Shown here in pieces: positions 1 through 64,000 of a stretch of 64,000 bases of DNA. Made by a program: the position numbers and the translations under genes. Origin of the DNA: Algoriphagus sp. (GTDB lineage: Bacteria > Bacteroidota > Bacteroidia > Cytophagales > Cyclobacteriaceae); the NCBI RefSeq assembly GCF_024305035.1, contig NZ_JAMWZB010000009.1, positions 62,001 through 126,000 on the forward strand, given 5' to 3'. The notes under the pieces are model-generated. The model made no database searches and was not told the DNA's origin. It worked only from the letters and a program-made list of their open reading frames with translations. Every line of letters begins with the position of its first letter. Position 1 is the stretch's first letter.

Positions 1-806
1 TCCCCAGTTGAACCTGTTCCACGCTTTGCCAGGATCAGGCAGGTATCCAGCGTGTCTTGTAATATGTCTCCCGGAGTCAAGTCAAATTGTTCCTGGCCAT
101 TTTTTCGATAGGCTATTTCCTGTCCCGAAAAAGCTTTGAAACTTGCAGCCACCGTCTCCATGTTCCGGATTTGCTCAAATAATCTACTCAAGTCAAAGAG
201 CTGTTTGCATATTTCCATGGAAAATGGCTGGCGGTCCCTGCCTTTAAAATAGGGAATGCCGATTGTATTTGGCGCAAATGCAGTGAGTTTATCGCCTGTT
301 ATAGAGTCAACCGATGGCAGTGTGACAGAATGTTCATCTTCTACTTCTATCCATTTTGTATTTATAGGTTTTTCAATGAGTTCCGGATAGAGTTGTTTTT
401 CAAAGAGGATGTCTAATAGAATTGTGCCTGAACCCTGGAGATTAGTTTCAAATGAAAATTTATAATGTGCTTTGGGTACACCGGGTAAGTAACTTCGGTG
501 TGTATCTATTTCAAAGCCGGTAAACCTGGATACCTCTACAATTTTTCCGAATATGGACTCCAATTCTTCCCTGCCTGCTGTGCAGATGATATCTATGTCA
601 ATAGAAAAACGATTGTCCTGTTCCAATAACAGGACCAGGCTGGTGCCTCCCTTAAAAACGAATTCAAGCCCACGGGCCCGAAGCTCCTCCAGCAGGTGGA
701 GCGCATAAATCATTTTTTCAAGAATGATTTTGTCAATGCGGCTGTGATTTTTTTGCTTCCGGAAGGCCTCAAGCCATTCTTCAGTGAAACAGTGGTCCTT
801 GATCAT
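1..806 (-). CDS. AbiEii/AbiGii-type nucleotidyltransferase toxin (3' end cut by window edge)
   Basis: Translating the minus strand from the ATG at 806 gives an open frame to the window edge (about 268 residues, C-terminus missing). It carries K-G-G-T-S-L followed by an S-I-D-I-D-I-I stretch, the GGTSL and DxD signature of the AbiEii (DUF1814) nucleotidyltransferase fold that acts as toxin in type IV AbiE toxin-antitoxin systems. Later blocks (PSVDSITGDKLTAFAPNT, and KQLFDLSRL) also fit the family, whose members commonly have a G-x-K and a conserved K-x-x-D-L-x-D/R region. The ATG overlaps the upstream gene's TGA in an ATGA, so the pair is translationally coupled. Toxin function is inferred from the family; the target is not visible. 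Confidence 0.85.
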   Translation of the reverse strand, partial: MIKDHCFTEEWLEAFRKQKNHSRIDKIILEKMIYALHLLEELRARGLEFVFKGGTSLVLLLEQDNRFSIDIDIICTAGREELESIFGKIVEVSRFTGFEIDTHRSYLPGVPKAHYKFSFETNLQGSGTILLDILFEKQLYPELIEKPINTKWIEVEDEHSVTLPSVDSITGDKLTAFAPNTIGIPYFKGRDRQPFSMEICKQLFDLSRLFEQIRNMETVAASFKAFSGQEIAYRKNGQEQFDLTPGDILQDTLDTCLILAKRGTGSTG

Positions 807-1567
807 TCTATGATTTCATTTACAAGGTGAGACATGTGGTTAATCATAAACTGCTTTATTTCTGGTTCTTTGTCCCTTCGCTTGGCATAACTGAAGAGTT
901 TTGTGAAATTGATGGTGTAGTGGTTTATTGCATGCTCATAAATATGCGTTAGTTCAGCTCCCTGGAGATGGTAAAAGATTTTATCGTCAGCAAACAAGTC
1001 CACTAGAATTTTTTCAAGGAGGGGGGTGTAAAGTTTTACTTTTTCCTTTGTCCTGGTGGTAATAGGAGAGCGGCTGGTAAGCTTCTTTATGACAACCGGA
1101 TAATTACTTTCAGCAATATAAAAGTCAATAGTATTGCTGTCAGGGTTTAAAAATATCTCCCGTTTTGAGGAGGTTTTCAACTCGAAATAGAGTGATTCCG
1201 TAAAGTCCTTCTCTATTTCAACCAGGATCATTCGTTTGCCTGATTGGTGTTGGGAAAATTCATTGAGCCATCCTGTTTCCCAAATACAATACCTAATCTC
1301 TTTAAATACATCGTTGATTCGATGTGCAATTTTTAATAGGTCACGGGAAAGTTCAGGTTTATAGGGAGGCTTATATGAAATAACATACAATCCTCTTTTA
1401 AGTGGCTTGATAATGTTTTTGTTTTTCAGGTCATAGATTCGCCAACCTAGTGTTCCTTCCTTTAGGTCAGGTTCGAATGAGCGGTAGAAATCGAAAAGTT
1501 CCTCGCGGCTGAAGGACTCTTTGTTCTTAAACTCTTCTATAAGCTTATTATCTATGATTTTAGGCAT
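803..1567 (-). CDS. DUF6577-like protein, probable AbiEi-type partner of the adjacent toxin
   Basis: A 254-residue soluble protein without signal peptide. Residues about 10-70 look like a winged helix (SREELFDFYRS, then LGWRIYDLKNKNIIKPLKRGLY), the arrangement seen at the N-terminus of AbiEi-type antitoxins, which bind their own promoter and neutralise the nucleotidyltransferase. The rest resembles DUF6577 proteins that accompany AbiEii genes in Bacteroidota (from memory). The ATG at 1567 was preferred to an upstream TTG at 1576 because a TAACTTTG box ends only 8 bases before that TTG. It ends in an ATGA overlap with the toxin gene. Antitoxin function rests on gene order and the winged-helix look. 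Confidence 0.75.
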   Translation of the reverse strand: MPKIIDNKLIEEFKNKESFSREELFDFYRSFEPDLKEGTLGWRIYDLKNKNIIKPLKRGLYVISYKPPYKPELSRDLLKIAHRINDVFKEIRYCIWETGWLNEFSQHQSGKRMILVEIEKDFTESLYFELKTSSKREIFLNPDSNTIDFYIAESNYPVVIKKLTSRSPITTRTKEKVKLYTPLLEKILVDLFADDKIFYHLQGAELTHIYEHAINHYTINFTKLFSYAKRRDKEPEIKQFMINHMSHLVNEIIE

Positions 1568-1576
1568 TTTATCCAA

Positions 1577-1937
1577 TTTTTACCAAAGTTAAGAAAATAT
1601 GGTGAATATTAGAAATCAAATAAATGCCAGTAATTTCAAAAACTGGTAAATATTGGATTCAAAGAATTTGTCTTTTTTTGGGTAGATGAGCTTAGGTGAT
1701 TACGAGTAAATTGTTGATAATAAATAATTTGACAAGTAATTGGGATGATTGTCAAGGCATTTTATATCCTAATTGAAAATCAAATGATAAAAACTTGAAA
1801 TCAGATTGGCCGTTCCTGTGGCCGGGCTTTTCACTTCAATCTCCTTCAGAGGATTTTCGTTTCAAACCCTAAGGGGTTGATCCAACCTGCAGAAAGAGGA
1901 CTTTTTTTACCTGGACGAATACCTGATGATTCAATCA
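1577..1937. other. Non-coding AT-rich gap
   Basis: About 360 bases without a credible reading frame. It holds the -7 box of the AbiE-type pair at its left end and the 3' flank of the broken Ymh-like gene at its right end. The left half is markedly AT-rich compared with the rest of the window. No other structure was recognised. Confidence 0.6.
1584..1591 (-). promoter_or_regulatory. Probable -7 box of the AbiE-type operon
   Basis: On the minus strand these bases read TAACTTTG, an exact match to the Bacteroidota -7 consensus TAnnTTTG, 16 bases upstream of the chosen ATG. A TTTG that could serve as -33 element lies 25 bases further upstream, slightly beyond the usual spacing. Confidence 0.4.
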
Positions 1938-1942
1938 TCAGG
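1922..1942 (-). repeat. Perfect hairpin over the stop codon of the broken Ymh-like gene
   Basis: Nine-base arms (CCTGATGAT and ATCATCAGG) around a three-base loop overlap the TGA of the minus-strand pseudogene. No T-run follows directly on the minus strand; a run of seven T residues lies about 20 bases to the left on the plus strand side. It could be an old transcription stop or a mobile-element scar; the sequence does not decide. Confidence 0.5.
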
Positions 1943-2767
1943 AGGGAGACATTGTGCTTAATTTGATATTGATGTCAAGGCGCCTGTGAATCAATGAAAT
2001 AGTTGACAGAATGTCAAGCGCATCTGCTTCATTAATATCCCAATTAACTTTTGGAACAGGAGTGGTAGTATTTCTAAACATCTCGAAAACCCCCTTGATC
2101 AAATTAGCAAAGCCTTTATGTTCACTTTCTTTTGTTTCATTGGCTAAATCATTAATTTTTATCATAGGGTTCTTCAGACTGAATGCTTTCTCAACTAATT
2201 CACCCCCATTTTCGGTCAACCCGGTTCTTTGCCTGATTATTTCTGCAATACTTTTCCCAGCTTCAAAATCAGTGTGGAAGTACTTGTCTGCTAATAGTTC
2301 TGCTTTACAAAACTCAAAGATTATGGGGTGGGTCTGTCGGAGTTCCAGTTTATTTATGAGCCGGGTTGCACGTAGTTCTGCATCTGAAATGGTTTTTGCA
2401 CCAGTTATGCGCAAGAACTTTGCGCTCTCAGATAATTCCTACCCTGTAAAAGAAATTCGTTTGTTTAATTCCGACCTTATGTATTCATATTGTTCACTTT
2501 TCCCAATAAACCTGGCGGGGTCATTGATTTGTTTATGAACATCAGGATATTTTTTGAAGCTTTTCTGTTGTTCTGGAACGCTGCCAACGCGTTATAACCT
2601 CTCTTCCACTTTGTGTTTTTAGGATCAACATCCTGAATACCTGCCTTTCTCAAAAACTTTTCAATTTCAGTGTCTGTCAATCCATTTACTGAATCACCTA
2701 AAGTCTTGCTTATACCTTCTAATACACTGCGATCTATTGGAGGAGTAATTCTTTGCCCTTGTCCATT
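1938..2767 (-). pseudogene. TIGR02391/Ymh-like family gene, broken by a frameshift and a nonsense codon
   Basis: Two minus-strand frames together rebuild one family member. The N-terminal part (2768 down to about 2520) reads ITPPIDRSVLEGISKTLG..., NGLTDTEIEKFLRKAGI and WKRGYNALAAFQNNRKASKN, then reaches FINKSM. At 2519-2521 the text ATGACCCC replaces an expected ATGAACCCC (M-N-P-A-R motif), a one-base loss; shifting frame gives PARFIGKSEQYEYIRSELNKR. An in-frame TAG at 2439-2441 then interrupts FTG-x-ELSESAKF, after which the frame stays open to 1938 with HPIIFEFCKAELL, KYFHTDFEAGKSI and RLD. The longest intact piece starts only at a TTG. Upstream no ATG is in frame before the stop of the GNAT remnant. 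Family members often lie near defence genes; their function is unknown. Confidence 0.8.
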
Positions 2768-2995
2768 CTAAGCTAATTTTAAAAATAAAGCGATGTAATT
2801 TTCATGGATACTACTTTTCCAAGGCAATCCATAGTGTCTGAACCCATTATTTTCAAGAATTCTTACCATAGAAGGGTTCGATGAAATCTCTGTAGATGCC
2901 ATCAGGTTTGAACTTCCATAGGTTTCAATAAGAAGTCTAACCACATTTGAAGCTACTCCTTTTCCTCGGTGTTCCGTTAAGATAAAAGGATTGGA
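2768..2995 (-). pseudogene. GNAT acetyltransferase, C-terminal remnant
   Basis: The minus strand encodes about 75 residues with the acetyl-CoA-binding block of GNAT enzymes (EHRGKGVASNVVRLLIETYG, motif A) and the typical C-terminal N-P-S-M-V-R-I-L-E-N-N-G-F block (motif B). A TAA at 2996-2998 closes the frame directly upstream, with no start codon and no N-terminal half, so this is a stump. Its TAG (2768-2770) is in the same frame as the following Ymh-like pseudogene. Substrate unknown. Confidence 0.75.
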
Positions 2996-3089
2996 TTAAC
3001 CTTCTTTTGATGGGGCAAAGGGATTCCCCCCCATATCGAGTAAACGAAAAGGTGAGCGGGCTGCGGCTCATAATACAGGCGAGCTTGCC

Positions 3090-5942
3090 TTAGCCATTTT
3101 TAGAGATCAACTTCTGAAGGTAGAACTCCAGTTTCTCTGCCAAGACGGCCAAACGAATGGGTTTGGTGAGGTAATCGTTCATCCCGGCTTCGATCGCCAA
3201 AATTTTATCGTCATCAAAGACATTGGCCGAAAGCCCAATGATAATCAATTTGTCTTTATCGGGAAGATTTCGGATTTCCCGACTGGCTTCCAGCCCATTC
3301 ATCAGCGGCATTTGCACATCCATCAGCACCACATCAAAATCCTCTTCCTTGACTTTTTCAATTGCCTCCAAGCCATTTTTGGCAATTTTATATTCAAAGC
3401 CCAACTGTTCCAACATCAATTCCAACAGCTGCAGGTTGAGATCATTATCTTCGGTAACCAAAATTTTGAACGGGATATCTCTCCCCTTTTCCCGGACTTC
3501 CTTCCAGCTAACAGGCAGTTTGGGACTTGGCTCCAATTCTTCCTTGGCAACTTTCTTGACGATGATTCCAAAGGTAAAATCAGAGCCTTTGCCAATTTCA
3601 CTCTGGATTTCGAGCTCTCCGCCCATCAGTTCAATCAACTTTTTGGCTATGGCTAAACCCAGTCCAGTCCCTTGATAACTACGTGTGGAAGAGCTTTCGA
3701 TTTGGTAAAAAGGATCGGTAAGATGCTCGAGGTGTTCTTGGGAAATCCCGATACCGGTATCCACGATACGGCATTTCAAAAAGTACAGGGAGTCTGAAAT
3801 CGGTTCCCACGATAAAGTTACCCCTACTCTTCCTTTTTCATTGGTAAACTTGATCGCATTGCCGACCAAATTCAGGAAAATCTGATTGAGTTTGACCCGA
3901 TCGGCTGAAATGACTAGCGGATCTAAACTTTCCTTCTCCAGGGTAAAATGAATTTTCTTCTTTTTGGCCAAACCGGAAAGAATCTGGGCTTGTTTTTCGA
4001 GCTCCTCAATAGGATCAAACTGCTCGGCATGAATCTCAACTTTTCCTGCCTCAATTTTAGAATAATCTAAAATATCCTTGATAATCGACAGCAGCGTATT
4101 GCCGGAGTTTTTGATGATCTCCACATATTGTTTTTGAATCCGGTTTAAATCCGTGTGCTCCAACAGATCAATGATCCCTAAAAGCCCATTCATCGGTGTT
4201 CGGATTTCATGGCTCATATTGGCCAAAAATTCAGATTTGGCACGACTGGCCTGGTCTGCTGCTTTCATTGCATCAACCAGACCCTTTTCCCATATTTTCT
4301 GTCCGGTAATGTCTTTAGTAATGGACATCATTCTATCGGCATCCAGCGGAAAAAACCGAATTTCATAATGCCGCTCTCCCATTTGGGAATCCCATTTGAC
4401 ATCCACGGATTGCATTGCCTCTTTTTTCCGGGCCTCGCTGAATGCATTCCTGACCAAGGTGGCTTGGCCATGAGGAACAAATTCCTCTAATTTCTTCCCC
4501 ACTGTGGCCTGAGAGGCTTCATAAATCTTCTCTTTATCCTGCACATGAAAATCCACTACTTCCCCTTCATTATCGTAGATGAAAAGAATATCAGGGATAT
4601 TCCCAATCAGGGTTCGAAGTCTATTCTCACTTTCCACGATTTTGAGGTTAGCTAAGTAGTTCGCAGTGATATCGGTACAAAGCCCCATGCCACCGGTAAA
4701 CTCACCTGACTGATCGTAAACCAGTTTTTCAAATACTCGGAGCCTGATCTCTCTGCCGTCCGGATGCTGATAATCGTATTCCATATCTATCACATCCTTG
4801 TGTTCAGCAACGGCCATTTTTACATGCTGCTGAACCTGATCCACATCCTTATGTGTTATTTCTCCATTAAATGCTTGGATAAAATCCGTCTTAGGTCTAC
4901 CCAAAATCTCTTCCACCTCATCACTGACTCGGGTAATCTGACCTCTGGCATCATGAAAAAACACAAAGCCCCGGAGTTCCTGCAAAAGCAAATTTTGCTG
5001 TTCAAAAAGCACGGAGATTTCCCTGATATTTTCTTCTTTGATGCGGTCGGATTCCAGGTTATTTTTAATCGAAACAATAAAAAAACCAATGGTAAAAATA
5101 AGCAGGATCACAAATCCCAAAAACAGCAAAAGGTAAGTTCCATAAATTCCCGATTGTAAGCCCTCCACAGGTACCATAAACGCCAAGGTGCCCGTACGAC
5201 TATTCAAGTCAAAACTGAAGGGATACTGGGCCAAGATTCCTGAAATCGCTTCTCCCTCCTTTTGCCAATTTAACTCATAAAGTCCTTTCAGGCCAAGGGA
5301 TAAATCCTCTAAAACGGGTTGGAGATTTTGGGGAGAAAACTCAATTCCTGAAGATCCATTGGAGCTTAAATCGATGAGTTCATTGTGGTAGATCATCATT
5401 TTAGCTCCCCCTGGATTGAGGTAATAATTGAGGACTGTCTCCTTGGTAAAATCAATTAGGTTAAGTGAATAAATAATCCGAAAACCCTTTTTTCCAATCA
5501 CATCATAGGTATAGGCGCGGGATCTGGTACTCGGAAATGCTTCCTTCGATTGAGTTCGGATAAAATTATTGCGATCAGTCATCGTAAAGATCAAAACCGA
5601 ATCCTGCATATCCACCCATGCACTATCGACCAAACCCGGATAGGCATTGAATAGGCGCCGTGCAGCAGAAGTCAATTCCTCATCGTAATCATCAATTTCA
5701 TGAAAAGGATCTTCCAAATAGCTGATTAAACCTTTTCCCTCGTCCTCAAATCGCCGGATGTCCATTTCCAGACTTTGAGCGGCGAGTTCGGTTTGTTTGT
5801 AAAGAAACTCCTTTCTGGAATTGATCTGGGCTTCAAAAATGGCATCAAAAAAACTCAAGCCAAAAACAATCACCAACAACACCAGTAGAGTACCTGCTGT
5901 GAGAGTCAACCAAAAATTGGAATGCCAGGTAAACTTTCCCAT
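3090..5942 (-). CDS. Hybrid sensor histidine kinase / response regulator with two PAS domains
   Basis: A 950-residue membrane kinase. A TM helix (about 12-34) and a second (about 268-291) bracket a roughly 230-residue periplasmic sensor region. Two PAS-like domains follow (about 310-425 and 435-555), then HisKA with phospho-acceptor His578 in SHEIRTPMNG, HATPase (NLVGNAIKFT, DTGIGI, GTGLGLAIA) and a C-terminal receiver with Asp875 in VLMDVQMP. Such hybrids autophosphorylate and pass phosphate to their own receiver; no DNA-binding output is attached, so a partner such as an Hpt protein must lie elsewhere. It starts 2 bases after the stop of the Cache lipoprotein gene, so the two are coupled. 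Confidence 0.93.
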   Translation of the reverse strand: MGKFTWHSNFWLTLTAGTLLVLLVIVFGLSFFDAIFEAQINSRKEFLYKQTELAAQSLEMDIRRFEDEGKGLISYLEDPFHEIDDYDEELTSAARRLFNAYPGLVDSAWVDMQDSVLIFTMTDRNNFIRTQSKEAFPSTRSRAYTYDVIGKKGFRIIYSLNLIDFTKETVLNYYLNPGGAKMMIYHNELIDLSSNGSSGIEFSPQNLQPVLEDLSLGLKGLYELNWQKEGEAISGILAQYPFSFDLNSRTGTLAFMVPVEGLQSGIYGTYLLLFLGFVILLIFTIGFFIVSIKNNLESDRIKEENIREISVLFEQQNLLLQELRGFVFFHDARGQITRVSDEVEEILGRPKTDFIQAFNGEITHKDVDQVQQHVKMAVAEHKDVIDMEYDYQHPDGREIRLRVFEKLVYDQSGEFTGGMGLCTDITANYLANLKIVESENRLRTLIGNIPDILFIYDNEGEVVDFHVQDKEKIYEASQATVGKKLEEFVPHGQATLVRNAFSEARKKEAMQSVDVKWDSQMGERHYEIRFFPLDADRMMSITKDITGQKIWEKGLVDAMKAADQASRAKSEFLANMSHEIRTPMNGLLGIIDLLEHTDLNRIQKQYVEIIKNSGNTLLSIIKDILDYSKIEAGKVEIHAEQFDPIEELEKQAQILSGLAKKKKIHFTLEKESLDPLVISADRVKLNQIFLNLVGNAIKFTNEKGRVGVTLSWEPISDSLYFLKCRIVDTGIGISQEHLEHLTDPFYQIESSSTRSYQGTGLGLAIAKKLIELMGGELEIQSEIGKGSDFTFGIIVKKVAKEELEPSPKLPVSWKEVREKGRDIPFKILVTEDNDLNLQLLELMLEQLGFEYKIAKNGLEAIEKVKEEDFDVVLMDVQMPLMNGLEASREIRNLPDKDKLIIIGLSANVFDDDKILAIEAGMNDYLTKPIRLAVLAEKLEFYLQKLISKNG

Positions 5943-5944
5943 GA

Positions 5945-6955
5945 TTAATAATTGTCGTTAATTCGAATGAGGTACCATTCGATGGCGGAAAATGATTTAC
6001 AAACTGCATCGGATAAAAATGATTCCTCTTCAAATTTAAAGTGATGGTCTTTAGCCATGAGGAAAGTTTGGCCCATTTTGCGGACTTCCCGGCTTTTACT
6101 ATTGAACAGATTGTAATCTGAAATTCGAAAATTATCTGAACTGATCGTCTCCAAATACACGTGATTTCGTAGCGGCGGCATACTTAAGGCTTCGATCGCT
6201 GTAGCTTTTCCAGCCACGATATCCCCCTTTTTATTGACAATGATGTAATTGCCCTTTTCCTCTTCCAAAAAACCCTGTATGACATCATTTACCGTTAAAT
6301 CAATCCCCAGGACCGAGTGCAATTCCCCCTGAAAATACACCGGATGCACCAGTGACAAAATCCAACCCCGGCCTGCCGGATCGACGTAAGGCTCGGGAAT
6401 CCATACCGGGCCACGGCTCGGGTTATGTTCTTGGTCCGCTTCGTAGTAAAAATTAAATTGGGTCACATCGATGGTAGGATCAACGATATTGACCACATCA
6501 TAAGGAGGATAAACCCGGGAAAGCTGCCACTTGGAATTGCTATACACTTGCTCAATTAAATCATACTTGGCATATAGTCTAGCAAAAGCAGAGTCCAAGC
6601 CATTGGTAAGTAATATATCTTTTTTTGCCTGGGCGGGATTTGGGCTGGTATTGAGTAAAATCACCGAACTTTTTCCATCCACAGAATCCATGGAATTGGA
6701 GGAATAATAGCCGTTTAATTTGTAGCGTTCAGGATCTTGGAGCGGACGAAGACTATCCTGTTTTTCAAGTAAAAATTCATTGAATTTGGCTAGGGCTTGG
6801 ATTTCTTCAGACAACTGTTGCAATTCCTTTTCAATACCGAAGACCACCCGCTCCATGTAAATCCGCTGCTCTTGGGTTTTGACAGAAGTAGCCGAATCGC
6901 ACGAAACCACCAAGGAGCCACTAATCAAACCAAGAGCAAGGAGCAAAAAACGCAT
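5945..6955 (-). CDS. Lipoprotein with a Cache-type sensor domain, partner of the hybrid kinase
   Basis: 336 residues with a lipoprotein signal ending in L-V-V-S-C (lipid attachment at Cys19), a helical stretch (about 25-70), and a dCache-like region: PVWIPEPYVDPAGRGWILSL and HPVYFQGELHSVLGIDLTVNDV at about residues 185-240, then a second lobe (GNYIIVNKKGDIVAG). Cache domains bind small ligands such as amino or carboxylic acids outside the membrane and are normally part of the receptor kinase itself. Here the domain is a separate lipid-anchored protein encoded immediately upstream of a kinase, suggesting that it presents a signal to the kinase. The ligand cannot be read from the sequence. Confidence 0.8.
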   Translation of the reverse strand: MRFLLLALGLISGSLVVSCDSATSVKTQEQRIYMERVVFGIEKELQQLSEEIQALAKFNEFLLEKQDSLRPLQDPERYKLNGYYSSNSMDSVDGKSSVILLNTSPNPAQAKKDILLTNGLDSAFARLYAKYDLIEQVYSNSKWQLSRVYPPYDVVNIVDPTIDVTQFNFYYEADQEHNPSRGPVWIPEPYVDPAGRGWILSLVHPVYFQGELHSVLGIDLTVNDVIQGFLEEEKGNYIIVNKKGDIVAGKATAIEALSMPPLRNHVYLETISSDNFRISDYNLFNSKSREVRKMGQTFLMAKDHHFKFEEESFLSDAVCKSFSAIEWYLIRINDNY

Positions 6956-6976
6956 AAATTCAGAGATTTTCTGAAA

Positions 6977-7216
6977 TTATAAATTTTCCAATTGCTCACG
7001 AAATGTTTTTCCCATTTCCTCAAATCTTTCGAGAACTTTTTTAAAAAAATCCCCAATTAAAAACTGCTCGAGTTCGGCTTCCTCCAGCACATCCATTTCA
7101 CTGAGCTTAAACGTCTGCTCCAATGGCCCCAACTCAAATTTCAGCAGGTATTTATTGTTCCAGGAGAATATACTGATCCGTACATCCTCCTGAACCAATT
7201 CTTTGACTACTCTCAT
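6977..7216 (-). CDS. Small conserved protein of unknown function, coupled to an OsmC-family gene
   Basis: 79 residues, no signal peptide or TM helix. The N-terminal half is predicted beta-rich (ISIFSWNNKYLLKFELG), the C-terminal half a charged helix (FFKKVLERFEEMGKTFREQL). The start overlaps the stop of the OsmC-family gene by four bases (ATGA), so it is probably a real co-translated gene. Similar short proteins occur in Cytophagales (recollection, not searched). No function can be assigned. Confidence 0.8.
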   Translation of the reverse strand: MRVVKELVQEDVRISIFSWNNKYLLKFELGPLEQTFKLSEMDVLEEAELEQFLIGDFFKKVLERFEEMGKTFREQLENL

Positions 7217-7629
7217 AGGGCTTTTTTGACTTCTGAAGAAAATGTCACCCTCGACTTCAGCGAAGAAGATACCGAACAGTATTTTTCTACCGATAAGGCT
7301 ACCACCTTTGCAAATTCCTCTTGAGTAGCATCGGGAGAAACCAAGGTAAATTTTAAATGAATATCGGTATAAAATGCCGGGACTCCTTCATTCCTCAACC
7401 CTTCCACTTCCACGTAAAAATCCAGGATTTCCTTTCGCTTCTTTTTCATCATCAGCACTGCGTCCACCGAGGCACAGCCTCCCAGCGCAGAAAGCAATAA
7501 ATCCATGGGGGACTGAGCACGTTTATCGGGTGCATCGTACATGTCAATCTGTACTTTATTTCCCTGCTGATTGACCGCCTCGTATTCATAATCCGCCTTC
7601 ATTCGGACGGTGACATTTCGTTTTGACAT
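7213..7629 (-). CDS. OsmC family protein
   Basis: 138 residues from the ATG at 7629; the frame stays open further upstream, but that extension overlaps the 3' end of the mutase gene and lacks family similarity. The core has MDLLLSALGGCASVDAV with the first redox Cys and VEKYCSVSSSLK with the second, the two-cysteine pattern of OsmC/Ohr-like peroxide-reducing proteins. The spacing and the GGCASVD block fit the YhfA-type branch, whose physiological substrate is not settled. It is 62 bases downstream of the mutase gene and may share its transcript. Confidence 0.88.
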   Translation of the reverse strand: MSKRNVTVRMKADYEYEAVNQQGNKVQIDMYDAPDKRAQSPMDLLLSALGGCASVDAVLMMKKKRKEILDFYVEVEGLRNEGVPAFYTDIHLKFTLVSPDATQEEFAKVVALSVEKYCSVSSSLKSRVTFSSEVKKAL

Positions 7630-7691
7630 AGTGCCTTGTATTAACTTTGTTAGTCTTGGATAGTCCTTATTTTTCCACCTTATCGGCTTAC

Positions 7692-10600
7692 TTACATATT
7701 TCTGCGGTACTGCCCACCCACTTCGTAAAGTGCTCGGGTGATTTGACCAAGGGAGCAAAACTTAGCTGCCTCCATGAGTCGATCAAATACGTTTTCATTG
7801 GTAATGGCAGCCTTCTTCAACCCCATCAATTGCTCCTCTTCCTTCCCGGCATAGGCCTGTTTGAGTTGATTCAACGTTTGAATTTGGGCTTCTTTTTCAT
7901 CGGTCGTCGCCCGGATCACTTCTCCAGGAGTTACCGTGGGGGAACCGTCGCTTGCCAAGAAGGTATTGACCCCGATTATCGGATATTCTCCGGTATGCTT
8001 CAGCATCTCATAATGCATACTTTCCTCTTGGATTTTGCCCCGCTGATACATGGTTTCCATAGCACCTAGGACGCCACCACGTTCGGTAATCCGATCAAAT
8101 TCCACGTAAACGGCTTCTTCCACCAAATCGGTCAATTCCTCTATAATGAAGGCTCCTTGAAGCGGATTTTCATTTTTAGCCAAACCCAATTCCTTGTTGA
8201 TAATCAGCTGAATAGCCATTGCTCTTCGAACCGATGCTTCCGTAGGGGTAGTGATCGCCTCATCATAAGCATTGGTGTGCAAGGAGTTGCAATTATCATA
8301 AATCGCATAAAGGGCCTGCAGTGTGGTACGAATATCGTTGAAGTCAATTTCTTGTGCGTGCAAGGACCTGCCTGAGGTCTGTATGTGGTACTTGAGCATT
8401 TGCGAACGCTCATTGGCCCCGTATTTCAGCTTCATGGCTTTGGCCCAAATCCTCCGAGCCACCCGACCAATCACAGCATATTCCGGATCAATTCCATTGG
8501 AGAAAAAGAACGAAAGGTTGGGCGCAAAATCATTGACATTCATCCCACGGGACACATAGTATTCCACGTAAGTAAATCCATTAGAGAGCGTCAAGGCCAA
8601 TTGGGTAATCGGATTGGCTCCAGCCTCAGCGATGTGGTACCCGGAAATCGATACCGAATAGAAGTTCCTTACTTTGTGATGAATAAAATACTCCTGTACA
8701 TCCCCCATCAATCTCAGGGAGAATTCGGTGGAGAAAATACAGGTATTCTGCGCCTGATCTTCCTTCAAAATATCTGCCTGAACCGTGCCCCTGACCTTGG
8801 AAATGGTATCCGCCTTGATCTTTTCATACACTTCTTTGGGCAAAACCTGATCCCCGGTAACTCCTAAAAGCATCAATCCCAAGCCATTATTTCCTTCTGG
8901 AATCGCCCCTTTGTAGGTAGGTCTTTCGATGCCCTTTTGCTGATAAATGGCGGCTATCTTCTGATTGACTTCTTCCTCCAGCCCATTTGCTTTGATGTAC
9001 ACCTCACACTGTTGATCGATGGCAGCATTCATAAAAAATGCCGTCATCGTAGCTGCAGGCCCGTTGATTGTCATAGAAACGGAGGTCATCGGGTCGACCA
9101 GGTTAAAACCCGAATAGAGTTTTTTGGCATCGTCGAGACAACAAACATTCACCCCCGAGTTACCGATTTTGCCATAAATATCGGGCCTGTAGTCTGGGTC
9201 TTCTCCATAAAGAGTTACCGAATCAAAGGCCGTCGACAAGCGCTTGGCCGGCATATCTTTGGACACGTAATGGAAACGCTTGTTGGTTCGTTCAGGACCA
9301 CCCTCCCCGGCAAACATCCGCGTAGGATCCTCTCCCTCTCTTTTGAAGGGAAAAACACCTGCGGTATAGGGGAATTTACCGGGCACATTTTCCCGCAAAC
9401 CCCATTTGAGCAATTCTCCCCAAGCTTCGTAATTTGGCAAGGCCACTTTTGGAATTTGAGAATCAGAAAGGGATCGGTGATGAGTTTTTACTTTTATTTC
9501 CTTATCCCGAACTTTAAAAACGTAATATTCTTCCTTGTATCGAGCGGCTTCCTCAGGCCAATCTTCCAGCCATTTTTTATTCTTAGGATCTAAATTAAGC
9601 TCGACCTGGGCATAAACTTCCTCAAGTTCCTTGGCTAATCGATCCCTATCCTCCAGTGCGGAATTTTGGATCGTTTGGATGGATTTTTGAATACTGTAGA
9701 GTTGCTGGGCGATTTCTTTTTGCTCTTCAACCCACTGATCATAATTTCGGTTGTTTTCGGCAATCTCACTGAGGTAACGGGTTCGGGCCGGAGGGATGAT
9801 GTAAATTTTCTCAGAGCTTCCTGCGGTAAGTTCAAAAGTGCTTTCCCAGTTGGAAAACTTCTCGTTGACCTTTGCAATAATCGCCCGGTAGAGCTGATTC
9901 ATGCCCGGATCGTTAAACTGAGAAGCGATCGTTCCAAAAACCGGAATATCCTCATCCGGGGTTTCCCAAAGGTTATGATTTCGTTTGTATTGCTTTTTAA
10001 CGTCCCGGATTGCATCCAAGGCACCACGCTTATCAAATTTATTGAGGGCAATCACGTCGGCAAAATCCAACATATCAATTTTCTCCAATTGTGAGGCTGC
10101 TCCGTATTCTGGAGTCATCACATACAGGGAAAGATCAGAATGCTCAATAATCTCGGTATCAGATTGCCCAATACCGGAGGTTTCTAAAATCACCAGATCA
10201 AAGCCAGCCGCTTTTACCGTATCCACGGCATCCTGCACGTAACGGGAAAGCGCCAAATTGGATTGACGGGTAGCCAAAGAACGCATAAACACCCGCGGAT
10301 GATGGATGGAATTCATCCGGATTCGGTCCCCAAGCAAAGCGCCACCAGTTTTTCGCTTGGAGGGATCCACTGAAATGATCGCCAAACTTTTATCCTCAAA
10401 GTCCATCACAAATCTACGAACCAATTCGTCGACTAAAGAGGATTTGCCGGCGCCTCCAGTTCCTGTGATTCCCAACACGGGAACGGTCGAATTTTTACTT
10501 TCCTGACGAACCTTGTCCAACAGGTTTGTTGAATTTTCTGGAAAATTCTCAAAAGCGGAAATCAATCGGGCCACTTGAGGAATGTTTTCTTTTGTCAATG

Positions 10601-11069
10601 CGACCGAATCAGAAACTTGATCTCCGATGGGAAAATCGGATTTGGAAACCAAATCATTGATCATGCCTTGCAAGCCCATCGCACGGCCATCATCGGGCGA
10701 ATAAATACGGGAAATCCCATACTCATGCAATTCCTTAATTTCTTCAGGAAGGATTGTTCCTCCTCCTCCTCCGAAAATGCGAATATGTCCGGCTCCCTTT
10801 TCGTGAAGCAAGTCATACATGTATTTGAAAAATTCGACGTGGCCGCCTTGATAGGAAGTGATGGCAATGGCCTGCACGTCTTCTTGAATGGCACAATCCA
10901 CAATTTCCTGTACGGAACGGTTATGGCCCAAGTGAATTACCTCGCAGCCCGTGGACTGTATAATTCGTCGCATGATATTGATTGCAGCATCATGCCCATC
11001 AAAAAGGGAGGCCGCCGTAACTAGGCGAATATGGTTTTTGGGTTTGTAAATTTCGACTTGGGTAGTCAT
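7692..11069 (-). CDS. icmF: Fused acyl-CoA mutase (isobutyryl-CoA/methylmalonyl-CoA mutase family), IcmF type
   Basis: 1125 residues in the order characteristic of IcmF: N-terminal B12-binding domain (about 15-150; cobalt-ligating His in FDGHDAA, His26), a MeaB-like G-protein chaperone (P-loop 203-210 in GTGGAGKSS, Lys209), a linker, and a C-terminal mutase TIM barrel and small-subunit region (from about 550). The block [20 protein letters not shown] has the Phe typical of IcmF where methylmalonyl-CoA mutase has Tyr, so isobutyryl-CoA to butyryl-CoA (or a similar branched substrate) is more likely than methylmalonyl-CoA. The G domain guards cofactor loading. The enzyme is cytosolic and requires adenosylcobalamin. 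Substrate preference is inferred. Confidence 0.93.
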
Positions 11070-11492
11070 AAGGTTGGGTTTATATACGTTCGATGATCAA
11101 CTAAAGAGAGGCGAACGATCACGTTCTCTTTTACGCCTGCGAATATAAGAAATAATGAAAAGGAGGGACTTCAAAATCCGTCCAAAAACAAAATATTATT
11201 TGGCTGGTCAGCAAGTTTAGATTTATCGTATGGGTAATACTAACCACAAATTGAGCTGTTGAGTTTGCCTAATTTGTCTAAGTTCAAAAAAATCAAGGGG
11301 TTTCTCTTTTTTCCCAGAATAATGGCCTGTTGGAATGATCCCGGCAAATCCCCTCAAATGGATGAACCCCGCTACGTCCAGGGTTGGTTTCCTCAGGTTC
11401 CAAAGGTAAACCAGCTATTGAAATTTCTGCCCGTAGTTTTGAATTCCTTCGGTTCTGATTAGTTTAGTAACCTATTCAAACCCAAAATTGCT
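11070..11492. other. Divergent intergenic region
   Basis: 423 bases between the mutase gene (minus) and the sugar transporter (plus), so it should carry both promoters. On the minus strand a TATATTCG sequence about 80 bases before the mutase ATG is a one-mismatch -7 candidate. A 67-codon plus-strand frame (11259-11462) starts with TTG and looks non-coding. No strong terminator or operator was seen. Confidence 0.5.
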
Positions 11493-12839
11493 ATGGCATC
11501 AAACAAATACGTCTTTTTTGTTTCCATTACCGCTGCTTTAGGCGGCTTTTTGTTTGGATTTGATACCGCGGTGATTTCGGGGGCAGAGCGGGCCATTCAG
11601 GAGGTCTGGGTACTCAGCGATTGGATGCATGGATTGGCAATAGCCTCAGCCCTTTACGGAACAGTGATCGGAGCGATTTTCGGGGGAATTCCCGCAGATC
11701 GATGGGGTCGGAAAAAAAGTTTGCTCTGGATTGGGCTGTTGTATTTTATTTCGGCAGTAGGTTCTGGGCTGGCTTGGGACGTGACTTCTTTTACGCTTTT
11801 TCGATTTATCGGTGGTTTGGGAGTCGGCGCATCTTCGGTGGTGGCCCCGATGTATATCTCTGAAATTGCACCAGCCAAAAGCAGGGGACTGCTGGTGGCT
11901 CTTTACCAGTTTAACATTGTCTTTGGGATAGTCATCGCCTATCTTTCCAACTACTTAATCGGTACGGCAGGATTACCTGAAGATTGGCGCTGGATGCTTG
12001 CAGTGGAAGGGATTCCCGCTTTGATTTACAGCTTGATGATTTTCCGAATCCCGGAAAGCCCGCGTTGGTTGATCTCCAAATTAAACGATCAAGCCCAAGC
12101 CCGAGTCATTTTGACCCGAACCGATCCCGAGGGAGTAGAGGAATCTATCCGACTGGCAATTGCTGAGGAAAAAAATCAGAAGCAAAATGGCAGTTTTTCG
12201 GCCCTTTTTAACAAAAAATACTTCTCCAGTACCCTACTTGCGGTGATGATTGCTTTTTTCAACCAGGTTTCGGGTATAAATGCCATCATTTACTTCGCTC
12301 CAAGGGTATTTGAAATGGCTGGAATTTCCACTGAAAATGCCCTAATCTCAACCATCGGAATCGGCATCACCAATCTATTGGGGACCTTCTTAGGCTTATA
12401 TCTCATTGATCGATTGGGAAGAAAAAAACTCATGTACCTTGGATCCTTTGGATACATCGTTTCACTTTCCCTGATGGCTTACAATTTTCTGGGACCAGGA
12501 ATTCCATCATTTTGGCTCCCTATTTTTGTTTTTGGATTTATCCTTTCCCATGCCATAGGTCAAGGATCCGTGATATGGGTCTTTATTTCAGAGATGTTTC
12601 CCAATGAACTTCGCGCCTATGGTCAGTCTCTGGGTTCTTTTACCCACTGGATTTTAGCCGCATTGATCGCCAACGTCTTCCCATTCTTTGCCAATCAATT
12701 CGGTCCGGGTTATATTTTTTCATTCTTTTGTTTGATGATGGTGGGACAATTGATTTGGGTACGGTTCAAAATGCCTGAAACCAAAGGACGATCCCTGGAA
12801 GAAATTCAAAAAGATTTACACGCTAACTATGTCGAATAA
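11493..12839 (+). CDS. Sugar porter family MFS transporter (sugar:H+ symporter)
   Basis: 448 residues, 12 predicted TM helices. Sugar porter signatures are all present: GFDTAVISGA in TM1, PADRWGRKK and DRLGRKK in the two 2-3 loops, PESPRWL before the central loop, QVSGINAIIYFAPRVF in TM7 and PETKGRSLEE at the C-terminus. This is the XylE/GalP/GLUT family, which moves hexoses or pentoses with protons across the inner membrane. The fructokinase gene overlaps its end by 11 bases, so fructose or a related hexose is the likely cargo. Confidence 0.92.
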   Translation: MASNKYVFFVSITAALGGFLFGFDTAVISGAERAIQEVWVLSDWMHGLAIASALYGTVIGAIFGGIPADRWGRKKSLLWIGLLYFISAVGSGLAWDVTSFTLFRFIGGLGVGASSVVAPMYISEIAPAKSRGLLVALYQFNIVFGIVIAYLSNYLIGTAGLPEDWRWMLAVEGIPALIYSLMIFRIPESPRWLISKLNDQAQARVILTRTDPEGVEESIRLAIAEEKNQKQNGSFSALFNKKYFSSTLLAVMIAFFNQVSGINAIIYFAPRVFEMAGISTENALISTIGIGITNLLGTFLGLYLIDRLGRKKLMYLGSFGYIVSLSLMAYNFLGPGIPSFWLPIFVFGFILSHAIGQGSVIWVFISEMFPNELRAYGQSLGSFTHWILAALIANVFPFFANQFGPGYIFSFFCLMMVGQLIWVRFKMPETKGRSLEEIQKDLHANYVE

Positions 12840-13704
12840 AGTCGTTGTTTTTGGAGAAATGCTTTGGGATTGCCTGCCCGGCGGAAGGGTAGCCGGAGGG
12901 GCCCCCATGAATGTGGCGCTAAATCTTCATCAGCTCGGATTAAAGACCCAATTAATCTCTGCAGTCGGTTCTGATGAATGGGGCGAACAATTGCTCCATT
13001 TTTACCGTGACTATGGTATTTCCGACAAGCTGATCCAGGTGAAATCAGATCAGGAAACTTCGCGTGTTTTGGTGGACAGTTCAGATCTGGAAAACATCAA
13101 ATACACGATCTTATCCCCAGTGGCCTGGGATTTCATTCACCTCACTGAAGAAAATAAAGCTGCTGTAACCTCATCCGATGCCTTTATTTTTGGAACCTTA
13201 GCGGTTAGAAATACCACAAGTTTAAAAACCCTACTGGATCTGCTTCATTTGGGCAAACTTCGGATTTTTGATGCCAATTTAAGGCCTCCTTTCTATGATT
13301 TTGAAGTGATCGAAACGCTTTTGGCCTATACCGATATTCTAAAAATCAACGAAGACGAATTGGTTGCTTTTGCGGATTATTTTAACACCTCAGCCGAGCC
13401 CAAAACCCTTTGTGAATTTTTAGACCAACACTTTCCGGTAGAGGTGATCTGCATTACGTTGGGATCCAAAGGAGCGATGATTTATCAACAGGGGGAATTC
13501 CACCATCACCCGGGCTATAAAATCAGCGTCGAAGATACCATCGGTGCCGGAGATGCCTTTTTAAGTGGATTTGTGAAAATGTACCTGGAGCAGAAATCAG
13601 CACAGGAAATTTTAGAATTCTCCTGTAAAATTGGTGCGTTTGTCGCCACCCAAAAAGGAGGAACCCCCAGGTATCGATTGGCCGATATCTTAAAAATCAA
13701 CTAA
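12829..13704 (+). CDS. PfkB-family carbohydrate kinase, probable fructokinase
   Basis: 291 residues, cytosolic. The PfkB fold is shown by the N-terminal VVVFGEMLWD and GGAPMNVALNLHQLG, and by DTIGAGDAFLSGF near the C-terminus (PfkB signature 2, catalytic Asp in GAGD). It would phosphorylate fructose with ATP. Translation begins inside the end of the sugar transporter gene, so uptake and phosphorylation are coupled. Specificity is inferred from the context; other PfkB sugar kinases share these motifs. Confidence 0.87.
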   Translation: MSNKVVVFGEMLWDCLPGGRVAGGAPMNVALNLHQLGLKTQLISAVGSDEWGEQLLHFYRDYGISDKLIQVKSDQETSRVLVDSSDLENIKYTILSPVAWDFIHLTEENKAAVTSSDAFIFGTLAVRNTTSLKTLLDLLHLGKLRIFDANLRPPFYDFEVIETLLAYTDILKINEDELVAFADYFNTSAEPKTLCEFLDQHFPVEVICITLGSKGAMIYQQGEFHHHPGYKISVEDTIGAGDAFLSGFVKMYLEQKSAQEILEFSCKIGAFVATQKGGTPRYRLADILKIN

Positions 13705-13819
13705 AATCCCTGAGCTGATAAGCTTCTATTTCCCTCAAGGCAAATCCTGACTTTGCGGTTGGGCAATTTAGGGTTTCCCTTGCCCTTAGGGTTGAAGAAG
13801 TTAACCTAAACCTACTGCC

Positions 13820-15064
13820 ATGAATTACTTAGCCTTAGTTAATCAACATACCCAACTGATCCTCTTTGGGGTGATGATGACTACCCTATCTAGTTTTGGG
13901 CAGACTTTTTTGCTTTCGCTCTATGTCCCGTTTTTGATGGAAGAATTCAGCCTTAAACATTCAGAAATCAGTTCCTTTTACGGCATTGCCACCATAGCTT
14001 CAGCAGCGATTTTACCAAAATGGGGAAAATACATCGATCAAGTTCCCCTTAAAAAATATACCAGCTTAACCACCTTGGTATTTTTGGCAGCATTGGTTTA
14101 CCTGAGTCTCAATACCGCATGGTGGGGATTATTACTGGCTTTTTTCGGCTTGCGATTGGCAGGACAGGGACTTTACACCCATATTTCCATCACCAGCATG
14201 TCACGGTATTTTAGTATTCATCGAGGCAAAGCCATCAGTTTAGCATCCTTGGGACATCCGCTGGGCCAAGCGGTTTTCCCGGCCTTGATTTTAATTTTAA
14301 TCGGCTGGATCGGTTGGAGAGAATCCCTATGGGTCAATGCCGGAATTACCGCAGGGGTCGTTTTTGGTTTTTTGGCTTTTTTCTTGAAAGAAAAACACCT
14401 GGTCTACGAAGAGGTGGGGGCTGACCCAAAGGGTTCAACCCTAACTGAAAGCCAAAAAATCAGACAACGGGATATTTTAAAAAGTCGAGCCTTTTGGATG
14501 TTGGCACCGAATCTGTTTTTTCTTTCCTTTACCATCACCGGATTATTTTTTTTCCAGTTTTCCATTATTGAGTACAAGGGTTGGGATCCGGCTTTAATTG
14601 CCGGAGGCTTAACGGTATTTGCTTTATCCAGCGTGGGAAGTATCCTGTTGGCCGGACCGCTGATCGATCAATACTCGGCTAAAAAATTCTTCCCCTTTTA
14701 CCTTTTTCCCTTTCTCTTGGCTCTCCTACTTATCCTTTTTTCGACAAAGGGATGGGTGATTTTTCCCTACATGATTTTATTAGGAATGAGCGGAGGTTTT
14801 GGTAATGCAACTGTATCTGCCTTGCAGGTAGAGTTTTTTGGGCCGAAGCAAATCGGAGCGGTCAGAAGTGTATTTACTTCCTTAATGGTACTGAGTTCTG
14901 CCGCCGGGCCAGCGGCATTTGGATTGATTTTGGATTTAGGAATGACCTACTCGCAGGTATTTCAATTCAGTATAGTCTTGGTCATCCTGGTAATAAGTCA
15001 ATCCATGCGTGTCATTCCCAACTTTACCTTTGCTCGATGGAAATATCGAATGCGAAACCTCTAG
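13820..15064 (+). CDS. MFS transporter, substrate unknown
   Basis: 414 residues with about 12 TM helices. The N-terminal half has FSLKHSEISSFYGIATIASA, close in pattern to the monocarboxylate/oxalate-formate branch of the major facilitator superfamily; a short charged loop lies in the middle (EKHLVYEEVGADPKGSTLTE at about residues 190-212). It follows the fructokinase gene after 115 bases, with no obvious link in function. Substrate cannot be named. Confidence 0.85.
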   Translation: MNYLALVNQHTQLILFGVMMTTLSSFGQTFLLSLYVPFLMEEFSLKHSEISSFYGIATIASAAILPKWGKYIDQVPLKKYTSLTTLVFLAALVYLSLNTAWWGLLLAFFGLRLAGQGLYTHISITSMSRYFSIHRGKAISLASLGHPLGQAVFPALILILIGWIGWRESLWVNAGITAGVVFGFLAFFLKEKHLVYEEVGADPKGSTLTESQKIRQRDILKSRAFWMLAPNLFFLSFTITGLFFFQFSIIEYKGWDPALIAGGLTVFALSSVGSILLAGPLIDQYSAKKFFPFYLFPFLLALLLILFSTKGWVIFPYMILLGMSGGFGNATVSALQVEFFGPKQIGAVRSVFTSLMVLSSAAGPAAFGLILDLGMTYSQVFQFSIVLVILVISQSMRVIPNFTFARWKYRMRNL

Positions 15065-15173
15065 CCTGATTTTGAAGGGACGGGTTCCTCCTTATTAAAA
15101 ACCATTCATCCCTTTTTGCAACTTTGTTTCACTTTTTATGGTTTAATCCCTAAAAGCCCTCTATTTTTGCTCT

Positions 15174-17489
15174 GTGAAAAATAAAAATATTACAGCGTTT
15201 ACACTTATTCTAGGCCTTTGGAGTGTCCTGAGTTCCTTTTCAACCCAGGCTCAAACCTGTAATTTATCGATTCGTGGGAAGGTAATCCACATGGAAAATA
15301 ACCAGTCCATCCCCGGAGCTTACATCTGGATCGAGGAAATCAAGAACGGAGCCATCACAGACCCTGATGGAAACTTCATCATCAAAGACCTATGCGCGGG
15401 GACTTACACGCTCAAAATTCAATTTTTAGGGCATCAGGACATCGTTGAAACCATCACACTGGACAAAAGCTCCTTTAATAAAACCTATCGACTGGAGGAA
15501 AATCCCATGGAATTGGAAGGAGTGGAAATTCATGGTCATCAAGATGCCATTCAGACCACCACAGCCATTCAGGCTCTCTATGGGGAAGAACTCTTGGAGT
15601 CCAGGGGTGAAAACTTGGGAGAAAGCCTCAAAAGAGTTGCAGGGGTAACGACTTTTTCTACCGGAAACAGCATTGCCAAGCCCGTCATTCACGGACTTCA
15701 TTCCAACCGAATCATGATTCTCAATAATGGAATCCGACTGGAAGGTCAGCAATGGGGCGCAGAACATGCCCCAGAAATCGACCCCTTTTTGGCCGATGAG
15801 ATCACCGTTATTAAAGGTGCAGAAACCGTGCGTTTTGGTCCTGAAGCCATGGGTGGTGTCATTTTGGTCTCCCCTGCGGATTTACCGACCAAAAAAGAAC
15901 ATAAAACCGATCTTCATATTCTGGGCGCCACCAATGGCAGAATGGGCAATATTTCTTTTACGCACACTGGGGGCTCAGAAAAATTCAAAGGACTGGGCTA
16001 TCGGGTACAGGGTTCTGCCAAAAGAGGAGGAACCATCAAAAGTCCAAATTACTACCAGTCCAATACTGGAATCAGCGAACTCAATTTCAGTGGAACACTG
16101 GGCTATTCGAATAAAAAACTGGGCACCGAGCTTTATTACAGTTATTTCAACAGTGAATTGGGAATATTACGGGATGCCCATACTGGGAATCTCTCGGATC
16201 TACAAAGCATTATTGAAAATGGAAGACCATTTAGTGAAAGTGATTTTACCTATCAGATTGCTAACCCCAAACAAAAGGTCGTCCATCATTTGGCCAAGTT
16301 CAAATCACACTACCACCTCAATTCCAATTGGAAGGCCAATCTTCAGTACGGATTTCAGCTCAACGAACGACAGGAATTTGACCGAAGACGTGGGGAATTA
16401 AATACCCGCCCAAGTTTGGATTTGCAACTATTTACCAACACCCTTGATTTATTTGTTGATCATACCCACCCCAATGCTTTTAGCGGAACGTGGGGATTGA
16501 ATCTCATTCAACAAGCCAATACCAATGTCCCCGGAACCGGGGTAACTCCCCTGATTCCCAATTTTGATATGGTTAATTTGGGAATTTATGGAATGGAAAA
16601 ATTTTCCAAAGGTCCACTGGAGGTGGAAGGAGGCATTCGCTATGATTTGAGAACCATCACCACGGCCCGCTTTGTCGATGGGCAATTGGAAAGCGCGGAC
16701 CTGGATTATCAAAATTTCACCGCGTTTCTTGGCGCCTATTATCAGCTTTCCAAGAACCTGACCTTTTCAAGTAATCTGGGATCGGCTTGGAGGCCGCCTA
16801 ATGTCAATGAGCTTTTTTCCCAAGGACTTCATCATGGAGCAGCCGCAGTGGAAATCGGTGACCAAAACTTAGTTTCGGAAAAATCCTTCAAATGGGTCAA
16901 TTCACTGGAGTATTCAACCCGGAAAACCGTCTTGGAAGTGACCGGCTATGTGAATGCCATTGGAAATTACATTTACCTCAACCCCACGGGAGAAACCTTT
17001 GTGAGTCTTCGAGGCACTTTCAATGTCTATGAGTACCTGCAAGCCAATGCCTTGTTTTATGGGCTAGACGTATCGGGAAGCCATGAATTTACAAGCAAAT
17101 TTAGCGGCTACCTGAAAGGTTCCATCATCCGTGCTCGAAACACCCAGACTGATTCCTTTTTCCCCTTTATCCCCTCGGACAGAATGGACTGGGGATTAGC
17201 CTACCGTCTGAATGGGGAGGGTAAAACACATAAATTCACCCTGAGCAATTTACTGGTTGCCAAGCAGCATCGTGAGCCTGATTTTGACCTTGCTCCTGCC
17301 CCTCCTGCTTATGCATTAGTCAATTTCGCCTACTTGCAGCAGCTAGACATGGGAGAAAACAACTTGAATCTGGGCCTGCAGATTCAAAATATTTTCAATA
17401 CTTCCTACAAAGAGTACATGAACCGGTTCCGATACTTCACCGATGATATCGGAAGAAATATTTCACTCAAAATCAATTATCAATTTTAA
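15174..17489 (+). CDS. TonB-dependent receptor with carboxypeptidase-like N-terminal domain
   Basis: 771 residues from a GTG start; signal peptide (cleavage near TQAQT), a carboxypeptidase-D-like domain (about 32-115, CNLSIRGKVIHMENN... GNFIIKDLCAGTYTLKI), plug domain (about 125-235, with GLHSNRIMILNNGIRLEGQQ), then an outer membrane barrel ending in the aromatic KINYQF. The H-x-L-H-S-N-R and E-G-Q-Q-W-G-A-E-H-A blocks resemble ZnuD-like metal receptors, so a metal or metal complex is a possible cargo. The next gene, 13 bases downstream, encodes an acidic lipoprotein that probably works with it. TATTTTTG only 4 bases before the GTG is a -7-like box; a true start slightly downstream is possible. 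Confidence 0.9.
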   Translation: MKNKNITAFTLILGLWSVLSSFSTQAQTCNLSIRGKVIHMENNQSIPGAYIWIEEIKNGAITDPDGNFIIKDLCAGTYTLKIQFLGHQDIVETITLDKSSFNKTYRLEENPMELEGVEIHGHQDAIQTTTAIQALYGEELLESRGENLGESLKRVAGVTTFSTGNSIAKPVIHGLHSNRIMILNNGIRLEGQQWGAEHAPEIDPFLADEITVIKGAETVRFGPEAMGGVILVSPADLPTKKEHKTDLHILGATNGRMGNISFTHTGGSEKFKGLGYRVQGSAKRGGTIKSPNYYQSNTGISELNFSGTLGYSNKKLGTELYYSYFNSELGILRDAHTGNLSDLQSIIENGRPFSESDFTYQIANPKQKVVHHLAKFKSHYHLNSNWKANLQYGFQLNERQEFDRRRGELNTRPSLDLQLFTNTLDLFVDHTHPNAFSGTWGLNLIQQANTNVPGTGVTPLIPNFDMVNLGIYGMEKFSKGPLEVEGGIRYDLRTITTARFVDGQLESADLDYQNFTAFLGAYYQLSKNLTFSSNLGSAWRPPNVNELFSQGLHHGAAAVEIGDQNLVSEKSFKWVNSLEYSTRKTVLEVTGYVNAIGNYIYLNPTGETFVSLRGTFNVYEYLQANALFYGLDVSGSHEFTSKFSGYLKGSIIRARNTQTDSFFPFIPSDRMDWGLAYRLNGEGKTHKFTLSNLLVAKQHREPDFDLAPAPPAYALVNFAYLQQLDMGENNLNLGLQIQNIFNTSYKEYMNRFRYFTDDIGRNISLKINYQF

Positions 17490-17502
17490 TTAAACACAAA
17501 CA

Positions 17503-18105
17503 ATGAAAACCTATCACAAACTACCCATCTACGCATTGTCTATCTCTTTATTTGCTTTTGCATCTTGTGAAAGCGAAGATCCCGTCATTGAAAACGACGG
17601 CGAGGTGATCACCGATGTCAACTTGAATTTTACTGAACTGGATGCATCTGGAAATGAAGTGGGAACTCCTCTTACCTTCAACGCTTCTGATGCCGAAGGA
17701 ATTGAAGTGGGCAATGCCTTGACTACCGATGATATCGAGTTGGAAGCGGGTAAAACCTACCGATTGGATATTGAAGTACTAAACTCCATTGAAAATGAAG
17801 ACATCACCGAAGAAATTCTTGAAGAAGGGGATGAGCATCAATTTTATTTCTTAGGATCTGCATTTGAGGGTAGCTCAGCGCCTTTGACTTATGCCTATGA
17901 CGATGAAAGCGGCGAATTGATTGGCGTGAGCGGCATCGTGACAGTATCTTCCAGCCCAGGCTTTAACAATGCACAGTTCAGAGTGGTATTGCGCCATGAC
18001 TTAAACAAAGATTTTCCAGGTGCAACTAATCCAAGCTTCTCCAACTTCACCGAAGCGGGTGGGGAGTCTGACCTGGATGTAACGTTTCCCTTGATTTTGA
18101 ATTAA
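17503..18105 (+). CDS. Acidic surface or periplasmic lipoprotein paired with a TonB receptor
   Basis: 200 residues with a lipoprotein signal (F-A-S-C) followed by a very acidic beta-rich body. Recognisable blocks are EEGDEHQFYFLG (about 108-119), RVVLRHDLNKD and GGESDLDVTFPLIL at the C-terminus. Proteins of this pattern recur beside TonB receptors in Bacteroidota and are labelled 'type 1 periplasmic binding fold superfamily protein' in some databases, with no proven function. It is 13 bases after the receptor gene, and a strong terminator follows, so the two form one operon. A role in ligand capture is inferred. Confidence 0.82.
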   Translation: MKTYHKLPIYALSISLFAFASCESEDPVIENDGEVITDVNLNFTELDASGNEVGTPLTFNASDAEGIEVGNALTTDDIELEAGKTYRLDIEVLNSIENEDITEEILEEGDEHQFYFLGSAFEGSSAPLTYAYDDESGELIGVSGIVTVSSSPGFNNAQFRVVLRHDLNKDFPGATNPSFSNFTEAGGESDLDVTFPLILN

Positions 18106-18120
18106 TCCGTACCCTGCATA

Positions 18121-18158
18121 AAAAAGCGGGCTGGAAAATTTTCCGGCCCGCTTTTTTT
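18121..18158. terminator. Strong rho-independent terminator
   Basis: A-run, GC-rich stem GCGGGC paired with GCCCGC extended by GGAAAA/TTTTCC, then a T-run. The A-run on one side and T-run on the other make it work in both directions, between the plus-strand receptor operon and the convergent lipoprotein gene. Confidence 0.93.
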
Positions 18159-18181
18159 ATCTTTAGAAAGAGAACAGCTCG

Positions 18182-18688
18182 TTAATAACTCTTCCCACAA
18201 ACTGCCATTTCATCCACGTTAAAACCTGATTGGGCGTTTAACCCGATATTTCCAGCCACTAAAATCACTTCGTAGTCCGGACCGTCTGCTGCCAAGTGAA
18301 CCTTGATGTGCCCGTCAAAGCCTGACACTTCTTCAAAAGTCAACCGACTTCCGTCAGAAAGCTGCTCCAATATCGTGCTGCTTTTTAAATCGGAGGCTCT
18401 GACCGGATCTAACATAAATGCGATCGGAGCGTCTGCATCGGTGTAATTTCCAAAATGAAGATGAGCAGGATAATTCGTTTCCGAATCGCCTCTGGCACCT
18501 TCCAGCTGAATGCTCAATTCGAGATTTCCTCCGATTAATTCTTTGATGAGGGCTTTTCCCACGAATTCAAATTCAGAGGCCTGATACAATTGAAACTCCA
18601 CCGACTTGCCGGTATATTTTTCAGATTCTTGATCAGTACAGGCGCCAAAACAGATCAACAAGATCAGACCAAGGATTAACTTTTTCAT
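18182..18688 (-). CDS. Small lipoprotein of unknown function
   Basis: 168 residues from the ATG at 18688 (a TTG three codons upstream also fits). Lipoprotein signal ends in F-G-A-C. The body is beta-rich, with NYPAHLHFGNYTDADAPIAF and SGFDGHIKVHLAADG; the H-x-H and closing G-H-x-x-V-H remind one of CHRD or Cu/Zn superoxide dismutase-like folds, but the similarity is too weak for a call. A C-terminal Cys (VCGKSY) is present. Monocistronic, convergent with the TonB receptor operon. Confidence 0.75.
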   Translation of the reverse strand: MKKLILGLILLICFGACTDQESEKYTGKSVEFQLYQASEFEFVGKALIKELIGGNLELSIQLEGARGDSETNYPAHLHFGNYTDADAPIAFMLDPVRASDLKSSTILEQLSDGSRLTFEEVSGFDGHIKVHLAADGPDYEVILVAGNIGLNAQSGFNVDEMAVCGKSY

Positions 18689-18810
18689 AGGTTCCAAGTT
18701 TTCAATTCTTAACGGGAAATACTCCTGCCCTGTTCGATTAGAATCTAAATTTATCCATTAAACTAGATTTTAATAAGACTTTGATCACATTAAGTAATTA
18801 ATTTCCCCTC

Positions 18811-20403
18811 ATGAAGGAATTTGCCGAGCTCATCACTCAACTCGATCAATCAAACAAGACCAAGGATAAACTAGCCTCCCTTCTGCACTTTTTTGAACAA
18901 GCGCCAGCTCGGGACAAAGTATGGGCAATCGCTTTGTTTTCCCATAGACGTCCAAAAAGGCAGATTTCCACTCGACAACTAAGAGATTGGTGTTTAGAAT
19001 TGGCCCAAATCCCAGGTTGGTTATTTGAGGAATCCTATCAGACTGTCGGAGATTTGGCTGAGACCATTGCCCTGTTGCTTCCCATTCCCACCAAAAAGTC
19101 AACCCACAGCCTTAGCGAATGGATCCAAGCACTTTCTGAGCTTCAGGATAAAGAAGAGGAGGACAAGCGACATTTCATTCTCGATTCCTGGATGAAACTG
19201 AACCGACAGGAGCGCTTTGTTTTCAACAAAATCATTACCGGCGGCTTTCGCATCGGGGTCAGTCAAAATTTGATTTCACAAGCCTTAGCCTCTTACCTGA
19301 ATCGGGAAAAAGCCGACATTGCCTATGCGCTGATGGGCAATTGGGATCCGGGCACCGTGGGTTTCGAACAGCTTTTTGATCAAACCGAGCAGGAAAAAGA
19401 CCGTTCCAAACCCTATCCGTTTTTTCTCGCCCATCCCCTGGAAAAAGAACCCCATGCTCTGGGCAGCCCCAAGGAATGGCAAGTCGAATGGAAATGGGAT
19501 GGCATCCGAGGGCAGCTGATCAAGCGGGAAGGGGAGCTATTTCTTTGGAGCAGAGGAGAAGAGCTGGTCAATGAGAAATTTCCCGAACTGATGGATTTGG
19601 GTAAAAGCTTGCCCGATGGGGTGGTGCTGGATGGGGAGATTTTGGCATTCAAAGCGGGTAGCCCCTTACCATTCAACCTTCTTCAAACCCGGATCGGCCG
19701 AAAAAATGTGAGTAAAAATATTCGATCAACCGCTCCGGTAAGTTTTTTGGCCTACGATCTACTTGAATATCAATATCTAGATTATAGAGGCCATCCTTTA
19801 AACAAAAGACGGGCTGAGTTAGAGCGACTCGTAGCCCATCACCCCCATCCCCATCTGGAAATTTCTGATCCCATTTCTGCCAATAATTGGGAGGAGCTTG
19901 CTGCGATTCGTCAAGATTCCAGAAGTCATTTTGCCGAAGGCTTGATGCTGAAGAAACTGAATTCCACCTACCAATCCGGCCGAAAAAGGGGGGATTGGTG
20001 GAAATGGAAAATTGACCCATTAACCATTGACGGAGTGATGATTTATGCCCAAAAAGGACATGGTCGAAGAGCTGATTTATACAGTGACTACACCTTTGCG
20101 GTTTGGGATGGGGATCAGTTGGTTCCCTTTGCCAAGGCCTATTCCGGACTCACCGACGCAGAAATGCGGGAAGTAGATCAATTTGTTAAAAAAAATACCC
20201 GAGAGCGATTTGGTCCGGTCCGCACCGTAAAAGCTGAATTGGTTTTTGAAATTGCCTTTGAGGGAATTCAAGAAAGTCCCCGTCACAAAAGTGGGATTGC
20301 CTTACGCTTTCCCCGTATTTTGCGCTGGCGTAAGGACAAATCCAAAGAACAGGCCAACACGCTAAGCGATTTAAAAGATTTACTCAAGCTATATGGAGGA
20401 TAA
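18811..20403 (+). CDS. ATP-dependent DNA ligase of the bacterial ligase/helicase DNA-damage cassette
   Basis: 530 residues: N-terminal DNA-binding domain (1-200), adenylation domain with active-site Lys228 in KWDGIRGQ (motif I, KxDGxR), DGEI (motif III), EGLMLKK (motif IV), KWKIDP (motif V), and an OB-fold to the end. Length and layout fit the family that sits next to an Lhr-like helicase and is linked to repair of cisplatin-type damage; it joins DNA nicks with ATP, besides the essential NAD-dependent ligase. The helicase gene overlaps by 11 bases. The nuclease and phosphoesterase genes often found with this pair are not adjacent here. Confidence 0.93.
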   Translation: MKEFAELITQLDQSNKTKDKLASLLHFFEQAPARDKVWAIALFSHRRPKRQISTRQLRDWCLELAQIPGWLFEESYQTVGDLAETIALLLPIPTKKSTHSLSEWIQALSELQDKEEEDKRHFILDSWMKLNRQERFVFNKIITGGFRIGVSQNLISQALASYLNREKADIAYALMGNWDPGTVGFEQLFDQTEQEKDRSKPYPFFLAHPLEKEPHALGSPKEWQVEWKWDGIRGQLIKREGELFLWSRGEELVNEKFPELMDLGKSLPDGVVLDGEILAFKAGSPLPFNLLQTRIGRKNVSKNIRSTAPVSFLAYDLLEYQYLDYRGHPLNKRRAELERLVAHHPHPHLEISDPISANNWEELAAIRQDSRSHFAEGLMLKKLNSTYQSGRKRGDWWKWKIDPLTIDGVMIYAQKGHGRRADLYSDYTFAVWDGDQLVPFAKAYSGLTDAEMREVDQFVKKNTRERFGPVRTVKAELVFEIAFEGIQESPRHKSGIALRFPRILRWRKDKSKEQANTLSDLKDLLKLYGG

Positions 20404-22852
20404 GGATTTAGCAATCGGACTGGCTTATTTCAACAAAAAGGGCTGGAATATTTTTCCATTTCAACTACAAACTTGGAGAGATTATTTGGATGGAAAATCC
20501 GGTTTGCTCAATGCACCAACGGGTTCGGGAAAGACTTTTGCCCTTTGGTTTCCCGTAATTTTGGAATTCATCAGAAGGCATCCGGAAAGCTGGCAATCCA
20601 GCCGAAATAATGGCTTGCAGTTAATTTGGGTCACGCCGCTTCGTGCACTCTCCCAAGACATCCAAAAAGCCATGCAGGAAGTGTGCGATCAGATCGGTCT
20701 ACCTTGGCAAATTGCGGTGCGAAACGGAGATACGGATGCCAAAACCAGAGCTGCTCAGAAAAGAAGGCCTCCCGAAGTCCTGATCACCACCCCGGAGACC
20801 CTGCATATTTTAATTGCTCAAAAGAGTCATCTAACCCTCTTTCAAACCCTTCAAACCGTCGTTGTGGACGAGTGGCATGAATTGGTGGGCAACAAGCGAG
20901 GAGTACAAGTTCAACTAGCACTGGAATACATCCAATCCATTTGTAATCAACAATTTAAACGATGGGCAGTTTCTGCTACCATTGGAAATCTGAAAGAGGC
21001 CGCACAGGTGCTGCTGGGAGCAGATTTACCTCTGCACCTGGTCCAAGCCAACATTCAAAAAGAAATTATCCTCCATTCTGTTTTTCCGGAGGAAATTGAA
21101 AAATACCCTTGGTCTGGGCATTTGGGTATCCGAATGATTCACCAGGTCATTCCCATTATCGAGGCAGGAAGGACGGTCCTGCTTTTTACCAACACGCGCT
21201 CCCAAACTGAAATTTGGTACCAGAAGCTACTGGAAGCCAGACCTGATTGGGCCGGATTAATTGCCATGCATCACGGGAGTTTGGATATGGGTGTGAGAGC
21301 CTGGGTGGAACAAGCCCTCCATGAAGCGAAACTCAAACTCGTCGTCTGCACTTCAAGCTTGGATTTAGGGGTGGATTTCAGACCGGTGGATCGCGTGATA
21401 CAAGTGGGAAGCCCAAAAGGAGTTTCCCGTTTCATCCAACGGGCAGGACGTGCCGGGCATCAGCCTGGGCTGCCTTCTGAAATCTTTTTTGTCCCTACCA
21501 ATTCGTTGGAGCTCATCGAGGCAGCGGCCTTGCGGGAAGCCATCGAGGCAGGGGAAATGGAATCTCAATTTGCCCCCATTTTGCCCTACGATGTGTTGAT
21601 TCAATTTCTGGTCACCTTGGCCGTAGGGGAAGGATTTGACCGGGACCAAGCCTTTGCTTTAGCCAAAAAAACCTATTCCTTTTCCTCCCTGCAGCAGGAA
21701 GAGATGGACTGGATGATGGATTTTATTACCATCGGTGGCAATAGCCTGGGAAGCTACGAGGATTTTTTGAAAGTGATTCGGGATGAAGACGGGTTATATC
21801 GGGTCAAGAACAAACGCATTGCCATGAAACACCGGCTTTCGATGGGAACCATTGTTTCAGAGGCAATGATGAAAGTCAAATTTAAGAATGGCACCTATCT
21901 GGGGAGTGTAGAAGAGTATTTTATCGCCAAAATGAAAATCGGTGATCGCTTTTTTTTCGCCGGACGAAATCTCGAACTCCTACAAATCAAAGATCTCAAC
22001 GCCATTGTGCAGCTTTCTGAAAAAAAGACCTCTAATGTGGTGAGTTGGATGGGAGCACGGATGTCCCTTTCTTCAAAGCTTTCCGAGCAGATTCTGCGGA
22101 TTTTTCATGCCTACAATCAAGGAATTTATCGTTCCGAAGAGGTTCAGCGGGTCTTGCCGATATTGGAATTGCAGAGTCGGCTATCGGTGGTACCCGACGA
22201 TCGGACGTTTTTGATTGAATCCCATCGGAGTAAACAAGGGTATCATTTGTTTTTTTATCCCTTTCAGGGTCGGATGATCCATGAATTGATGGCCGCCTTA
22301 ATCGCCTACCGCATATCAACCAGTTTCCCGGTCACCTTTAACCTGGCCATGAATGATTATGGATTTGAACTGCTTTCGGACGAGGCCATTCGCATTGAAG
22401 AAATTTTAGAAGAGGATATCTTTACCTTGAAAAATCTTGAAGAGGATGTGCTTCACTGCATCAATGAAAGTGAAATGTCTCGGCGAAAATTCAGAGAGAT
22501 CGCAGGAATTTCGGGATTGGTCTTTCAGGGATATCCGGGTAAACCCATGACCTTTAAACATATTCAGGCCAATTCAAGCTTACTTTTTCAGGTTTTTGAG
22601 CAATACGACCCTGAGAATCTCCTACTCAAGCAGTCACGGTCAGAAGCCATGAATCAGCAAATGGATCAGGATAAATTAATCCAGGCCATGAAAAAAGTCA
22701 ATCAGCTTGAGATGATTATTCAGCATCCGGTTCAGTTTACCCCCTTTTCCTTCCCCATTATGGTTGACCGATTAAGCCGCACGACGATATCATCGGAAAG
22801 TTTAGAAGATCGAATTGCCAAAATTCAGGCCCAATTCACCGTGGTGGATTAG
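20393..22852 (+). CDS. Lhr-like DEXH box helicase associated with the DNA ligase
   Basis: 819 residues, superfamily 2 helicase: Walker A APTGSGKT (Lys47), motif II VDEWHEL (Asp159), SATIGN (motif III), VCTSSLDLGVDF and QRAGRAGHQ (motifs V and VI), followed by a winged-helix and C-terminal Lhr-like region. It likely unwinds or remodels DNA in step with the ligase encoded just upstream. Its TAG overlaps the trkH stop codon on the other strand, so the two converging genes leave no space for a terminator. Confidence 0.92.
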   Translation: MEDKDLAIGLAYFNKKGWNIFPFQLQTWRDYLDGKSGLLNAPTGSGKTFALWFPVILEFIRRHPESWQSSRNNGLQLIWVTPLRALSQDIQKAMQEVCDQIGLPWQIAVRNGDTDAKTRAAQKRRPPEVLITTPETLHILIAQKSHLTLFQTLQTVVVDEWHELVGNKRGVQVQLALEYIQSICNQQFKRWAVSATIGNLKEAAQVLLGADLPLHLVQANIQKEIILHSVFPEEIEKYPWSGHLGIRMIHQVIPIIEAGRTVLLFTNTRSQTEIWYQKLLEARPDWAGLIAMHHGSLDMGVRAWVEQALHEAKLKLVVCTSSLDLGVDFRPVDRVIQVGSPKGVSRFIQRAGRAGHQPGLPSEIFFVPTNSLELIEAAALREAIEAGEMESQFAPILPYDVLIQFLVTLAVGEGFDRDQAFALAKKTYSFSSLQQEEMDWMMDFITIGGNSLGSYEDFLKVIRDEDGLYRVKNKRIAMKHRLSMGTIVSEAMMKVKFKNGTYLGSVEEYFIAKMKIGDRFFFAGRNLELLQIKDLNAIVQLSEKKTSNVVSWMGARMSLSSKLSEQILRIFHAYNQGIYRSEEVQRVLPILELQSRLSVVPDDRTFLIESHRSKQGYHLFFYPFQGRMIHELMAALIAYRISTSFPVTFNLAMNDYGFELLSDEAIRIEEILEEDIFTLKNLEEDVLHCINESEMSRRKFREIAGISGLVFQGYPGKPMTFKHIQANSSLLFQVFEQYDPENLLLKQSRSEAMNQQMDQDKLIQAMKKVNQLEMIIQHPVQFTPFSFPIMVDRLSRTTISSESLEDRIAKIQAQFTVVD

Positions 22853-24297
22853 TTGGCTCTCCAGAAGAACGGGGTAAAAAGAATCAAAATGGTAAACAGT
22901 TCCAGTCTGCCCAAAAGCATGATAAAAGAGAGGAATATTTTTGCGGTAGGAGAAAAGAAAGCAAAATTATCAACCGGACCAACCTTCCCTATCCCCGGAC
23001 CGACATTGGCCAAACAGGTGGCAACAGCTCCTAAAGAAGTGGCTAAATCATATCCTAAAAAAGACATCACCAAAGATCCTAAAACAAAGGTTAACAGGTA
23101 GATCAACAGAAAATTCATAATGTGGGTAATGATTCTGCCGGTAACCCGATCTCCATTGATCATCAAGGGGACAATTGCTCTAGGGTGAACCAGACGTTTG
23201 AATTCCAGCCAGGAATTTTTAATGAAGGTCAGGTGCCTGACAAATTTTATCCCACCGGCCGTGGACCCTGCGGATCCGCCCAAAAACAGCATCATGAAAA
23301 AGAAAAATGTCAATCCAGCGCCATACTGCGTATAATCATCGGTCACATATCCGGTTGTGGTTACTACTGAAACGACCTGAAAAAGTGCTTTTCGAAAGGC
23401 CAACTCCCCATCAACACCGCCTTTCGCAAAAATGAAATACCCCACGATCAGGGCAAGCCCCAAAAGGGAAAAGGCATACACTTTGAATTCATCACTTTTG
23501 AGGACCCGTTTAAATTTCCCAATCAACCCAAAGTAAATGATGGTGAAGTTGGTTCCGGCTAAAAACATAAAGAAAATAGCCACATATTGAATAAAGGCAG
23601 AATCATAATAGGCCATGGAGGCATTTTTGGTCGAAAACCCGCCCGTAGCCAAGGTGGTTAAGGCATGATTGATCGCATCATAAAACGTCATCCCACCGGC
23701 CCAGTACAATAAGGTGGCCGTCAAAGTCAATCCCACATAAACATACCAAAGTCGCTTGGCTGTTTCTGAGATTCTGGGGTGAACTTTATCGGAGGTAGGT
23801 CCCGGGGATTCAGCTACAAAAAGCTCAATTCCCCCTATACCTAAAAGTGGAAAAATAGCCACGGTCAACACGATAATCCCCAGTCCCCCAATCCATTGGG
23901 TCATACTCCGCCAAAATAAGAGGCCCTTGGGCATGACCTCGATATCGGTCAAAATTGATGCGCCCGTTGTGGTCAGGCCCGACATGGTTTCAAACAAGGC
24001 ATCGTCAAAGGATACTATTTCCTTGCTTAGGATGTAAGGCAGCATACCGAATAGGGTCATGAAGACCCAACTTAAGGCCACAATTAGATACCCCTCCCGC
24101 TTTCGGATGTTTTGATCCTGTTTAGAAAATGAAAAATAGGCTATTCCACCCACCACGGATGAAATGCAAATGGATACCAAAATCGGCCAGGGATCTTCTC
24201 GGAAATAGACCGAAAAAATGACCGCCGGAATCATCAAAACTGCCAGAAGTCCCAATAGGGCTCCCATGATTTTGGCGATTTCCTTAAAATGAATCAT
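22849..24297 (-). CDS. trkH: TrkH family potassium uptake channel subunit
   Basis: 482 residues, with repeated M1-P-M2 units and about 10 TM helices. Selectivity-filter loops are visible: SGLTTTGAS, TLATGGFST, VSVVTTTGYVTDD and ATCLANVGPGIG. TrkH forms the K+ pore, gated by TrkA. The trkA gene lies 4 bases upstream in the same operon. Its stop overlaps that of the helicase. Confidence 0.95.
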   Translation of the reverse strand: MIHFKEIAKIMGALLGLLAVLMIPAVIFSVYFREDPWPILVSICISSVVGGIAYFSFSKQDQNIRKREGYLIVALSWVFMTLFGMLPYILSKEIVSFDDALFETMSGLTTTGASILTDIEVMPKGLLFWRSMTQWIGGLGIIVLTVAIFPLLGIGGIELFVAESPGPTSDKVHPRISETAKRLWYVYVGLTLTATLLYWAGGMTFYDAINHALTTLATGGFSTKNASMAYYDSAFIQYVAIFFMFLAGTNFTIIYFGLIGKFKRVLKSDEFKVYAFSLLGLALIVGYFIFAKGGVDGELAFRKALFQVVSVVTTTGYVTDDYTQYGAGLTFFFFMMLFLGGSAGSTAGGIKFVRHLTFIKNSWLEFKRLVHPRAIVPLMINGDRVTGRIITHIMNFLLIYLLTFVLGSLVMSFLGYDLATSLGAVATCLANVGPGIGKVGPVDNFAFFSPTAKIFLSFIMLLGRLELFTILILFTPFFWRAN

Positions 24298-24301
24298 GGA
24301 T

Positions 24302-25648
24302 TTAATGAAATAGTTTTTCTAAAGAACCCTTCGCCTGGGGCAAAGCCAGAACGATGGCTTTGTCGCCCACCTGAAGTTGGAAATCTCCATCGGGAATAAA
24401 TACTTCCTCGCCACGAATAACCCCTGCCACGATTGCCGAATCAGGAAAATGTAAATCTTTGAGCGTGTATTTGGTTAGTCGATTAGTCTTGCAAACCGAA
24501 TATTGAACAAATTCAGCATCCACTCCATAAATTCCTGAAACCGCCTCTACCGCGCCTTTTCTCAAATACCGAGACACCTCATTTGCAGCGACCAATTTTT
24601 TATTTATCAGCGAATCCACCCCGATACTATGGGATATATGAATGTATTCCCGGGTATCCACGTGGGCAATCGTTTTATACACTCCGTGATTTTTTGCCGT
24701 CAAACTGGTAATAATGTTGGTCTCTGAAGAATCTGTCAGTGCCAAGAAGGCATCCATTTGCTCCAGCCCTTCTTCAACCAACAGTTCCACATTCTTGTAA
24801 TCTCCATTGATGACCAGGGTATTGGGCAAGTTCTCGGCCAGCCATTTGCACCGATCCTTGTCCTTATTGACCAGCGTGACCCGATAGTGATTTTCCAGCT
24901 TGAGGGCAGTAGTCAGCGCCATATCATCGCCGCCGATAATCATCACATTTTTTATTTCCTTTTTCTCCTGACCGATCAGCTGAAGAATACTTTGAGTGTG
25001 TTTTTTGGTCGATATGAAGAAAACATGATCCTGATTTCGGATAATGGTACTTCCGCGTGGAATTAGGGTTTTTTGATCCCGCAGAATGGCAATAATGCGC
25101 ACGTCGTCAAAAATCGGATTACTACTCATATCCATAATCCGCTGGTTAACCAGTGGGTTGGATTGGTCCAAGGTTACCCCTACTACATTGAGTTTTCCCC
25201 CTTCGAAATCAAAAACCTCGGTAAAACTGGAATTCTGAATCAAACTAAAAATCTCTCTACTGCAAAGCATGGTGGGAGAAATCAAATTATCTATCCCCAG
25301 GTTTTCAAAGTATTTGATGTTATCGCCATGCAGGTAAGAATGATTCCGGACCCGAGCCATCACCCGCTTGGCTCCGAGTTGTTTGGCTAGAACCGCGGCC
25401 ACAATATTGGTTTTCTCCGAGGTGGTCACAGCCAACACCATACTGGCATGGTCCACATTGGCGCGTTGCAATACCTCGATGGAAGTCGCATCACCCAAGA
25501 CCGTCAACACATCTAGTTTGGAGGACACGTAGTCCAATACTTCGCGCTCGGTATCGATGAGGGTGATGTCTTTATTATCGTAGCTTAATTGCTCAGCCAG
25601 GTGGTATCCCATATCCCCGGCTCCTGCAATTACAATGTGCATGGCCAT
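24302..25648 (-). CDS. trkA: TrkA, cytosolic gating subunit of the Trk potassium system
   Basis: 448 residues made of two RCK units in tandem: a Rossmann NAD-binding fold at the N-terminus (HIVIAGAGDMGYHLAEQL) with a TrkA-C domain, then a second Rossmann domain (NVMIIGGDDMALTTALKL) with its own TrkA-C. The acid residue after the second beta strand (LIDTE) fits NAD(H) binding. TrkA binds nucleotides and regulates TrkH. ATG at 25648 or two codons later would both serve. Confidence 0.95.
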   Translation of the reverse strand: MAMHIVIAGAGDMGYHLAEQLSYDNKDITLIDTEREVLDYVSSKLDVLTVLGDATSIEVLQRANVDHASMVLAVTTSEKTNIVAAVLAKQLGAKRVMARVRNHSYLHGDNIKYFENLGIDNLISPTMLCSREIFSLIQNSSFTEVFDFEGGKLNVVGVTLDQSNPLVNQRIMDMSSNPIFDDVRIIAILRDQKTLIPRGSTIIRNQDHVFFISTKKHTQSILQLIGQEKKEIKNVMIIGGDDMALTTALKLENHYRVTLVNKDKDRCKWLAENLPNTLVINGDYKNVELLVEEGLEQMDAFLALTDSSETNIITSLTAKNHGVYKTIAHVDTREYIHISHSIGVDSLINKKLVAANEVSRYLRKGAVEAVSGIYGVDAEFVQYSVCKTNRLTKYTLKDLHFPDSAIVAGVIRGEEVFIPDGDFQLQVGDKAIVLALPQAKGSLEKLFH

Positions 25649-25678
25649 AAATTCCTTTCTGAAATTTTAATCAGGGCG

Positions 25679-25686
25679 CAAAAGTA
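25679..25686 (-). promoter_or_regulatory. Probable -7 box of trkA-trkH
   Basis: The minus strand reads TACTTTTG, matching TAnnTTTG, 30 bases upstream of trkA. No clear -33 element stands at the right distance. Confidence 0.35.
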
Positions 25687-25789
25687 AGTGCTTTTCCTTT
25701 TGGTTATCAGGATTTAACAAAAAACTTTTCCCCCCTAAGGGCTAATGTAACAAAGCTACTTTTAAAAAATTCAATTTTCGGCCCAAAAT

Positions 25790-27037
25790 TTACAGTTCAT
25801 CAAGCAGGCGCTTACTTTCTAAATCGGGCATTTCCTCTACTTCCTTTAGCTTTCGTTGAATGACACGGGTTCGTACCCCAACAAGCTTATCCAACTCCGA
25901 ATTGGCCTCGTTGAGTTTACGCTGGGTCTTTTCAATCAGTTCCCCAAATTTGCCGAATTCGGTTTTAATGGCACCTAAAATTTGCCAGACTTCCGAACTC
26001 CGCTTTTGAATGGCCAAGGTGCGGAAGCCCATCTGCAGGCTATTCAAAATCGCCGAAAGCGTCGTCGGTCCGGTGACCACGACTTTGTATTCCTGCTGAA
26101 TTTGCTGTGTCAAGCCCGGCTCCCGGAGAATTTCCGCATAGAGGCTTTCCACCGGAAGAAATAAAATCGCAAAATCAGTGGTGAGCGGTGGGTTTAAATA
26201 CTTATCCCGAATATCCAGAGCTGCCTTTTTTACCGCTTTAATCAGCTCGGCACGCTGTTGATTGATTTCCGGTTTGGATGCCAATTCGTAGGCATCAACC
26301 AAGCGGAGATAGGATTCCTGAGGAAATTTTGAATCGATCGGCAATAAAATAGGCTGGTCTTGACCGGGCATTTTGACGGCAAATTCGACCCGCTCTCGAT
26401 TTCCTTTTCCCACCGCAGCATTGAGTTCATACTGCTCGGCTGTCAATATATTTTCCAAAATGGCTTGAAGTTGGTACTCTCCAAGCACGCCCCGGCTTTT
26501 GACATTGGTAAGTACTCGCTTCAGATCCCCTACTCCATTGGCCAGATGCTGCATTTCCCCCAGTCCTTTTTGGACCGCTTGGAGCTGATTGCTTACCATT
26601 TCAAAAGACTGCCCCAATCGGGTTTCCAATGTTTTCTGTAATTTCTCATCCACCGTCTCCCTGATTTTTTCCAACCTGAGTTCAGTGGATTTCATCAACT
26701 CCTCCTGCCGGCGGTTAAGCTCGCCGAGCTTTTCCCGCTGCAGGGTATTGAAGTCCTGCACATTTTGCCTAAAAAGCTCTCCAAAACTTTTTAAAGCCTC
26801 CTTTTGATCTAAGGAATTGCTTCGCAGGGATTGAAAAACCAGCTGGAACTGTCCGTTCAGGTTATCTTGATTTTCTCTACGGGCAAGCGCAAGTGACCGG
26901 TCCAATTCCTGACGAAGTTCTTGAATTTGTTGCATTACCAATTCCCCATCCCGGTCTTTTCGCTGAGTACTAATAAAAAGAATGATCATCCCCACCTGAA
27001 GAAGGATAGTCAAGGCTACTAAAATTTCAATCGTCAT
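25790..27037 (-). CDS. rmuC: DNA recombination protein RmuC
   Basis: 415 residues: an N-terminal TM anchor (about 5-24), a long coiled coil (about 30-185), then the conserved RmuC core with GVLGEYQLQAILENIL, PIDSKFPQESY, PLTTDFAILFLPVESLYAE and a C-terminal helical region. RmuC is thought to act on DNA ends and limit inversions; its endonuclease-like fold is known but its mechanism is not. It begins inside the end of the alpha/beta hydrolase gene. Confidence 0.93.
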   Translation of the reverse strand: MTIEILVALTILLQVGMIILFISTQRKDRDGELVMQQIQELRQELDRSLALARRENQDNLNGQFQLVFQSLRSNSLDQKEALKSFGELFRQNVQDFNTLQREKLGELNRRQEELMKSTELRLEKIRETVDEKLQKTLETRLGQSFEMVSNQLQAVQKGLGEMQHLANGVGDLKRVLTNVKSRGVLGEYQLQAILENILTAEQYELNAAVGKGNRERVEFAVKMPGQDQPILLPIDSKFPQESYLRLVDAYELASKPEINQQRAELIKAVKKAALDIRDKYLNPPLTTDFAILFLPVESLYAEILREPGLTQQIQQEYKVVVTGPTTLSAILNSLQMGFRTLAIQKRSSEVWQILGAIKTEFGKFGELIEKTQRKLNEANSELDKLVGVRTRVIQRKLKEVEEMPDLESKRLLDEL

Positions 27038-28040
27038 AACTCACGTAATTTGGAGCCTGAAGGTAGTTTTTACGCACCTCCACTCCTAAAAAAGAAAGGT
27101 ATTCTGCGACAGATTTTGTCGGAATTTCTTCCATCGGCACGTGCCCGACTCCTTCGAAAATAATCAAATTGGATCCGGGTATTTCTTTTTCAAAGTCCAA
27201 AGCTTGCTGGACAGGAATCCACCGATCCAGATCTCCCCACATAATCAGAGTCGGCATCGTCAACCGATCAAATTGAATGGAAGAATTCTGTTTTCCTGAA
27301 ATCCGATCCAGGGTAGCCTCCCGGTTCCCTTCGCGAAGCATCAGCTCAAAATAACGATCCACCGATTCGGCTTTAATCCGCTCAGGATCACCATAGACCT
27401 CTTTCATGTTCATGGAAAAAAGAAACTTTGGCGTGCATTTCAACAGAACTTTGGCAAAAACAGGATGTTCCAGCAGTTGAAAAATCCAGGTTTGCTGGGA
27501 TTCGGATTCGGATTGGGAAGGCAATTTTCGGCTTATGGGCCGGGGTGCTCCTGAGGAATTGATCAAATTCAAGGAAAGCACCTGATCCGGTCGAGTACTG
27601 GCCACTTGAAGGGCCACGGCCCCGCCCATGGAGTTGCCTGCGATATGGTACCTGGGCAAATTGAGTTTTTCAGCCAAACGTAAAATCACCTGACCATAAT
27701 CTTCCACCGTATAGCGCTTGAGTTCATCTGGTCCGGTCAGGCCATGCCCCGGTAAATCCACCGAAATGGTCATAAAATAAGGGCTCAATTCCCGCTGCCA
27801 TTCATCCCAGGTATGCAAGGAAGAAAAGCTTCCGTGAATTAGAAAAATAGGGTCACCTTCACCCATAAACCGTACGTGGAGATTCATCCCGTCCACCTCG
27901 ATAAAATGCGACTCCGGATAGCTGTATTTCTGAATTATTTCTTCCTTTGAAATATCGCTTCGGTAGAGTAGAGCCAAAAAAAACACAAATGCAAGCAGCA
28001 AAGAAGCGAGAATTTTCAGAGTTTTACTAAGCCAGTTCAT
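27027..28040 (-). CDS. Alpha/beta hydrolase, membrane-anchored
   Basis: 337 residues from the ATG at 28040 (a TTG two codons upstream is possible). TM helix at about 7-24 works as signal anchor. Hydrolase features: oxyanion block IHGSFSSLHTW, nucleophile elbow AGNSMGGA (Ser), acid in MWGDLDRWIP and His in GVGHVPMEE. The enzyme would face the periplasm and cleave an ester or similar bond; no substrate is evident. It overlaps rmuC by 14 bases, so they share a transcript without an obvious common role. Confidence 0.87.
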   Translation of the reverse strand: MNWLSKTLKILASLLLAFVFFLALLYRSDISKEEIIQKYSYPESHFIEVDGMNLHVRFMGEGDPIFLIHGSFSSLHTWDEWQRELSPYFMTISVDLPGHGLTGPDELKRYTVEDYGQVILRLAEKLNLPRYHIAGNSMGGAVALQVASTRPDQVLSLNLINSSGAPRPISRKLPSQSESESQQTWIFQLLEHPVFAKVLLKCTPKFLFSMNMKEVYGDPERIKAESVDRYFELMLREGNREATLDRISGKQNSSIQFDRLTMPTLIMWGDLDRWIPVQQALDFEKEIPGSNLIIFEGVGHVPMEEIPTKSVAEYLSFLGVEVRKNYLQAPNYVSYDD

Positions 28041-28052
28041 ATCCAAAGAGTT

Positions 28053-28069
28053 GTTATCAAAGAGATAAC
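28053..28069. promoter_or_regulatory. Operator-like palindrome between divergent genes
   Basis: GTTATC and GATAAC arms separated by five bases (AAAGA) form a perfect inverted repeat in the short gap between the hydrolase/rmuC operon and the Nramp-like gene. The place suits a repressor site for either promoter. The regulator is unknown. Confidence 0.4.
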
Positions 28070-28105
28070 TCCTGAAATAACAAATATTCTACCCAAAACA
28101 CTATT

Positions 28106-29356
28106 TTGTCAAAAAACTATCCCTTGAGCATCCGAAATCTCTTCCAAAACATCGGCCCAGGACCAATTATAGCAGCGGCCTTCATCGGTCCGGGTACCGT
28201 GATGGTCTGCACGCTGGCCGGATATCAATTTGGCTTTTCCTTAATTTGGGGACTGCTCCTTTCCATCCTGGCCACCGTAGTTCTTCAAGAGACTGCCGGA
28301 AGAATTGGATTGGCCACCGGAAAAGATTTGGCTCAATTGCTACGAAGTCAAACGCACTCTCCCCTGCTTAAAATTCTTCAGATGATCCTGGTTCTCCTGG
28401 CCATCGTTTTGGGAAACACCGCCTATGAATCGGGTAATATTACCGGGGCACAGTTGGGATTAGCGGTTTTTTGGGATAGTCCTACCCTAAGCTTAGGAAT
28501 AGGACAGATTCAATCTGGAAATTTTCTAATCGGGGCTCTTGCCTTTTTCCTATTGATTTTAGGGAATTTCCAGGTGTTAGAACGCGTGTTGGTGGGATTA
28601 GTGATTCTCATGTCTATGGCCTTCCTCTTCACTGCGGTATTGGTGCAACCTGACTGGACGGCGGTTTTAAACGGTTTTGTCCCCAGCCTATCGGTTGAGC
28701 AAACAACCACCTTGGTGGCTTTAATCGGAACCACCGTCGTTCCCTACAATTTATTTTTGTATGCTTCCTTAGTCAAAAATAAATGGAAAAGTCCAGCGGG
28801 GATCCACTGGATGCGAAGAGATATCGTGCTTTCGGTCCTGTTAGGGGGGTTGGTCTCCATGGCGATTTTAATCGTAGGTTCGGTTAATAAAAGTGAGCAA
28901 ATCCATTCTGCCCAGGATATTGCCATGGGGCTGGATCTGGTATTTGGCAGTTTTGGAAGATATTTGATGGGCTTTGGATTATTGGCCGCAGGTCTCACCT
29001 CTTCCATTACGGCTCCCTTGGCTGCCGGTCTGGTAATTTGTGGAATCATGGGCTGGAACCAACAAACCCACTCCGTGCCCATGCGACTCTCCATCGGCCT
29101 GGTGGTCGGAATGGGGTTGGTTTTTGCTTCGTTGGGGATCAAACCTGCTGAGTTGATCGCCTTGGCCCAACTGGCCAATGGCCTTTTGTTGCCCCTGATA
29201 TCAGGTTGGTTGATTTGGCTCGCCAATCAAAAAATCTGGATGAAAACCCACAAAAACCCGGCTTGGGTTACGCTCCTATCGCTGAGTATCCTGTTGATCA
29301 CCATAGGGCTGGGACTCAAAAGCATCAGTGCTGTCCTAAATCTGGAAATTTTCTGA
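28106..29356 (+). CDS. Nramp (SLC11) family transporter with a non-canonical metal site
   Basis: 416 residues, about 11 TM helices. The start is TTG; the first helix begins straight after, and no ATG precedes it in frame. The Nramp fold is clear (FIGPGTVMVCTLAG in TM1; VPYNLFLYASLV in TM6). The metal-binding DPGN of TM1 is G-P-G-T here (residues 28-31), and the TM6 M-P-H is V212-P213-Y214. So Asp, Asn, Met and His of the classic Mn/Fe site are all missing. The protein could carry another ion such as Mg2+ or something else; the sequence does not say which. Confidence 0.88.
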   Translation: MSKNYPLSIRNLFQNIGPGPIIAAAFIGPGTVMVCTLAGYQFGFSLIWGLLLSILATVVLQETAGRIGLATGKDLAQLLRSQTHSPLLKILQMILVLLAIVLGNTAYESGNITGAQLGLAVFWDSPTLSLGIGQIQSGNFLIGALAFFLLILGNFQVLERVLVGLVILMSMAFLFTAVLVQPDWTAVLNGFVPSLSVEQTTTLVALIGTTVVPYNLFLYASLVKNKWKSPAGIHWMRRDIVLSVLLGGLVSMAILIVGSVNKSEQIHSAQDIAMGLDLVFGSFGRYLMGFGLLAAGLTSSITAPLAAGLVICGIMGWNQQTHSVPMRLSIGLVVGMGLVFASLGIKPAELIALAQLANGLLLPLISGWLIWLANQKIWMKTHKNPAWVTLLSLSILLITIGLGLKSISAVLNLEIF

Positions 29357-29410
29357 TCAAATTACCCATTTGCCACTAAACCTTGAATCACCGCATTGGT
29401 CTAATACTCC

Positions 29411-29959
29411 ATGAATCAGATTTCCGACCAAGATATCCTCCGGTTAATCCGTCAAAAATCCACACAGGATATGGGGTATCGCCAACTGATTCAGCGTTAT
29501 CAACAACGGGTTTATCAAGTGATCCGAAGAATGGTGTTGATTCATGAAGACGCCGATGACCTTACCCAAAACACCTTTATCAAAGCCTTCAAGAATATCG
29601 ATAAATTTCAGGAAAATTCCACTTTGTTTACCTGGCTTTATCGCATTGCGACCAATGAAACCCTGACCTTTCTGGAAAAGAAGAAAAAACGGTTTTTCTT
29701 TGCCCTCGATGATCACCAGCAAAAATTGGAAAGCTATCTGGATCAACCGGGCATGCCCACCACAGAAGAAATCGAATACAAACTTGAGAAAGCCCTGCTC
29801 AAATTACCCGACAAGCAGCGATTGGTTTTTCACCTCAAGTATCAGGAGGAGCTCACCTACGAACAAATGGCCCAAATCACCCAAACCAGTGTAGGTGCCC
29901 TCAAGGCCAGCTATCACCTAGCGGTGAAAAAAATTGAAGAATTCCTCAAAAACGAATAA
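29411..29959 (+). CDS. ECF-type RNA polymerase sigma factor
   Basis: 182 residues with sigma region 2 (about 25-90: EDADDLTQNTFIKAFKNIDKF, then FTWLYRIATNETLTFLEKKKKR) and region 4 (about 125-180: LPDKQRLVFHLKYQEELTYEQMAQIT... GALKASYHLAVKKI). No regions 1 or 3, as in ECF sigmas. The following two genes look like its membrane anti-sigma factor and periplasmic sensor, so activity is probably set by an envelope signal. Confidence 0.93.
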   Translation: MNQISDQDILRLIRQKSTQDMGYRQLIQRYQQRVYQVIRRMVLIHEDADDLTQNTFIKAFKNIDKFQENSTLFTWLYRIATNETLTFLEKKKKRFFFALDDHQQKLESYLDQPGMPTTEEIEYKLEKALLKLPDKQRLVFHLKYQEELTYEQMAQITQTSVGALKASYHLAVKKIEEFLKNE

Positions 29960-29990
29960 ACCTTCTTTACTCAATGAAGTCTAACCTACA

Positions 29991-30356
29991 ATGAAGCAAC
30001 AATTTGTAAAACTTAAGCCCTTTTCAAGTCCTGAAGGATATTTTGAATCCTTACCCGATCAGATCCTTCAAAAATTAGAACCCAAGCCCGATTATGCTTG
30101 GGTCAAATGGGCGGCTGCCGTTTTGATTTTCCTTTCGGTAGGCACATACTTGTTTTACCCCAATTCACCCGAAAATGAGCTTCTCGCCCTGGAGGAAGAA
30201 GTAAACTTATACCTTGAATCCAATTATTGGACGGCCGAAGAAGTATTGGGAATGAGCGAAAATCCGGAAGAAATTCTCGATGAAATCATTGAAGAAGAAC
30301 TTCCTTATGCCGATATCCTTTGGGATCAAGAATCCGAAATCCCCCAAACCCCATGA
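29991..30356 (+). CDS. Short membrane anti-sigma-like protein
   Basis: 121 residues: a cytosolic stretch with FSSPEGYFESLPDQILQKL (the F-x-x-P-x-x-Y-F-x-x-L pattern common in Bacteroidota proteins next to ECF sigma genes), one TM helix (about 40-57), then a very acidic periplasmic tail. It lacks the zinc-finger motif of RsrA-type anti-sigmas. It lies 31 bases after the sigma gene and overlaps the next gene by four bases. Anti-sigma function is inferred from place and topology. Confidence 0.72.
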   Translation: MKQQFVKLKPFSSPEGYFESLPDQILQKLEPKPDYAWVKWAAAVLIFLSVGTYLFYPNSPENELLALEEEVNLYLESNYWTAEEVLGMSENPEEILDEIIEEELPYADILWDQESEIPQTP

Positions 30357-30805
30357 GAAAACTACACCTATTCCTTTCTGTTTTTCTACTCACCGTCATC
30401 ACGGGCTTTGCTCAGCGCAGTGGCCAACAAGATTTTGATCCTGAGCGACTGCAGGCAGCACGAATCGCCTTTATCACCAGTCGACTGGAATTAAGTCCCG
30501 ATCAGGCCGAGAAATTCTGGCCGATTTACAATGCCTATACCGAAAAACGGGAAACTAATTTAAAAGAAATGGCCGGACTTTATCCTCGGAGGGATGCCCC
30601 TTCACTCAGTGAGCAGGAAGCCAAAAAAGCCTTGGAAAAACGCTTTGCCATCCAGCGAAAAATGATTGATGAGGAAGAGAAATTTGTCAAGCAGGTCTCC
30701 GAAGTAATCAGCTATCCGCAAATCATGAAACTGAACGGAATCGCCAGGGACTTCACCCGAATGATCTATCAGCGCAATCGACAGCGACGATCCTCGGATA
30801 ATTAA
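30353..30805 (+). CDS. Spy/CnrX-like periplasmic protein, probable sensor for the ECF sigma factor
   Basis: 150 residues from the ATG at 30353 that overlaps the preceding TGA. Signal peptide to about residue 20 (GFAQ). The mature part is all-helical, with ARIAFITSRLELSPDQAEKFWPIYNAY, the L-T/S-P-x-Q-A-E-K-F pattern of LTXXQ/Spy-type proteins and of Bacteroidota proteins named 'sensor of ECF-type sigma factor'. In the CnrYXH system a similar periplasmic protein (CnrX) relays metal signals through the anti-sigma factor. A similar relay is likely here; the signal is unknown. Confidence 0.8.
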   Translation: MRKLHLFLSVFLLTVITGFAQRSGQQDFDPERLQAARIAFITSRLELSPDQAEKFWPIYNAYTEKRETNLKEMAGLYPRRDAPSLSEQEAKKALEKRFAIQRKMIDEEEKFVKQVSEVISYPQIMKLNGIARDFTRMIYQRNRQRRSSDN

Positions 30806-30838
30806 TAGCCCACCAACAGAAAGGTGAACATCAGAACT

Positions 30839-30866
30839 AAAAAAGGTCCCCAAGAGGACCTTTTTT
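30839..30866. terminator. Rho-independent terminator
   Basis: AAAAAAGGTCC and GGACCTTTTTT arms around a six-base loop, between the sigma-factor operon and convergent mscL; works in both directions. Confidence 0.92.
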
Positions 30867-30879
30867 GGTTACTATAGGA

Positions 30880-31302
30880 TTACTTTTTCAGTAAATCCCG
30901 AATTTCTTCAAGTAAAACCTCCGACTTGGGAGGTGCAGGAGGGGGTGCAGCCGCCTCTTTCTTTTCTTGTTTGCGGTTCATTTTATTTACCCCTTTAATG
31001 GCAATAAAAATCACAAAAGCCACAATAACAAAGTCAATTACATTTTGAATAAACATCCCGTAATTGAGCGTTACAGCAGCCACAGCCACTTCTCCGGCTG
31101 CATTGACTTCTGCCTCTTTAAGTGTCAGGGCCAATTTTTTGAAGTCCATTCCGCCCAGGGCCAATCCAATCGGCGGCATGATTACATCATTGACCAAGGA
31201 GCTGACAATTTTCCCAAAAGCAGCACCAATGATCACACCGACTGCCAAGTCGATGACATTACCTTTGACGGCAAATTCCTTAAACTCTTTTAACATTCCC
31301 AT
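30880..31302 (-). CDS. mscL: Large-conductance mechanosensitive channel MscL
   Basis: 140 residues, the usual MscL size. The N-terminal amphipathic helix and TM1 ([32 protein letters not shown]) and TM2 ([21 protein letters not shown]) are typical, with a cytosolic C-terminal helix ([13 protein letters not shown]). The channel releases solutes on sudden osmotic downshock. Single gene, sharing a bidirectional terminator with the sigma-factor operon. Confidence 0.97.
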
Positions 31303-31478
31303 AAGTGTTGAGGTTGATGGTGAAATTTAATAGATCAATATTTCACTAAATTTTCATGATTGCAATATGCAGCCCCTGAATTGGACCTAAAGCGGGATAA
31401 AAAAAACAGAAATCCCTTGGGAAGGAACCTGCGCCCGATGAATTTGATTAACATTGCAGCCAAATTTTATTCAACGAC

Positions 31479-33524
31479 ATGCAAGCTCCCAAAGCAATCA
31501 AGCGAGACCATAGTATAGAATTTCACGGACATCGTCGCAATGATCCCTATTATTGGATGAACGATCGGGAAAACCCCGAGGTCATCGACTACCTTCAACA
31601 GGAAAACGATTACCTCACATTCAAAATGAAGGATACCGAACCCCTTCAGGAAAAGCTTTTTCAAGAAATGAAGGGGCGAATGAAGGAAGATGATCAAAGT
31701 GTTCCCTACCTCAAATATGGGTATTATTGGTACAGCAGGTATGAAAAAGGAGGAGAATACCCCATTTTTTGCCGCAAACGTGGAAACCTGGAAAACCCCG
31801 AAGAAATTTTACTGGATGTCAACCAATTGGCTAAAGACAAAAGCTATTTTCAGGTAGCAGGAATCGCCAGTAGTCCAGATCTGAACTGGATTGCTTATCC
31901 GGTGGACGAGGTAGGAAGAAGGATTTACACCATCCATTTTAAAAATCTAATCAGCGGAGAAACCCTGGAAGAAACCATTCCAGCCATGACCGGAAATGTA
32001 GTCTGGGCTGCCGATAGCCTGACGCTTTTTTATTCCAAACAAGATCCCCACACGCTCCGATCCCATCAAATCTACCAACATCAACTAGGCAGTTCATTTG
32101 AAAAAGATGTTTTGGTTTATGAAGAAAAGGATGAGGAGTTTACCTGCCAGGTTCATAAAACCAAGTCTGAGGAATTTATCCTCATCCATAGCGAAAGCAC
32201 CATTTCTTCAGAAATTCGTTTTGCAAGGGCTTCTGATCCCGCTCAGGGATTTCAACTTCTGCAAGCACGAATACCCCATCTGGAATATGCCGCTGATCAC
32301 TATGGAGATCATTTTTGGATACGAACCAATCATCAGGCAAAAAATTTCAAGGTAGTCAAAGCCCCCATTGAAAACCCCGGAATGGAAAATTGGGAAGATT
32401 TCATTCCCCATAGGCAAGAGGTATTACTTGAGGATTTTGATCTGTTTAAAGACTTTTTTGTCAGCCAAGAGCGCAGTAATGGCCTCACACAAATTCTGAT
32501 CAAACCTTGGGACGGAAGTGCCGGACATCAATTGGCTTTCGAAGAAGAAACCTACACCACCTGGATCAGCACTAATCCAGAATTTAATACCCCCTGGTTG
32601 CGGTTTGGATACAATTCGCTGGTCAAACCTTCCTCGGTCTATGATTATCACATGCACACCAGAGAGCGAAAACTACTCAAGCAACAGGAAATCGTAGGAG
32701 GTTATACTGAATCCGACTATGAATCAGCCAGAATCTGGGCCAAAGCCGAAGATGAGACACGGGTACCCATTTCGCTGGTATATAAAAAAGACTTGTTTCA
32801 AGCTAATGGCAGTAACCCGCTGTTACTTTATGCATATGGCTCCTATGGATTCAGCATGGATGCCTATTTTTCCAGCAGCCGGCTAAGTTTATTGGATCGC
32901 GGTTTTGTCTTTGCCATCGCACATATCCGAGGAGGAGAGGATCTGGGCCGGCATTGGTACGAAGAGGGGAAACTTTTAAAGAAGAAAAACACCTTCCTTG
33001 ATTTTATCGCTTGTGCCAAACACCTCATTCAGCAACAGTATACCCAAGCCCAACACCTCTATGCCATGGGAGGAAGTGCGGGTGGGCTGTTGATGGGAGC
33101 GGTTCTAAATATGCAGCCGGAGCTCTTTCATGGGGTGATTGCAGCCGTACCCTTTGTGGATGTAGTCACCACCATGCTGGATGAAAGCATTCCTTTGACT
33201 ACCGGGGAATTCAATGAATGGGGAAACCCGAAGAATAAGGAATATTACGAATACATGCTTTCCTACTCCCCCTACGACAATGTGGAGAAAAAAAATTATC
33301 CCCATATCCTGGTGACCTCTGGACTGCATGACTCCCAGGTGCAATATTGGGAACCCACCAAATGGGTAGCCAAACTCAGAGAACACAAAACCGATCAACA
33401 TCTCCTACTCCTTCATACCAATATGGAAGCCGGACATGGGGGGGCCTCAGGACGTTTCACTGCCCTGAAGGAACTTGCCTTGGAATATGCTTTTCTTCTT
33501 AAATTAGAACAGATCAAAAATTAA
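31479..33524 (+). CDS. ptrB: Oligopeptidase B-like serine peptidase (family S9A)
   Basis: 681 residues: N-terminal beta-propeller (about 70-400) and C-terminal alpha/beta hydrolase domain with the triad Ser533 (GGSAGGLLMG), Asp618 (SGLHDSQVQYWEP) and His653 (AGHGG). Family members cut short peptides after basic residues. No signal peptide is apparent, so it is probably cytosolic. Monocistronic. Confidence 0.93.
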   Translation: MQAPKAIKRDHSIEFHGHRRNDPYYWMNDRENPEVIDYLQQENDYLTFKMKDTEPLQEKLFQEMKGRMKEDDQSVPYLKYGYYWYSRYEKGGEYPIFCRKRGNLENPEEILLDVNQLAKDKSYFQVAGIASSPDLNWIAYPVDEVGRRIYTIHFKNLISGETLEETIPAMTGNVVWAADSLTLFYSKQDPHTLRSHQIYQHQLGSSFEKDVLVYEEKDEEFTCQVHKTKSEEFILIHSESTISSEIRFARASDPAQGFQLLQARIPHLEYAADHYGDHFWIRTNHQAKNFKVVKAPIENPGMENWEDFIPHRQEVLLEDFDLFKDFFVSQERSNGLTQILIKPWDGSAGHQLAFEEETYTTWISTNPEFNTPWLRFGYNSLVKPSSVYDYHMHTRERKLLKQQEIVGGYTESDYESARIWAKAEDETRVPISLVYKKDLFQANGSNPLLLYAYGSYGFSMDAYFSSSRLSLLDRGFVFAIAHIRGGEDLGRHWYEEGKLLKKKNTFLDFIACAKHLIQQQYTQAQHLYAMGGSAGGLLMGAVLNMQPELFHGVIAAVPFVDVVTTMLDESIPLTTGEFNEWGNPKNKEYYEYMLSYSPYDNVEKKNYPHILVTSGLHDSQVQYWEPTKWVAKLREHKTDQHLLLLHTNMEAGHGGASGRFTALKELALEYAFLLKLEQIKN

Positions 33525-33614
33525 TTGGACTGGCAAAAGAATAAATTCAAGCAAAATGATTCCAATGTTTCGTTTTTATACTCAAACATAAATTTCGGGA
33601 AAAGGATTTTTTCC

Positions 33615-33622
33615 TAACTTTG
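33615..33622 (+). promoter_or_regulatory. Probable -7 box of mgsA-pfkA
   Basis: TAACTTTG, exact match to TAnnTTTG, 25 bases before the mgsA ATG. The -33 region has only a weak TTTCG. Confidence 0.4.
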
Positions 33623-33647
33623 GCCTCAACCTATTAGATAGCTATTC

Positions 33648-34019
33648 ATGAAAATCGCCCTAATCGCACATGACGGAAAAAAAGCCGATATGGTGCATTT
33701 TTTAAGTGGATTCAAAGATCGCCTCCTTCAGGTCGACATTAATTTGGTGGCCACAGGGACTACGGGTTCACATATCCAAAAAGCTGGATTTGAAGTGGAG
33801 CGATTGCTATCTGGACCTGTCGGTGGAGATGCTCAAATCGCTGCCATGGCTGCCCAGAAAGAACTGGACATGGTGGTCTTTTTCAGAGATCCTTTGGACA
33901 AGCACCCCCATGAACCGGATGTGCAAATGCTGATGCGGATCTGTGATGTACACAATATTCCACTGGCGACCAATCCTGCCTCGGCAGATCTTATGTTTCA
34001 AGCCCTCACTCAAACCTAA
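33648..34019 (+). CDS. mgsA: Methylglyoxal synthase
   Basis: 123 residues with the MgsA signatures [32 protein letters not shown] (catalytic Asp) and [15 protein letters not shown]. It turns dihydroxyacetone phosphate into methylglyoxal and phosphate, opening a bypass of lower glycolysis. The pfkA gene begins 3 bases after its stop, so phosphofructokinase and this overflow enzyme are made together. Confidence 0.95.
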
Positions 34020-34022
34020 AAA

Positions 34023-35009
34023 ATGGAACTGAAAACCATCAAAAAAATCGGAGTTTTGACTTCGGGTGGAGATTCCCCCGGAATGAACGCCGCCATTCGT
34101 GCGGCGGTAAGAGCCGGTTTTTACTACAATCTGGAGATGTACGGAATCTACCGCGGCTATGAAGGATTGATTCAAAATGACATTAAGAAACTCCATTCTG
34201 GAGACATTGCCCATGTGTTGGAACGTGGGGGAACCTTTCTCAAATCTGCCCGAAGTGCAGAGTTTCGTACCCCTGAAGGAAGACAAAAAGCCTATACTAA
34301 CCTTCGGTCTCACGGCATTGATGCCCTGATTGTTATCGGAGGGGATGGTTCGTTGACCGGAGCCCACTTGTTCTACAAAGAGTTTGGAATCCCGGCAGTG
34401 GGACTTCCCGGAACCATTGACAATGACCTGTCGGGAACCGATGCAACCATTGGTTTTGATACCGCCTGCAATACGGCCATCGAAGCCATTGATAAGATTC
34501 GAGATACGGCCACCTCTCATGACCGGCTCTTTTTCGTGGAAGTGATGGGAAGAGATGCCGGCTTTATTGCCATCAATGCCGGAATAGGTTCTGCGGCTGC
34601 TGCGATTTTGATCCCGGAGAAAAAAATGGCCATCGAAGAGCTCGTGGAAAAACTCCGGGTCCGAACCAAAGCCAAAAAAGCCTCCAATATTGTAATTGTA
34701 GCCGAAGGGGGGAAAAGTGGGGGTGCGGCTGAAATTGCCGAAAAGGTTAAAAAACACCTTCCCTATTACGATATCAAAGTCACCATATTGGGTCACTTAC
34801 AGCGAGGCGGGGCTCCGAGCTCCTACGATCGACTGTTGGCCTCCAAACTTGGGGTATCGGCAGTTGAAGGCCTACTTCAAGGAAAATATGATGTTATGGC
34901 GGGTCTGATCAATCACAAGGTGGTCTATACCCCAATCAAACGGGCAATTGTCGATGATAAGGAAGTGGATGAGGATGATTTCCGGGTAGCCAAAATCCTA
35001 TCCACCTAA
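34023..35009 (+). CDS. pfkA: 6-phosphofructokinase
   Basis: 328 residues, close to the usual 320 for bacterial PfkA. VLTSGGDSPGMNAAIRA binds ATP; GGDGS has Gly (not Asp) at the position that separates ATP- from PPi-dependent enzymes; PGTIDNDLSGTDATIGFDTA carries the catalytic Asp; LQRGGAPSSYDR contacts sugar phosphate. It makes fructose 1,6-bisphosphate. Encoded directly after mgsA; a terminator follows. Confidence 0.96.
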   Translation: MELKTIKKIGVLTSGGDSPGMNAAIRAAVRAGFYYNLEMYGIYRGYEGLIQNDIKKLHSGDIAHVLERGGTFLKSARSAEFRTPEGRQKAYTNLRSHGIDALIVIGGDGSLTGAHLFYKEFGIPAVGLPGTIDNDLSGTDATIGFDTACNTAIEAIDKIRDTATSHDRLFFVEVMGRDAGFIAINAGIGSAAAAILIPEKKMAIEELVEKLRVRTKAKKASNIVIVAEGGKSGGAAEIAEKVKKHLPYYDIKVTILGHLQRGGAPSSYDRLLASKLGVSAVEGLLQGKYDVMAGLINHKVVYTPIKRAIVDDKEVDEDDFRVAKILST

Positions 35010-35042
35010 ACCCTACTGACCTGTGGTTACTTCCTAGTTTTT

Positions 35043-35068
35043 AAAGGGGCCAAATCGGCCCTTTTTTT
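35043..35068 (+). terminator. Rho-independent terminator after pfkA
   Basis: AAAGGGGCC and GGCCCTTTT arms with a short loop and a run of seven T residues. Confidence 0.88.
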
Positions 35069-35150
35069 GTTAAATTAGGGAAGTAAGCTTTTTATCTTTC
35101 TTTCCCCAGAAAGGGAAAAGCATTAATTTCATTCCTCCAAACCAAATCTC

Positions 35151-36194
35151 ATGAACAAACGAACCTTTTTAAAAAGCTTGGGAATTGCAGGAGCCGCACT
35201 TCCGTTTCTAGCTTTTGATCGCCAAAAAATAAGTCATCCCCAAGCTACGATCCTTCCCAATCCTATTCAAAAGGGAGATACCGTAGGCCTGATTAGCCCA
35301 TCTGCAGCTACTGCGGACCGGATGGAATTCACTTTTGCCAAAGAGGCATTGGAAGCCTTGGGATTTCAAGTAAAACCGGGGGCCCATCTCAAAAATCGCC
35401 GGGGACATTTGGCGGGTACCGATCAAGAAAGAGCCGCAGATCTCAATGCAATGTTTGCCGATCCCGATGTGAAGGCCATCGTTTGTATTCGAGGGGGATC
35501 GGGTGCAGCTAGAATCCTGCCCTTACTCGATTACGATTTGATCCGAACTAATCCAAAGCCACTCTTGGGCTATTCGGATATTACTGCCTTACACTGCGCA
35601 ATTTATTCTCAAACAGGTTTAATTTCCTTTCATGGCCCCAATGGAACAGGCAGTTGGAATAAATTCAATGTCAAGCAATTTGAACAGGTATTTTTTGATC
35701 AATCCCAAGTACTTTATCAAAATGAACAAACCGACACGGGCGATTTGGTGATCAAGGCCAATCGGATTCAAACCCTGACTCCAGGTCAGGCAAGTGGAAG
35801 ACTACTGGGAGGAAATCTGACCGTTCTCACTGCTCTGAGTGGCACGCCGTATTATCCGGATTTCAAGGAGGCCATTTTGTACATCGAAGATATCGGCGAA
35901 GATCCCTACCGAATTGACCGGATGATGAGTACCTTAAAATTAAACGGTACCTTAGATGTCATTGCTGGATTTGTTTTTGGTCAATGTTCGGATTGCAGTC
36001 CGGGTGGAGGATACGGATCTCTCACCGTCGATCAGGTGTTAGACGATTATGTTCTTCCTTTGGGAATTCCCGCCTATTCAGGCGCAATGATCGGCCATAT
36101 TCCCAAACAATTTATTATTCCCAATGGGGCTTTGGTCCAGCTCAACGCCGATCAAGGCAGTATTCAACTCATTCAAGACCTATTCCATTCATGA
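35151..36194 (+). CDS. LD-carboxypeptidase (family S66)
   Basis: 347 residues. The N-terminus, NKRTFLKSLGIAGAALPFLAF, looks like a Tat-type or Sec signal (K-R instead of R-R). The S66 body has GDTVGLISPSAA, RGGSGAARILPLLDYD (nucleophile Ser in GGSG), GYSDITALH, an acid in LYIEDIGEDPYR and His in MIGHIPKQF. These enzymes remove the terminal D-Ala from muropeptide tetrapeptides in peptidoglycan recycling. An exported form would act in the periplasm, unlike cytosolic E. coli LdcA. Overlaps the next gene by four bases. Confidence 0.9.
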   Translation: MNKRTFLKSLGIAGAALPFLAFDRQKISHPQATILPNPIQKGDTVGLISPSAATADRMEFTFAKEALEALGFQVKPGAHLKNRRGHLAGTDQERAADLNAMFADPDVKAIVCIRGGSGAARILPLLDYDLIRTNPKPLLGYSDITALHCAIYSQTGLISFHGPNGTGSWNKFNVKQFEQVFFDQSQVLYQNEQTDTGDLVIKANRIQTLTPGQASGRLLGGNLTVLTALSGTPYYPDFKEAILYIEDIGEDPYRIDRMMSTLKLNGTLDVIAGFVFGQCSDCSPGGGYGSLTVDQVLDDYVLPLGIPAYSGAMIGHIPKQFIIPNGALVQLNADQGSIQLIQDLFHS

Positions 36195-36907
36195 TCGCAA
36201 CTCTTTTTATTCCATTTCTCCTAACACTGGTCTTTGCCTGTGGTACTCCCCAGTCAAATTCCTCAATCGCACCCGAAGACATGCAAGATCGACCACTTAC
36301 GTATTTAGCCCTAGGAGATAGCTACACGATTGGAGAAGGAGTCTCGGAAGCTGAGCGATACCCGAATCAATTGGTACGCCAACTGAATGCCTCCATGGAG
36401 CGAACCTGGTCTGAACCTGAAATCATTGCCAAAACCGGATGGACGGTGGAAGAGCTGGAAGAAGGAATTTTAGACGCAGCACCCACTGGGGAGCCCTATA
36501 ATTTGGTCACCTTGCTAATCGGGGTGAATAATCAGTATCGAGGCAGATCAGTGGAGGAATTCGAATCCGAATTTGAACAGATGCTATTGCGTGCCATTGG
36601 ATTTGCTGGCAATCTACCCAATCATGTTTTTGTGCTCTCCATTCCCGATTGGGGAGTTACTCCCTTCGCCGCTGAAAAGGGTTCGGATATTGATCAGGTC
36701 AAATCCCAAATCGACGCATTCAACGCAGCAAAAAAGGAAGTTTGTCGAAAGTATGGAGTAGCCTTTATTGAAATCACCGAACAATACCGTCAAATCGGAG
36801 GCCTTCCTGAAATGGTTGTGGAAGATCAGCTTCACCCTTCCGGATTAGTCTATAGCCAATGGACCGATAAACTTTTACAAGAAGTGCTAAAAATTTATCA
36901 GAATTAA
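36191..36907 (+). CDS. SGNH/GDSL-family hydrolase lipoprotein
   Basis: 238 residues from the ATG at 36191 in an ATGA overlap with the LD-carboxypeptidase gene; the frame is open upstream but only as a shadow of that gene. Lipoprotein signal ends in LVFAC. SGNH blocks: LALGDSYTIGEG (Ser), LLIGVNNQYRG (Gly-Asn) and EDQLHPSG (Asp-x-x-His). Likely an esterase or lipase on the periplasmic or cell surface side; coupling to a cell-wall enzyme may hint at deacetylation of envelope polymers, which is a guess. Confidence 0.9.
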   Translation: MIATLFIPFLLTLVFACGTPQSNSSIAPEDMQDRPLTYLALGDSYTIGEGVSEAERYPNQLVRQLNASMERTWSEPEIIAKTGWTVEELEEGILDAAPTGEPYNLVTLLIGVNNQYRGRSVEEFESEFEQMLLRAIGFAGNLPNHVFVLSIPDWGVTPFAAEKGSDIDQVKSQIDAFNAAKKEVCRKYGVAFIEITEQYRQIGGLPEMVVEDQLHPSGLVYSQWTDKLLQEVLKIYQN

Positions 36908-37060
36908 ACGATTAGTGACAGGAGCTAGAAGTAAACTGCTCGGAGCCACTGAGAGAAAAAAATCAGGCTTTCGTCCTCAAGTTCACTTTTTTGCATCGGA
37001 TATGGTTAATTTCACGAGTGGAAAGCCTTAGGAATCACCTTCCAAAAACGCTCAATATCT

Positions 37061-37672
37061 ATGAAAATCATCTGCATCGGCCGCAATTATGCCGCACATA
37101 TTGAAGAACTCAAAAACGAAACGCCGGGGAATCCCGTAGTCTTTTTAAAACCCGATACCGCAGTCCTGAAAAATGGTGCCGCGTTTTATTACCCGGATTT
37201 TTCAAAAAACATCCACCACGAAGTAGAATTGGTGCTCAAGATCAGTAAGGAAGGCAAATACATTCAAAAAGAATTTGCCCATCGCTATTTTGAGCAGATC
37301 GGGTTGGGAATTGATTTTACCGCCCGGGACCTTCAAGATCAATGTAAAGCTAAGGGCTTACCTTGGGAAATCGCCAAAGCCTTTAATGGCTCAGCGCCTT
37401 TAGGAGAATTTCTTCCGGTTTCTGAATTGAAAGAATTAAATAACATTGATTTTCACCTGCGAATCAATGGAGAAGAGAGACAGAGGGGAAATACCCGTCT
37501 TATGCTTTTTGACTTTAGTACCCTAATTGAATACGTGTCTGAATTTTTCACCTTGAAGAAAGGGGACTTAATCTATACCGGCACTCCGGCGGGCGTGGGT
37601 CCGGTCCATATTGGAGATCACTTGGAAGGATTTATCGGGACTCAAAAATTACTGGATTTTGAGGTTAAGTAA
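37061..37672 (+). CDS. Fumarylacetoacetate hydrolase family protein (FAHD1/acylpyruvase-like)
   Basis: 203 residues, the short single-domain form. KIICIGRNYAAHIEEL, HHEVELVLKI (metal-binding Glu pair), GIDFTARDLQDQCKAKGLPWEIAKAF and GDLIYTGTPAGVGPV are typical of the acylpyruvase/oxaloacetate decarboxylase branch. It is cytosolic and Mg2+-dependent. The M23 peptidase gene begins within its last codons. Confidence 0.92.
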   Translation: MKIICIGRNYAAHIEELKNETPGNPVVFLKPDTAVLKNGAAFYYPDFSKNIHHEVELVLKISKEGKYIQKEFAHRYFEQIGLGIDFTARDLQDQCKAKGLPWEIAKAFNGSAPLGEFLPVSELKELNNIDFHLRINGEERQRGNTRLMLFDFSTLIEYVSEFFTLKKGDLIYTGTPAGVGPVHIGDHLEGFIGTQKLLDFEVK

Positions 37673-39533
37673 GTTTATTCTCCCCTTTTTGGCTTGCTGT
37701 TTACTTTCTGTTCAGGTTTTCTCCCAGGGAATCATTCCAAATTATTTTCGTTCCCCTGTCAAACCTGGTGGGAGAAATTTCCTGTCTGGAAATTTTGCCG
37801 AACTTCGCCCCAACCATTTCCACACAGGCTTGGATTACAAGTTTGGAGGCGTAGAAGGGGAACCCATTTATGCCGCAGCTGACGGTTGGGTTCATCGAAT
37901 TAAAATCTCCACCTATGGCTATGGCAATGTCATCTATCTGAAGCATCCTTCAGGACACATCACCCTGTATGGTCATTTGAGGAATTTTAATCCGGAACTT
38001 CAACAGTACCTGATTGAAAAAATGTACGATCGACAGGTAAATGAATTGGAAGTCTACCCTGAACCCGGTGAACTCCCGGTTAAACAAGGAGAACGGATTG
38101 CCGATGGAGGAAACTCCGGGAGTTCGGGAGGACCCCATTTACACTTTGAAATCCGAGACAGTCTGGATCGAGCGTTGGATCCCCTGCTTTTTGGATTCCC
38201 GGAAGTTTTAGATCGGCTCGCCCCCACTCCTCAAAGCATCGCCTTTGTTCCCTTGGAAATCGATTCTCGGATCAATGGGAAATTTCAGCGCTTGGAAATC
38301 ACCCCTACTCCGAACGGAGCCAATTATCGAGTTCCCACTCCCATTGAAATCACCGGTCCGGTTGGGCTGGAATTCCGTGGATTTGATCAGCTGGATGGGG
38401 CCCCAAACCGGAATGGCTTTCCTTATTTCGAATTAATCGAGGAAGACAGTACCCTTCTCCGCCTGCTAGTGGATCAAGTGGATTTTAACTTCACCCGACA
38501 GTTTTTACTTCATACCCATCAAAACCGCTTTACCAAACTTTACCATCAACCAGAGTTAAAATTTGATTACCTAAGTCCAAATCAGGTCGGTACGGGTTAT
38601 TTGAATTTAGCTCCGAAGGAAGAAAAAAACTATAGGCTCCTGCTTAAAGACGCCTATAATAATAGCCGCGAAATCAGTTTTTCCCTGAAAGGAAAAGATG
38701 CTGCCCATCAGGTCGCTGATGGAGCCGCCCCAGCTCGAGCCAAAGTGGAGTACTTGGGAAATATTCTCAAAATTAAAGCCCCACTAGCTGCCGAAGGAGG
38801 ATTGGCGAAATTTTACCTCGGAGCTCATTCTTTTGAGATGTTACCCGCCTACCAGGATGCCCAAAGCCGGACTTACCTCTGGGATATGCGATTTGGAATT
38901 CCCGAAGAGGTAGACATCTGCTCAGAAGTTGTGATTCCCAACGTCCATGCCTTCATTCCTTTGGGGCAGGAAAAATTATTTGCAAAAAGAGGAATCCAAC
39001 TTCATTTTGAAGAAAATAGCCTGCTGGAAGATCTCTACCTTCGGGTCGCTGACAGGGGAAGTATGACTGCCCCACGACTGGAAATCAATACTCCCAATGA
39101 GCATCTTTTTGCGCCGATTGAAGTCCTTTGGGATGTCTCAGGATACAGCGGTAACCGGCAAAAAACCCATGTCTATCAACTGGGAAATCGGGAACGACGC
39201 TCCTTTGTGGGCGGGACATGGGAAGATGGAAATATCCGCTTCAAAACCAGAAATTTTGGTACTTTTGTACTGGCTGAAGATCAGACCCAACCGACCATCC
39301 GGCCTGTTCGGGTAAATTCCACTGAGATCCGTTTTACCATTACGGATAATTTGTCAGGCATTCAGTCTTTTGAGGCCTGGGTAGATGGAAAATGGGTGTT
39401 GATGCGCTATGAACACAAACGCGCCCTGATTTGGTCCGAAAAGTTGGATAAACAAGCCTTCAAAGGACCGGTTATACTCAAGGTCACTGATCAGGCAGGC
39501 AACGTTGCCGAATGGAAAGGGACCATCAGTTAA
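37659..39533 (+). CDS. M23 family metallopeptidase, exported
   Basis: About 624 residues from a TTG at 37659 that directly precedes a good signal peptide (RLSKFILPFLACCLLSVQVFSQ); the frame is open upstream to 37611. Zinc site of the LytM/M23 fold: HFHTGLDYK (H-x-x-x-D) and GGPHLHFEIRD (H-x-H), at about residues 50-165, near the N-terminus. The long remainder is beta-rich, with Ig-like repeats. It likely cuts peptidoglycan cross-links or is a regulator of the same fold. The start overlaps the FAH-family gene by 14 bases. Confidence 0.85.
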   Translation: MRLSKFILPFLACCLLSVQVFSQGIIPNYFRSPVKPGGRNFLSGNFAELRPNHFHTGLDYKFGGVEGEPIYAAADGWVHRIKISTYGYGNVIYLKHPSGHITLYGHLRNFNPELQQYLIEKMYDRQVNELEVYPEPGELPVKQGERIADGGNSGSSGGPHLHFEIRDSLDRALDPLLFGFPEVLDRLAPTPQSIAFVPLEIDSRINGKFQRLEITPTPNGANYRVPTPIEITGPVGLEFRGFDQLDGAPNRNGFPYFELIEEDSTLLRLLVDQVDFNFTRQFLLHTHQNRFTKLYHQPELKFDYLSPNQVGTGYLNLAPKEEKNYRLLLKDAYNNSREISFSLKGKDAAHQVADGAAPARAKVEYLGNILKIKAPLAAEGGLAKFYLGAHSFEMLPAYQDAQSRTYLWDMRFGIPEEVDICSEVVIPNVHAFIPLGQEKLFAKRGIQLHFEENSLLEDLYLRVADRGSMTAPRLEINTPNEHLFAPIEVLWDVSGYSGNRQKTHVYQLGNRERRSFVGGTWEDGNIRFKTRNFGTFVLAEDQTQPTIRPVRVNSTEIRFTITDNLSGIQSFEAWVDGKWVLMRYEHKRALIWSEKLDKQAFKGPVILKVTDQAGNVAEWKGTIS

Positions 39534-39558
39534 TTTGTTCCACCAAAAATAAAATTTT

Positions 39559-40008
39559 ATGTCAGTAGAAGTTGGCCAACTGGCCCCAGATTTCGAAGCA
39601 AAAATTGAAACAGGAGAAACCATCAAGCTTTCTGATTTCAAAGGAAAAAAAGTCATTCTTTATTTTTACCCCAAAGACAACACTCCCGGCTGCACGGCTC
39701 AGGCCTGTAACCTTCGGGACAATTACCAGGACTTGCAAAAAGCGGGATATGTGGTTTTGGGGATCAGTTCGGATTCGGAAAAATCGCATCAAAAATTCAT
39801 CGAAAAGCAGGAATTACCTTTTTCTCTGATTGCCGATGAGGATAAAAAAGTACACGAACTTTACGGCACTTGGGTAGAAAAATCCATGTACGGCCGAAAG
39901 TACATGGGCACAGCCCGCACCACTTTTGTAATCGATGAAGAAGGAAAAATTGCCGAGATCATCGAAAAAGTTAAAACCAAAGAACACACAGCACAAATTC
40001 TCAAATAA
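39559..40008 (+). CDS. bcp: Thioredoxin-dependent thiol peroxidase (Bcp/PrxQ)
   Basis: 149 residues with the peroxiredoxin motif YPKDNTPGCTAQACNLRD: peroxidatic Cys45 and resolving Cys50 five residues on, the atypical 2-Cys pattern of Bcp. It reduces H2O2 and alkyl peroxides using thioredoxin. Ten bases separate it from the transketolase genes. Confidence 0.95.
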   Translation: MSVEVGQLAPDFEAKIETGETIKLSDFKGKKVILYFYPKDNTPGCTAQACNLRDNYQDLQKAGYVVLGISSDSEKSHQKFIEKQELPFSLIADEDKKVHELYGTWVEKSMYGRKYMGTARTTFVIDEEGKIAEIIEKVKTKEHTAQILK

Positions 40009-40018
40009 ATCCTCCGTA

Positions 40019-40870
40019 ATGGAAAAAAAATCAATCGAACAACTCCAATCCATCTGTTCTCAGGTACGCAGAGACATCCTCCGGATGGTACATGCGGTCA
40101 ATTCAGGTCACCCCGGGGCTTCCTTGGGTTGCACCGAGTTTTTTGTCGCCCTGTATTTTGATCAGATGAATCACAATGCTGCTTTCCAAATGGAAGGAAA
40201 AGGCGAGGACCTCTTTTTCCTATCCAATGGGCACATTTCTCCGGTTTGGTATTCTGTCCTTTCCCGTTCAGGATATTTTCCGATTCAGGAAATGAAAACC
40301 TTCCGCAAACTCAACTCCAGACTTCAGGGTCATCCGGCAACTGAGGAAAACCTGCCAGGAATCCGTATTGCATCCGGGTCACTTGGACAGGGACTTTCTG
40401 TCGCGATTGGTGCGGCTCAAGTCAAAAAACTAAATGGGGATGATCGCCTGGTTTATTGCCTGATGGGAGACGGTGAGCAGCAAGAAGGACAAGTTTGGGA
40501 GGCAGCCATGTATGCCGCTCACTATGGAGTGGATAATCTCATTGCCACGATTGATTACAATGGACAGCAGATCGACGGTCCTACCCATGAGGTGATGGAT
40601 TTAAAAAATCTCAAAGGAAAGTGGGAAGCTTTTGGATGGGAAGTCAATGAAATCAAAAAAGGAAATGAGATGGAATCGGTTTTGGAAGGCTTGAACAAAG
40701 CCAAATCCCTAGCCGGAAAAGGCAAACCCGTTCTCAACCTTCTTTACACCGAAATGGGCTACGGGGTGGACTTTATGGTCGGCACCCACAAATGGCACGG
40801 CGTTGCTCCCAACGATGAGCAGCTTGCCAATGCCCTGGGACAACTCCCTGAAACCCTCGGTGATTATTAA
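40019..40870 (+). CDS. Transketolase, N-terminal subunit
   Basis: 283 residues from the ATG at 40019; the longer frame would run back into bcp. It carries the thiamine diphosphate pyrophosphate-binding half: VNSGHPGASLGCTEFF, HPATEENLPGI, ASGSLGQGLS and MGDGEQQEGQVWEAA (GDG motif). It needs the next gene product to form an active transketolase, which moves two-carbon ketol units in the pentose phosphate pathway. Confidence 0.93.
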   Translation: MEKKSIEQLQSICSQVRRDILRMVHAVNSGHPGASLGCTEFFVALYFDQMNHNAAFQMEGKGEDLFFLSNGHISPVWYSVLSRSGYFPIQEMKTFRKLNSRLQGHPATEENLPGIRIASGSLGQGLSVAIGAAQVKKLNGDDRLVYCLMGDGEQQEGQVWEAAMYAAHYGVDNLIATIDYNGQQIDGPTHEVMDLKNLKGKWEAFGWEVNEIKKGNEMESVLEGLNKAKSLAGKGKPVLNLLYTEMGYGVDFMVGTHKWHGVAPNDEQLANALGQLPETLGDY

Positions 40871-40888
40871 TCCATCCAACAGAACATC

Positions 40889-41851
40889 ATGAGCTTAGAT
40901 TTAAAATTCAACTATACAGAAAAAAAAGATACCCGATCCGGATTTGGTGACGGATTGCTGGAAGCCGGGCGTAGAAACCCCAATGTTGTCGGACTCTGTG
41001 CCGACTTGATCGGTTCGCTAAAAATGGGGGCTTTCCAAAAGGAATTTCCCGAGCGTTTTTTCCAGACCGGAATCGCCGAAGCCAATATGATTGGTTTAGC
41101 AGCGGGGATGGCCACCTCCGGAAAAATTCCTTTTACCGGAACGTTCGCCAATTTCTCCACCGGTCGGGTTTATGATCAGATCCGCCAATCGGTGGCGTAT
41201 TCCGACAAAAATGTCAAAATCTGTGCCTCTCACGCAGGCTTGACCTTAGGGGAAGATGGGGCCACTCATCAGATCCTTGAGGACATGGGTATGATGAAAA
41301 TGCTGCCCCATATGACCGTGATCAACCCTTGTGACTACAATCAAACCAAAGCGGCGACTTTGGCGATTGCCGAATACGAAGGTCCGGTCTACTTGCGTTT
41401 TGGTCGTCCAAGCTGGCCGATCTTCACCCCTTCGGATCAGAAATTTGAGATCGGAAAGGCCTGGAAAATGATCGATGGAAAAGACGTCTCCATTTTCGCC
41501 ACCGGCCATTTGGTTTGGGAAGCCGTTGTCGCAGAAGCCATGCTTCGACAGGAAGGGATTTCTGCCGAGGTAATCAATATTCATACGATCAAACCTTTAG
41601 ATGAAGAGGCAATCTTGGAGTCAGTAAAAAAGACAGGCTGTGCGGTAGCTGCCGAAGAGCATCAAATCAACGGGGGTTTGGGGGATAGCATTGCCCAGAC
41701 CTTGATCAGAAATAACCCTGCACCCTTAGAATATGTAGCGGTTAATGACAGCTTTGGGGAGTCTGGAACACCGACCGAATTGTTGGAAAAATACGGCTTG
41801 AATGCCGAAAATATCGTTAAGGCCGTAAAACGAGCCTTAGCAAGAAAATAA
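40889..41851 (+). CDS. Transketolase, C-terminal subunit
   Basis: 320 residues with the pyrimidine-binding and C-terminal domains: TGIAEANMIGLAAGMATSGK (catalytic Glu in IAEAN), THQILEDMGMMKMLPHMTV and the end domain (VNDSFGESGTPTELLEKYGL). It is 18 bases after the N-terminal subunit gene. The split form is common in Bacteroidota and archaea; a terminator closes the operon. Confidence 0.93.
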   Translation: MSLDLKFNYTEKKDTRSGFGDGLLEAGRRNPNVVGLCADLIGSLKMGAFQKEFPERFFQTGIAEANMIGLAAGMATSGKIPFTGTFANFSTGRVYDQIRQSVAYSDKNVKICASHAGLTLGEDGATHQILEDMGMMKMLPHMTVINPCDYNQTKAATLAIAEYEGPVYLRFGRPSWPIFTPSDQKFEIGKAWKMIDGKDVSIFATGHLVWEAVVAEAMLRQEGISAEVINIHTIKPLDEEAILESVKKTGCAVAAEEHQINGGLGDSIAQTLIRNNPAPLEYVAVNDSFGESGTPTELLEKYGLNAENIVKAVKRALARK

Positions 41852-41885
41852 ACGTTAAAACCTTGCCCAAGGGTTTAGCTAAACC

Positions 41886-41929
41886 AAAACCTCCGAGACC
41901 TGCCTAATGACAGCAATCGGAGGTTTTTT
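41886..41929 (+). terminator. Rho-independent terminator after the transketolase genes
   Basis: AACCTCCGA and TCGGAGGTT arms around a 20-base loop, followed by T residues. Confidence 0.82.
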
Positions 41930-42035
41930 CTTTTATGGCCACCACCCGAATTCAGGCTGAAGCCTTCCCCTTATTCTTTCCTTCCAAATCGCTATACCCG
42001 TTTTTTTATTTCCTCAATTTCTCCAATTTTAGCCC

Positions 42036-42572
42036 ATGATCACCCTTTCTGAACACCTTCAACTGACAACGATCACCCCATCGGATTCAGCACTTCTTTA
42101 TCAACTGATGAACCGCATCTACAAGGCCGCTTATGCGGAATTTTGGGAAGATGGTGGCAATTGGTATGTGGATTTAATTTACCATGAGGAGAATGTGAAA
42201 AAGGAGCTTACCAGAAGCAGAACAAATTATTTTTTTGTGGAATGGAAAAAGGAAAAAGTGGGAATATTAAAATATGATTTCCCCTTTTCGCCTCGGGTAA
42301 TCGACATTTCCAATGCCATGAAACTCCACCGGCTTTACTTGGACCCTTCCACCCATGGCAAAGGGGTGGCGAGCTTGTTACTCGAGCACTGCACACAAGT
42401 CGCCAAAACAGCCCAGTTGGAATATATCTGGTTGGAGGCCATGTCTTGCAAACCCCAGGCCAAGCGATTTTATGAGAAAAACGGGTTCGAGCAAGTTCTA
42501 AGCTATACTCTAGATTTTGAACAACTTTATCCTCAATACCGGCAAATTGAGATCATGCAAAAGCGAGTTTGA
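42036..42572 (+). CDS. GNAT family N-acetyltransferase
   Basis: 178 residues. Acetyl-CoA-binding motif: RLYLDPSTHGKGVASLLLEHC (about 97-117), then WLEAMSCKPQAKRFYEKNGFEQV. The acceptor substrate is unknown. It is a stand-alone gene between two short gaps and is unrelated in position to the GNAT remnant at 2.8 kb. Confidence 0.9.
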   Translation: MITLSEHLQLTTITPSDSALLYQLMNRIYKAAYAEFWEDGGNWYVDLIYHEENVKKELTRSRTNYFFVEWKKEKVGILKYDFPFSPRVIDISNAMKLHRLYLDPSTHGKGVASLLLEHCTQVAKTAQLEYIWLEAMSCKPQAKRFYEKNGFEQVLSYTLDFEQLYPQYRQIEIMQKRV

Positions 42573-42680
42573 AGAAAACATTTCGGACGGTTGACGCCAT
42601 CAACTCCAGGCAATTGAATACTGAAATTTTTGGTTTCTAGTTACCCTTTATTTTTTTCCGAACTTTGCAAAAGACTTCCC

Positions 42681-42968
42681 ATGAAGAGCCTAAGCCAACT
42701 CAAAATCAATGGCTTTCCCGGATTTAACTCAATCACCTTAACGGTACAAGGCCTGATTGGTAAGTGGCTTTATTTTTTTGGGATAGAACGTTCCCTCCAG
42801 ATCCTAATGTTTAATCAAAATGTAAGTAGCTCCCAATTCTTTCCGGGTATGATTATTTGGGATGATGTCCCCCAACCATTTCTACCTCAACTGAATGTTG
42901 GAAAGTACAAGTTCTCCATCCTATCCTATCCCAATAAGCTACAGGTTGAACTTTTGGATCAATTTTAA
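42681..42968 (+). CDS. Possible small protein of unknown function
   Basis: A 95-codon frame from an ATG at 42681, lying in an otherwise empty gap with no competing frame. ACTTTGC, a partial -7 box, lies 17 bases upstream. The product, for example FNSITLTVQGLIGKWLYFFG, has ordinary composition and one hydrophobic patch but no recognised motif. It may be real or chance. Confidence 0.4.
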   Translation: MKSLSQLKINGFPGFNSITLTVQGLIGKWLYFFGIERSLQILMFNQNVSSSQFFPGMIIWDDVPQPFLPQLNVGKYKFSILSYPNKLQVELLDQF

Positions 42969-43073
42969 TTAGCCCCCTGGCGAATCCGATGGGTTTTAAA
43001 TCGTTCAAAAAGGTATTGTAATTTTCTAGCTCTTATCTTTTGATTCTCACTTCAAATATTAAATCCTCACCGG

Positions 43074-44027
43074 TCAACTCTCCTTCCCCAACCAAGCCAC
43101 CTGCTGTTCGGATTGATGATCCTGAGTTAAAATATCCCGATAGTGTTCTGGTCTTCGAGCCTGGAGGTAACGATGACCCCCTGCTTGGGTGAGTTTTTCA
43201 GGGACTAGGGTAGCAATCTCAAAACTATCCTCGAAACTTCTACACTCCACTAACCTATCCCCAAAAGGATCCAAAATCATGGAGCATCCATTTTTCAATT
43301 GATCATCATCCATGCCAATGGGATTGGAGAATACGGCATATACTGCATTATCATAAGCACGGGCAGGCAGCCATTTCATCAGCCAGGCTCTCCCCTTCAG
43401 TCCATCAAATTCCATTCGAAGCGAAGTCGGATCCGCCTCTCGGTTTTCCCAAAGCTTAGGGTCTACAAAACCCGCCCCGGGCCGGGTTGAAGGCGTACAC
43501 ATGGTCACGTGGGGCATGAAAATGACAGCTGCTCCCAATAATTTGGTAGCCCGGACATTCTCGATGATATTATTGTCATAACAGATCAGAATCCCGCATT
43601 TCCAACCCAACAAATCAAAAACGACGTAGCGATTTCCTGGACTTAAATCGGGATGAATGAACGGATGAAGCTTCCTGTATTTGGCAAGCATCCCCTCCTG
43701 ATTTACACAGATATAGGTATTATAAACCTTTCCGTTTTCGTCTTTTTCAAACAATCCTGCCAGAATCACAATCTCATTCCTTTTTGAAATCTCCACCAGC
43801 CGTTGGACTGACTCTCCCTCAGGGACCAGTTCCGCCTCCCCTAAGAGCTGGGCTTTACTCAACTTTCTGGCGTAAGAATATCCACTGATGCAACATTCAT
43901 GAAAGGCAATCACCTGCGCTCCTTTTTTTGCCGCCTGGGCGGAAAGCTTATCAATCACGGATAGGTTGTATTCTTTATCTCCGCTTCGATTTTCGAATTG
44001 GGCAGTGGCAATTTTGATGGGCTTCAT
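43074..44027 (-). CDS. Carbon-nitrogen hydrolase (nitrilase superfamily)
   Basis: 317 residues, cytosolic. The E-K-C triad is complete: Glu44 (FHECCISG), Lys119 (YRKLHPF) and Cys149 (GILICYDNN). The enzyme would hydrolyse an amide, carbamoyl or nitrile bond. The unusual insertion with MCTPSTRPGAGFVDPKLWENRE (about 175-197) sets it apart from standard omega-amidase or carbamoylputrescine hydrolases. Substrate unknown; single gene. Confidence 0.9.
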   Translation of the reverse strand: MKPIKIATAQFENRSGDKEYNLSVIDKLSAQAAKKGAQVIAFHECCISGYSYARKLSKAQLLGEAELVPEGESVQRLVEISKRNEIVILAGLFEKDENGKVYNTYICVNQEGMLAKYRKLHPFIHPDLSPGNRYVVFDLLGWKCGILICYDNNIIENVRATKLLGAAVIFMPHVTMCTPSTRPGAGFVDPKLWENREADPTSLRMEFDGLKGRAWLMKWLPARAYDNAVYAVFSNPIGMDDDQLKNGCSMILDPFGDRLVECRSFEDSFEIATLVPEKLTQAGGHRYLQARRPEHYRDILTQDHQSEQQVAWLGKES

Positions 44028-44309
44028 GGGTTGATTTTTTTCTGATCCATTAAACTAAAGAATCGAAATGAAGGGAAAAAAGGAAAATTGACAGCTGGTC
44101 ACTAAAAACCGAATGACTTATGGTTAAAGCGAGTGGTATTTTAGGCTCAACCCCCACAGCTAAAATGAAAATTGCCCGATGCCTCATTCGTAGCTACTCG
44201 TATACCTCGACCTTTTTTCTTGAATTGGATTGCACGGGGTAATCCATCGGCGGTTAGATTTCTTCTAATTTTTGACCTATTTTTATTCAATCCCAAATCC
44301 AATCTTATT

Positions 44310-47300
44310 ATGAAAAAACTCATTACCCTTTTGATCTGCGGTTCGCTCAGCATCCTGGCATTGGGTCAAGGCACCCAATTGCTTCGACAACCCACACTGA
44401 GTCAATCCGAGATCGTTTTTGTCTATGCCAATGATCTCTGGAAAGTCTCACGGGAGGGCGGACAAGCCATTCGCCTAACCAGCAATGAGGGAGAAGAAAG
44501 TTTTCCTCATTTTTCTCCTGATGGATCCCAGATCGCATTTACCGGAGAATATGATGGTAATACCGATGTGTACCTGATTCCTGCCAGCGGAGGCGAACCC
44601 CAGCGCTTGACCTGGCACCCTGGGGCAGATCTTGTGACCGGATGGAGTCCAGATGGTCAATCAGTGATTTTTAGTTCGGCACGAGAAGGCCATGCCACCG
44701 AAGAAAGTAAGTTTTTTCAAATTTCCTCAACAGGTGGAATGCCGGAGGCCCTGGCTATCCCCCGTGCAGTAACCGGTGAAATTTCTCCAGACGGAAATCA
44801 TATCGCCTATCAACAGATTTCATTTTGGGATCCGGAATGGCGAAACCACCGGGGGGGTCAAGCCAAACCCATCTGGATTGTCGATACGAAGGATCTTTCC
44901 CTAAAAATGACCCCACAAACCGACAATGAGCGCCACACCGATCCGGTTTGGTTCAAAAACAAAGTTTTTTACATCTCCGAGCGGGATTACCTGGCTAACC
45001 TCTGGTCCTATGACCCTGAGACGGGAACAGAAAAGCAGGAGACATTTCTCAAAGATTTTGACATCAAAAATATTGATGCGGGACCGGATGCCCTGATTTT
45101 GGAGCAAGGTGGTTATTTGCATCTCTATTATCCAACCGATGGGGCCCTGAAGCAAGTCGAAATAGAGGTCAATGGAGATTTTCATTGGGCTCGTGAACGA
45201 TGGGTAGATGTATCGGCCAACCAGCTTCAAAACCCTTACCTTTCCCCGACAGGGCAACGAGCAACATTTGAATTTCGCGGAGAAATCATCACAGTTCCCA
45301 AAGAAAACGGGGCGGGAAGAAATATCACCAATACGTCCAGTTCTGCAGAGCGCTCTCCGGCTTGGTCCCCTGACGGGCAGCAAATTGCCTATTTTTCAGA
45401 TGCTTCTGGGGAATATGAATTAGTCATTACTGACCAAACCGGTAGCAGAATTGAAAAGACTATTTCGATTCCAGATCCAAGTTTTTTCTTCAAACCCGAA
45501 TGGGCTCCTGATGGAAAGCATTTGGCTTTTACCGATACCGATTACAACATCTGGGTAGTCAATCTGGAAAGCGAAAATGCTCGAATCGTCGATACAGACC
45601 GTTTTGCCCATCCCAATCGGTCCATGAATCCAGTTTGGTCTCCGGACGGCAAATGGATTGCCTATGCCCGTCTGATGGATAATCAATTCAAGTCCATTTT
45701 TGTCTTCAATGTAGAAACCAACCAAAAGATCCAGATTAGTGATCAATTAGCCGATGCGATCTCCCCAGTTTGGGACCAAAGCGGTAAGTATTTGTACTTC
45801 CTAGCTTCTACCAATTTTGGGCTGAATACGGGTTGGTTGGATATGAGCAGTTACGATAGACCGGTAACACGAAATCTTTATTTTGCCATCCTGGATGCCA
45901 ATGAAAAATCTCCACTTCTGCCTCAAAGTGATGAGGAAATAGCAAAAGCTGAAGAAAAGAAAGAAAATGAAGAAACTATCACAGTAAAAATCGATGAAGA
46001 AAATCTGGATCGCCGAATTGTAGCGGTGGATATTCCGGAAAGAAATTACATCGGTTTGGCAGCAGGACCTTCCAATACTGTCTTTTACATGGAAAGTATT
46101 CCCAACGAAGGCACTACCCTGAAAAAGTACGACTTAAATAAACGTAAATCGGAGGATTTTCTTCCCCGAGTCAATCAAGTAGTGGTTTCCAAAGACCGAA
46201 AATCCATGCTCTATCAGTCTGGGGGTACCTGGGGAATTATTGAAACGAGCGGATCGGGTAAGAAAATCGGTGATGGCGCATTGAAAGCGATTTCTTCCAT
46301 GAAAGTAAAGGTTCATCCACAGGAAGAATGGCAGCAAATCTATCGGGAAGGCTGGCGCTATCAGCGGGATTTTTTGTACGTGGACAATGTTCACGGAGCG
46401 CCTTGGGATGAAATCTACGAATGGTACAAACCCTGGGTGGATCATGTCAGGCACCGCACAGATATGAATTACATCATCGATATTTTGGGTGGAGAAGTGG
46501 CCGTGGGTCATTCCTACACCAGAGGTGGAGATTTCCCTGAAATTGATCGGATCCCCATCGGATTGTTGGGAGCGGATTTTGAACTGGAAAATGGCCACTT
46601 CCGCATCAGCAAAATCTACAATGGAGAAAGTTGGAATCCCAATCTCACCGCTCCTTTGGCCCATCCCGGCAATGAAGCCCAGGTGGGTGACTATCTGGTA
46701 GCGGTAAATGGGCAAGAGATTTCACCCAATTCCAACCTCTACACCTACTTTGAGGGAACAGCCAACCAATACACCACCGTGCACCTGAATAGCAAACCTG
46801 GAATGGACGGTGCACGAATGATTTCCACGGTCCCAGTAGCCAATGAAGGACAGCTCCGCATGATGGATTGGGTAGAAGGAAACAGACGCAAAGTAGAGGA
46901 GCTTTCTGAGGGTAAGTTAGCCTATGTGTATGTTCCAAATACCGGACAACCTGGCTACACCTACTTTAACCGCTATTATTTTGCCCAGCAAGACAAAAAA
47001 GGGGCTGTCATCGATGAGCGAAATAATGGTGGCGGTTCGGCAGCCGACTACATGGTGGATATTATGGCTAGAGAACTACACGGCTATTTCAATTCTCGAG
47101 CTAACGACCACCGTCCCTTTACCACTCCCATGTCAGGCATTTGGGGTCCCAAAGTCATGCTCATTAATGAGCGCGCGGGTTCAGGGGGTGATTTGCTTCC
47201 CTATCTGTTTAATAAGATGGAAATCGGACCACTGATTGGAACCAAAACCTGGGGAGGATTAGTGGGGACTTGGGATACACCTCCGTTTATTGATGGGGGG

Positions 47301-47537
47301 CGAATGGTAGCACCACGAGGAGGATTCTATGATGTAAATGGAGAATGGGCCGTTGAGGGCGTAGGAATTTCCCCGGATATTGCCGTAGAGCAAACTCCAA
47401 AGCAGGTAGCTGCCAGAGGAGATCCCCAGTTGGAAAGAGCCGTTCAGGAGGCCTTGAAATTACTCGAAACCGAGGGAATTGAACTAAAGCCTGAACCTGC
47501 TCCACCGATTCGATATTTTAGACCGAAAGGAAATTAA
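44310..47537 (+). CDS. Tricorn-like protease (S41 family) with beta-propeller domains, exported
   Basis: 1075 residues from the ATG at 44310, where a signal peptide begins (KKLITLLICGSLSILALGQ); the upstream open frame is not signal-like. N-terminal WD40/PD40 repeats (repeated F-S-P-D-G / W-S-P-D-G units: FSPDGSQIAF, WSPDGQSVIF, WSPDGKWIAY) form propellers to about residue 650. A tricorn core, a PDZ domain (VGDYLVAVNGQEI) and the S41 catalytic part (ERNNGGGSAADYM, NERAGSGGDLLPY with nucleophile Ser) follow. It probably degrades peptides in the periplasm. Confidence 0.92.
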   Translation: MKKLITLLICGSLSILALGQGTQLLRQPTLSQSEIVFVYANDLWKVSREGGQAIRLTSNEGEESFPHFSPDGSQIAFTGEYDGNTDVYLIPASGGEPQRLTWHPGADLVTGWSPDGQSVIFSSAREGHATEESKFFQISSTGGMPEALAIPRAVTGEISPDGNHIAYQQISFWDPEWRNHRGGQAKPIWIVDTKDLSLKMTPQTDNERHTDPVWFKNKVFYISERDYLANLWSYDPETGTEKQETFLKDFDIKNIDAGPDALILEQGGYLHLYYPTDGALKQVEIEVNGDFHWARERWVDVSANQLQNPYLSPTGQRATFEFRGEIITVPKENGAGRNITNTSSSAERSPAWSPDGQQIAYFSDASGEYELVITDQTGSRIEKTISIPDPSFFFKPEWAPDGKHLAFTDTDYNIWVVNLESENARIVDTDRFAHPNRSMNPVWSPDGKWIAYARLMDNQFKSIFVFNVETNQKIQISDQLADAISPVWDQSGKYLYFLASTNFGLNTGWLDMSSYDRPVTRNLYFAILDANEKSPLLPQSDEEIAKAEEKKENEETITVKIDEENLDRRIVAVDIPERNYIGLAAGPSNTVFYMESIPNEGTTLKKYDLNKRKSEDFLPRVNQVVVSKDRKSMLYQSGGTWGIIETSGSGKKIGDGALKAISSMKVKVHPQEEWQQIYREGWRYQRDFLYVDNVHGAPWDEIYEWYKPWVDHVRHRTDMNYIIDILGGEVAVGHSYTRGGDFPEIDRIPIGLLGADFELENGHFRISKIYNGESWNPNLTAPLAHPGNEAQVGDYLVAVNGQEISPNSNLYTYFEGTANQYTTVHLNSKPGMDGARMISTVPVANEGQLRMMDWVEGNRRKVEELSEGKLAYVYVPNTGQPGYTYFNRYYFAQQDKKGAVIDERNNGGGSAADYMVDIMARELHGYFNSRANDHRPFTTPMSGIWGPKVMLINERAGSGGDLLPYLFNKMEIGPLIGTKTWGGLVGTWDTPPFIDGGRMVAPRGGFYDVNGEWAVEGVGISPDIAVEQTPKQVAARGDPQLERAVQEALKLLETEGIELKPEPAPPIRYFRPKGN

Positions 47538-47559
47538 GATCGATGATTTGAGGCTAATA

Positions 47560-47592
47560 CCTGCTGAATGGACCATTCAGCAGGTTTTTTTC
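47560..47592 (+). terminator. Rho-independent terminator after the tricorn-like gene
   Basis: A perfect 12-base stem (CCTGCTGAATGG / CCATTCAGCAGG) with a one-base centre, so a loop formed by melting the tip, then a T-run. Confidence 0.92.
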
Positions 47593-47762
47593 TAAATCAA
47601 CCCTAGATCGCTTTTTCCTTGGTCAGCGGGTAAAAAACTGCTAAGATCCCCCCTTTTACTACCAAAGATTTTTAGGTGCTTGGTAAAAAAATAGGAACCA
47701 AAACCCCCAGTATATCTGATTTTTCCCTATTTTGAAACATCGATCTTTAACCTGATTTCTTT

Positions 47763-49103
47763 ATGAAAAAGCTTTTACCTACCTACTTTTTTTTCTTCCT
47801 CCTGATTTGCTTCACTTTCGAATTGAAAGCTCAAACTGAATCCCTGATTTTAATCAACAACGTCGAAATTTTTGACGGGAAATCAAACCAAACCCAAATA
47901 GGAAATCTCCTAATCCGAGGAAATAAAATCGATCGGATTTCTTCCTCTCCCATCCCTGTCCCTGCAAACACCGCGGTGACCCGCATCGATGGAAAAGGTA
48001 AATTCCTGATGCCCGGCTTAATCGATGCGCATTATCATGCCATGTTTGCTACCCTTTCCCAAGTGGCTTTATTGACTGCTGACATTGGCTTTGTCAATTT
48101 GGTAGCCGGTAAAAATGCGGAAAACCTACTCCAAAGCGGTTTTACCAGTATTCGTGATTTAGGAGGGCCTATCTTCGGATTGAAAATGGGCATAGACCGA
48201 GGAATCATTCCCGGTCCACGAATTTGGCCATCGGGAGCTTTTATTTCCCAAACAGGTGGACATGGCGATTTTCGTTTTCCCAATGATATTCCAACCGATC
48301 CCAACCGTGGCTTGAGCTATGCCGAGCGCATCAATGCAGCCGCTATTGCGGACTCCCCGGATGCGGTTCGCTTACGAACAAGGGAGCAACTGATGCTGGG
48401 AGCATCTCAGGTAAAACTCATGGCAGGCGGAGGAGTTTCTTCCCTCTACGATCCACTCGATGTCACCCAATATACCGAAGCCGAAATCCGGGCGGCAGTG
48501 GAAGCCGCTGAAAATTGGGGAACCTATGTGACCGTACATGCCTACACCCCACGAGCCATTCAACAGGCGATCCGCGCCGGGGTCAAATGCATTGACCATG
48601 GCCAACTTATCGATGAAGAAACGGTCAAAATGATGGTAGAGCATGAGGTATTTTGGAGTTTGCAACCCTTTATTGATGAAGGAGACAAAGGAGTACTAAG
48701 CCCAGAGAGTCGTGCCAAACAACTCGAAATGTATCAAGGAACAGACACTGCTTTTGAACTGGCAAAAAAGTACCAGATGAAAATCGCCTACGGTACCGAT
48801 GTGCTTTTTGATGCTCAAAAGGCTGCTCAGCCCGGAGCGCAGCTCCTTAAAATGAAACGTTGGTTTTCCAATTTGGAAATTCTGAAAATGGCAACCGGAA
48901 ACAATGGCAGCTTATTGGCCCTTTCAGGAAAAAGAAGCCCTTACGCCGGTAAGCTGGGAGTCATTGAGGAAGGGGCCTTAGCCGATATCCTGATTTTTGA
49001 GGAAAGCATGATCCAGAATTTAGAACAAATCCTAAAGCCAAAGGAAACGATCAAATTCATTCTCAAAGACGGAAGAATCATTAAAAATCAACTTGAAAAT
49101 TGA
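47763..49103 (+). CDS. Exported amidohydrolase family protein
   Basis: 446 residues with a signal peptide (about 1-22, ending ELKAQ). Metal-dependent amidohydrolase fold: PGLIDAHYHAMF (H-x-H), QVKLMAGGGV (possible carboxylated Lys), YVTVHAYT and CIDHGQLID (His ligands) and YGTDVLFD (Asp). Resembles imidazolonepropionase-like and Xaa-Pro-type dipeptidase amidohydrolases. It follows the tricorn-like protease gene, so peptide breakdown in the periplasm is a possible shared role, but a terminator lies between them. Confidence 0.9.
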   Translation: MKKLLPTYFFFFLLICFTFELKAQTESLILINNVEIFDGKSNQTQIGNLLIRGNKIDRISSSPIPVPANTAVTRIDGKGKFLMPGLIDAHYHAMFATLSQVALLTADIGFVNLVAGKNAENLLQSGFTSIRDLGGPIFGLKMGIDRGIIPGPRIWPSGAFISQTGGHGDFRFPNDIPTDPNRGLSYAERINAAAIADSPDAVRLRTREQLMLGASQVKLMAGGGVSSLYDPLDVTQYTEAEIRAAVEAAENWGTYVTVHAYTPRAIQQAIRAGVKCIDHGQLIDEETVKMMVEHEVFWSLQPFIDEGDKGVLSPESRAKQLEMYQGTDTAFELAKKYQMKIAYGTDVLFDAQKAAQPGAQLLKMKRWFSNLEILKMATGNNGSLLALSGKRSPYAGKLGVIEEGALADILIFEESMIQNLEQILKPKETIKFILKDGRIIKNQLEN

Positions 49104-49174
49104 TTTTAGACTAAGCAGGAAGGCTTCTACTCCTCAAAATCCGACTCCAAAAAGAACCTCCAGGCAGCCTGCTT

Positions 49175-51751
49175 CTACTTAAAGTTCACCGTAAATTGCG
49201 CTCCTATCATCCGAGGCGGACCAGCAATAAATGTGGGAATTCCAAAAGCCCCGCCTGTATTGCCCGCATCAATGCTATAAGATTCATCCCAAGCATTATT
49301 GGCAAAAAGCATCAAGTCGTATTTTTGATTGAAATTGAGTCCTAACCGAAGATTAAGCAGTCCATAGGCTCCCTGCTCAATCCCTGCAAGGTTGGTCTCC
49401 TCGAAAAACACCCGTGACTTATAGCTGTAAGTTGGCCTAAAATAGATCAGACTTTTTTCCATAAACCGAAGACCGAAGTCCAAGCCCGCAGAAAAACTGT
49501 GTTTTGGGGTCAAACGAAAGGTGTTTCCGGCCAAATTCTGTGCGTTCCCTTCCGCATCAACTTCATCGAAGCTGGCATCGATAAAGCCATAATTGGCAAA
49601 GAAACTAAGATTTTGTAATGCCGCATATCGGAAAGCGGTCTCAAAGCCAAGAGCAGTGGATGCGCCTTCATCCCGGGTATCAATCCGTAAACCGTCCTGA
49701 TCAGCCACGGCAATACTGGTTTGAAAATTGGAATAGTCGTAGTAGTAGGCATTCAGATCAAAACTTAGGCGGTCATCCGAAGAAAGGGTTTTCACCCCTA
49801 CTTCATAACTCCAAACAGTTTCTGCATTGAGCACATTGGTCTCTGTGGCTAAGACTTGTACCACATTAGGTCGTCGACCTCGTGCCATATTGCCAAAAAA
49901 AGTAGTGCTTGAATTCATTTTATAATCCAGCGCCAATCTTCCCACTGCGGATAAAAATTCTTCCCTGGTTTCCAGTCTTCCGTTAGTCGGAGTGAAAATA
50001 TTGTTTGCAGACCCTCCCGTCAATATAAAGCCCAATGTCCCTCGCTCCTCGGCTTCCGGGGTATCCAAGGCTCCTGTAATCTGTTCATAGGTTCCACGAA
50101 GACCTGCGGTCACACTTAGCTTGGAATTCAAATCATAGGTACCGTCAGCAAAGACCTCATAGGCATAATTTTGCCCAAAATTTGTGCTGACTTCGCGATG
50201 ATTGGATTTGAGCGGAGCCCCCGCTAAGGGCCCAAAAATAGCCGGCACATTGGGAATGTTATTTACCAGGTTGGCTTGTCCATTGATCACCAAGGGCTCA
50301 AATGGAATGGCGGCTAAAAGCTGTTCCTTTACCGGATCAGGAAGTGGAGCCCCACTTATTCCCTCCCTGATAAAAGGAGTGAATAAGGCATACAAACTTC
50401 GCTCGTCGCCCTGGTAGGGCAATCGCTGAAATCCATTTTCGTAAAAAAAACTCAAGCCCGTAAACCCTCTGAACCGGGACTCATCGGCAAAGTTGAAACG
50501 AAGCTCTTGGCTAAATTGCTTTCCGATGGCCTCCTCCCCCAAAAATAAAGCAGGAGCCGCTGTCCCATCTGAATCAAAGGTTTCAAAAGAATCAAACGCC
50601 CGATAGGCGGTAATCGAACTCAAATCCCAAGTTGGACCCAGGGTTTGATTCAACAGAAAAGTGGCTCCCCATACCGAGCGTTCCACCCCCAATTGTCGCC
50701 CCCGTTCCAAATCTGCAAATGTATTCGGACGCAAGTCTCCCCCTAAAGGTGCATACGTCCCGCTTTTGAAAGCCGTGCCTGGAGGGCTGTCCTTTTGATA
50801 ATTGAAAATCAAATCAATGGCCGTGTTTTTTCCCGGAAGATATTTTAGGGCTACACGTCCTGCTCGAGTTTCCTTTCCGTTTAACCTACCTCCGGAAATA
50901 TTCTCAACATATCCCTCTCTTCCATTATAAATCCCTGCCACTCGAAGAAAAAATTGATCCGAAAGGGGAACATTTACATGTCCGGTTGCCAATCGCTGAC
51001 CGAAATCCCCCGCACCCAATCGAACTTGGGAGGAAAACCTGTTTTTTGCCTTATTTTGGATCAAATGGATGGCCCCAATCTGAGCCCCTCTACCAAAGAG
51101 CGTCCCTTGTGGCCCCTTCAGTACTTCGACCCGCTCCATATCAAATAGCTCCACAACCGAACCCCTGGATTTACTAATCGACACCCCGTCCTGAAAGACC
51201 GAAACCCGAGGTTCTACGCGAGAATCCCCATCATCTGAGGTGATCCCACGGATTACAAAACCGGGGTTGTTTACACTTTGAAGTTGTACTTGCAAACCCG
51301 GTACAAATTCTGAAAGTGCATCAAATTCAAAGGTATTGGTTCGGGTCAGAAACTCATTGCCATAAGAAGTCACGGCAATGGGCACATTTTTGATCAGTTG
51401 ACTTCTTCGCTGGGACGTCACTACCAGCCCTTCCAGCTGAATTGCATTGGAAATCAGGGTAAGCTCTAAAGGAGAACTCGATTCTGAAGATACAGAAACT
51501 TCAATTTGAAGGGTTGTGAACCCAATGAAACTAACTTCTAAAGAATAGTTTCCTGTTGGAATTTCTTCAAAAAAGAACTGTCCGTTCGTATTGGTAACCG
51601 CAGATTTATTTAAGCCCTTCATCATGACCAGAGCACCGGGCAGTACTTCTTTTTTCTCATTCCGAACCGTTCCCTGTAAATTTCCCAAAGATTGCGCGCC
51701 TGCATGTAAAAAAAGAAAGAGCAGCAGCACTGAAAGTAAAAGCTGTTTCAT
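49175..51751 (-). CDS. TonB-dependent outer membrane receptor with carboxypeptidase-like domain
   Basis: 858 residues from the ATG at 51751, where the signal peptide starts (KQLLLSVLLLFLFLHAGAQ); an in-frame ATG 32 codons upstream lacks signal features. Carboxypeptidase-like domain (about 22-110), plug (about 118-240, VQLQSVNNPGFVIRGI and VEVLKGPQGTLFGRGA), and a long barrel ending with GAQFTVNFK (terminal aromatic). The plug pattern suits ferric-siderophore or vitamin B12-type receptors, but the ligand is not determined. No partner gene on the same strand. Confidence 0.92.
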   Translation of the reverse strand: MKQLLLSVLLLFLFLHAGAQSLGNLQGTVRNEKKEVLPGALVMMKGLNKSAVTNTNGQFFFEEIPTGNYSLEVSFIGFTTLQIEVSVSSESSSPLELTLISNAIQLEGLVVTSQRRSQLIKNVPIAVTSYGNEFLTRTNTFEFDALSEFVPGLQVQLQSVNNPGFVIRGITSDDGDSRVEPRVSVFQDGVSISKSRGSVVELFDMERVEVLKGPQGTLFGRGAQIGAIHLIQNKAKNRFSSQVRLGAGDFGQRLATGHVNVPLSDQFFLRVAGIYNGREGYVENISGGRLNGKETRAGRVALKYLPGKNTAIDLIFNYQKDSPPGTAFKSGTYAPLGGDLRPNTFADLERGRQLGVERSVWGATFLLNQTLGPTWDLSSITAYRAFDSFETFDSDGTAAPALFLGEEAIGKQFSQELRFNFADESRFRGFTGLSFFYENGFQRLPYQGDERSLYALFTPFIREGISGAPLPDPVKEQLLAAIPFEPLVINGQANLVNNIPNVPAIFGPLAGAPLKSNHREVSTNFGQNYAYEVFADGTYDLNSKLSVTAGLRGTYEQITGALDTPEAEERGTLGFILTGGSANNIFTPTNGRLETREEFLSAVGRLALDYKMNSSTTFFGNMARGRRPNVVQVLATETNVLNAETVWSYEVGVKTLSSDDRLSFDLNAYYYDYSNFQTSIAVADQDGLRIDTRDEGASTALGFETAFRYAALQNLSFFANYGFIDASFDEVDAEGNAQNLAGNTFRLTPKHSFSAGLDFGLRFMEKSLIYFRPTYSYKSRVFFEETNLAGIEQGAYGLLNLRLGLNFNQKYDLMLFANNAWDESYSIDAGNTGGAFGIPTFIAGPPRMIGAQFTVNFK

Positions 51752-52168
51752 AAAGTTAGTTTTTGTTCTTGATAGCCCGCAGGAATCTCGCTCAGGGAAT
51801 TTTGGCTCTCCGCTTGGACCTTTGAGGTCAAGCTCGATTTTATGCATGGGGTCATTGAATCAAAAATACGGAGGAAAATGCAGTCAACGGTTATCCGGAA
51901 ATAAATGCTTTGTTATCAAATACAGGATTTCAGCAATGATCTTGCACAGGACTATCCGTGAATTTAAAAAAGCTGAAAAAGGAATTGCAGCCTACCGGCA
52001 GGTTGAAAAAGCACTTGCCGTACCACCCGTTCATTTCTACCAACCCCATCGAAAGTATCGGCAACGGTTCGGGTTTCTTCCCATTTCCCATTTTTATTTA
52101 AAGAAAACGGTTCATCCAAAGCTCCATCCCCACATGGGGATCGTTAATTAGAAATAGTCTAGATAAAA

Positions 52169-52201
52169 TTTGGATAGATTAAAGTTGCCCCTCTATATTT
52201 G
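52169..52201 (+). promoter_or_regulatory. Promoter of the siderophore receptor gene
   Basis: TTTG (52169-52172), 21 bases, then TATATTTG (52194-52201): both parts of the Bacteroidota promoter consensus TTTG-N19-21-TAnnTTTG. The ATG follows at 52233, leaving a leader of about 25 bases. Confidence 0.6.
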
Positions 52202-52206
52202 TCTCT

Positions 52207-52225
52207 GTTTAAAATCAATCTAAAT
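52207..52225 (+). promoter_or_regulatory. Imperfect palindrome, possible Fur-type site
   Basis: GTTTAAAATCAATCTAAAT is an AT-rich 19-base imperfect palindrome just after the -7 box, where a repressor would block the siderophore receptor gene. The same TCTAnATAAAA element occurs twice around the promoter (52158-52168 and 52219-52229). Iron control is plausible for such a receptor; the site itself is weak evidence. Confidence 0.3.
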
Positions 52226-52232
52226 AAAAGCA

Positions 52233-54689
52233 ATGAGATACATTATACTGTTCTTTTGGTCAATCCTCATCACCCAGAGTGTATTTGCCCAAACAGGCAC
52301 CATCAAAGGTAGGGTCACCGACCAAGCAGGCTCACCTTTGGAATTTGTGAATGTCAGCTTGATCGGAACTGGAAAAGGTGCCATCACCGACATAGAAGGG
52401 ATGTTTTTAATCGACAATGTCCCGAGTGGGGAAGGAACCATAACGATTTCTTCCATCGGTTTTAGTAAAGAAAGTCAGACCTATTCCCTTTCGGCCGGAC
52501 AGACCTTGGAACTTAACTTTACCTTAACTGAGTCACTTCAGGCTTTGCAAACTGTAGAAATCACCGGAAGACGTGAAATTGGCTACGACAATAAAAAAAC
52601 CTTTTCGGCTACAAAAACTGCATCCTTGATCAAGGATGTCCCCACATCGATAAACTTTGTCACCAAAGAATTGATGCTGGATCAGGTAGCTTTTACTGTC
52701 AACGATGTGGTCAAAAATGTAGCTGGAGTCAATCAATACAGTTTTTACAATGATATTACCATTCGAGGATTTCGAGTACAGGGACAGCAAAACTCAGGTA
52801 CCCTACTCAATGGAATGCGAACGTTTACCAGTTTTTGGAAACAGCAATTGATCCCTCATATCGAGCGGGTGGAAGTCATCAAAGGACCTGCTTCAGCCCT
52901 GTTTGGAAATGCCTCTCCGGGAGGTGCAATAAACCGGGTCACCAAAAAACCTTTGGCTGAATCCCGAAAATCCATCTCCACTTCTGTAGGGAGCTTTAAT
53001 ACCATCCGCACCTTGGCTGACTTCACCGGAGCGATGACCGAGGACGAAAAATTACTTTACCGTTTGAATATTGGATTTGAGAACACCGACGGTTTCCGGG
53101 ATTTGCAATTCAGTAGAAATCTGGTTCTCGCACCCTCTTTTGCCTTTTTACCTACAGAAAATACCAGTCTAAACTTTGATATCGTCTATCAAGATTCTAA
53201 AGGAAGACTGGATCGTGGACAGGCAGCTTTTGGGAATCGAGATTTGTTTACCACTCCCATCACGACTTCCTTGAGTGCGTCCAATGATTACCTTAATGAA
53301 AATACGCTCAACGCTACGGTTTCCTTGCGTCACAATTTCTCAGATCGAATCAGTTTCAATAGTACCTATCAGCTTTCCAGCTATACTGAAGACCTCTTAG
53401 AGCACCGTACGTCCAATCAGTTTGCAGCTTTGGGGGATGGAAGTATCGATGACACCAAAGTAGCCATGCGTGTATTTATCCGAAAAAGATCCTGGAACAA
53501 CAACGCCATCAATAATTACCTCAATGCGGATTTTGAGCTAGGCAGTGTCAAAAACACCCTTTTGGTTGGACATGATTACTTCAGACAAGAACAGCTTCCC
53601 GGTGGATCACAACTAGAAGCCAGAAGCTATTTGCTTCAAAATGGAGGAACGATCAATTTCTTCAATCCTGCAAATGCCAGCAATTACATTTTAGACGAAC
53701 AGGGAAACCCAGTAACCAACGTGGCTCATTTTGACCTGACCTCCCCAACGGCTAATGGCATCCGGGATATGAGTAAGTACAGTTACACTACCCGTACCTT
53801 TAACCAATTCCTCCAGCAGTCTCATGGAATTTACATCCAAAACCAGTCTGAAATCGGTGATTTGAAAGTTTTGCTTGGATTAAGACAGGAGTATTTTACC
53901 GATAACCTCAATTACAATAGCCCCGGGGAAGTGGTGGTGGATCAGAAAGCCCTTTTGCCCCGAGTAGGTTTGGTGTATACCCTTAATCCCTCTATCAACC
54001 TTTACGGTACCTTTGTGCAGGGATATCAACCGCAGAGTGCAGCCGCAGTGATCAACCCCGACGCAGGAGGACCCTTCGATCCGCTGACCAGTGAAATGAT
54101 GGAAGTGGGAGCTAAATCGGAATGGTTCAATAAAAGAGTAAGTGGAACCCTTTCGTTCTACCAGATCGTCGAGCGAGGTGGTTTGTACAATGCCAATGAT
54201 CCTGCAAACCCGGAGCGACTGGTTCAATTAGGCGAGGAACAGTCTCGTGGCCTCGAGCTCAATGTAACGGGAAACATTCTGCCCAACTGGTCTTTGGTCG
54301 CTGGCTACGCTTTTAACGATGCCAAAATCACCGAGGCAGAAAACGAAGCCGTAATTGGAAGGCAAAAACCAAATGCTCCCAAGAATACGGCAAACTTCTG
54401 GTCAAAATACATTTTCGAAAATGGTTCCTTAAATGGATTAGGAGTAGGTTTGGGTTACAATTATGTGTCAGATCGATTTGGATCCATCGTTTCAGGAGAT
54501 CAACCGGATATCTTCCCTTCCTACGGGATTGTAGACGCGGCCTTGTATTACAAGTTGGACAAAGTACAGTTTCAAGTCAATGTCAATAACCTCTTCAATG
54601 ACATCTATTGGGTGGGTGGCTACGATGTCATCCGGGCATTTCCTGGAAGTCCTCGAAGCATTATGACTACTGTTTCCTATACCTTCTAA
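52233..54689 (+). CDS. TonB-dependent siderophore receptor
   Basis: 818 residues: signal peptide (to about 20, SVFAQ), carboxypeptidase-like domain (22-105), plug (about 115-235) with KNVAGVNQYSFYNDITIRGF and VEVIKGPASALFGNASPGGAINRVTKKP, which is the hydroxamate-type FhuA/FoxA-like pattern, and a 22-strand barrel ending in TTVSYTF. It would take up ferric siderophore with TonB energy. The next gene, 15 bases downstream, encodes a PepSY membrane protein that likely processes the imported iron. Confidence 0.94.
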   Translation: MRYIILFFWSILITQSVFAQTGTIKGRVTDQAGSPLEFVNVSLIGTGKGAITDIEGMFLIDNVPSGEGTITISSIGFSKESQTYSLSAGQTLELNFTLTESLQALQTVEITGRREIGYDNKKTFSATKTASLIKDVPTSINFVTKELMLDQVAFTVNDVVKNVAGVNQYSFYNDITIRGFRVQGQQNSGTLLNGMRTFTSFWKQQLIPHIERVEVIKGPASALFGNASPGGAINRVTKKPLAESRKSISTSVGSFNTIRTLADFTGAMTEDEKLLYRLNIGFENTDGFRDLQFSRNLVLAPSFAFLPTENTSLNFDIVYQDSKGRLDRGQAAFGNRDLFTTPITTSLSASNDYLNENTLNATVSLRHNFSDRISFNSTYQLSSYTEDLLEHRTSNQFAALGDGSIDDTKVAMRVFIRKRSWNNNAINNYLNADFELGSVKNTLLVGHDYFRQEQLPGGSQLEARSYLLQNGGTINFFNPANASNYILDEQGNPVTNVAHFDLTSPTANGIRDMSKYSYTTRTFNQFLQQSHGIYIQNQSEIGDLKVLLGLRQEYFTDNLNYNSPGEVVVDQKALLPRVGLVYTLNPSINLYGTFVQGYQPQSAAAVINPDAGGPFDPLTSEMMEVGAKSEWFNKRVSGTLSFYQIVERGGLYNANDPANPERLVQLGEEQSRGLELNVTGNILPNWSLVAGYAFNDAKITEAENEAVIGRQKPNAPKNTANFWSKYIFENGSLNGLGVGLGYNYVSDRFGSIVSGDQPDIFPSYGIVDAALYYKLDKVQFQVNVNNLFNDIYWVGGYDVIRAFPGSPRSIMTTVSYTF

Positions 54690-54704
54690 ACCCAACTAAA
54701 ATCA

Positions 54705-56003
54705 GTGAAGCTGAATAAACGAGTTTTATTTCAGGTCCATAGCTGGATTGGTATCAAGTTAAGCATACTATTTTTTATAGTATGCTTTTCTGGTACCCTA
54801 GCTACCCTGAGCAACGAAATGGATTGGTTATACTATCCCGGCTTAAGAGCTACAAGTGGGGAAGGAAAAAGGGCTCCTTACAATGACCTGGTCCATGCCG
54901 TACAGCAGGCTTTTCCCCATGGAGATCTCACCTATTGGATCATGCCCGAAGAACCTTACCTGAATGATATAGCCTATGTTCAAGTAGGAGAACAAAGGCA
55001 TTATGTATTTGTGGATCCGGTCCAAGCTAAAGTAACAGGAAGTACTACGGTCACTTTCCAACGATTTTTCAGGGATTTTCACTATTACCTCTTTATGCCT
55101 TTTTACCAGTTTGGCTATTTCATTGTCCTGGTATTTGCCTTTTTTCTGTTGATCGCCCTGCTTACAGCCTTGGTTTTTTATAAAAAGTGGTGGAAAAAAT
55201 TCAGCGATCTCAAAACCGGAAAAGGCCCATTGGTTTTCTTTAGAAGCTTACATCGGGTGGTCGGGCTTTGGTCCATTCCCTTTGCCATACTTTTTTCAGT
55301 AACGGGGATTTGGTATTTCACCGAGCGTACGAATCTTGCCGAGGTATCCAGCCGCTCCAATCCCCCCTCACCCAAACTCTCTGAAAAAGATCATCCGTTT
55401 TCCGATACCATTTCCCTGACGTATCAATACGATTACGATGCGGCAGTAGCTTTGGCTAAACAGGAAATTCCAACCCTTAAAATAGGGGGAATTGTCCCGG
55501 GCAACAGCACGAGTAGTCCGATCTACCTTCGAGGAAAAAGCCATGTTCCTTTGGTACGGAAGCGCTCCAATCGGGTATGGATAGATCCGGTTACCCAAAA
55601 TGTGGCTGGAGTCCAAAAAGCAGAAGAAATACCTACGGTAATGTATCTCAATGATATCGCTGATCCACTTCATTTTGGAAACTGGGGAGGCTTGACCACT
55701 AAGCTCATTTGGTTCCTTGCGGGCTTATCCATCTCAGGCCTGATCGTAACCGGTATCTGGATAGCACTCAAGCGTCAACTGAAAAAAGTGATCCAAGATG
55801 GCCAACCCGTAGTAGGGTATTGGAAGTACCTCAATTGGGCAATCTCACTGCTGATACTCGGATTTATGTATTATTTTATGCTTTGGCGCTATTCCCTTTC
55901 TTGGTCTTCCCTTTCCTTAGTTAGCCTGACTTTAGGACTTTTTGCCGGGCTGATCTGGTATGTATTTGAGTATCGATTGAAAAAATCGGCCAGGAAAGGA
56001 TAG
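54705..56003 (+). CDS. PepSY-associated TM protein, probable ferric-siderophore reductase
   Basis: 432 residues from a GTG start, with four main TM segments (about 15-35, 140-160, 190-210, 340-362) plus two near the C-terminus. WIGIKLSILFFIVCFSGTLATLSNEMDWL is the typical PepSY_TM start; conserved His sites FHYYLF, LHRVVGLWSIPF and DPLHFGNWGG may bind heme. Such proteins occur beside siderophore receptors (as FsrB/PiuB-like) and are thought to reduce ferric siderophores in the periplasm. Operon with the receptor; a terminator follows. Confidence 0.88.
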   Translation: MKLNKRVLFQVHSWIGIKLSILFFIVCFSGTLATLSNEMDWLYYPGLRATSGEGKRAPYNDLVHAVQQAFPHGDLTYWIMPEEPYLNDIAYVQVGEQRHYVFVDPVQAKVTGSTTVTFQRFFRDFHYYLFMPFYQFGYFIVLVFAFFLLIALLTALVFYKKWWKKFSDLKTGKGPLVFFRSLHRVVGLWSIPFAILFSVTGIWYFTERTNLAEVSSRSNPPSPKLSEKDHPFSDTISLTYQYDYDAAVALAKQEIPTLKIGGIVPGNSTSSPIYLRGKSHVPLVRKRSNRVWIDPVTQNVAGVQKAEEIPTVMYLNDIADPLHFGNWGGLTTKLIWFLAGLSISGLIVTGIWIALKRQLKKVIQDGQPVVGYWKYLNWAISLLILGFMYYFMLWRYSLSWSSLSLVSLTLGLFAGLIWYVFEYRLKKSARKG

Positions 56004-56033
56004 CTAAAAATCCAACAGGCAAAAGAAAAGGAT

Positions 56034-56065
56034 AAACACCCCAATTCCTAAGACTTGGGGTGTTT
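56034..56065. terminator. Bidirectional terminator between the siderophore operon and nosY
   Basis: AAACACCCCAA paired with TTGGGGTGTTT, loop of ten bases, in the gap between convergent genes. Confidence 0.88.
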
Positions 56066-56078
56066 CAACCTATCTAAC

Positions 56079-56846
56079 CTAAAAATCACGTTTTTTGAAT
56101 TTCAGCAAGGCCAGCATCGACGGGAGCAAAACCCAAAGCATGAGCGTTCCTCCTGCAAGCGCAACACCAAAAATTTCAGAGAAAAACTGTTGGAAAAAGG
56201 CCCCTGTATAGCCCATCAAAGCTGAAATATCCAATTGCATCAGCATCAATACTCTTCCCAAGTCCACCGGATTGAGCATCATCAAAACCAACGTGGTCTT
56301 CTCCAAAGGATAATCAGCAAAACTGTAAATGAGGTAAAGGACCAAGCCATCGTAGACCAGTGAGAAATAAATCCAAAGCGAAAGACTGATTCCAATCGCC
56401 TTTGCCTTGTCTCGGGTATACACACTGGCCAAAAAGGCAAATCCTGCAAAAACAGCACTCAGCACCACCCCGACAAGGAGCAAGGTAAGTAAACTGGAGT
56501 CTGCTCCCCATACGAACATGGGCAAGCCAAACCCCACAATCAAAGCCAAACTCAGCATCAGTATCACCGCCAAAAGTTGACTCAAAAACACATGAATCCG
56601 CTTGACCGGTTGAGCCAGCATCAACTCGATAAATTCCAGGTTATTGAAGAAGTGAGTCGTTGCAAATACCGCTGAAATGAGCGGGACAATCATAATCATA
56701 ATATTCATCAGACTGAGGGAAACTTTTCCCAAATCATCGGATACCTGATAAATAGAGATGGCGACCAAAACCATAAATAGTGTGTAAATCAGCGCAAAGC
56801 GAGATTTCACCATATCGTAGAGTGCGTATTTCAATAGCTTAAACAT
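56079..56846 (-). CDS. nosY: NosY, ABC transporter permease of the nos cluster
   Basis: 255 residues with six TM helices and the ABC2-type pattern (FFNNLEFIELMLAQPVKRIHVFLSQ). NosY forms the membrane part of NosDFY, which is needed to mature the copper centre CuZ of N2O reductase. Last gene of the cluster; its start overlaps nosF by eight bases. Confidence 0.92.
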   Translation of the reverse strand: MFKLLKYALYDMVKSRFALIYTLFMVLVAISIYQVSDDLGKVSLSLMNIMIMIVPLISAVFATTHFFNNLEFIELMLAQPVKRIHVFLSQLLAVILMLSLALIVGFGLPMFVWGADSSLLTLLLVGVVLSAVFAGFAFLASVYTRDKAKAIGISLSLWIYFSLVYDGLVLYLIYSFADYPLEKTTLVLMMLNPVDLGRVLMLMQLDISALMGYTGAFFQQFFSEIFGVALAGGTLMLWVLLPSMLALLKFKKRDF

Positions 56847-57582
56847 GACTCAAGGATTTTTTAGCTGTGTTTTTTTTTAATGTCCATTGCATCAGTTTGG
56901 CAATGGCTGGAGAAAATCGATCCTCATCGGTGATTTCTTTGAGGCTTTCGATTGTATCTGCAAAGAAGACCTCACCCTCAAATAAGTAAATCGCCCGATT
57001 TGTCAATTCTTCCAAATCACTCAAAATGTGAGAAGTGATCAGAATTAACTTCCCTGCCTTCCGCTCTTTTTTGATTTTCTTTTTGAGCACCTCTACTGCG
57101 ATGGGATCCAATCCGGCGGTAGGTTCGTCTAAAATCAACACATCCGGAAGGAACAGAAAAGCCAAGGCTGCCGAAACCTTCTGTCGTGTTCCTCCCGAGA
57201 GGGTTCCCAGCGCCTTATCCTTCATCCTCTCTAATTCGAATTGTTCCATCAGTTCACTATCGTAGCCTTTAATTTCTGGGCGCATATCCTTCATCATGGC
57301 AAAGAGTTGCCCGATTTTCATATTGGCCGGATAGCGTCCAATCTGGGGCATGTACCCGATCAAACTTCGATACTGATGATTCCCTTGGACCGGAATTCCC
57401 TTGACCAGAATCTCCCCCTGATCCGGAATGACCATGCCAAGGAGAGTCTTAATCAGCGTGGTTTTCCCACTTCCGTTTGGTCCCATGATGGCGTAGCTGT
57501 TTCCCAACTCAAAATCCAGGGAAAAGTCTTTGAGTACTTCCAGCTTGCCAAACTTCTTCGATACCTGTTTAACTGAAATCAT
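56839..57582 (-). CDS. nosF: NosF, ABC transporter ATPase of the nos cluster
   Basis: 247 residues with Walker A GPNGSGKTTL, signature LSGGTRQKVS, Walker B LILDEPTAGLDP and switch His in ITSHIL. It drives NosDFY in the cytoplasm. The gene overlaps nosD by 14 bases and nosY by eight. Confidence 0.95.
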   Translation of the reverse strand: MISVKQVSKKFGKLEVLKDFSLDFELGNSYAIMGPNGSGKTTLIKTLLGMVIPDQGEILVKGIPVQGNHQYRSLIGYMPQIGRYPANMKIGQLFAMMKDMRPEIKGYDSELMEQFELERMKDKALGTLSGGTRQKVSAALAFLFLPDVLILDEPTAGLDPIAVEVLKKKIKKERKAGKLILITSHILSDLEELTNRAIYLFEGEVFFADTIESLKEITDEDRFSPAIAKLMQWTLKKNTAKKSLSHV

Positions 57583-58807
57583 AAGGCTTCATTTTAGGTG
57601 ATTCATCCATCATATCCTCCGGAGTCAGGGTGGGTAAAATTTTCTCCATTTTATCGAGTAGATTGACCATAAAACTCCGCCACAAAATGACCGAAGCTGG
57701 AATTTTTTCTACAATGACCGAGTATAAATTGATTGGGCGAAAGGGTACATCCCCAAGACTGTCCCGATCCAGGTCATAGCCCTCGTATTTATCCCAATAG
57801 TTTTCGGTCAGGGTATTGAGCACCACAGACCCATTGGTACTGATGTCGAATGTATTATTAGTGAAATTATTGGCTTGAAAAAGGTTTTGATCGCAGGATG
57901 CCATGAGCTTCAATGCCCAGCCGTTTTCTTGGAAAGTATTTTCTTCAAAGTCTATCCGACTACTGCCTTCCATGTAGATCCCGATGGTATTTTTAAGGAA
58001 AATATTTCCAATCACCTTGCTGTCAGCGATATCCTTAAGCAAAATCCCGTAGGAACTCGCCCCCCAATTTTCCTCAAATCGATTTTCTTGCATCAGGACA
58101 TTTTTGGTGTACATGACTGCCACCCCAGCCCCATTTTGACGAAAGGTATTCCGGATGTAGCTATTATCATGGGCAAACATAAAATGTAAGCCATAGCGCA
58201 TATTTCGTTCAATTCGGTTTTCCTTGGCTTGAGAATCGGTAACGAACTCCAAATAAATGCCATCCCGGTGTCCAGAAACTTGGTTGTTTGCAATGACCGA
58301 ATAGGAACATTTCCAGAGGTGAATGCCATTGCCCACTTCAAATTCCCGCTCGGAAGTTGCATTGATCGTATTGCCAAGAATGGTAAGACGCTTGGAGTTG
58401 GAGAAGTGAAGTCCAAAAAATGTCTCCTCAAGAATATTATTTCTGATGATACAATCCTGAGAGTCAAAGAACTTGATTCCAGCAGAATCCTCCATATTGG
58501 ATTTTCCGGTATTGATGATTTTGAGTCCTTCGATGAGAATATCTTTGCCGGCTACTAAAATCACATTTCCTTTTCCTTGTCCATCAAGGACTGGATAATT
58601 TTCCCCGATAAGCGAAATAGACTTTCGGATGACGATACCGGATTCGGGATAATGCCCACTTTCCAAAATCACCGTGTCCCCCGGGAGGGCCCGATCCACG
58701 CCCCGCTGGATCGATTGGCCGGCTTTAACCCGAATTTGACCTGCATTCAAATCCACCGAAATGCAGCAAAAAAGAAGGAATAACGAGAGGCTTATTAGCT
58801 TGTTCAT
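57569..58807 (-). CDS. nosD: NosD, periplasmic copper-processing protein
   Basis: 412 residues with a signal peptide (to about 22, DLNAG) and a right-handed beta-helix made of repeated N-x-x-x-x-N/G turns (IIRNNILEETFFGLHF, VIANNQVSGHRDGIYL, VIGNIFLKNTIGIYME). NosD delivers copper to, or holds, apo-NosZ during CuZ assembly. Tight overlap with nosF supports the complex. Confidence 0.94.
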   Translation of the reverse strand: MNKLISLSLFLLFCCISVDLNAGQIRVKAGQSIQRGVDRALPGDTVILESGHYPESGIVIRKSISLIGENYPVLDGQGKGNVILVAGKDILIEGLKIINTGKSNMEDSAGIKFFDSQDCIIRNNILEETFFGLHFSNSKRLTILGNTINATSEREFEVGNGIHLWKCSYSVIANNQVSGHRDGIYLEFVTDSQAKENRIERNMRYGLHFMFAHDNSYIRNTFRQNGAGVAVMYTKNVLMQENRFEENWGASSYGILLKDIADSKVIGNIFLKNTIGIYMEGSSRIDFEENTFQENGWALKLMASCDQNLFQANNFTNNTFDISTNGSVVLNTLTENYWDKYEGYDLDRDSLGDVPFRPINLYSVIVEKIPASVILWRSFMVNLLDKMEKILPTLTPEDMMDESPKMKPYDFS

Positions 58808-58828
58808 GATTTCTTGAATCTAGTTCAA

Positions 58829-59263
58829 CTATTTGAATTGGGTGACCAATTCTCCCCAAGCGAGGTAAACTCCTCCCTTTTTCATTTTATGATTCTCCAG
58901 TAATTCGAAGTCAGGAAAAGCAACGACTTGGCTTGCCATAGGCGTTTTGAATTCATCGGATTTGAGGTAAAAGGCATAATTGGCATCCAATAAGGTCCCG
59001 GGGTTAAGGTAATCGGTGACCAAAATATGTTTAAAACTAGAGCCTTGCCCCTCTTCTGAATGCAGGTATTCCATAAGGCAATTCAGGTCATCGAAAATGT
59101 AAATTTTGCCTTTTTCGGTTACCAGTTCAGCTCCGAATTTAGGATCCATCAACTTCATCTTGCAATGATGGCAAGCATCTTGACCGTAATTGATGGGCCT
59201 GGGATCTGCAGCGCAGGAGGCGAGTAAGACCGCAAGACTGAGGATTGAAAGGAGTTGTTTCAT
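58829..59263 (-). CDS. nosL: NosL, copper chaperone lipoprotein
   Basis: 144 residues from the ATG at 59263; the frame is open further upstream into the preceding gene's end, but the lipoprotein signal (LLASC, lipid at Cys17) fixes this start. Cys31-H-H-Cys34-K-Met36 matches the NosL Cu(I)-binding C-x-x-C-x-M. NosL binds copper in the periplasm and hands it to the NosDFY/NosZ maturation path. Confidence 0.94.
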   Translation of the reverse strand: MKQLLSILSLAVLLASCAADPRPINYGQDACHHCKMKLMDPKFGAELVTEKGKIYIFDDLNCLMEYLHSEEGQGSSFKHILVTDYLNPGTLLDANYAFYLKSDEFKTPMASQVVAFPDFELLENHKMKKGGVYLAWGELVTQFK

Positions 59264-59303
59264 GATTTCTAGGATTAAAGGGTAAGTAGTAAGCAAGAGG
59301 AGA

Positions 59304-59882
59304 TTAGGTGATTTTAGTGTTCTTCCTATCTCGGATGATGGCAACCAAAAGCAGAGCCACTCCTCCCATCAAAATCCAACTGCCGGTATCCGGGCCAGAA
59401 TATGCTAGAAAATTGAGCAGTTCTTTGTAGCCGACCAAGGGAGGCTGATAAGTCATATCCGGCACTTTGATCGCCGCTTTCGGGTCGAGATTATGTCCAT
59501 AATCATAGCCCCAGAGGTACATGTCTACCAACACGGCCAGGCCAAACAAGCTCATCAAAGCTAAAAACCCGTTGAGGGACCATCGCTTTCCGATCCAAGC
59601 GGCCAAAACTCCCAGCCCGAAGAGCACTCCGATGATGTATTTGAGGTAGAGGAATTCGGGAAACATTTCCTCCCCGATATGCTTCATTCCAATGTAGTGA
59701 TTGACTCCATTGATGGTGTCCACATTGCCACTGAGGTGGTCGATCCAGATTTTCATATTGAGTCCCTCAGGGTATTGAGGAGCCCAAAGACTAATCTGCC
59801 AAAGGGGGGTAAAATAGGCTGGAATGATCGTCAAAGCCGCAATCAAAATCAGCAGCCGGTTGGAGTTGGATAGCATTTTCAT
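59304..59882 (-). CDS. Four-TM membrane protein of the nos cluster, function unknown
   Basis: 192 residues, four predicted TM helices (about 8-26, 78-98, 105-125, 165-183). The first periplasmic loop has WAPQYPEGLNMKIWIDH and GVNHYIGMKHIGEEMFPE; the second has DYGHNLDPKAAIKVPDMTYQPPL. Conserved-looking His, Met and Asp in these loops might bind copper. It sits between nosZ and nosL, as such proteins do in clade II nos clusters of Bacteroidota (recollection). No established name or role. Confidence 0.85.
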   Translation of the reverse strand: MKMLSNSNRLLILIAALTIIPAYFTPLWQISLWAPQYPEGLNMKIWIDHLSGNVDTINGVNHYIGMKHIGEEMFPEFLYLKYIIGVLFGLGVLAAWIGKRWSLNGFLALMSLFGLAVLVDMYLWGYDYGHNLDPKAAIKVPDMTYQPPLVGYKELLNFLAYSGPDTGSWILMGGVALLLVAIIRDRKNTKIT

Positions 59883-59940
59883 AGTGAAGGGAGGAAAACC
59901 GCCAGCCTTTTATGATTGGCGATTTTCCTGTTAAGTGAAC

Positions 59941-61899
59941 TTATTCAGCGTCTCCTGTCGAATAACTCAGCGGCACATTGGCGCCCTTGGGAGATACCCG
60001 GAGGTAACCCTGCATTTCTTGGTGAAGGGCAGAACAGAAGTCTGTACAGTAGAATGGGAATACCCCTACTCGATCGGGAACCCACTTCAGCGTGGAAGTT
60101 TCTCCTGGCATAATCAGCAATTCAGCGGTATTGGCACCTTTGATGGCAAATCCATGGGGTACATCCCAGTCTTGCTCCAAATTGGTGACGTGGAAATAAA
60201 CCTCATCTCCTACGTGAACTCCTTCGATATTATCCGGTCTGAAATTGGATCGGATAGAGGTCATGTACACATGGACTTCATTTCCATTTCGCTCCACACG
60301 GGCATCATTGATGCCTTTAAGGGCATGCGGACTTTGGTTATTTTCAATGGGGTAAAATTTGACCTGACGATCTTTGATCAAGCTGGCCGGAAAAGCCTCT
60401 GCATAGTGAGGCTCCCCGATGGTAGGGAAGTCCAAAAGCAATTGCATCTTATCTCCTGAAATATCGTAAAGCTGTGCGGAGTGAGCCAATTCCGGACCCG
60501 TGGGCAAGTAGCGGTCTTTGGTGATTTTGTTGTAAGCCACCATGTACTTTCCATGCGGTTTTCCAGTAGGTCCTCCAGGTACACTCAAGTGACCCACAGA
60601 ATAATAAGTAGGCACTCGATCCAAAACCTCTAGGGTTTCAATATTCCACTTTACAATTTCAGAGGACACAAACATGGAGGTGTAGGCATTTCCTTTTCCA
60701 TCAAATTCAGTGTGCAAGGGGCCTAATCCGGGTTTTTGAACTTCACCATGAAGAACCGATTCGTATTTCAAAACTGGCATTCCGTTGATGTCGCCTTCGA
60801 AGTCCCCGTTTTCAATTGCGGCAAGCATTTTTGTGAAGGAAAATACAGGAATGATGGCTGCTAATTTTCCGGAACCGATAATGTATTCCCCTGTAGGATC
60901 GGTGTCAGTTCCATGAGGAGACTTGGGACAGGGAATGAAATACACGATATCTTTGAGTACCGTCGGATCAAGCGTTAGTACTTCTTCGATGATTTCTGAG
61001 CTTGCAGAGTGGGTTGCCTCATCCCATTTGTTGTGGGCGTATTTTACTTTTCGGGTAGTACCCTTACCTGCTTTGACATATTCTTCCGCTTTTTTCCAGT
61101 TAACGGCCATAATAAAATCCTTGTCCTTTTGGGAAGCATTCACTTCCAAAAGCGTATGGGCCATTTCGGTATTGTAAGTAGAAAAGAAAAACCAGCCATG
61201 CGATTTGTTTTTACCGGCTCGGGCCAGATCAAAATTGAAAGGAGGTGCTTCGATCTGGAAGGCCAGGTCCATATCCCCATGGGTGGGATCCACACTGATA
61301 AAGGAAATGTATCCCTTGAAATTATCCTTGTAGGAGTCGATGGATACGTCCTGCTCTTCCCCTACCGGAACTGAAAATCGGGTACCTGCCACCACATACT
61401 CGGTATTTTGAGTGATAAAGGGAGAGGAGTGATTTCCAGCAGAATTGGGAATCTCAATGATTTCTACGGTTTTAAAGGTATTCAAATCCACTCGGGCAAT
61501 CCGTGGGGTATTATTGGCATTGCCAAAAGCCCATCGGGCATCGTGTTCGGCATTGGTCGTAGAAATGGCGATGTGGTGTAAATCATCCCAAGGAATAAAT
61601 CCATGAGCAGTATTGAGCATGGGTTTGGTTTCCTCTGAATACCCCCATCCATTTTCCGGATGGACCGAAAATACGGGAAGAATCTTCAAAACCCTTCCTG
61701 AAGGAAGACCGACAACGGACATCTGTCCATTAAAGCCACCAGAGACAATGTTGTAAAACTCATCGTGCTCGCCTGGGGCCACATAGACTTTGGAGGCCGC
61801 ATCTCCTGTGATGGCAGATTGGGCTCCTTTGGGTTTACATCCGGGTGCCAGTGCCACTGCGATTAAGCCAGCGGCAACCAGCCATGTGTGTGTTTTCAT
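59941..61899 (-). CDS. nosZ: Nitrous oxide reductase, clade II (Sec-exported)
   Basis: 652 residues. The N-terminal signal (KTHTWLVAAGLIAVALAPGC) lacks a twin-arginine, which marks the clade II form; the Cys at residue 21 may even be lipidated, although P-G-C is not an ideal lipobox. The propeller carries DDLHHIAIS and CPKSPHGTD (CuZ region). The cupredoxin end holds the CuA site: Cys618-x3-Cys622-x3-His626-x2-Met629 within CTDFCSALHQEM, plus HGFAIKG. It reduces N2O to N2 in the periplasm with two electrons. Accessory genes follow at once; unusual repeats precede it. Confidence 0.97.
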   Translation of the reverse strand: MKTHTWLVAAGLIAVALAPGCKPKGAQSAITGDAASKVYVAPGEHDEFYNIVSGGFNGQMSVVGLPSGRVLKILPVFSVHPENGWGYSEETKPMLNTAHGFIPWDDLHHIAISTTNAEHDARWAFGNANNTPRIARVDLNTFKTVEIIEIPNSAGNHSSPFITQNTEYVVAGTRFSVPVGEEQDVSIDSYKDNFKGYISFISVDPTHGDMDLAFQIEAPPFNFDLARAGKNKSHGWFFFSTYNTEMAHTLLEVNASQKDKDFIMAVNWKKAEEYVKAGKGTTRKVKYAHNKWDEATHSASSEIIEEVLTLDPTVLKDIVYFIPCPKSPHGTDTDPTGEYIIGSGKLAAIIPVFSFTKMLAAIENGDFEGDINGMPVLKYESVLHGEVQKPGLGPLHTEFDGKGNAYTSMFVSSEIVKWNIETLEVLDRVPTYYSVGHLSVPGGPTGKPHGKYMVAYNKITKDRYLPTGPELAHSAQLYDISGDKMQLLLDFPTIGEPHYAEAFPASLIKDRQVKFYPIENNQSPHALKGINDARVERNGNEVHVYMTSIRSNFRPDNIEGVHVGDEVYFHVTNLEQDWDVPHGFAIKGANTAELLIMPGETSTLKWVPDRVGVFPFYCTDFCSALHQEMQGYLRVSPKGANVPLSYSTGDAE

Positions 61900-61921
61900 G
61901 TGTATATATTTGTTTTTTAGC

Positions 61922-61994
61922 GGTCACATGGAATCTCGCGTTTATAATCACCCCGGTTTGTGAGAGGTACGTCATACTCGATTTCATGTGTTTA
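61922..61994 (-). repeat. Leader repeat unit A upstream of nosZ
   Basis: 73-base unit, 93% identical (68/73) to unit B 88 bases away. Outer inverted arms CACATGGAATC (61925-61935) and GATTTCATGTG (61980-61990) enclose an inner hairpin (61950-61954 with 61964-61968). On the nosZ strand, inner pairing survives in unit A by a G-U pair. The minus strand also has an ATG-initiated frame (61987 to 61835) that starts MKSSMTYLSQTGVII and overruns the nosZ start in another frame. Confidence 0.85.
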
Positions 61995-62009
61995 TAGGTA
62001 AATTTTAAG

Positions 62010-62082
62010 GGTCACATGGAATCTCGCGATGATAATCACCCCGGTGTGTGAGGGGTACGTCATGCTCGATTTCATGTGTTTA
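62010..62082 (-). repeat. Leader repeat unit B upstream of nosZ
   Basis: Second copy of the 73-base unit. Outer arms 62013-62023 and 62068-62078; inner stem ACCCC/GGGGT (62038-62042 and 62052-62056). On the minus strand a 27-codon frame (62075 to 61992) starts MKSSMTYPSHTGVII and ends four bases before the ATG of unit A's frame. Confidence 0.85.
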
Positions 62083-62100
62083 CGATTTGATTTTTAGAGG

Positions 62101-62167
62101 TCAGATGGCATACCCCGGATATTCATTCTCCTGTGGGTTGACTACTCGACAGGGGTATTTCATTTGA
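62101..62167 (-). repeat. Diverged third leader element upstream of nosZ
   Basis: Shares GGTCA-x-ATGG and the ACCCC...GGGGT elements with units A and B at nearly the same spacing, but most of the middle differs. Its arms (62101-62116 and 62152-62167) pair over 13 of 16 positions around a 35-base loop. The minus strand carries a 20-codon frame (62163 to 62101) starting MKYPCRVV. Confidence 0.65.
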
Positions 62168-62189
62168 ATAAATTAGTTAGTCTGGATTT

Positions 62190-63965
62190 TTACAGCGCAC
62201 CGTCTTTTTCTCCGGCTTTTTCCAAATCATTTTTCCGGAGAAATTCCAAGATTCCCCGGGCATCACCCACGGAGATATTTTGATTGGGCATCCGAGTAAG
62301 ACATTCGGCCAAAAGCTCCTGAGCCACGGGGTCTTCGTCCAGCATCACATCCACATTGGTAATCATATTCATAATCCATTCTGGACGGCGACGATTGGTC
62401 ACTCCCTGAAAGCCGGGGCCCACCAAGCGCTTATCATTGAGTTGATGGCAGGCTGTACATTTCATATCCACAATGGCTTTTCCGGTACTGACCAGATTTT
62501 CATCAATGGATTCGTCGAGATCCACATTTTTGATTTCACCGATTCCTTTTGGATCGGCTTTGACTTGTTGAGTCGCTTCTTCTGGCTGAGTCGAGCTTGC
62601 CGTGTTTTGGCTTTCTCCTCCTGCGCAGGCGGTCATGAGTATCCCTAGGATCCCCAAAGACCAGATAAGTGATTTTTTCATAGAGGGGGTACTGTTTTGA
62701 TTTGGATTTTTTGAAGTTAGATTGAGTTGTGAAGTATTCGGTGACTTATTTTCAAGTTGGGTAATCCACAGGATTGCTAATCCCAGAGGAAATAAAATGG
62801 AGAATAGAAATAGGAGAAGATGGTATTGAGGAATAAAGCCTAGCTTCAACCAGAGCAAAAGCCCTTGGCTGAAAAGTAGGATTTCAGTACTGAGAAACGC
62901 CGAGATTACGACAAGCCATCCCGCAGCACTGGACCGTTCCATGGAAAGGTCACCATTGAGCATGGCCACCGCGCCCAGCCCAAAACTCATGATTCCCAGC
63001 AGCACCAGATGAAGAAACCCGATCACAAATTGCCTGATCGAATAGGAAATCACGGCTACGGAAGGAAGAATAAGGCAGAGTTGAAGAATAGCTTTGACTG
63101 TCAAACTGATCAAGGCTGCATAGATCAAGAGTTTAACCAGCTTAGGTAGTTCCAAGCCTTTGACACCCTGAAGTAAGGCTCTGAAAATCCAGAAATATAC
63201 CATTCCCTGAAGTCCCACAGCAATAGCGTTGATTGTGAAAAACAAGGGGTTGGGTTCGGCCCAGGTGATGACCAAAGCATAGGTAAGTCCCACCGAAAGG
63301 ATCATGACCCCAATCCGGAAGACAGACCAATGAATCACTCCCCTCACCTGCTCCACCCGATAAATCAAGAGCCCTAGTGTTCCGAGCACAAACCAGCCAT
63401 TGAGCTGAAAGTGGAGAAACCATTGGATGCTCATGAAATACAATTCGTGCATTCGTCCCAGGCTAACGGTCACTGGGCCCAGCGCCCAGAGACCCAAGGT
63501 TGAGATCAACTGAAACCCAATGGCAAGTTGAATCAGTCGGATCCCCAGACTAACAGCTTGCATCCGAAGCGTCCCAAGAAGCCTAACGGCTAGGATATAG
63601 GAAACCAGCACATGGAGCGTAGAGAAAGAAATACTCCAAACTCCATAGCCTTGGACCGGGAAAGTGACCAGCATGCCAATCAAAGAGATCAGGATCAGCA
63701 GAAATAGCCTTCTGTATTTTGGGATAACTACCTGTGCAGATTCCAAACTGAAAATAATCCCACCTGTGATCATCAAATACCCCCAACCCAGGAGTGCCAA
63801 ATGCGAATGCGTATGGAGCACATTTTTGTAATCCAAAACGGCAGGCATCGCCATCACATGAAATGAGCGCATGACCAGTCCCAAAAGGGCAGCAATCAAA
63901 AAGAAAGCTAGCGCCCACCGGGTCCAGGTCTGCTTAAATGCGATATGCGAAAACGTGGGGGTCAC
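62190..63965 (-). CDS. Fusion: His-rich multi-TM protein joined to a c-type cytochrome lipoprotein, nos cluster
   Basis: 591 codons from a GTG at 63965. Residues 1-400 form about 12 TM helices with conserved-looking His sites: HTHSHLALLGWGYL, HELYF, WFLHFQLNGW and RQFVIGFLHLVLLG, a pattern like heme-binding, oxidase subunit I-like membrane proteins. After a 30-residue polar linker, Met429 starts a full lipoprotein signal (KKSLIWSLGILGILMTACAGG) and a mono-heme cytochrome c (CTACH; possible distal Met in TRMPNQ). The cytochrome probably passes electrons to NosZ. It may be one fused protein, or the cytochrome may also be made from the internal ATG at 62681. Role in N2O reduction inferred from place. 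Confidence 0.85.
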   Translation of the reverse strand: MTPTFSHIAFKQTWTRWALAFFLIAALLGLVMRSFHVMAMPAVLDYKNVLHTHSHLALLGWGYLMITGGIIFSLESAQVVIPKYRRLFLLILISLIGMLVTFPVQGYGVWSISFSTLHVLVSYILAVRLLGTLRMQAVSLGIRLIQLAIGFQLISTLGLWALGPVTVSLGRMHELYFMSIQWFLHFQLNGWFVLGTLGLLIYRVEQVRGVIHWSVFRIGVMILSVGLTYALVITWAEPNPLFFTINAIAVGLQGMVYFWIFRALLQGVKGLELPKLVKLLIYAALISLTVKAILQLCLILPSVAVISYSIRQFVIGFLHLVLLGIMSFGLGAVAMLNGDLSMERSSAAGWLVVISAFLSTEILLFSQGLLLWLKLGFIPQYHLLLFLFSILFPLGLAILWITQLENKSPNTSQLNLTSKNPNQNSTPSMKKSLIWSLGILGILMTACAGGESQNTASSTQPEEATQQVKADPKGIGEIKNVDLDESIDENLVSTGKAIVDMKCTACHQLNDKRLVGPGFQGVTNRRRPEWIMNMITNVDVMLDEDPVAQELLAECLTRMPNQNISVGDARGILEFLRKNDLEKAGEKDGAL

Positions 63966-64000
63966 TACTGGGTTAATCGAGGTTATTCAATTCTTTAAAT

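Follow-up and report, generated by a model that had tools for sequence, protein, structure and literature searches.

The repeats that fill most of the space in front of nosZ in the window (the whole 64,000-nucleotide stretch of Algoriphagus DNA analysed here) are, judging from sequence comparison, probably three tandem copies of a short non-autonomous mobile hairpin that inserts at ATGAAA. They are not a special switch of nosZ. We find the element dispersed at more than 90 places in the genome, empty and filled sites at the same gene start, and arrays that mix units of different subtypes, and we class it as a variant among the non-autonomous mobile hairpins of the REP/PATE kind. When a copy inserts at an ATGAAA with which a gene begins, a new ATGAAA stands at the start afterwards, so that the gene retains its start codon and its second codon, now preceded by a new leader. 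A parasitic repeat can in this way occupy gene starts without killing the gene, as its last bases rebuild the target ATG AAA, a frequent protein start in these bacteria. The element alters the leaders of many genes at once and is a natural source of expression variation, and it has to be excluded before any upstream repeat in the family is called a riboregulator. No earlier description of it was found in the literature covered, which included few subscription papers and offers weak evidence of absence.

Three tandem units at the start of nosZ

The nosZ gene encodes a Sec-dependent nitrous-oxide reductase (TIGR04246, 918.9 bits) and lies at 59941..61899 on the minus strand, as do the upstream gene and the parts of the array described below. 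The upstream gene (62190..63965) has a C-terminal cytochrome c-like domain, for which the NCBIfam matches are weak and fall below cut-off. Between this cytochrome-type gene and nosZ is a gap of 290 bp, most of it taken up by an array of exactly 264 bp (3 x 88) at 61894-62157. Read on the nosZ strand, a host ATGAAA (62163-62158) is followed by units C (62070..62157), B (61982..62069) and A (61894..61981), each of 88 bp and each ending in CACATGAAA. The right end of unit A is the start of nosZ: the last, element-borne ATGAAA of the array (61899-61894) provides both the start codon and the second codon, Lys2. The host ATGAAA to the left of the insertion (62158..62163) appears to be the original nosZ start region, on the basis that the leader of a relative (L085) ends ...AATCAA-ATGAAC where the window reads ...TTCAA-ATGAAA. 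It lies 26 bp from the stop codon of the upstream gene, and its ATG is exactly 264 bp from the present nosZ ATG.

A sequence-only reading of this region had described two 73-bp units, identical at 68 of 73 bases and with an 88-base period, plus a diverged third element, and the sequence recount, the repeat comparison and TRF (61894-62108, period 88, score 295) all agree with that description. Over the whole 88-base period the units are 85% identical. The boundary word TTTCATnTG recurs at 61894, 61982, 62070 and 62158 (reading TTTCATTTG at the last); the exact 88-base spacing makes the third element a complete unit of 88 bp, and its stem is of another subtype. This is unit C, of subtype 2 (stem ATACCCC/GGGGTAT), and units A and B belong to subtype 1a.

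Each unit contains a guide-like internal segment, which is GATTCCATGTG in units A (61925..61935) and B (62013..62023) and ATGCCATCTG in unit C (62102..62111). In unit A this segment complements, save for one A.C, both the target ATGAAAT and the right end of the unit itself. The left hairpin, TGACG-nnnn-CGTCA in the family, is eroded in unit A (TGACG-tacc-TCTCA, 61961..61974) and has one mismatch in unit B (TGACG-tacc-CCTCA, 62049..62062). In single-strand folding only unit B is clearly better than shuffles (z -1.86 and -1.75 for the two strands), and the other four folds, those of units A and C, have z of -0.15 to -0.83. A scan of 61700-62400 found no terminator and one sigma-70-like promoter site, compared with 1.2 in shuffles, Bacteroidota promoters lying outside the models of the scan. 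A separate 16-bp tandem repeat of 2.4-3.1 copies is present at 57379-57429 (TRF).

Unit anatomy, dispersal and insertion sites

On the gene strand, the consensus unit follows immediately 3′ of a host ATGAAA, or in fewer cases of a variant of this motif, and reads TCGAGCA-TGACG-nnnn-CGTCA-CACAC-nn-GGGATGATTAT in its left part, followed in the remainder by GCGAGATTCCATnTGACC, an A-rich stretch and TATAAACAnATGAAA. Units are mostly 88-93 nt long and carry their own CAnATGAAA at the end. Of the 76 arrays that have both ends, 70 could be parsed for their flanks, a few of them shifted (the window, L014, L033 and others). In these 70, the left flank has A57 T61 G60 with a G or C preceding in 53, its AAA being required by the parsing, and the element-borne right end has A66 T69 G69 A70 A70 A64. 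The outer pairing is kept with different letters in the two stem subtypes (TCGAG/CGAGA and ATACCC/GGGTAT). One outer-stem position (columns 7/65 of alignment A2, 9/67 of A1) is a near-invariant mismatch, A.C on the gene strand and T.G on its complement; it is found in 44 of 45 mostly cross-genus units and in 59 of 63 units of a first set.

Fold stability alone would not prove the structure, as only unit B beats shuffles; covariation across genera does. Within the 45 mostly cross-genus units, the left hairpin is paired in 89.8% of cells and has a covariation of 0.181, compared with 0.091 for shuffled and 0.017-0.029 for slid controls. Pairing also links the internal segment TTCCATnTG to the right end of the same unit, CAnATGAAA (84.9% paired), and the two covary (0.073 vs 0.019 shuffled, reached by 0 of 500 shuffles). 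The base n is changed on both sides, in guide and right end, in 18 of the 45 units and in 13/63 of the first set. Between guide and left flank, covariation is 0.039 vs 0.038 shuffled, none beyond the fixed core, and the case for guidance by pairing therefore comes from the invariant core and from analogy. The guide covariation offers a direct test of guide-directed site choice. Long variants (L217-L236 of G130; L027 7231-7270; L184 2023) carry extra internal GC palindromes, such as TCCCGATnATCGGGA or CCCCGAnnnnTCGGGG, and these variants are the only ones with a right hairpin, which may itself be a nested palindrome. The long G130 units look like IS605-type right ends, but palindromes resembling theirs also occur at unrelated places (L328, L083), so nested palindromes are equally likely in them.

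The element is abundant in this genome. We observe 51 matches by DNA search and at least 143 by covariance model (CM) at E <= 0.01, among the best 150 candidates scored. An HMM run over the window and 75 loci resolves 145 units in 93 arrays of 1-4 units (61 single, 16 double, 12 triple and 4 quadruple), a set that leaves out four weak CM places on contigs C24, C8, C13 and C4. With more than 140 copies of the unit in the genome, tandem units are far beyond chance. Comparing equal-length units only, 17 of the 99 full units are at least 97% identical to a unit elsewhere and 27 are below 85%, so the family holds both recent and old copies. Contigs C16, C47, C26 and C48 of this assembly (G000) end near units; the genome may hold more units than were counted, and an assembly broken in this way may lack some multi-copy elements.

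Beyond this genome, the DNA search finds the family in 39 of the 58 further genomes of the genus and in none of 38 from outside it. The CM search extends it to 64/148 genomes and 41/84 genera of the same GTDB family, many with one to a few weak matches; 12 genomes, this one included, have at least 24 CM matches, counts per genome being capped at 27. Plasmids, phages and IMG/VR, searched with one unit or one motif, gave no match. On the complete G036 chromosome, with position 1 taken as origin, strand counts are 34:32 and 24:25, showing no clear replication-strand bias (the best free split was reached by 14/500 shuffles).

Empty and filled sites can be compared at the same gene starts. For nosZ, where the nearest named records point to Algoriphagus as the genus, the comparison took in the best 80 of 589 loci, all from named records of other genomes; a single one has a unit at the nosZ start. 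It belongs to A. lacus (L095) and is the only one with a unit among the 12 loci named Algoriphagus. Because its unit differs in sequence and stands alone, the nosZ start codon has been hit twice. Two relatives show the empty site: A. hitonicola (L085; NosZ 97% identical) and A. faecimaris (L086; 95%). In both, a short leader matches the window's outer flank and then leads directly to the start codon. A coaD match was found in 36 same-genus genomes, our own included, and of the 30 loci compared two are filled and 28 empty, many of the latter having the start a few bases behind an apparent upstream stop. The filled loci are that of the present genome, with three units (L018), and that of G021, whose unit (L388 1948-2034) is clearly different and represents an independent insertion. 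In G023, a unit lies inside the coding sequence of a RAYT (REP-associated tyrosine transposase) with GAAA on both sides. The intact relative L290 has CCACAGGAAAGC at this place, which makes the right-end ATG part of the element.

Arrays could have grown by serial insertion or by duplication. Of the 32 arrays with several units, 20 combine more than one subtype. Units A and B are 0.852 identical and each has a best match elsewhere of 0.864 over the full unit; over the 62-base core, unit A is nearest to unit B (0.887 vs 0.855). Since subtypes are mixed and A and B are no closer to each other than to units elsewhere, serial insertion at the new ATGAAA is favoured over tandem duplication, and old duplication within arrays is compatible with the same subtype and identity data. 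Each inserted unit would bring a fresh ATGAAA at which later copies can insert, building arrays with an 88-base period. The sequence-only reading had raised an expansion of a duplicated nosZ start region, which local slippage or unequal recombination could have produced. The 68/73 identity of units A and B over the hairpin and their common 88-base period would fit this origin; however, over the full unit both A and B have closer relatives than each other, unit C belongs to another subtype, units are dispersed genome-wide before unrelated genes, relatives have a plain short gap as nosZ leader and 79 of the 80 other NosZ loci have no unit, leaving it next to no probability. It is also very unlikely that we observe an integron-like array of gene-less attC sites moved by a tyrosine recombinase. 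Such an array would likewise be made of tandem, hairpin-forming sites in the same orientation with a shared core, but attC sites have the R boxes GTTRRRY and RYYYAAC, and both motifs together occur in 0 of the 99 full units.

Genes behind the units and the question of regulation

Many units directly precede genes. Nine of the 93 arrays have no intact right end and were left out; in 44 of the other 84 the terminal ATGAA(A) opens a frame of at least 60 codons, and in 40 it does not. The 44 opened frames reach at least 121 codons, except for one that breaks off after 63 codons at the limit of the locus compared, and the frames of the remaining 40 arrays have 57 codons or fewer. Among the 44, two start with GTG (L016, L186), one with CTG (L180) and five with ATGAAT or ATGAAG, and two frames (L019, L177) break off where the sequence of their locus ends; four arrays with misplaced or mutated ends (L190, L200, L203, L179) were scored as non-starts among the 84. 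Genes opened by units with NCBIfam matches above cut-off encode NosZ, CoaD (TIGR01510), IspD (TIGR00453), GalE (TIGR01179) and WecB (TIGR00236). As CoaD and IspD are usually essential, the end of the element most likely allows initiation. Of the ATGAAA outside units that are either noncoding or at a start, starts make up 0.29-0.54, a background that varies with the minimal gene length, the allowed offset and the scope. The observed 44/84 (0.52) exceeds a background of 0.29-0.38 with strict gene calls (P down to 6e-6), while with loose calls, at a background of 0.43-0.54, there is no clear excess.

At nosZ, the element has turned a 26-bp gap into one of 290 bp and has supplied a leader with hairpins as well as an A-rich initiation region. 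The sequence-only reading had proposed a riboregulator or translational leader here, partly from a G-U change in the inner stem of unit A that keeps pairing on the nosZ strand. The change is present in the sequence; as a sign of an RNA role it fails in the wider family. Left-hairpin mispairs on the gene strand of 196 units number 42 G.T vs 64 A.C, the latter being G.T on the other strand, so there is no sign of selection for RNA pairing on the gene strand. The short ATG-AAA frames that had been pointed out also exist (61835-61987 and 61992-62075), and the preference for hairpins over a conserved leader peptide was sound: pairing is kept but the short peptide is not, the end of the ATGAAA frame in 92 units lying at -4 from the next ATG in 27, at +4 in 22 and scattered in the rest.

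A cis-acting RNA regulator specific to nosZ, such as a riboswitch or a copper- or N2O-responsive leader, would agree with the paired structure, the 5′ leader position, the pairing on the nosZ strand and the better-than-shuffled fold of unit B. We consider it highly improbable in view of the rarity of units at the NosZ loci of other genomes (1/80 overall, 1/12 in those named Algoriphagus), the 93 arrays in one genome before unrelated genes, the 40 of 84 arrays that open no frame of 60 codons, and an Rfam 15 scan of 61600-62400 that gave two rows only (E 0.44 and 4), far below the gathering score. The search of the genome for further copies returned many unrelated ones, an outcome that the sequence-only reading had itself taken to speak against its proposal. 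Somewhat less improbable, yet still doubtful, is a mobile element domesticated as a shared leader, with a common RNA-binding protein or small RNA acting on the core (CACAC..GGGATGATTA, ATTCCATnTG). Most core columns are at least 90% conserved in the 45 mostly cross-genus units, 44 of 84 arrays lead into a gene start that is oriented as they are, and the strict gene calls give an excess of starts. However, the orientation follows from the target motif, the looser calls remove the excess, ATTCCATnTGACC is intact in only 59 of the 99 full units of this genome, and no functional theme is evident among the 44 genes (by eye, eight of them scanned with NCBIfam). On the evidence of sequence, the data appear to contain nothing that calls for regulation of nosZ by the array, and the effect of the mobile hairpin on nosZ is most likely incidental.

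Known mobile hairpins and candidate mobilising enzymes

In the mechanism that we propose, an enzyme acting in trans would move the element as a folded single strand, and the site would be chosen by pairing of ATTCCATnTG with the target and with the right end, by analogy with the guide of IS200/IS605 elements. In these elements, a guide 5′ of the hairpin is described as pairing both with the target that flanks the left end and with the last bases at the right end (PMC6006769), and insertion occurs 3′ of a fixed tetra- or pentanucleotide, forms consisting of the ends only being called PATEs (PMC7290912). As far as these accounts go, the units resemble IS200/IS605 elements and PATEs in having a subterminal hairpin and no terminal inverted repeats (PMC7290912, PMC6006769), and resemble IS200/IS605 elements in inserting 3′ of a fixed short target, in carrying a segment complementary to the target and to the right-end cleavage site, and in the order of target, left hairpin, guide and right-end target. 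The PATE criterion of insertion immediately 3′ of a fixed short target corresponds to what we find in the 70 parsed arrays and at the empty sites. Unlike the IS200/IS605 elements so described, the units have no transposase-bearing copy with unit ends among the loci compared, their target and right end have the hexamer ATGAAA in common, their complementarity covers about 9-11 nt rather than a tetranucleotide, and they often stand in tandem arrays.

REP/REPIN sequences are also short, dispersed noncoding hairpins of high copy number that are sometimes tandem, and they are thought to be moved in trans (PMC3116915, PMC3733652, PMC8266576). The units differ from REP/RAYT systems, as these sources portray them, in that a GTAG foot is not a family feature (GTAG or CTAC occurs anywhere in 12/99 units), no unit stands beside intact RAYT genes in the loci compared, and insertion is sequence-specific at ATGAAA. 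The TAACTGA repeats of marine Beggiatoaceae, some of which are in Bacteroidetes and whose origin is given as unexplained, are direct repeats just upstream of the start codons of unrelated genes, as the units are, but they are 7 nt long and have no element-borne start codon reported in the available part of that account (PMC4679880). The BrickBuilt MITE of Porphyromonas gingivalis is like the units a non-autonomous, intergenic element of the Bacteroidota and has internal tandem repeats and promoter activity; unlike them it has 23-nt repeats and IS5-type terminal inverted repeats and lies 49-591 nt from coding sequences, the available part of its description reporting no reuse of start codons (PMC4596501). 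A further reading, possible though on balance not the likelier one, is that the units act as self-spreading initiation cassettes. Target and right end would both be ATGAAA served by one internal guide, the mover would be other than the known Y1/RAYT enzymes, and the start regions of dozens of genes per genome, coaD and ispD included, would have been replaced unbroken across the family, perhaps with a bias towards starts.

No mobilising gene was found, the Y1 and RAYT genes having no consistent link to the units. Y1_Tnp (PF01797) was rejected as the mobiliser: the window's own genome has two decayed copies only (L044, L045), one with an in-frame stop, and no unit adjoins them. PF01797 is present in 24 of 25 genus genomes, with or without units, and alike in many-unit genomes and in genomes without a DNA-search match, and unit-rich G014 has none. 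It occurs in 16/16 unit-bearing family genomes, but the loci compared share no ends. No Y1 gene among them is bounded by unit ends, that is, there is no autonomous copy. Only three of the 49 Y1/RAYT loci first screened have a unit-like match below E 0.001. A unit is inserted at the end of the Y1 gene at L060, and other unit-like matches at Y1/RAYT loci are weak (L241, L252) or at chance level (L063, L239).

The units could also be REP-like sequences mobilised by a RAYT of subclass 2.6, an explanation that we consider unlikely. Published accounts report this subclass in Bacteroidetes with atypical flanking structures and also treat subclass 2.4; insertions of REPs inside tnpAREP genes are reported there for another subclass (PMC6006769). 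Several unit-rich genomes have one RAYT subfamily ('MGEAYQIRDQEMPYF', RAYT-A), and units lie inside or at the edge of its genes in three genera, at recurrent codons about 11, 97, 126 and 168, the first three of which are GAAA with CA a few bases upstream. Units at genes of this subfamily are found in L252 (2326-2366), L287 (2571-3096), L288 (1216-1309 and 3503-3612) and L346 (2336-2378), and further ones in L347 (2399-2488), L350 (155-619), L351 (2515-2608), L360 (1847-1941) and L361 (1902-1996), several being weak, type 2-like matches. Against this stand the intact subfamily genes without a unit in the flanks compared (mostly 1.5-2 kb), most of which carry GTAG palindromes of their own, the low yield of the locus screen, and the absence of the subfamily from unit-rich G000, G040 and G127 at E 1e-10. 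RAYT-A was rejected as the mobiliser, as its presence does not track unit number by eye, and the units within its genes may mark neutral DNA rich in targets. The GTAG-type palindromes, GGTGTAGTTTGTAACTACACC and GGGTGTAGTTGCAAACTACACCC, lie about 150 bp on either side of most intact RAYT-A genes (L307-L332) and are apparently those genes' own REPs.
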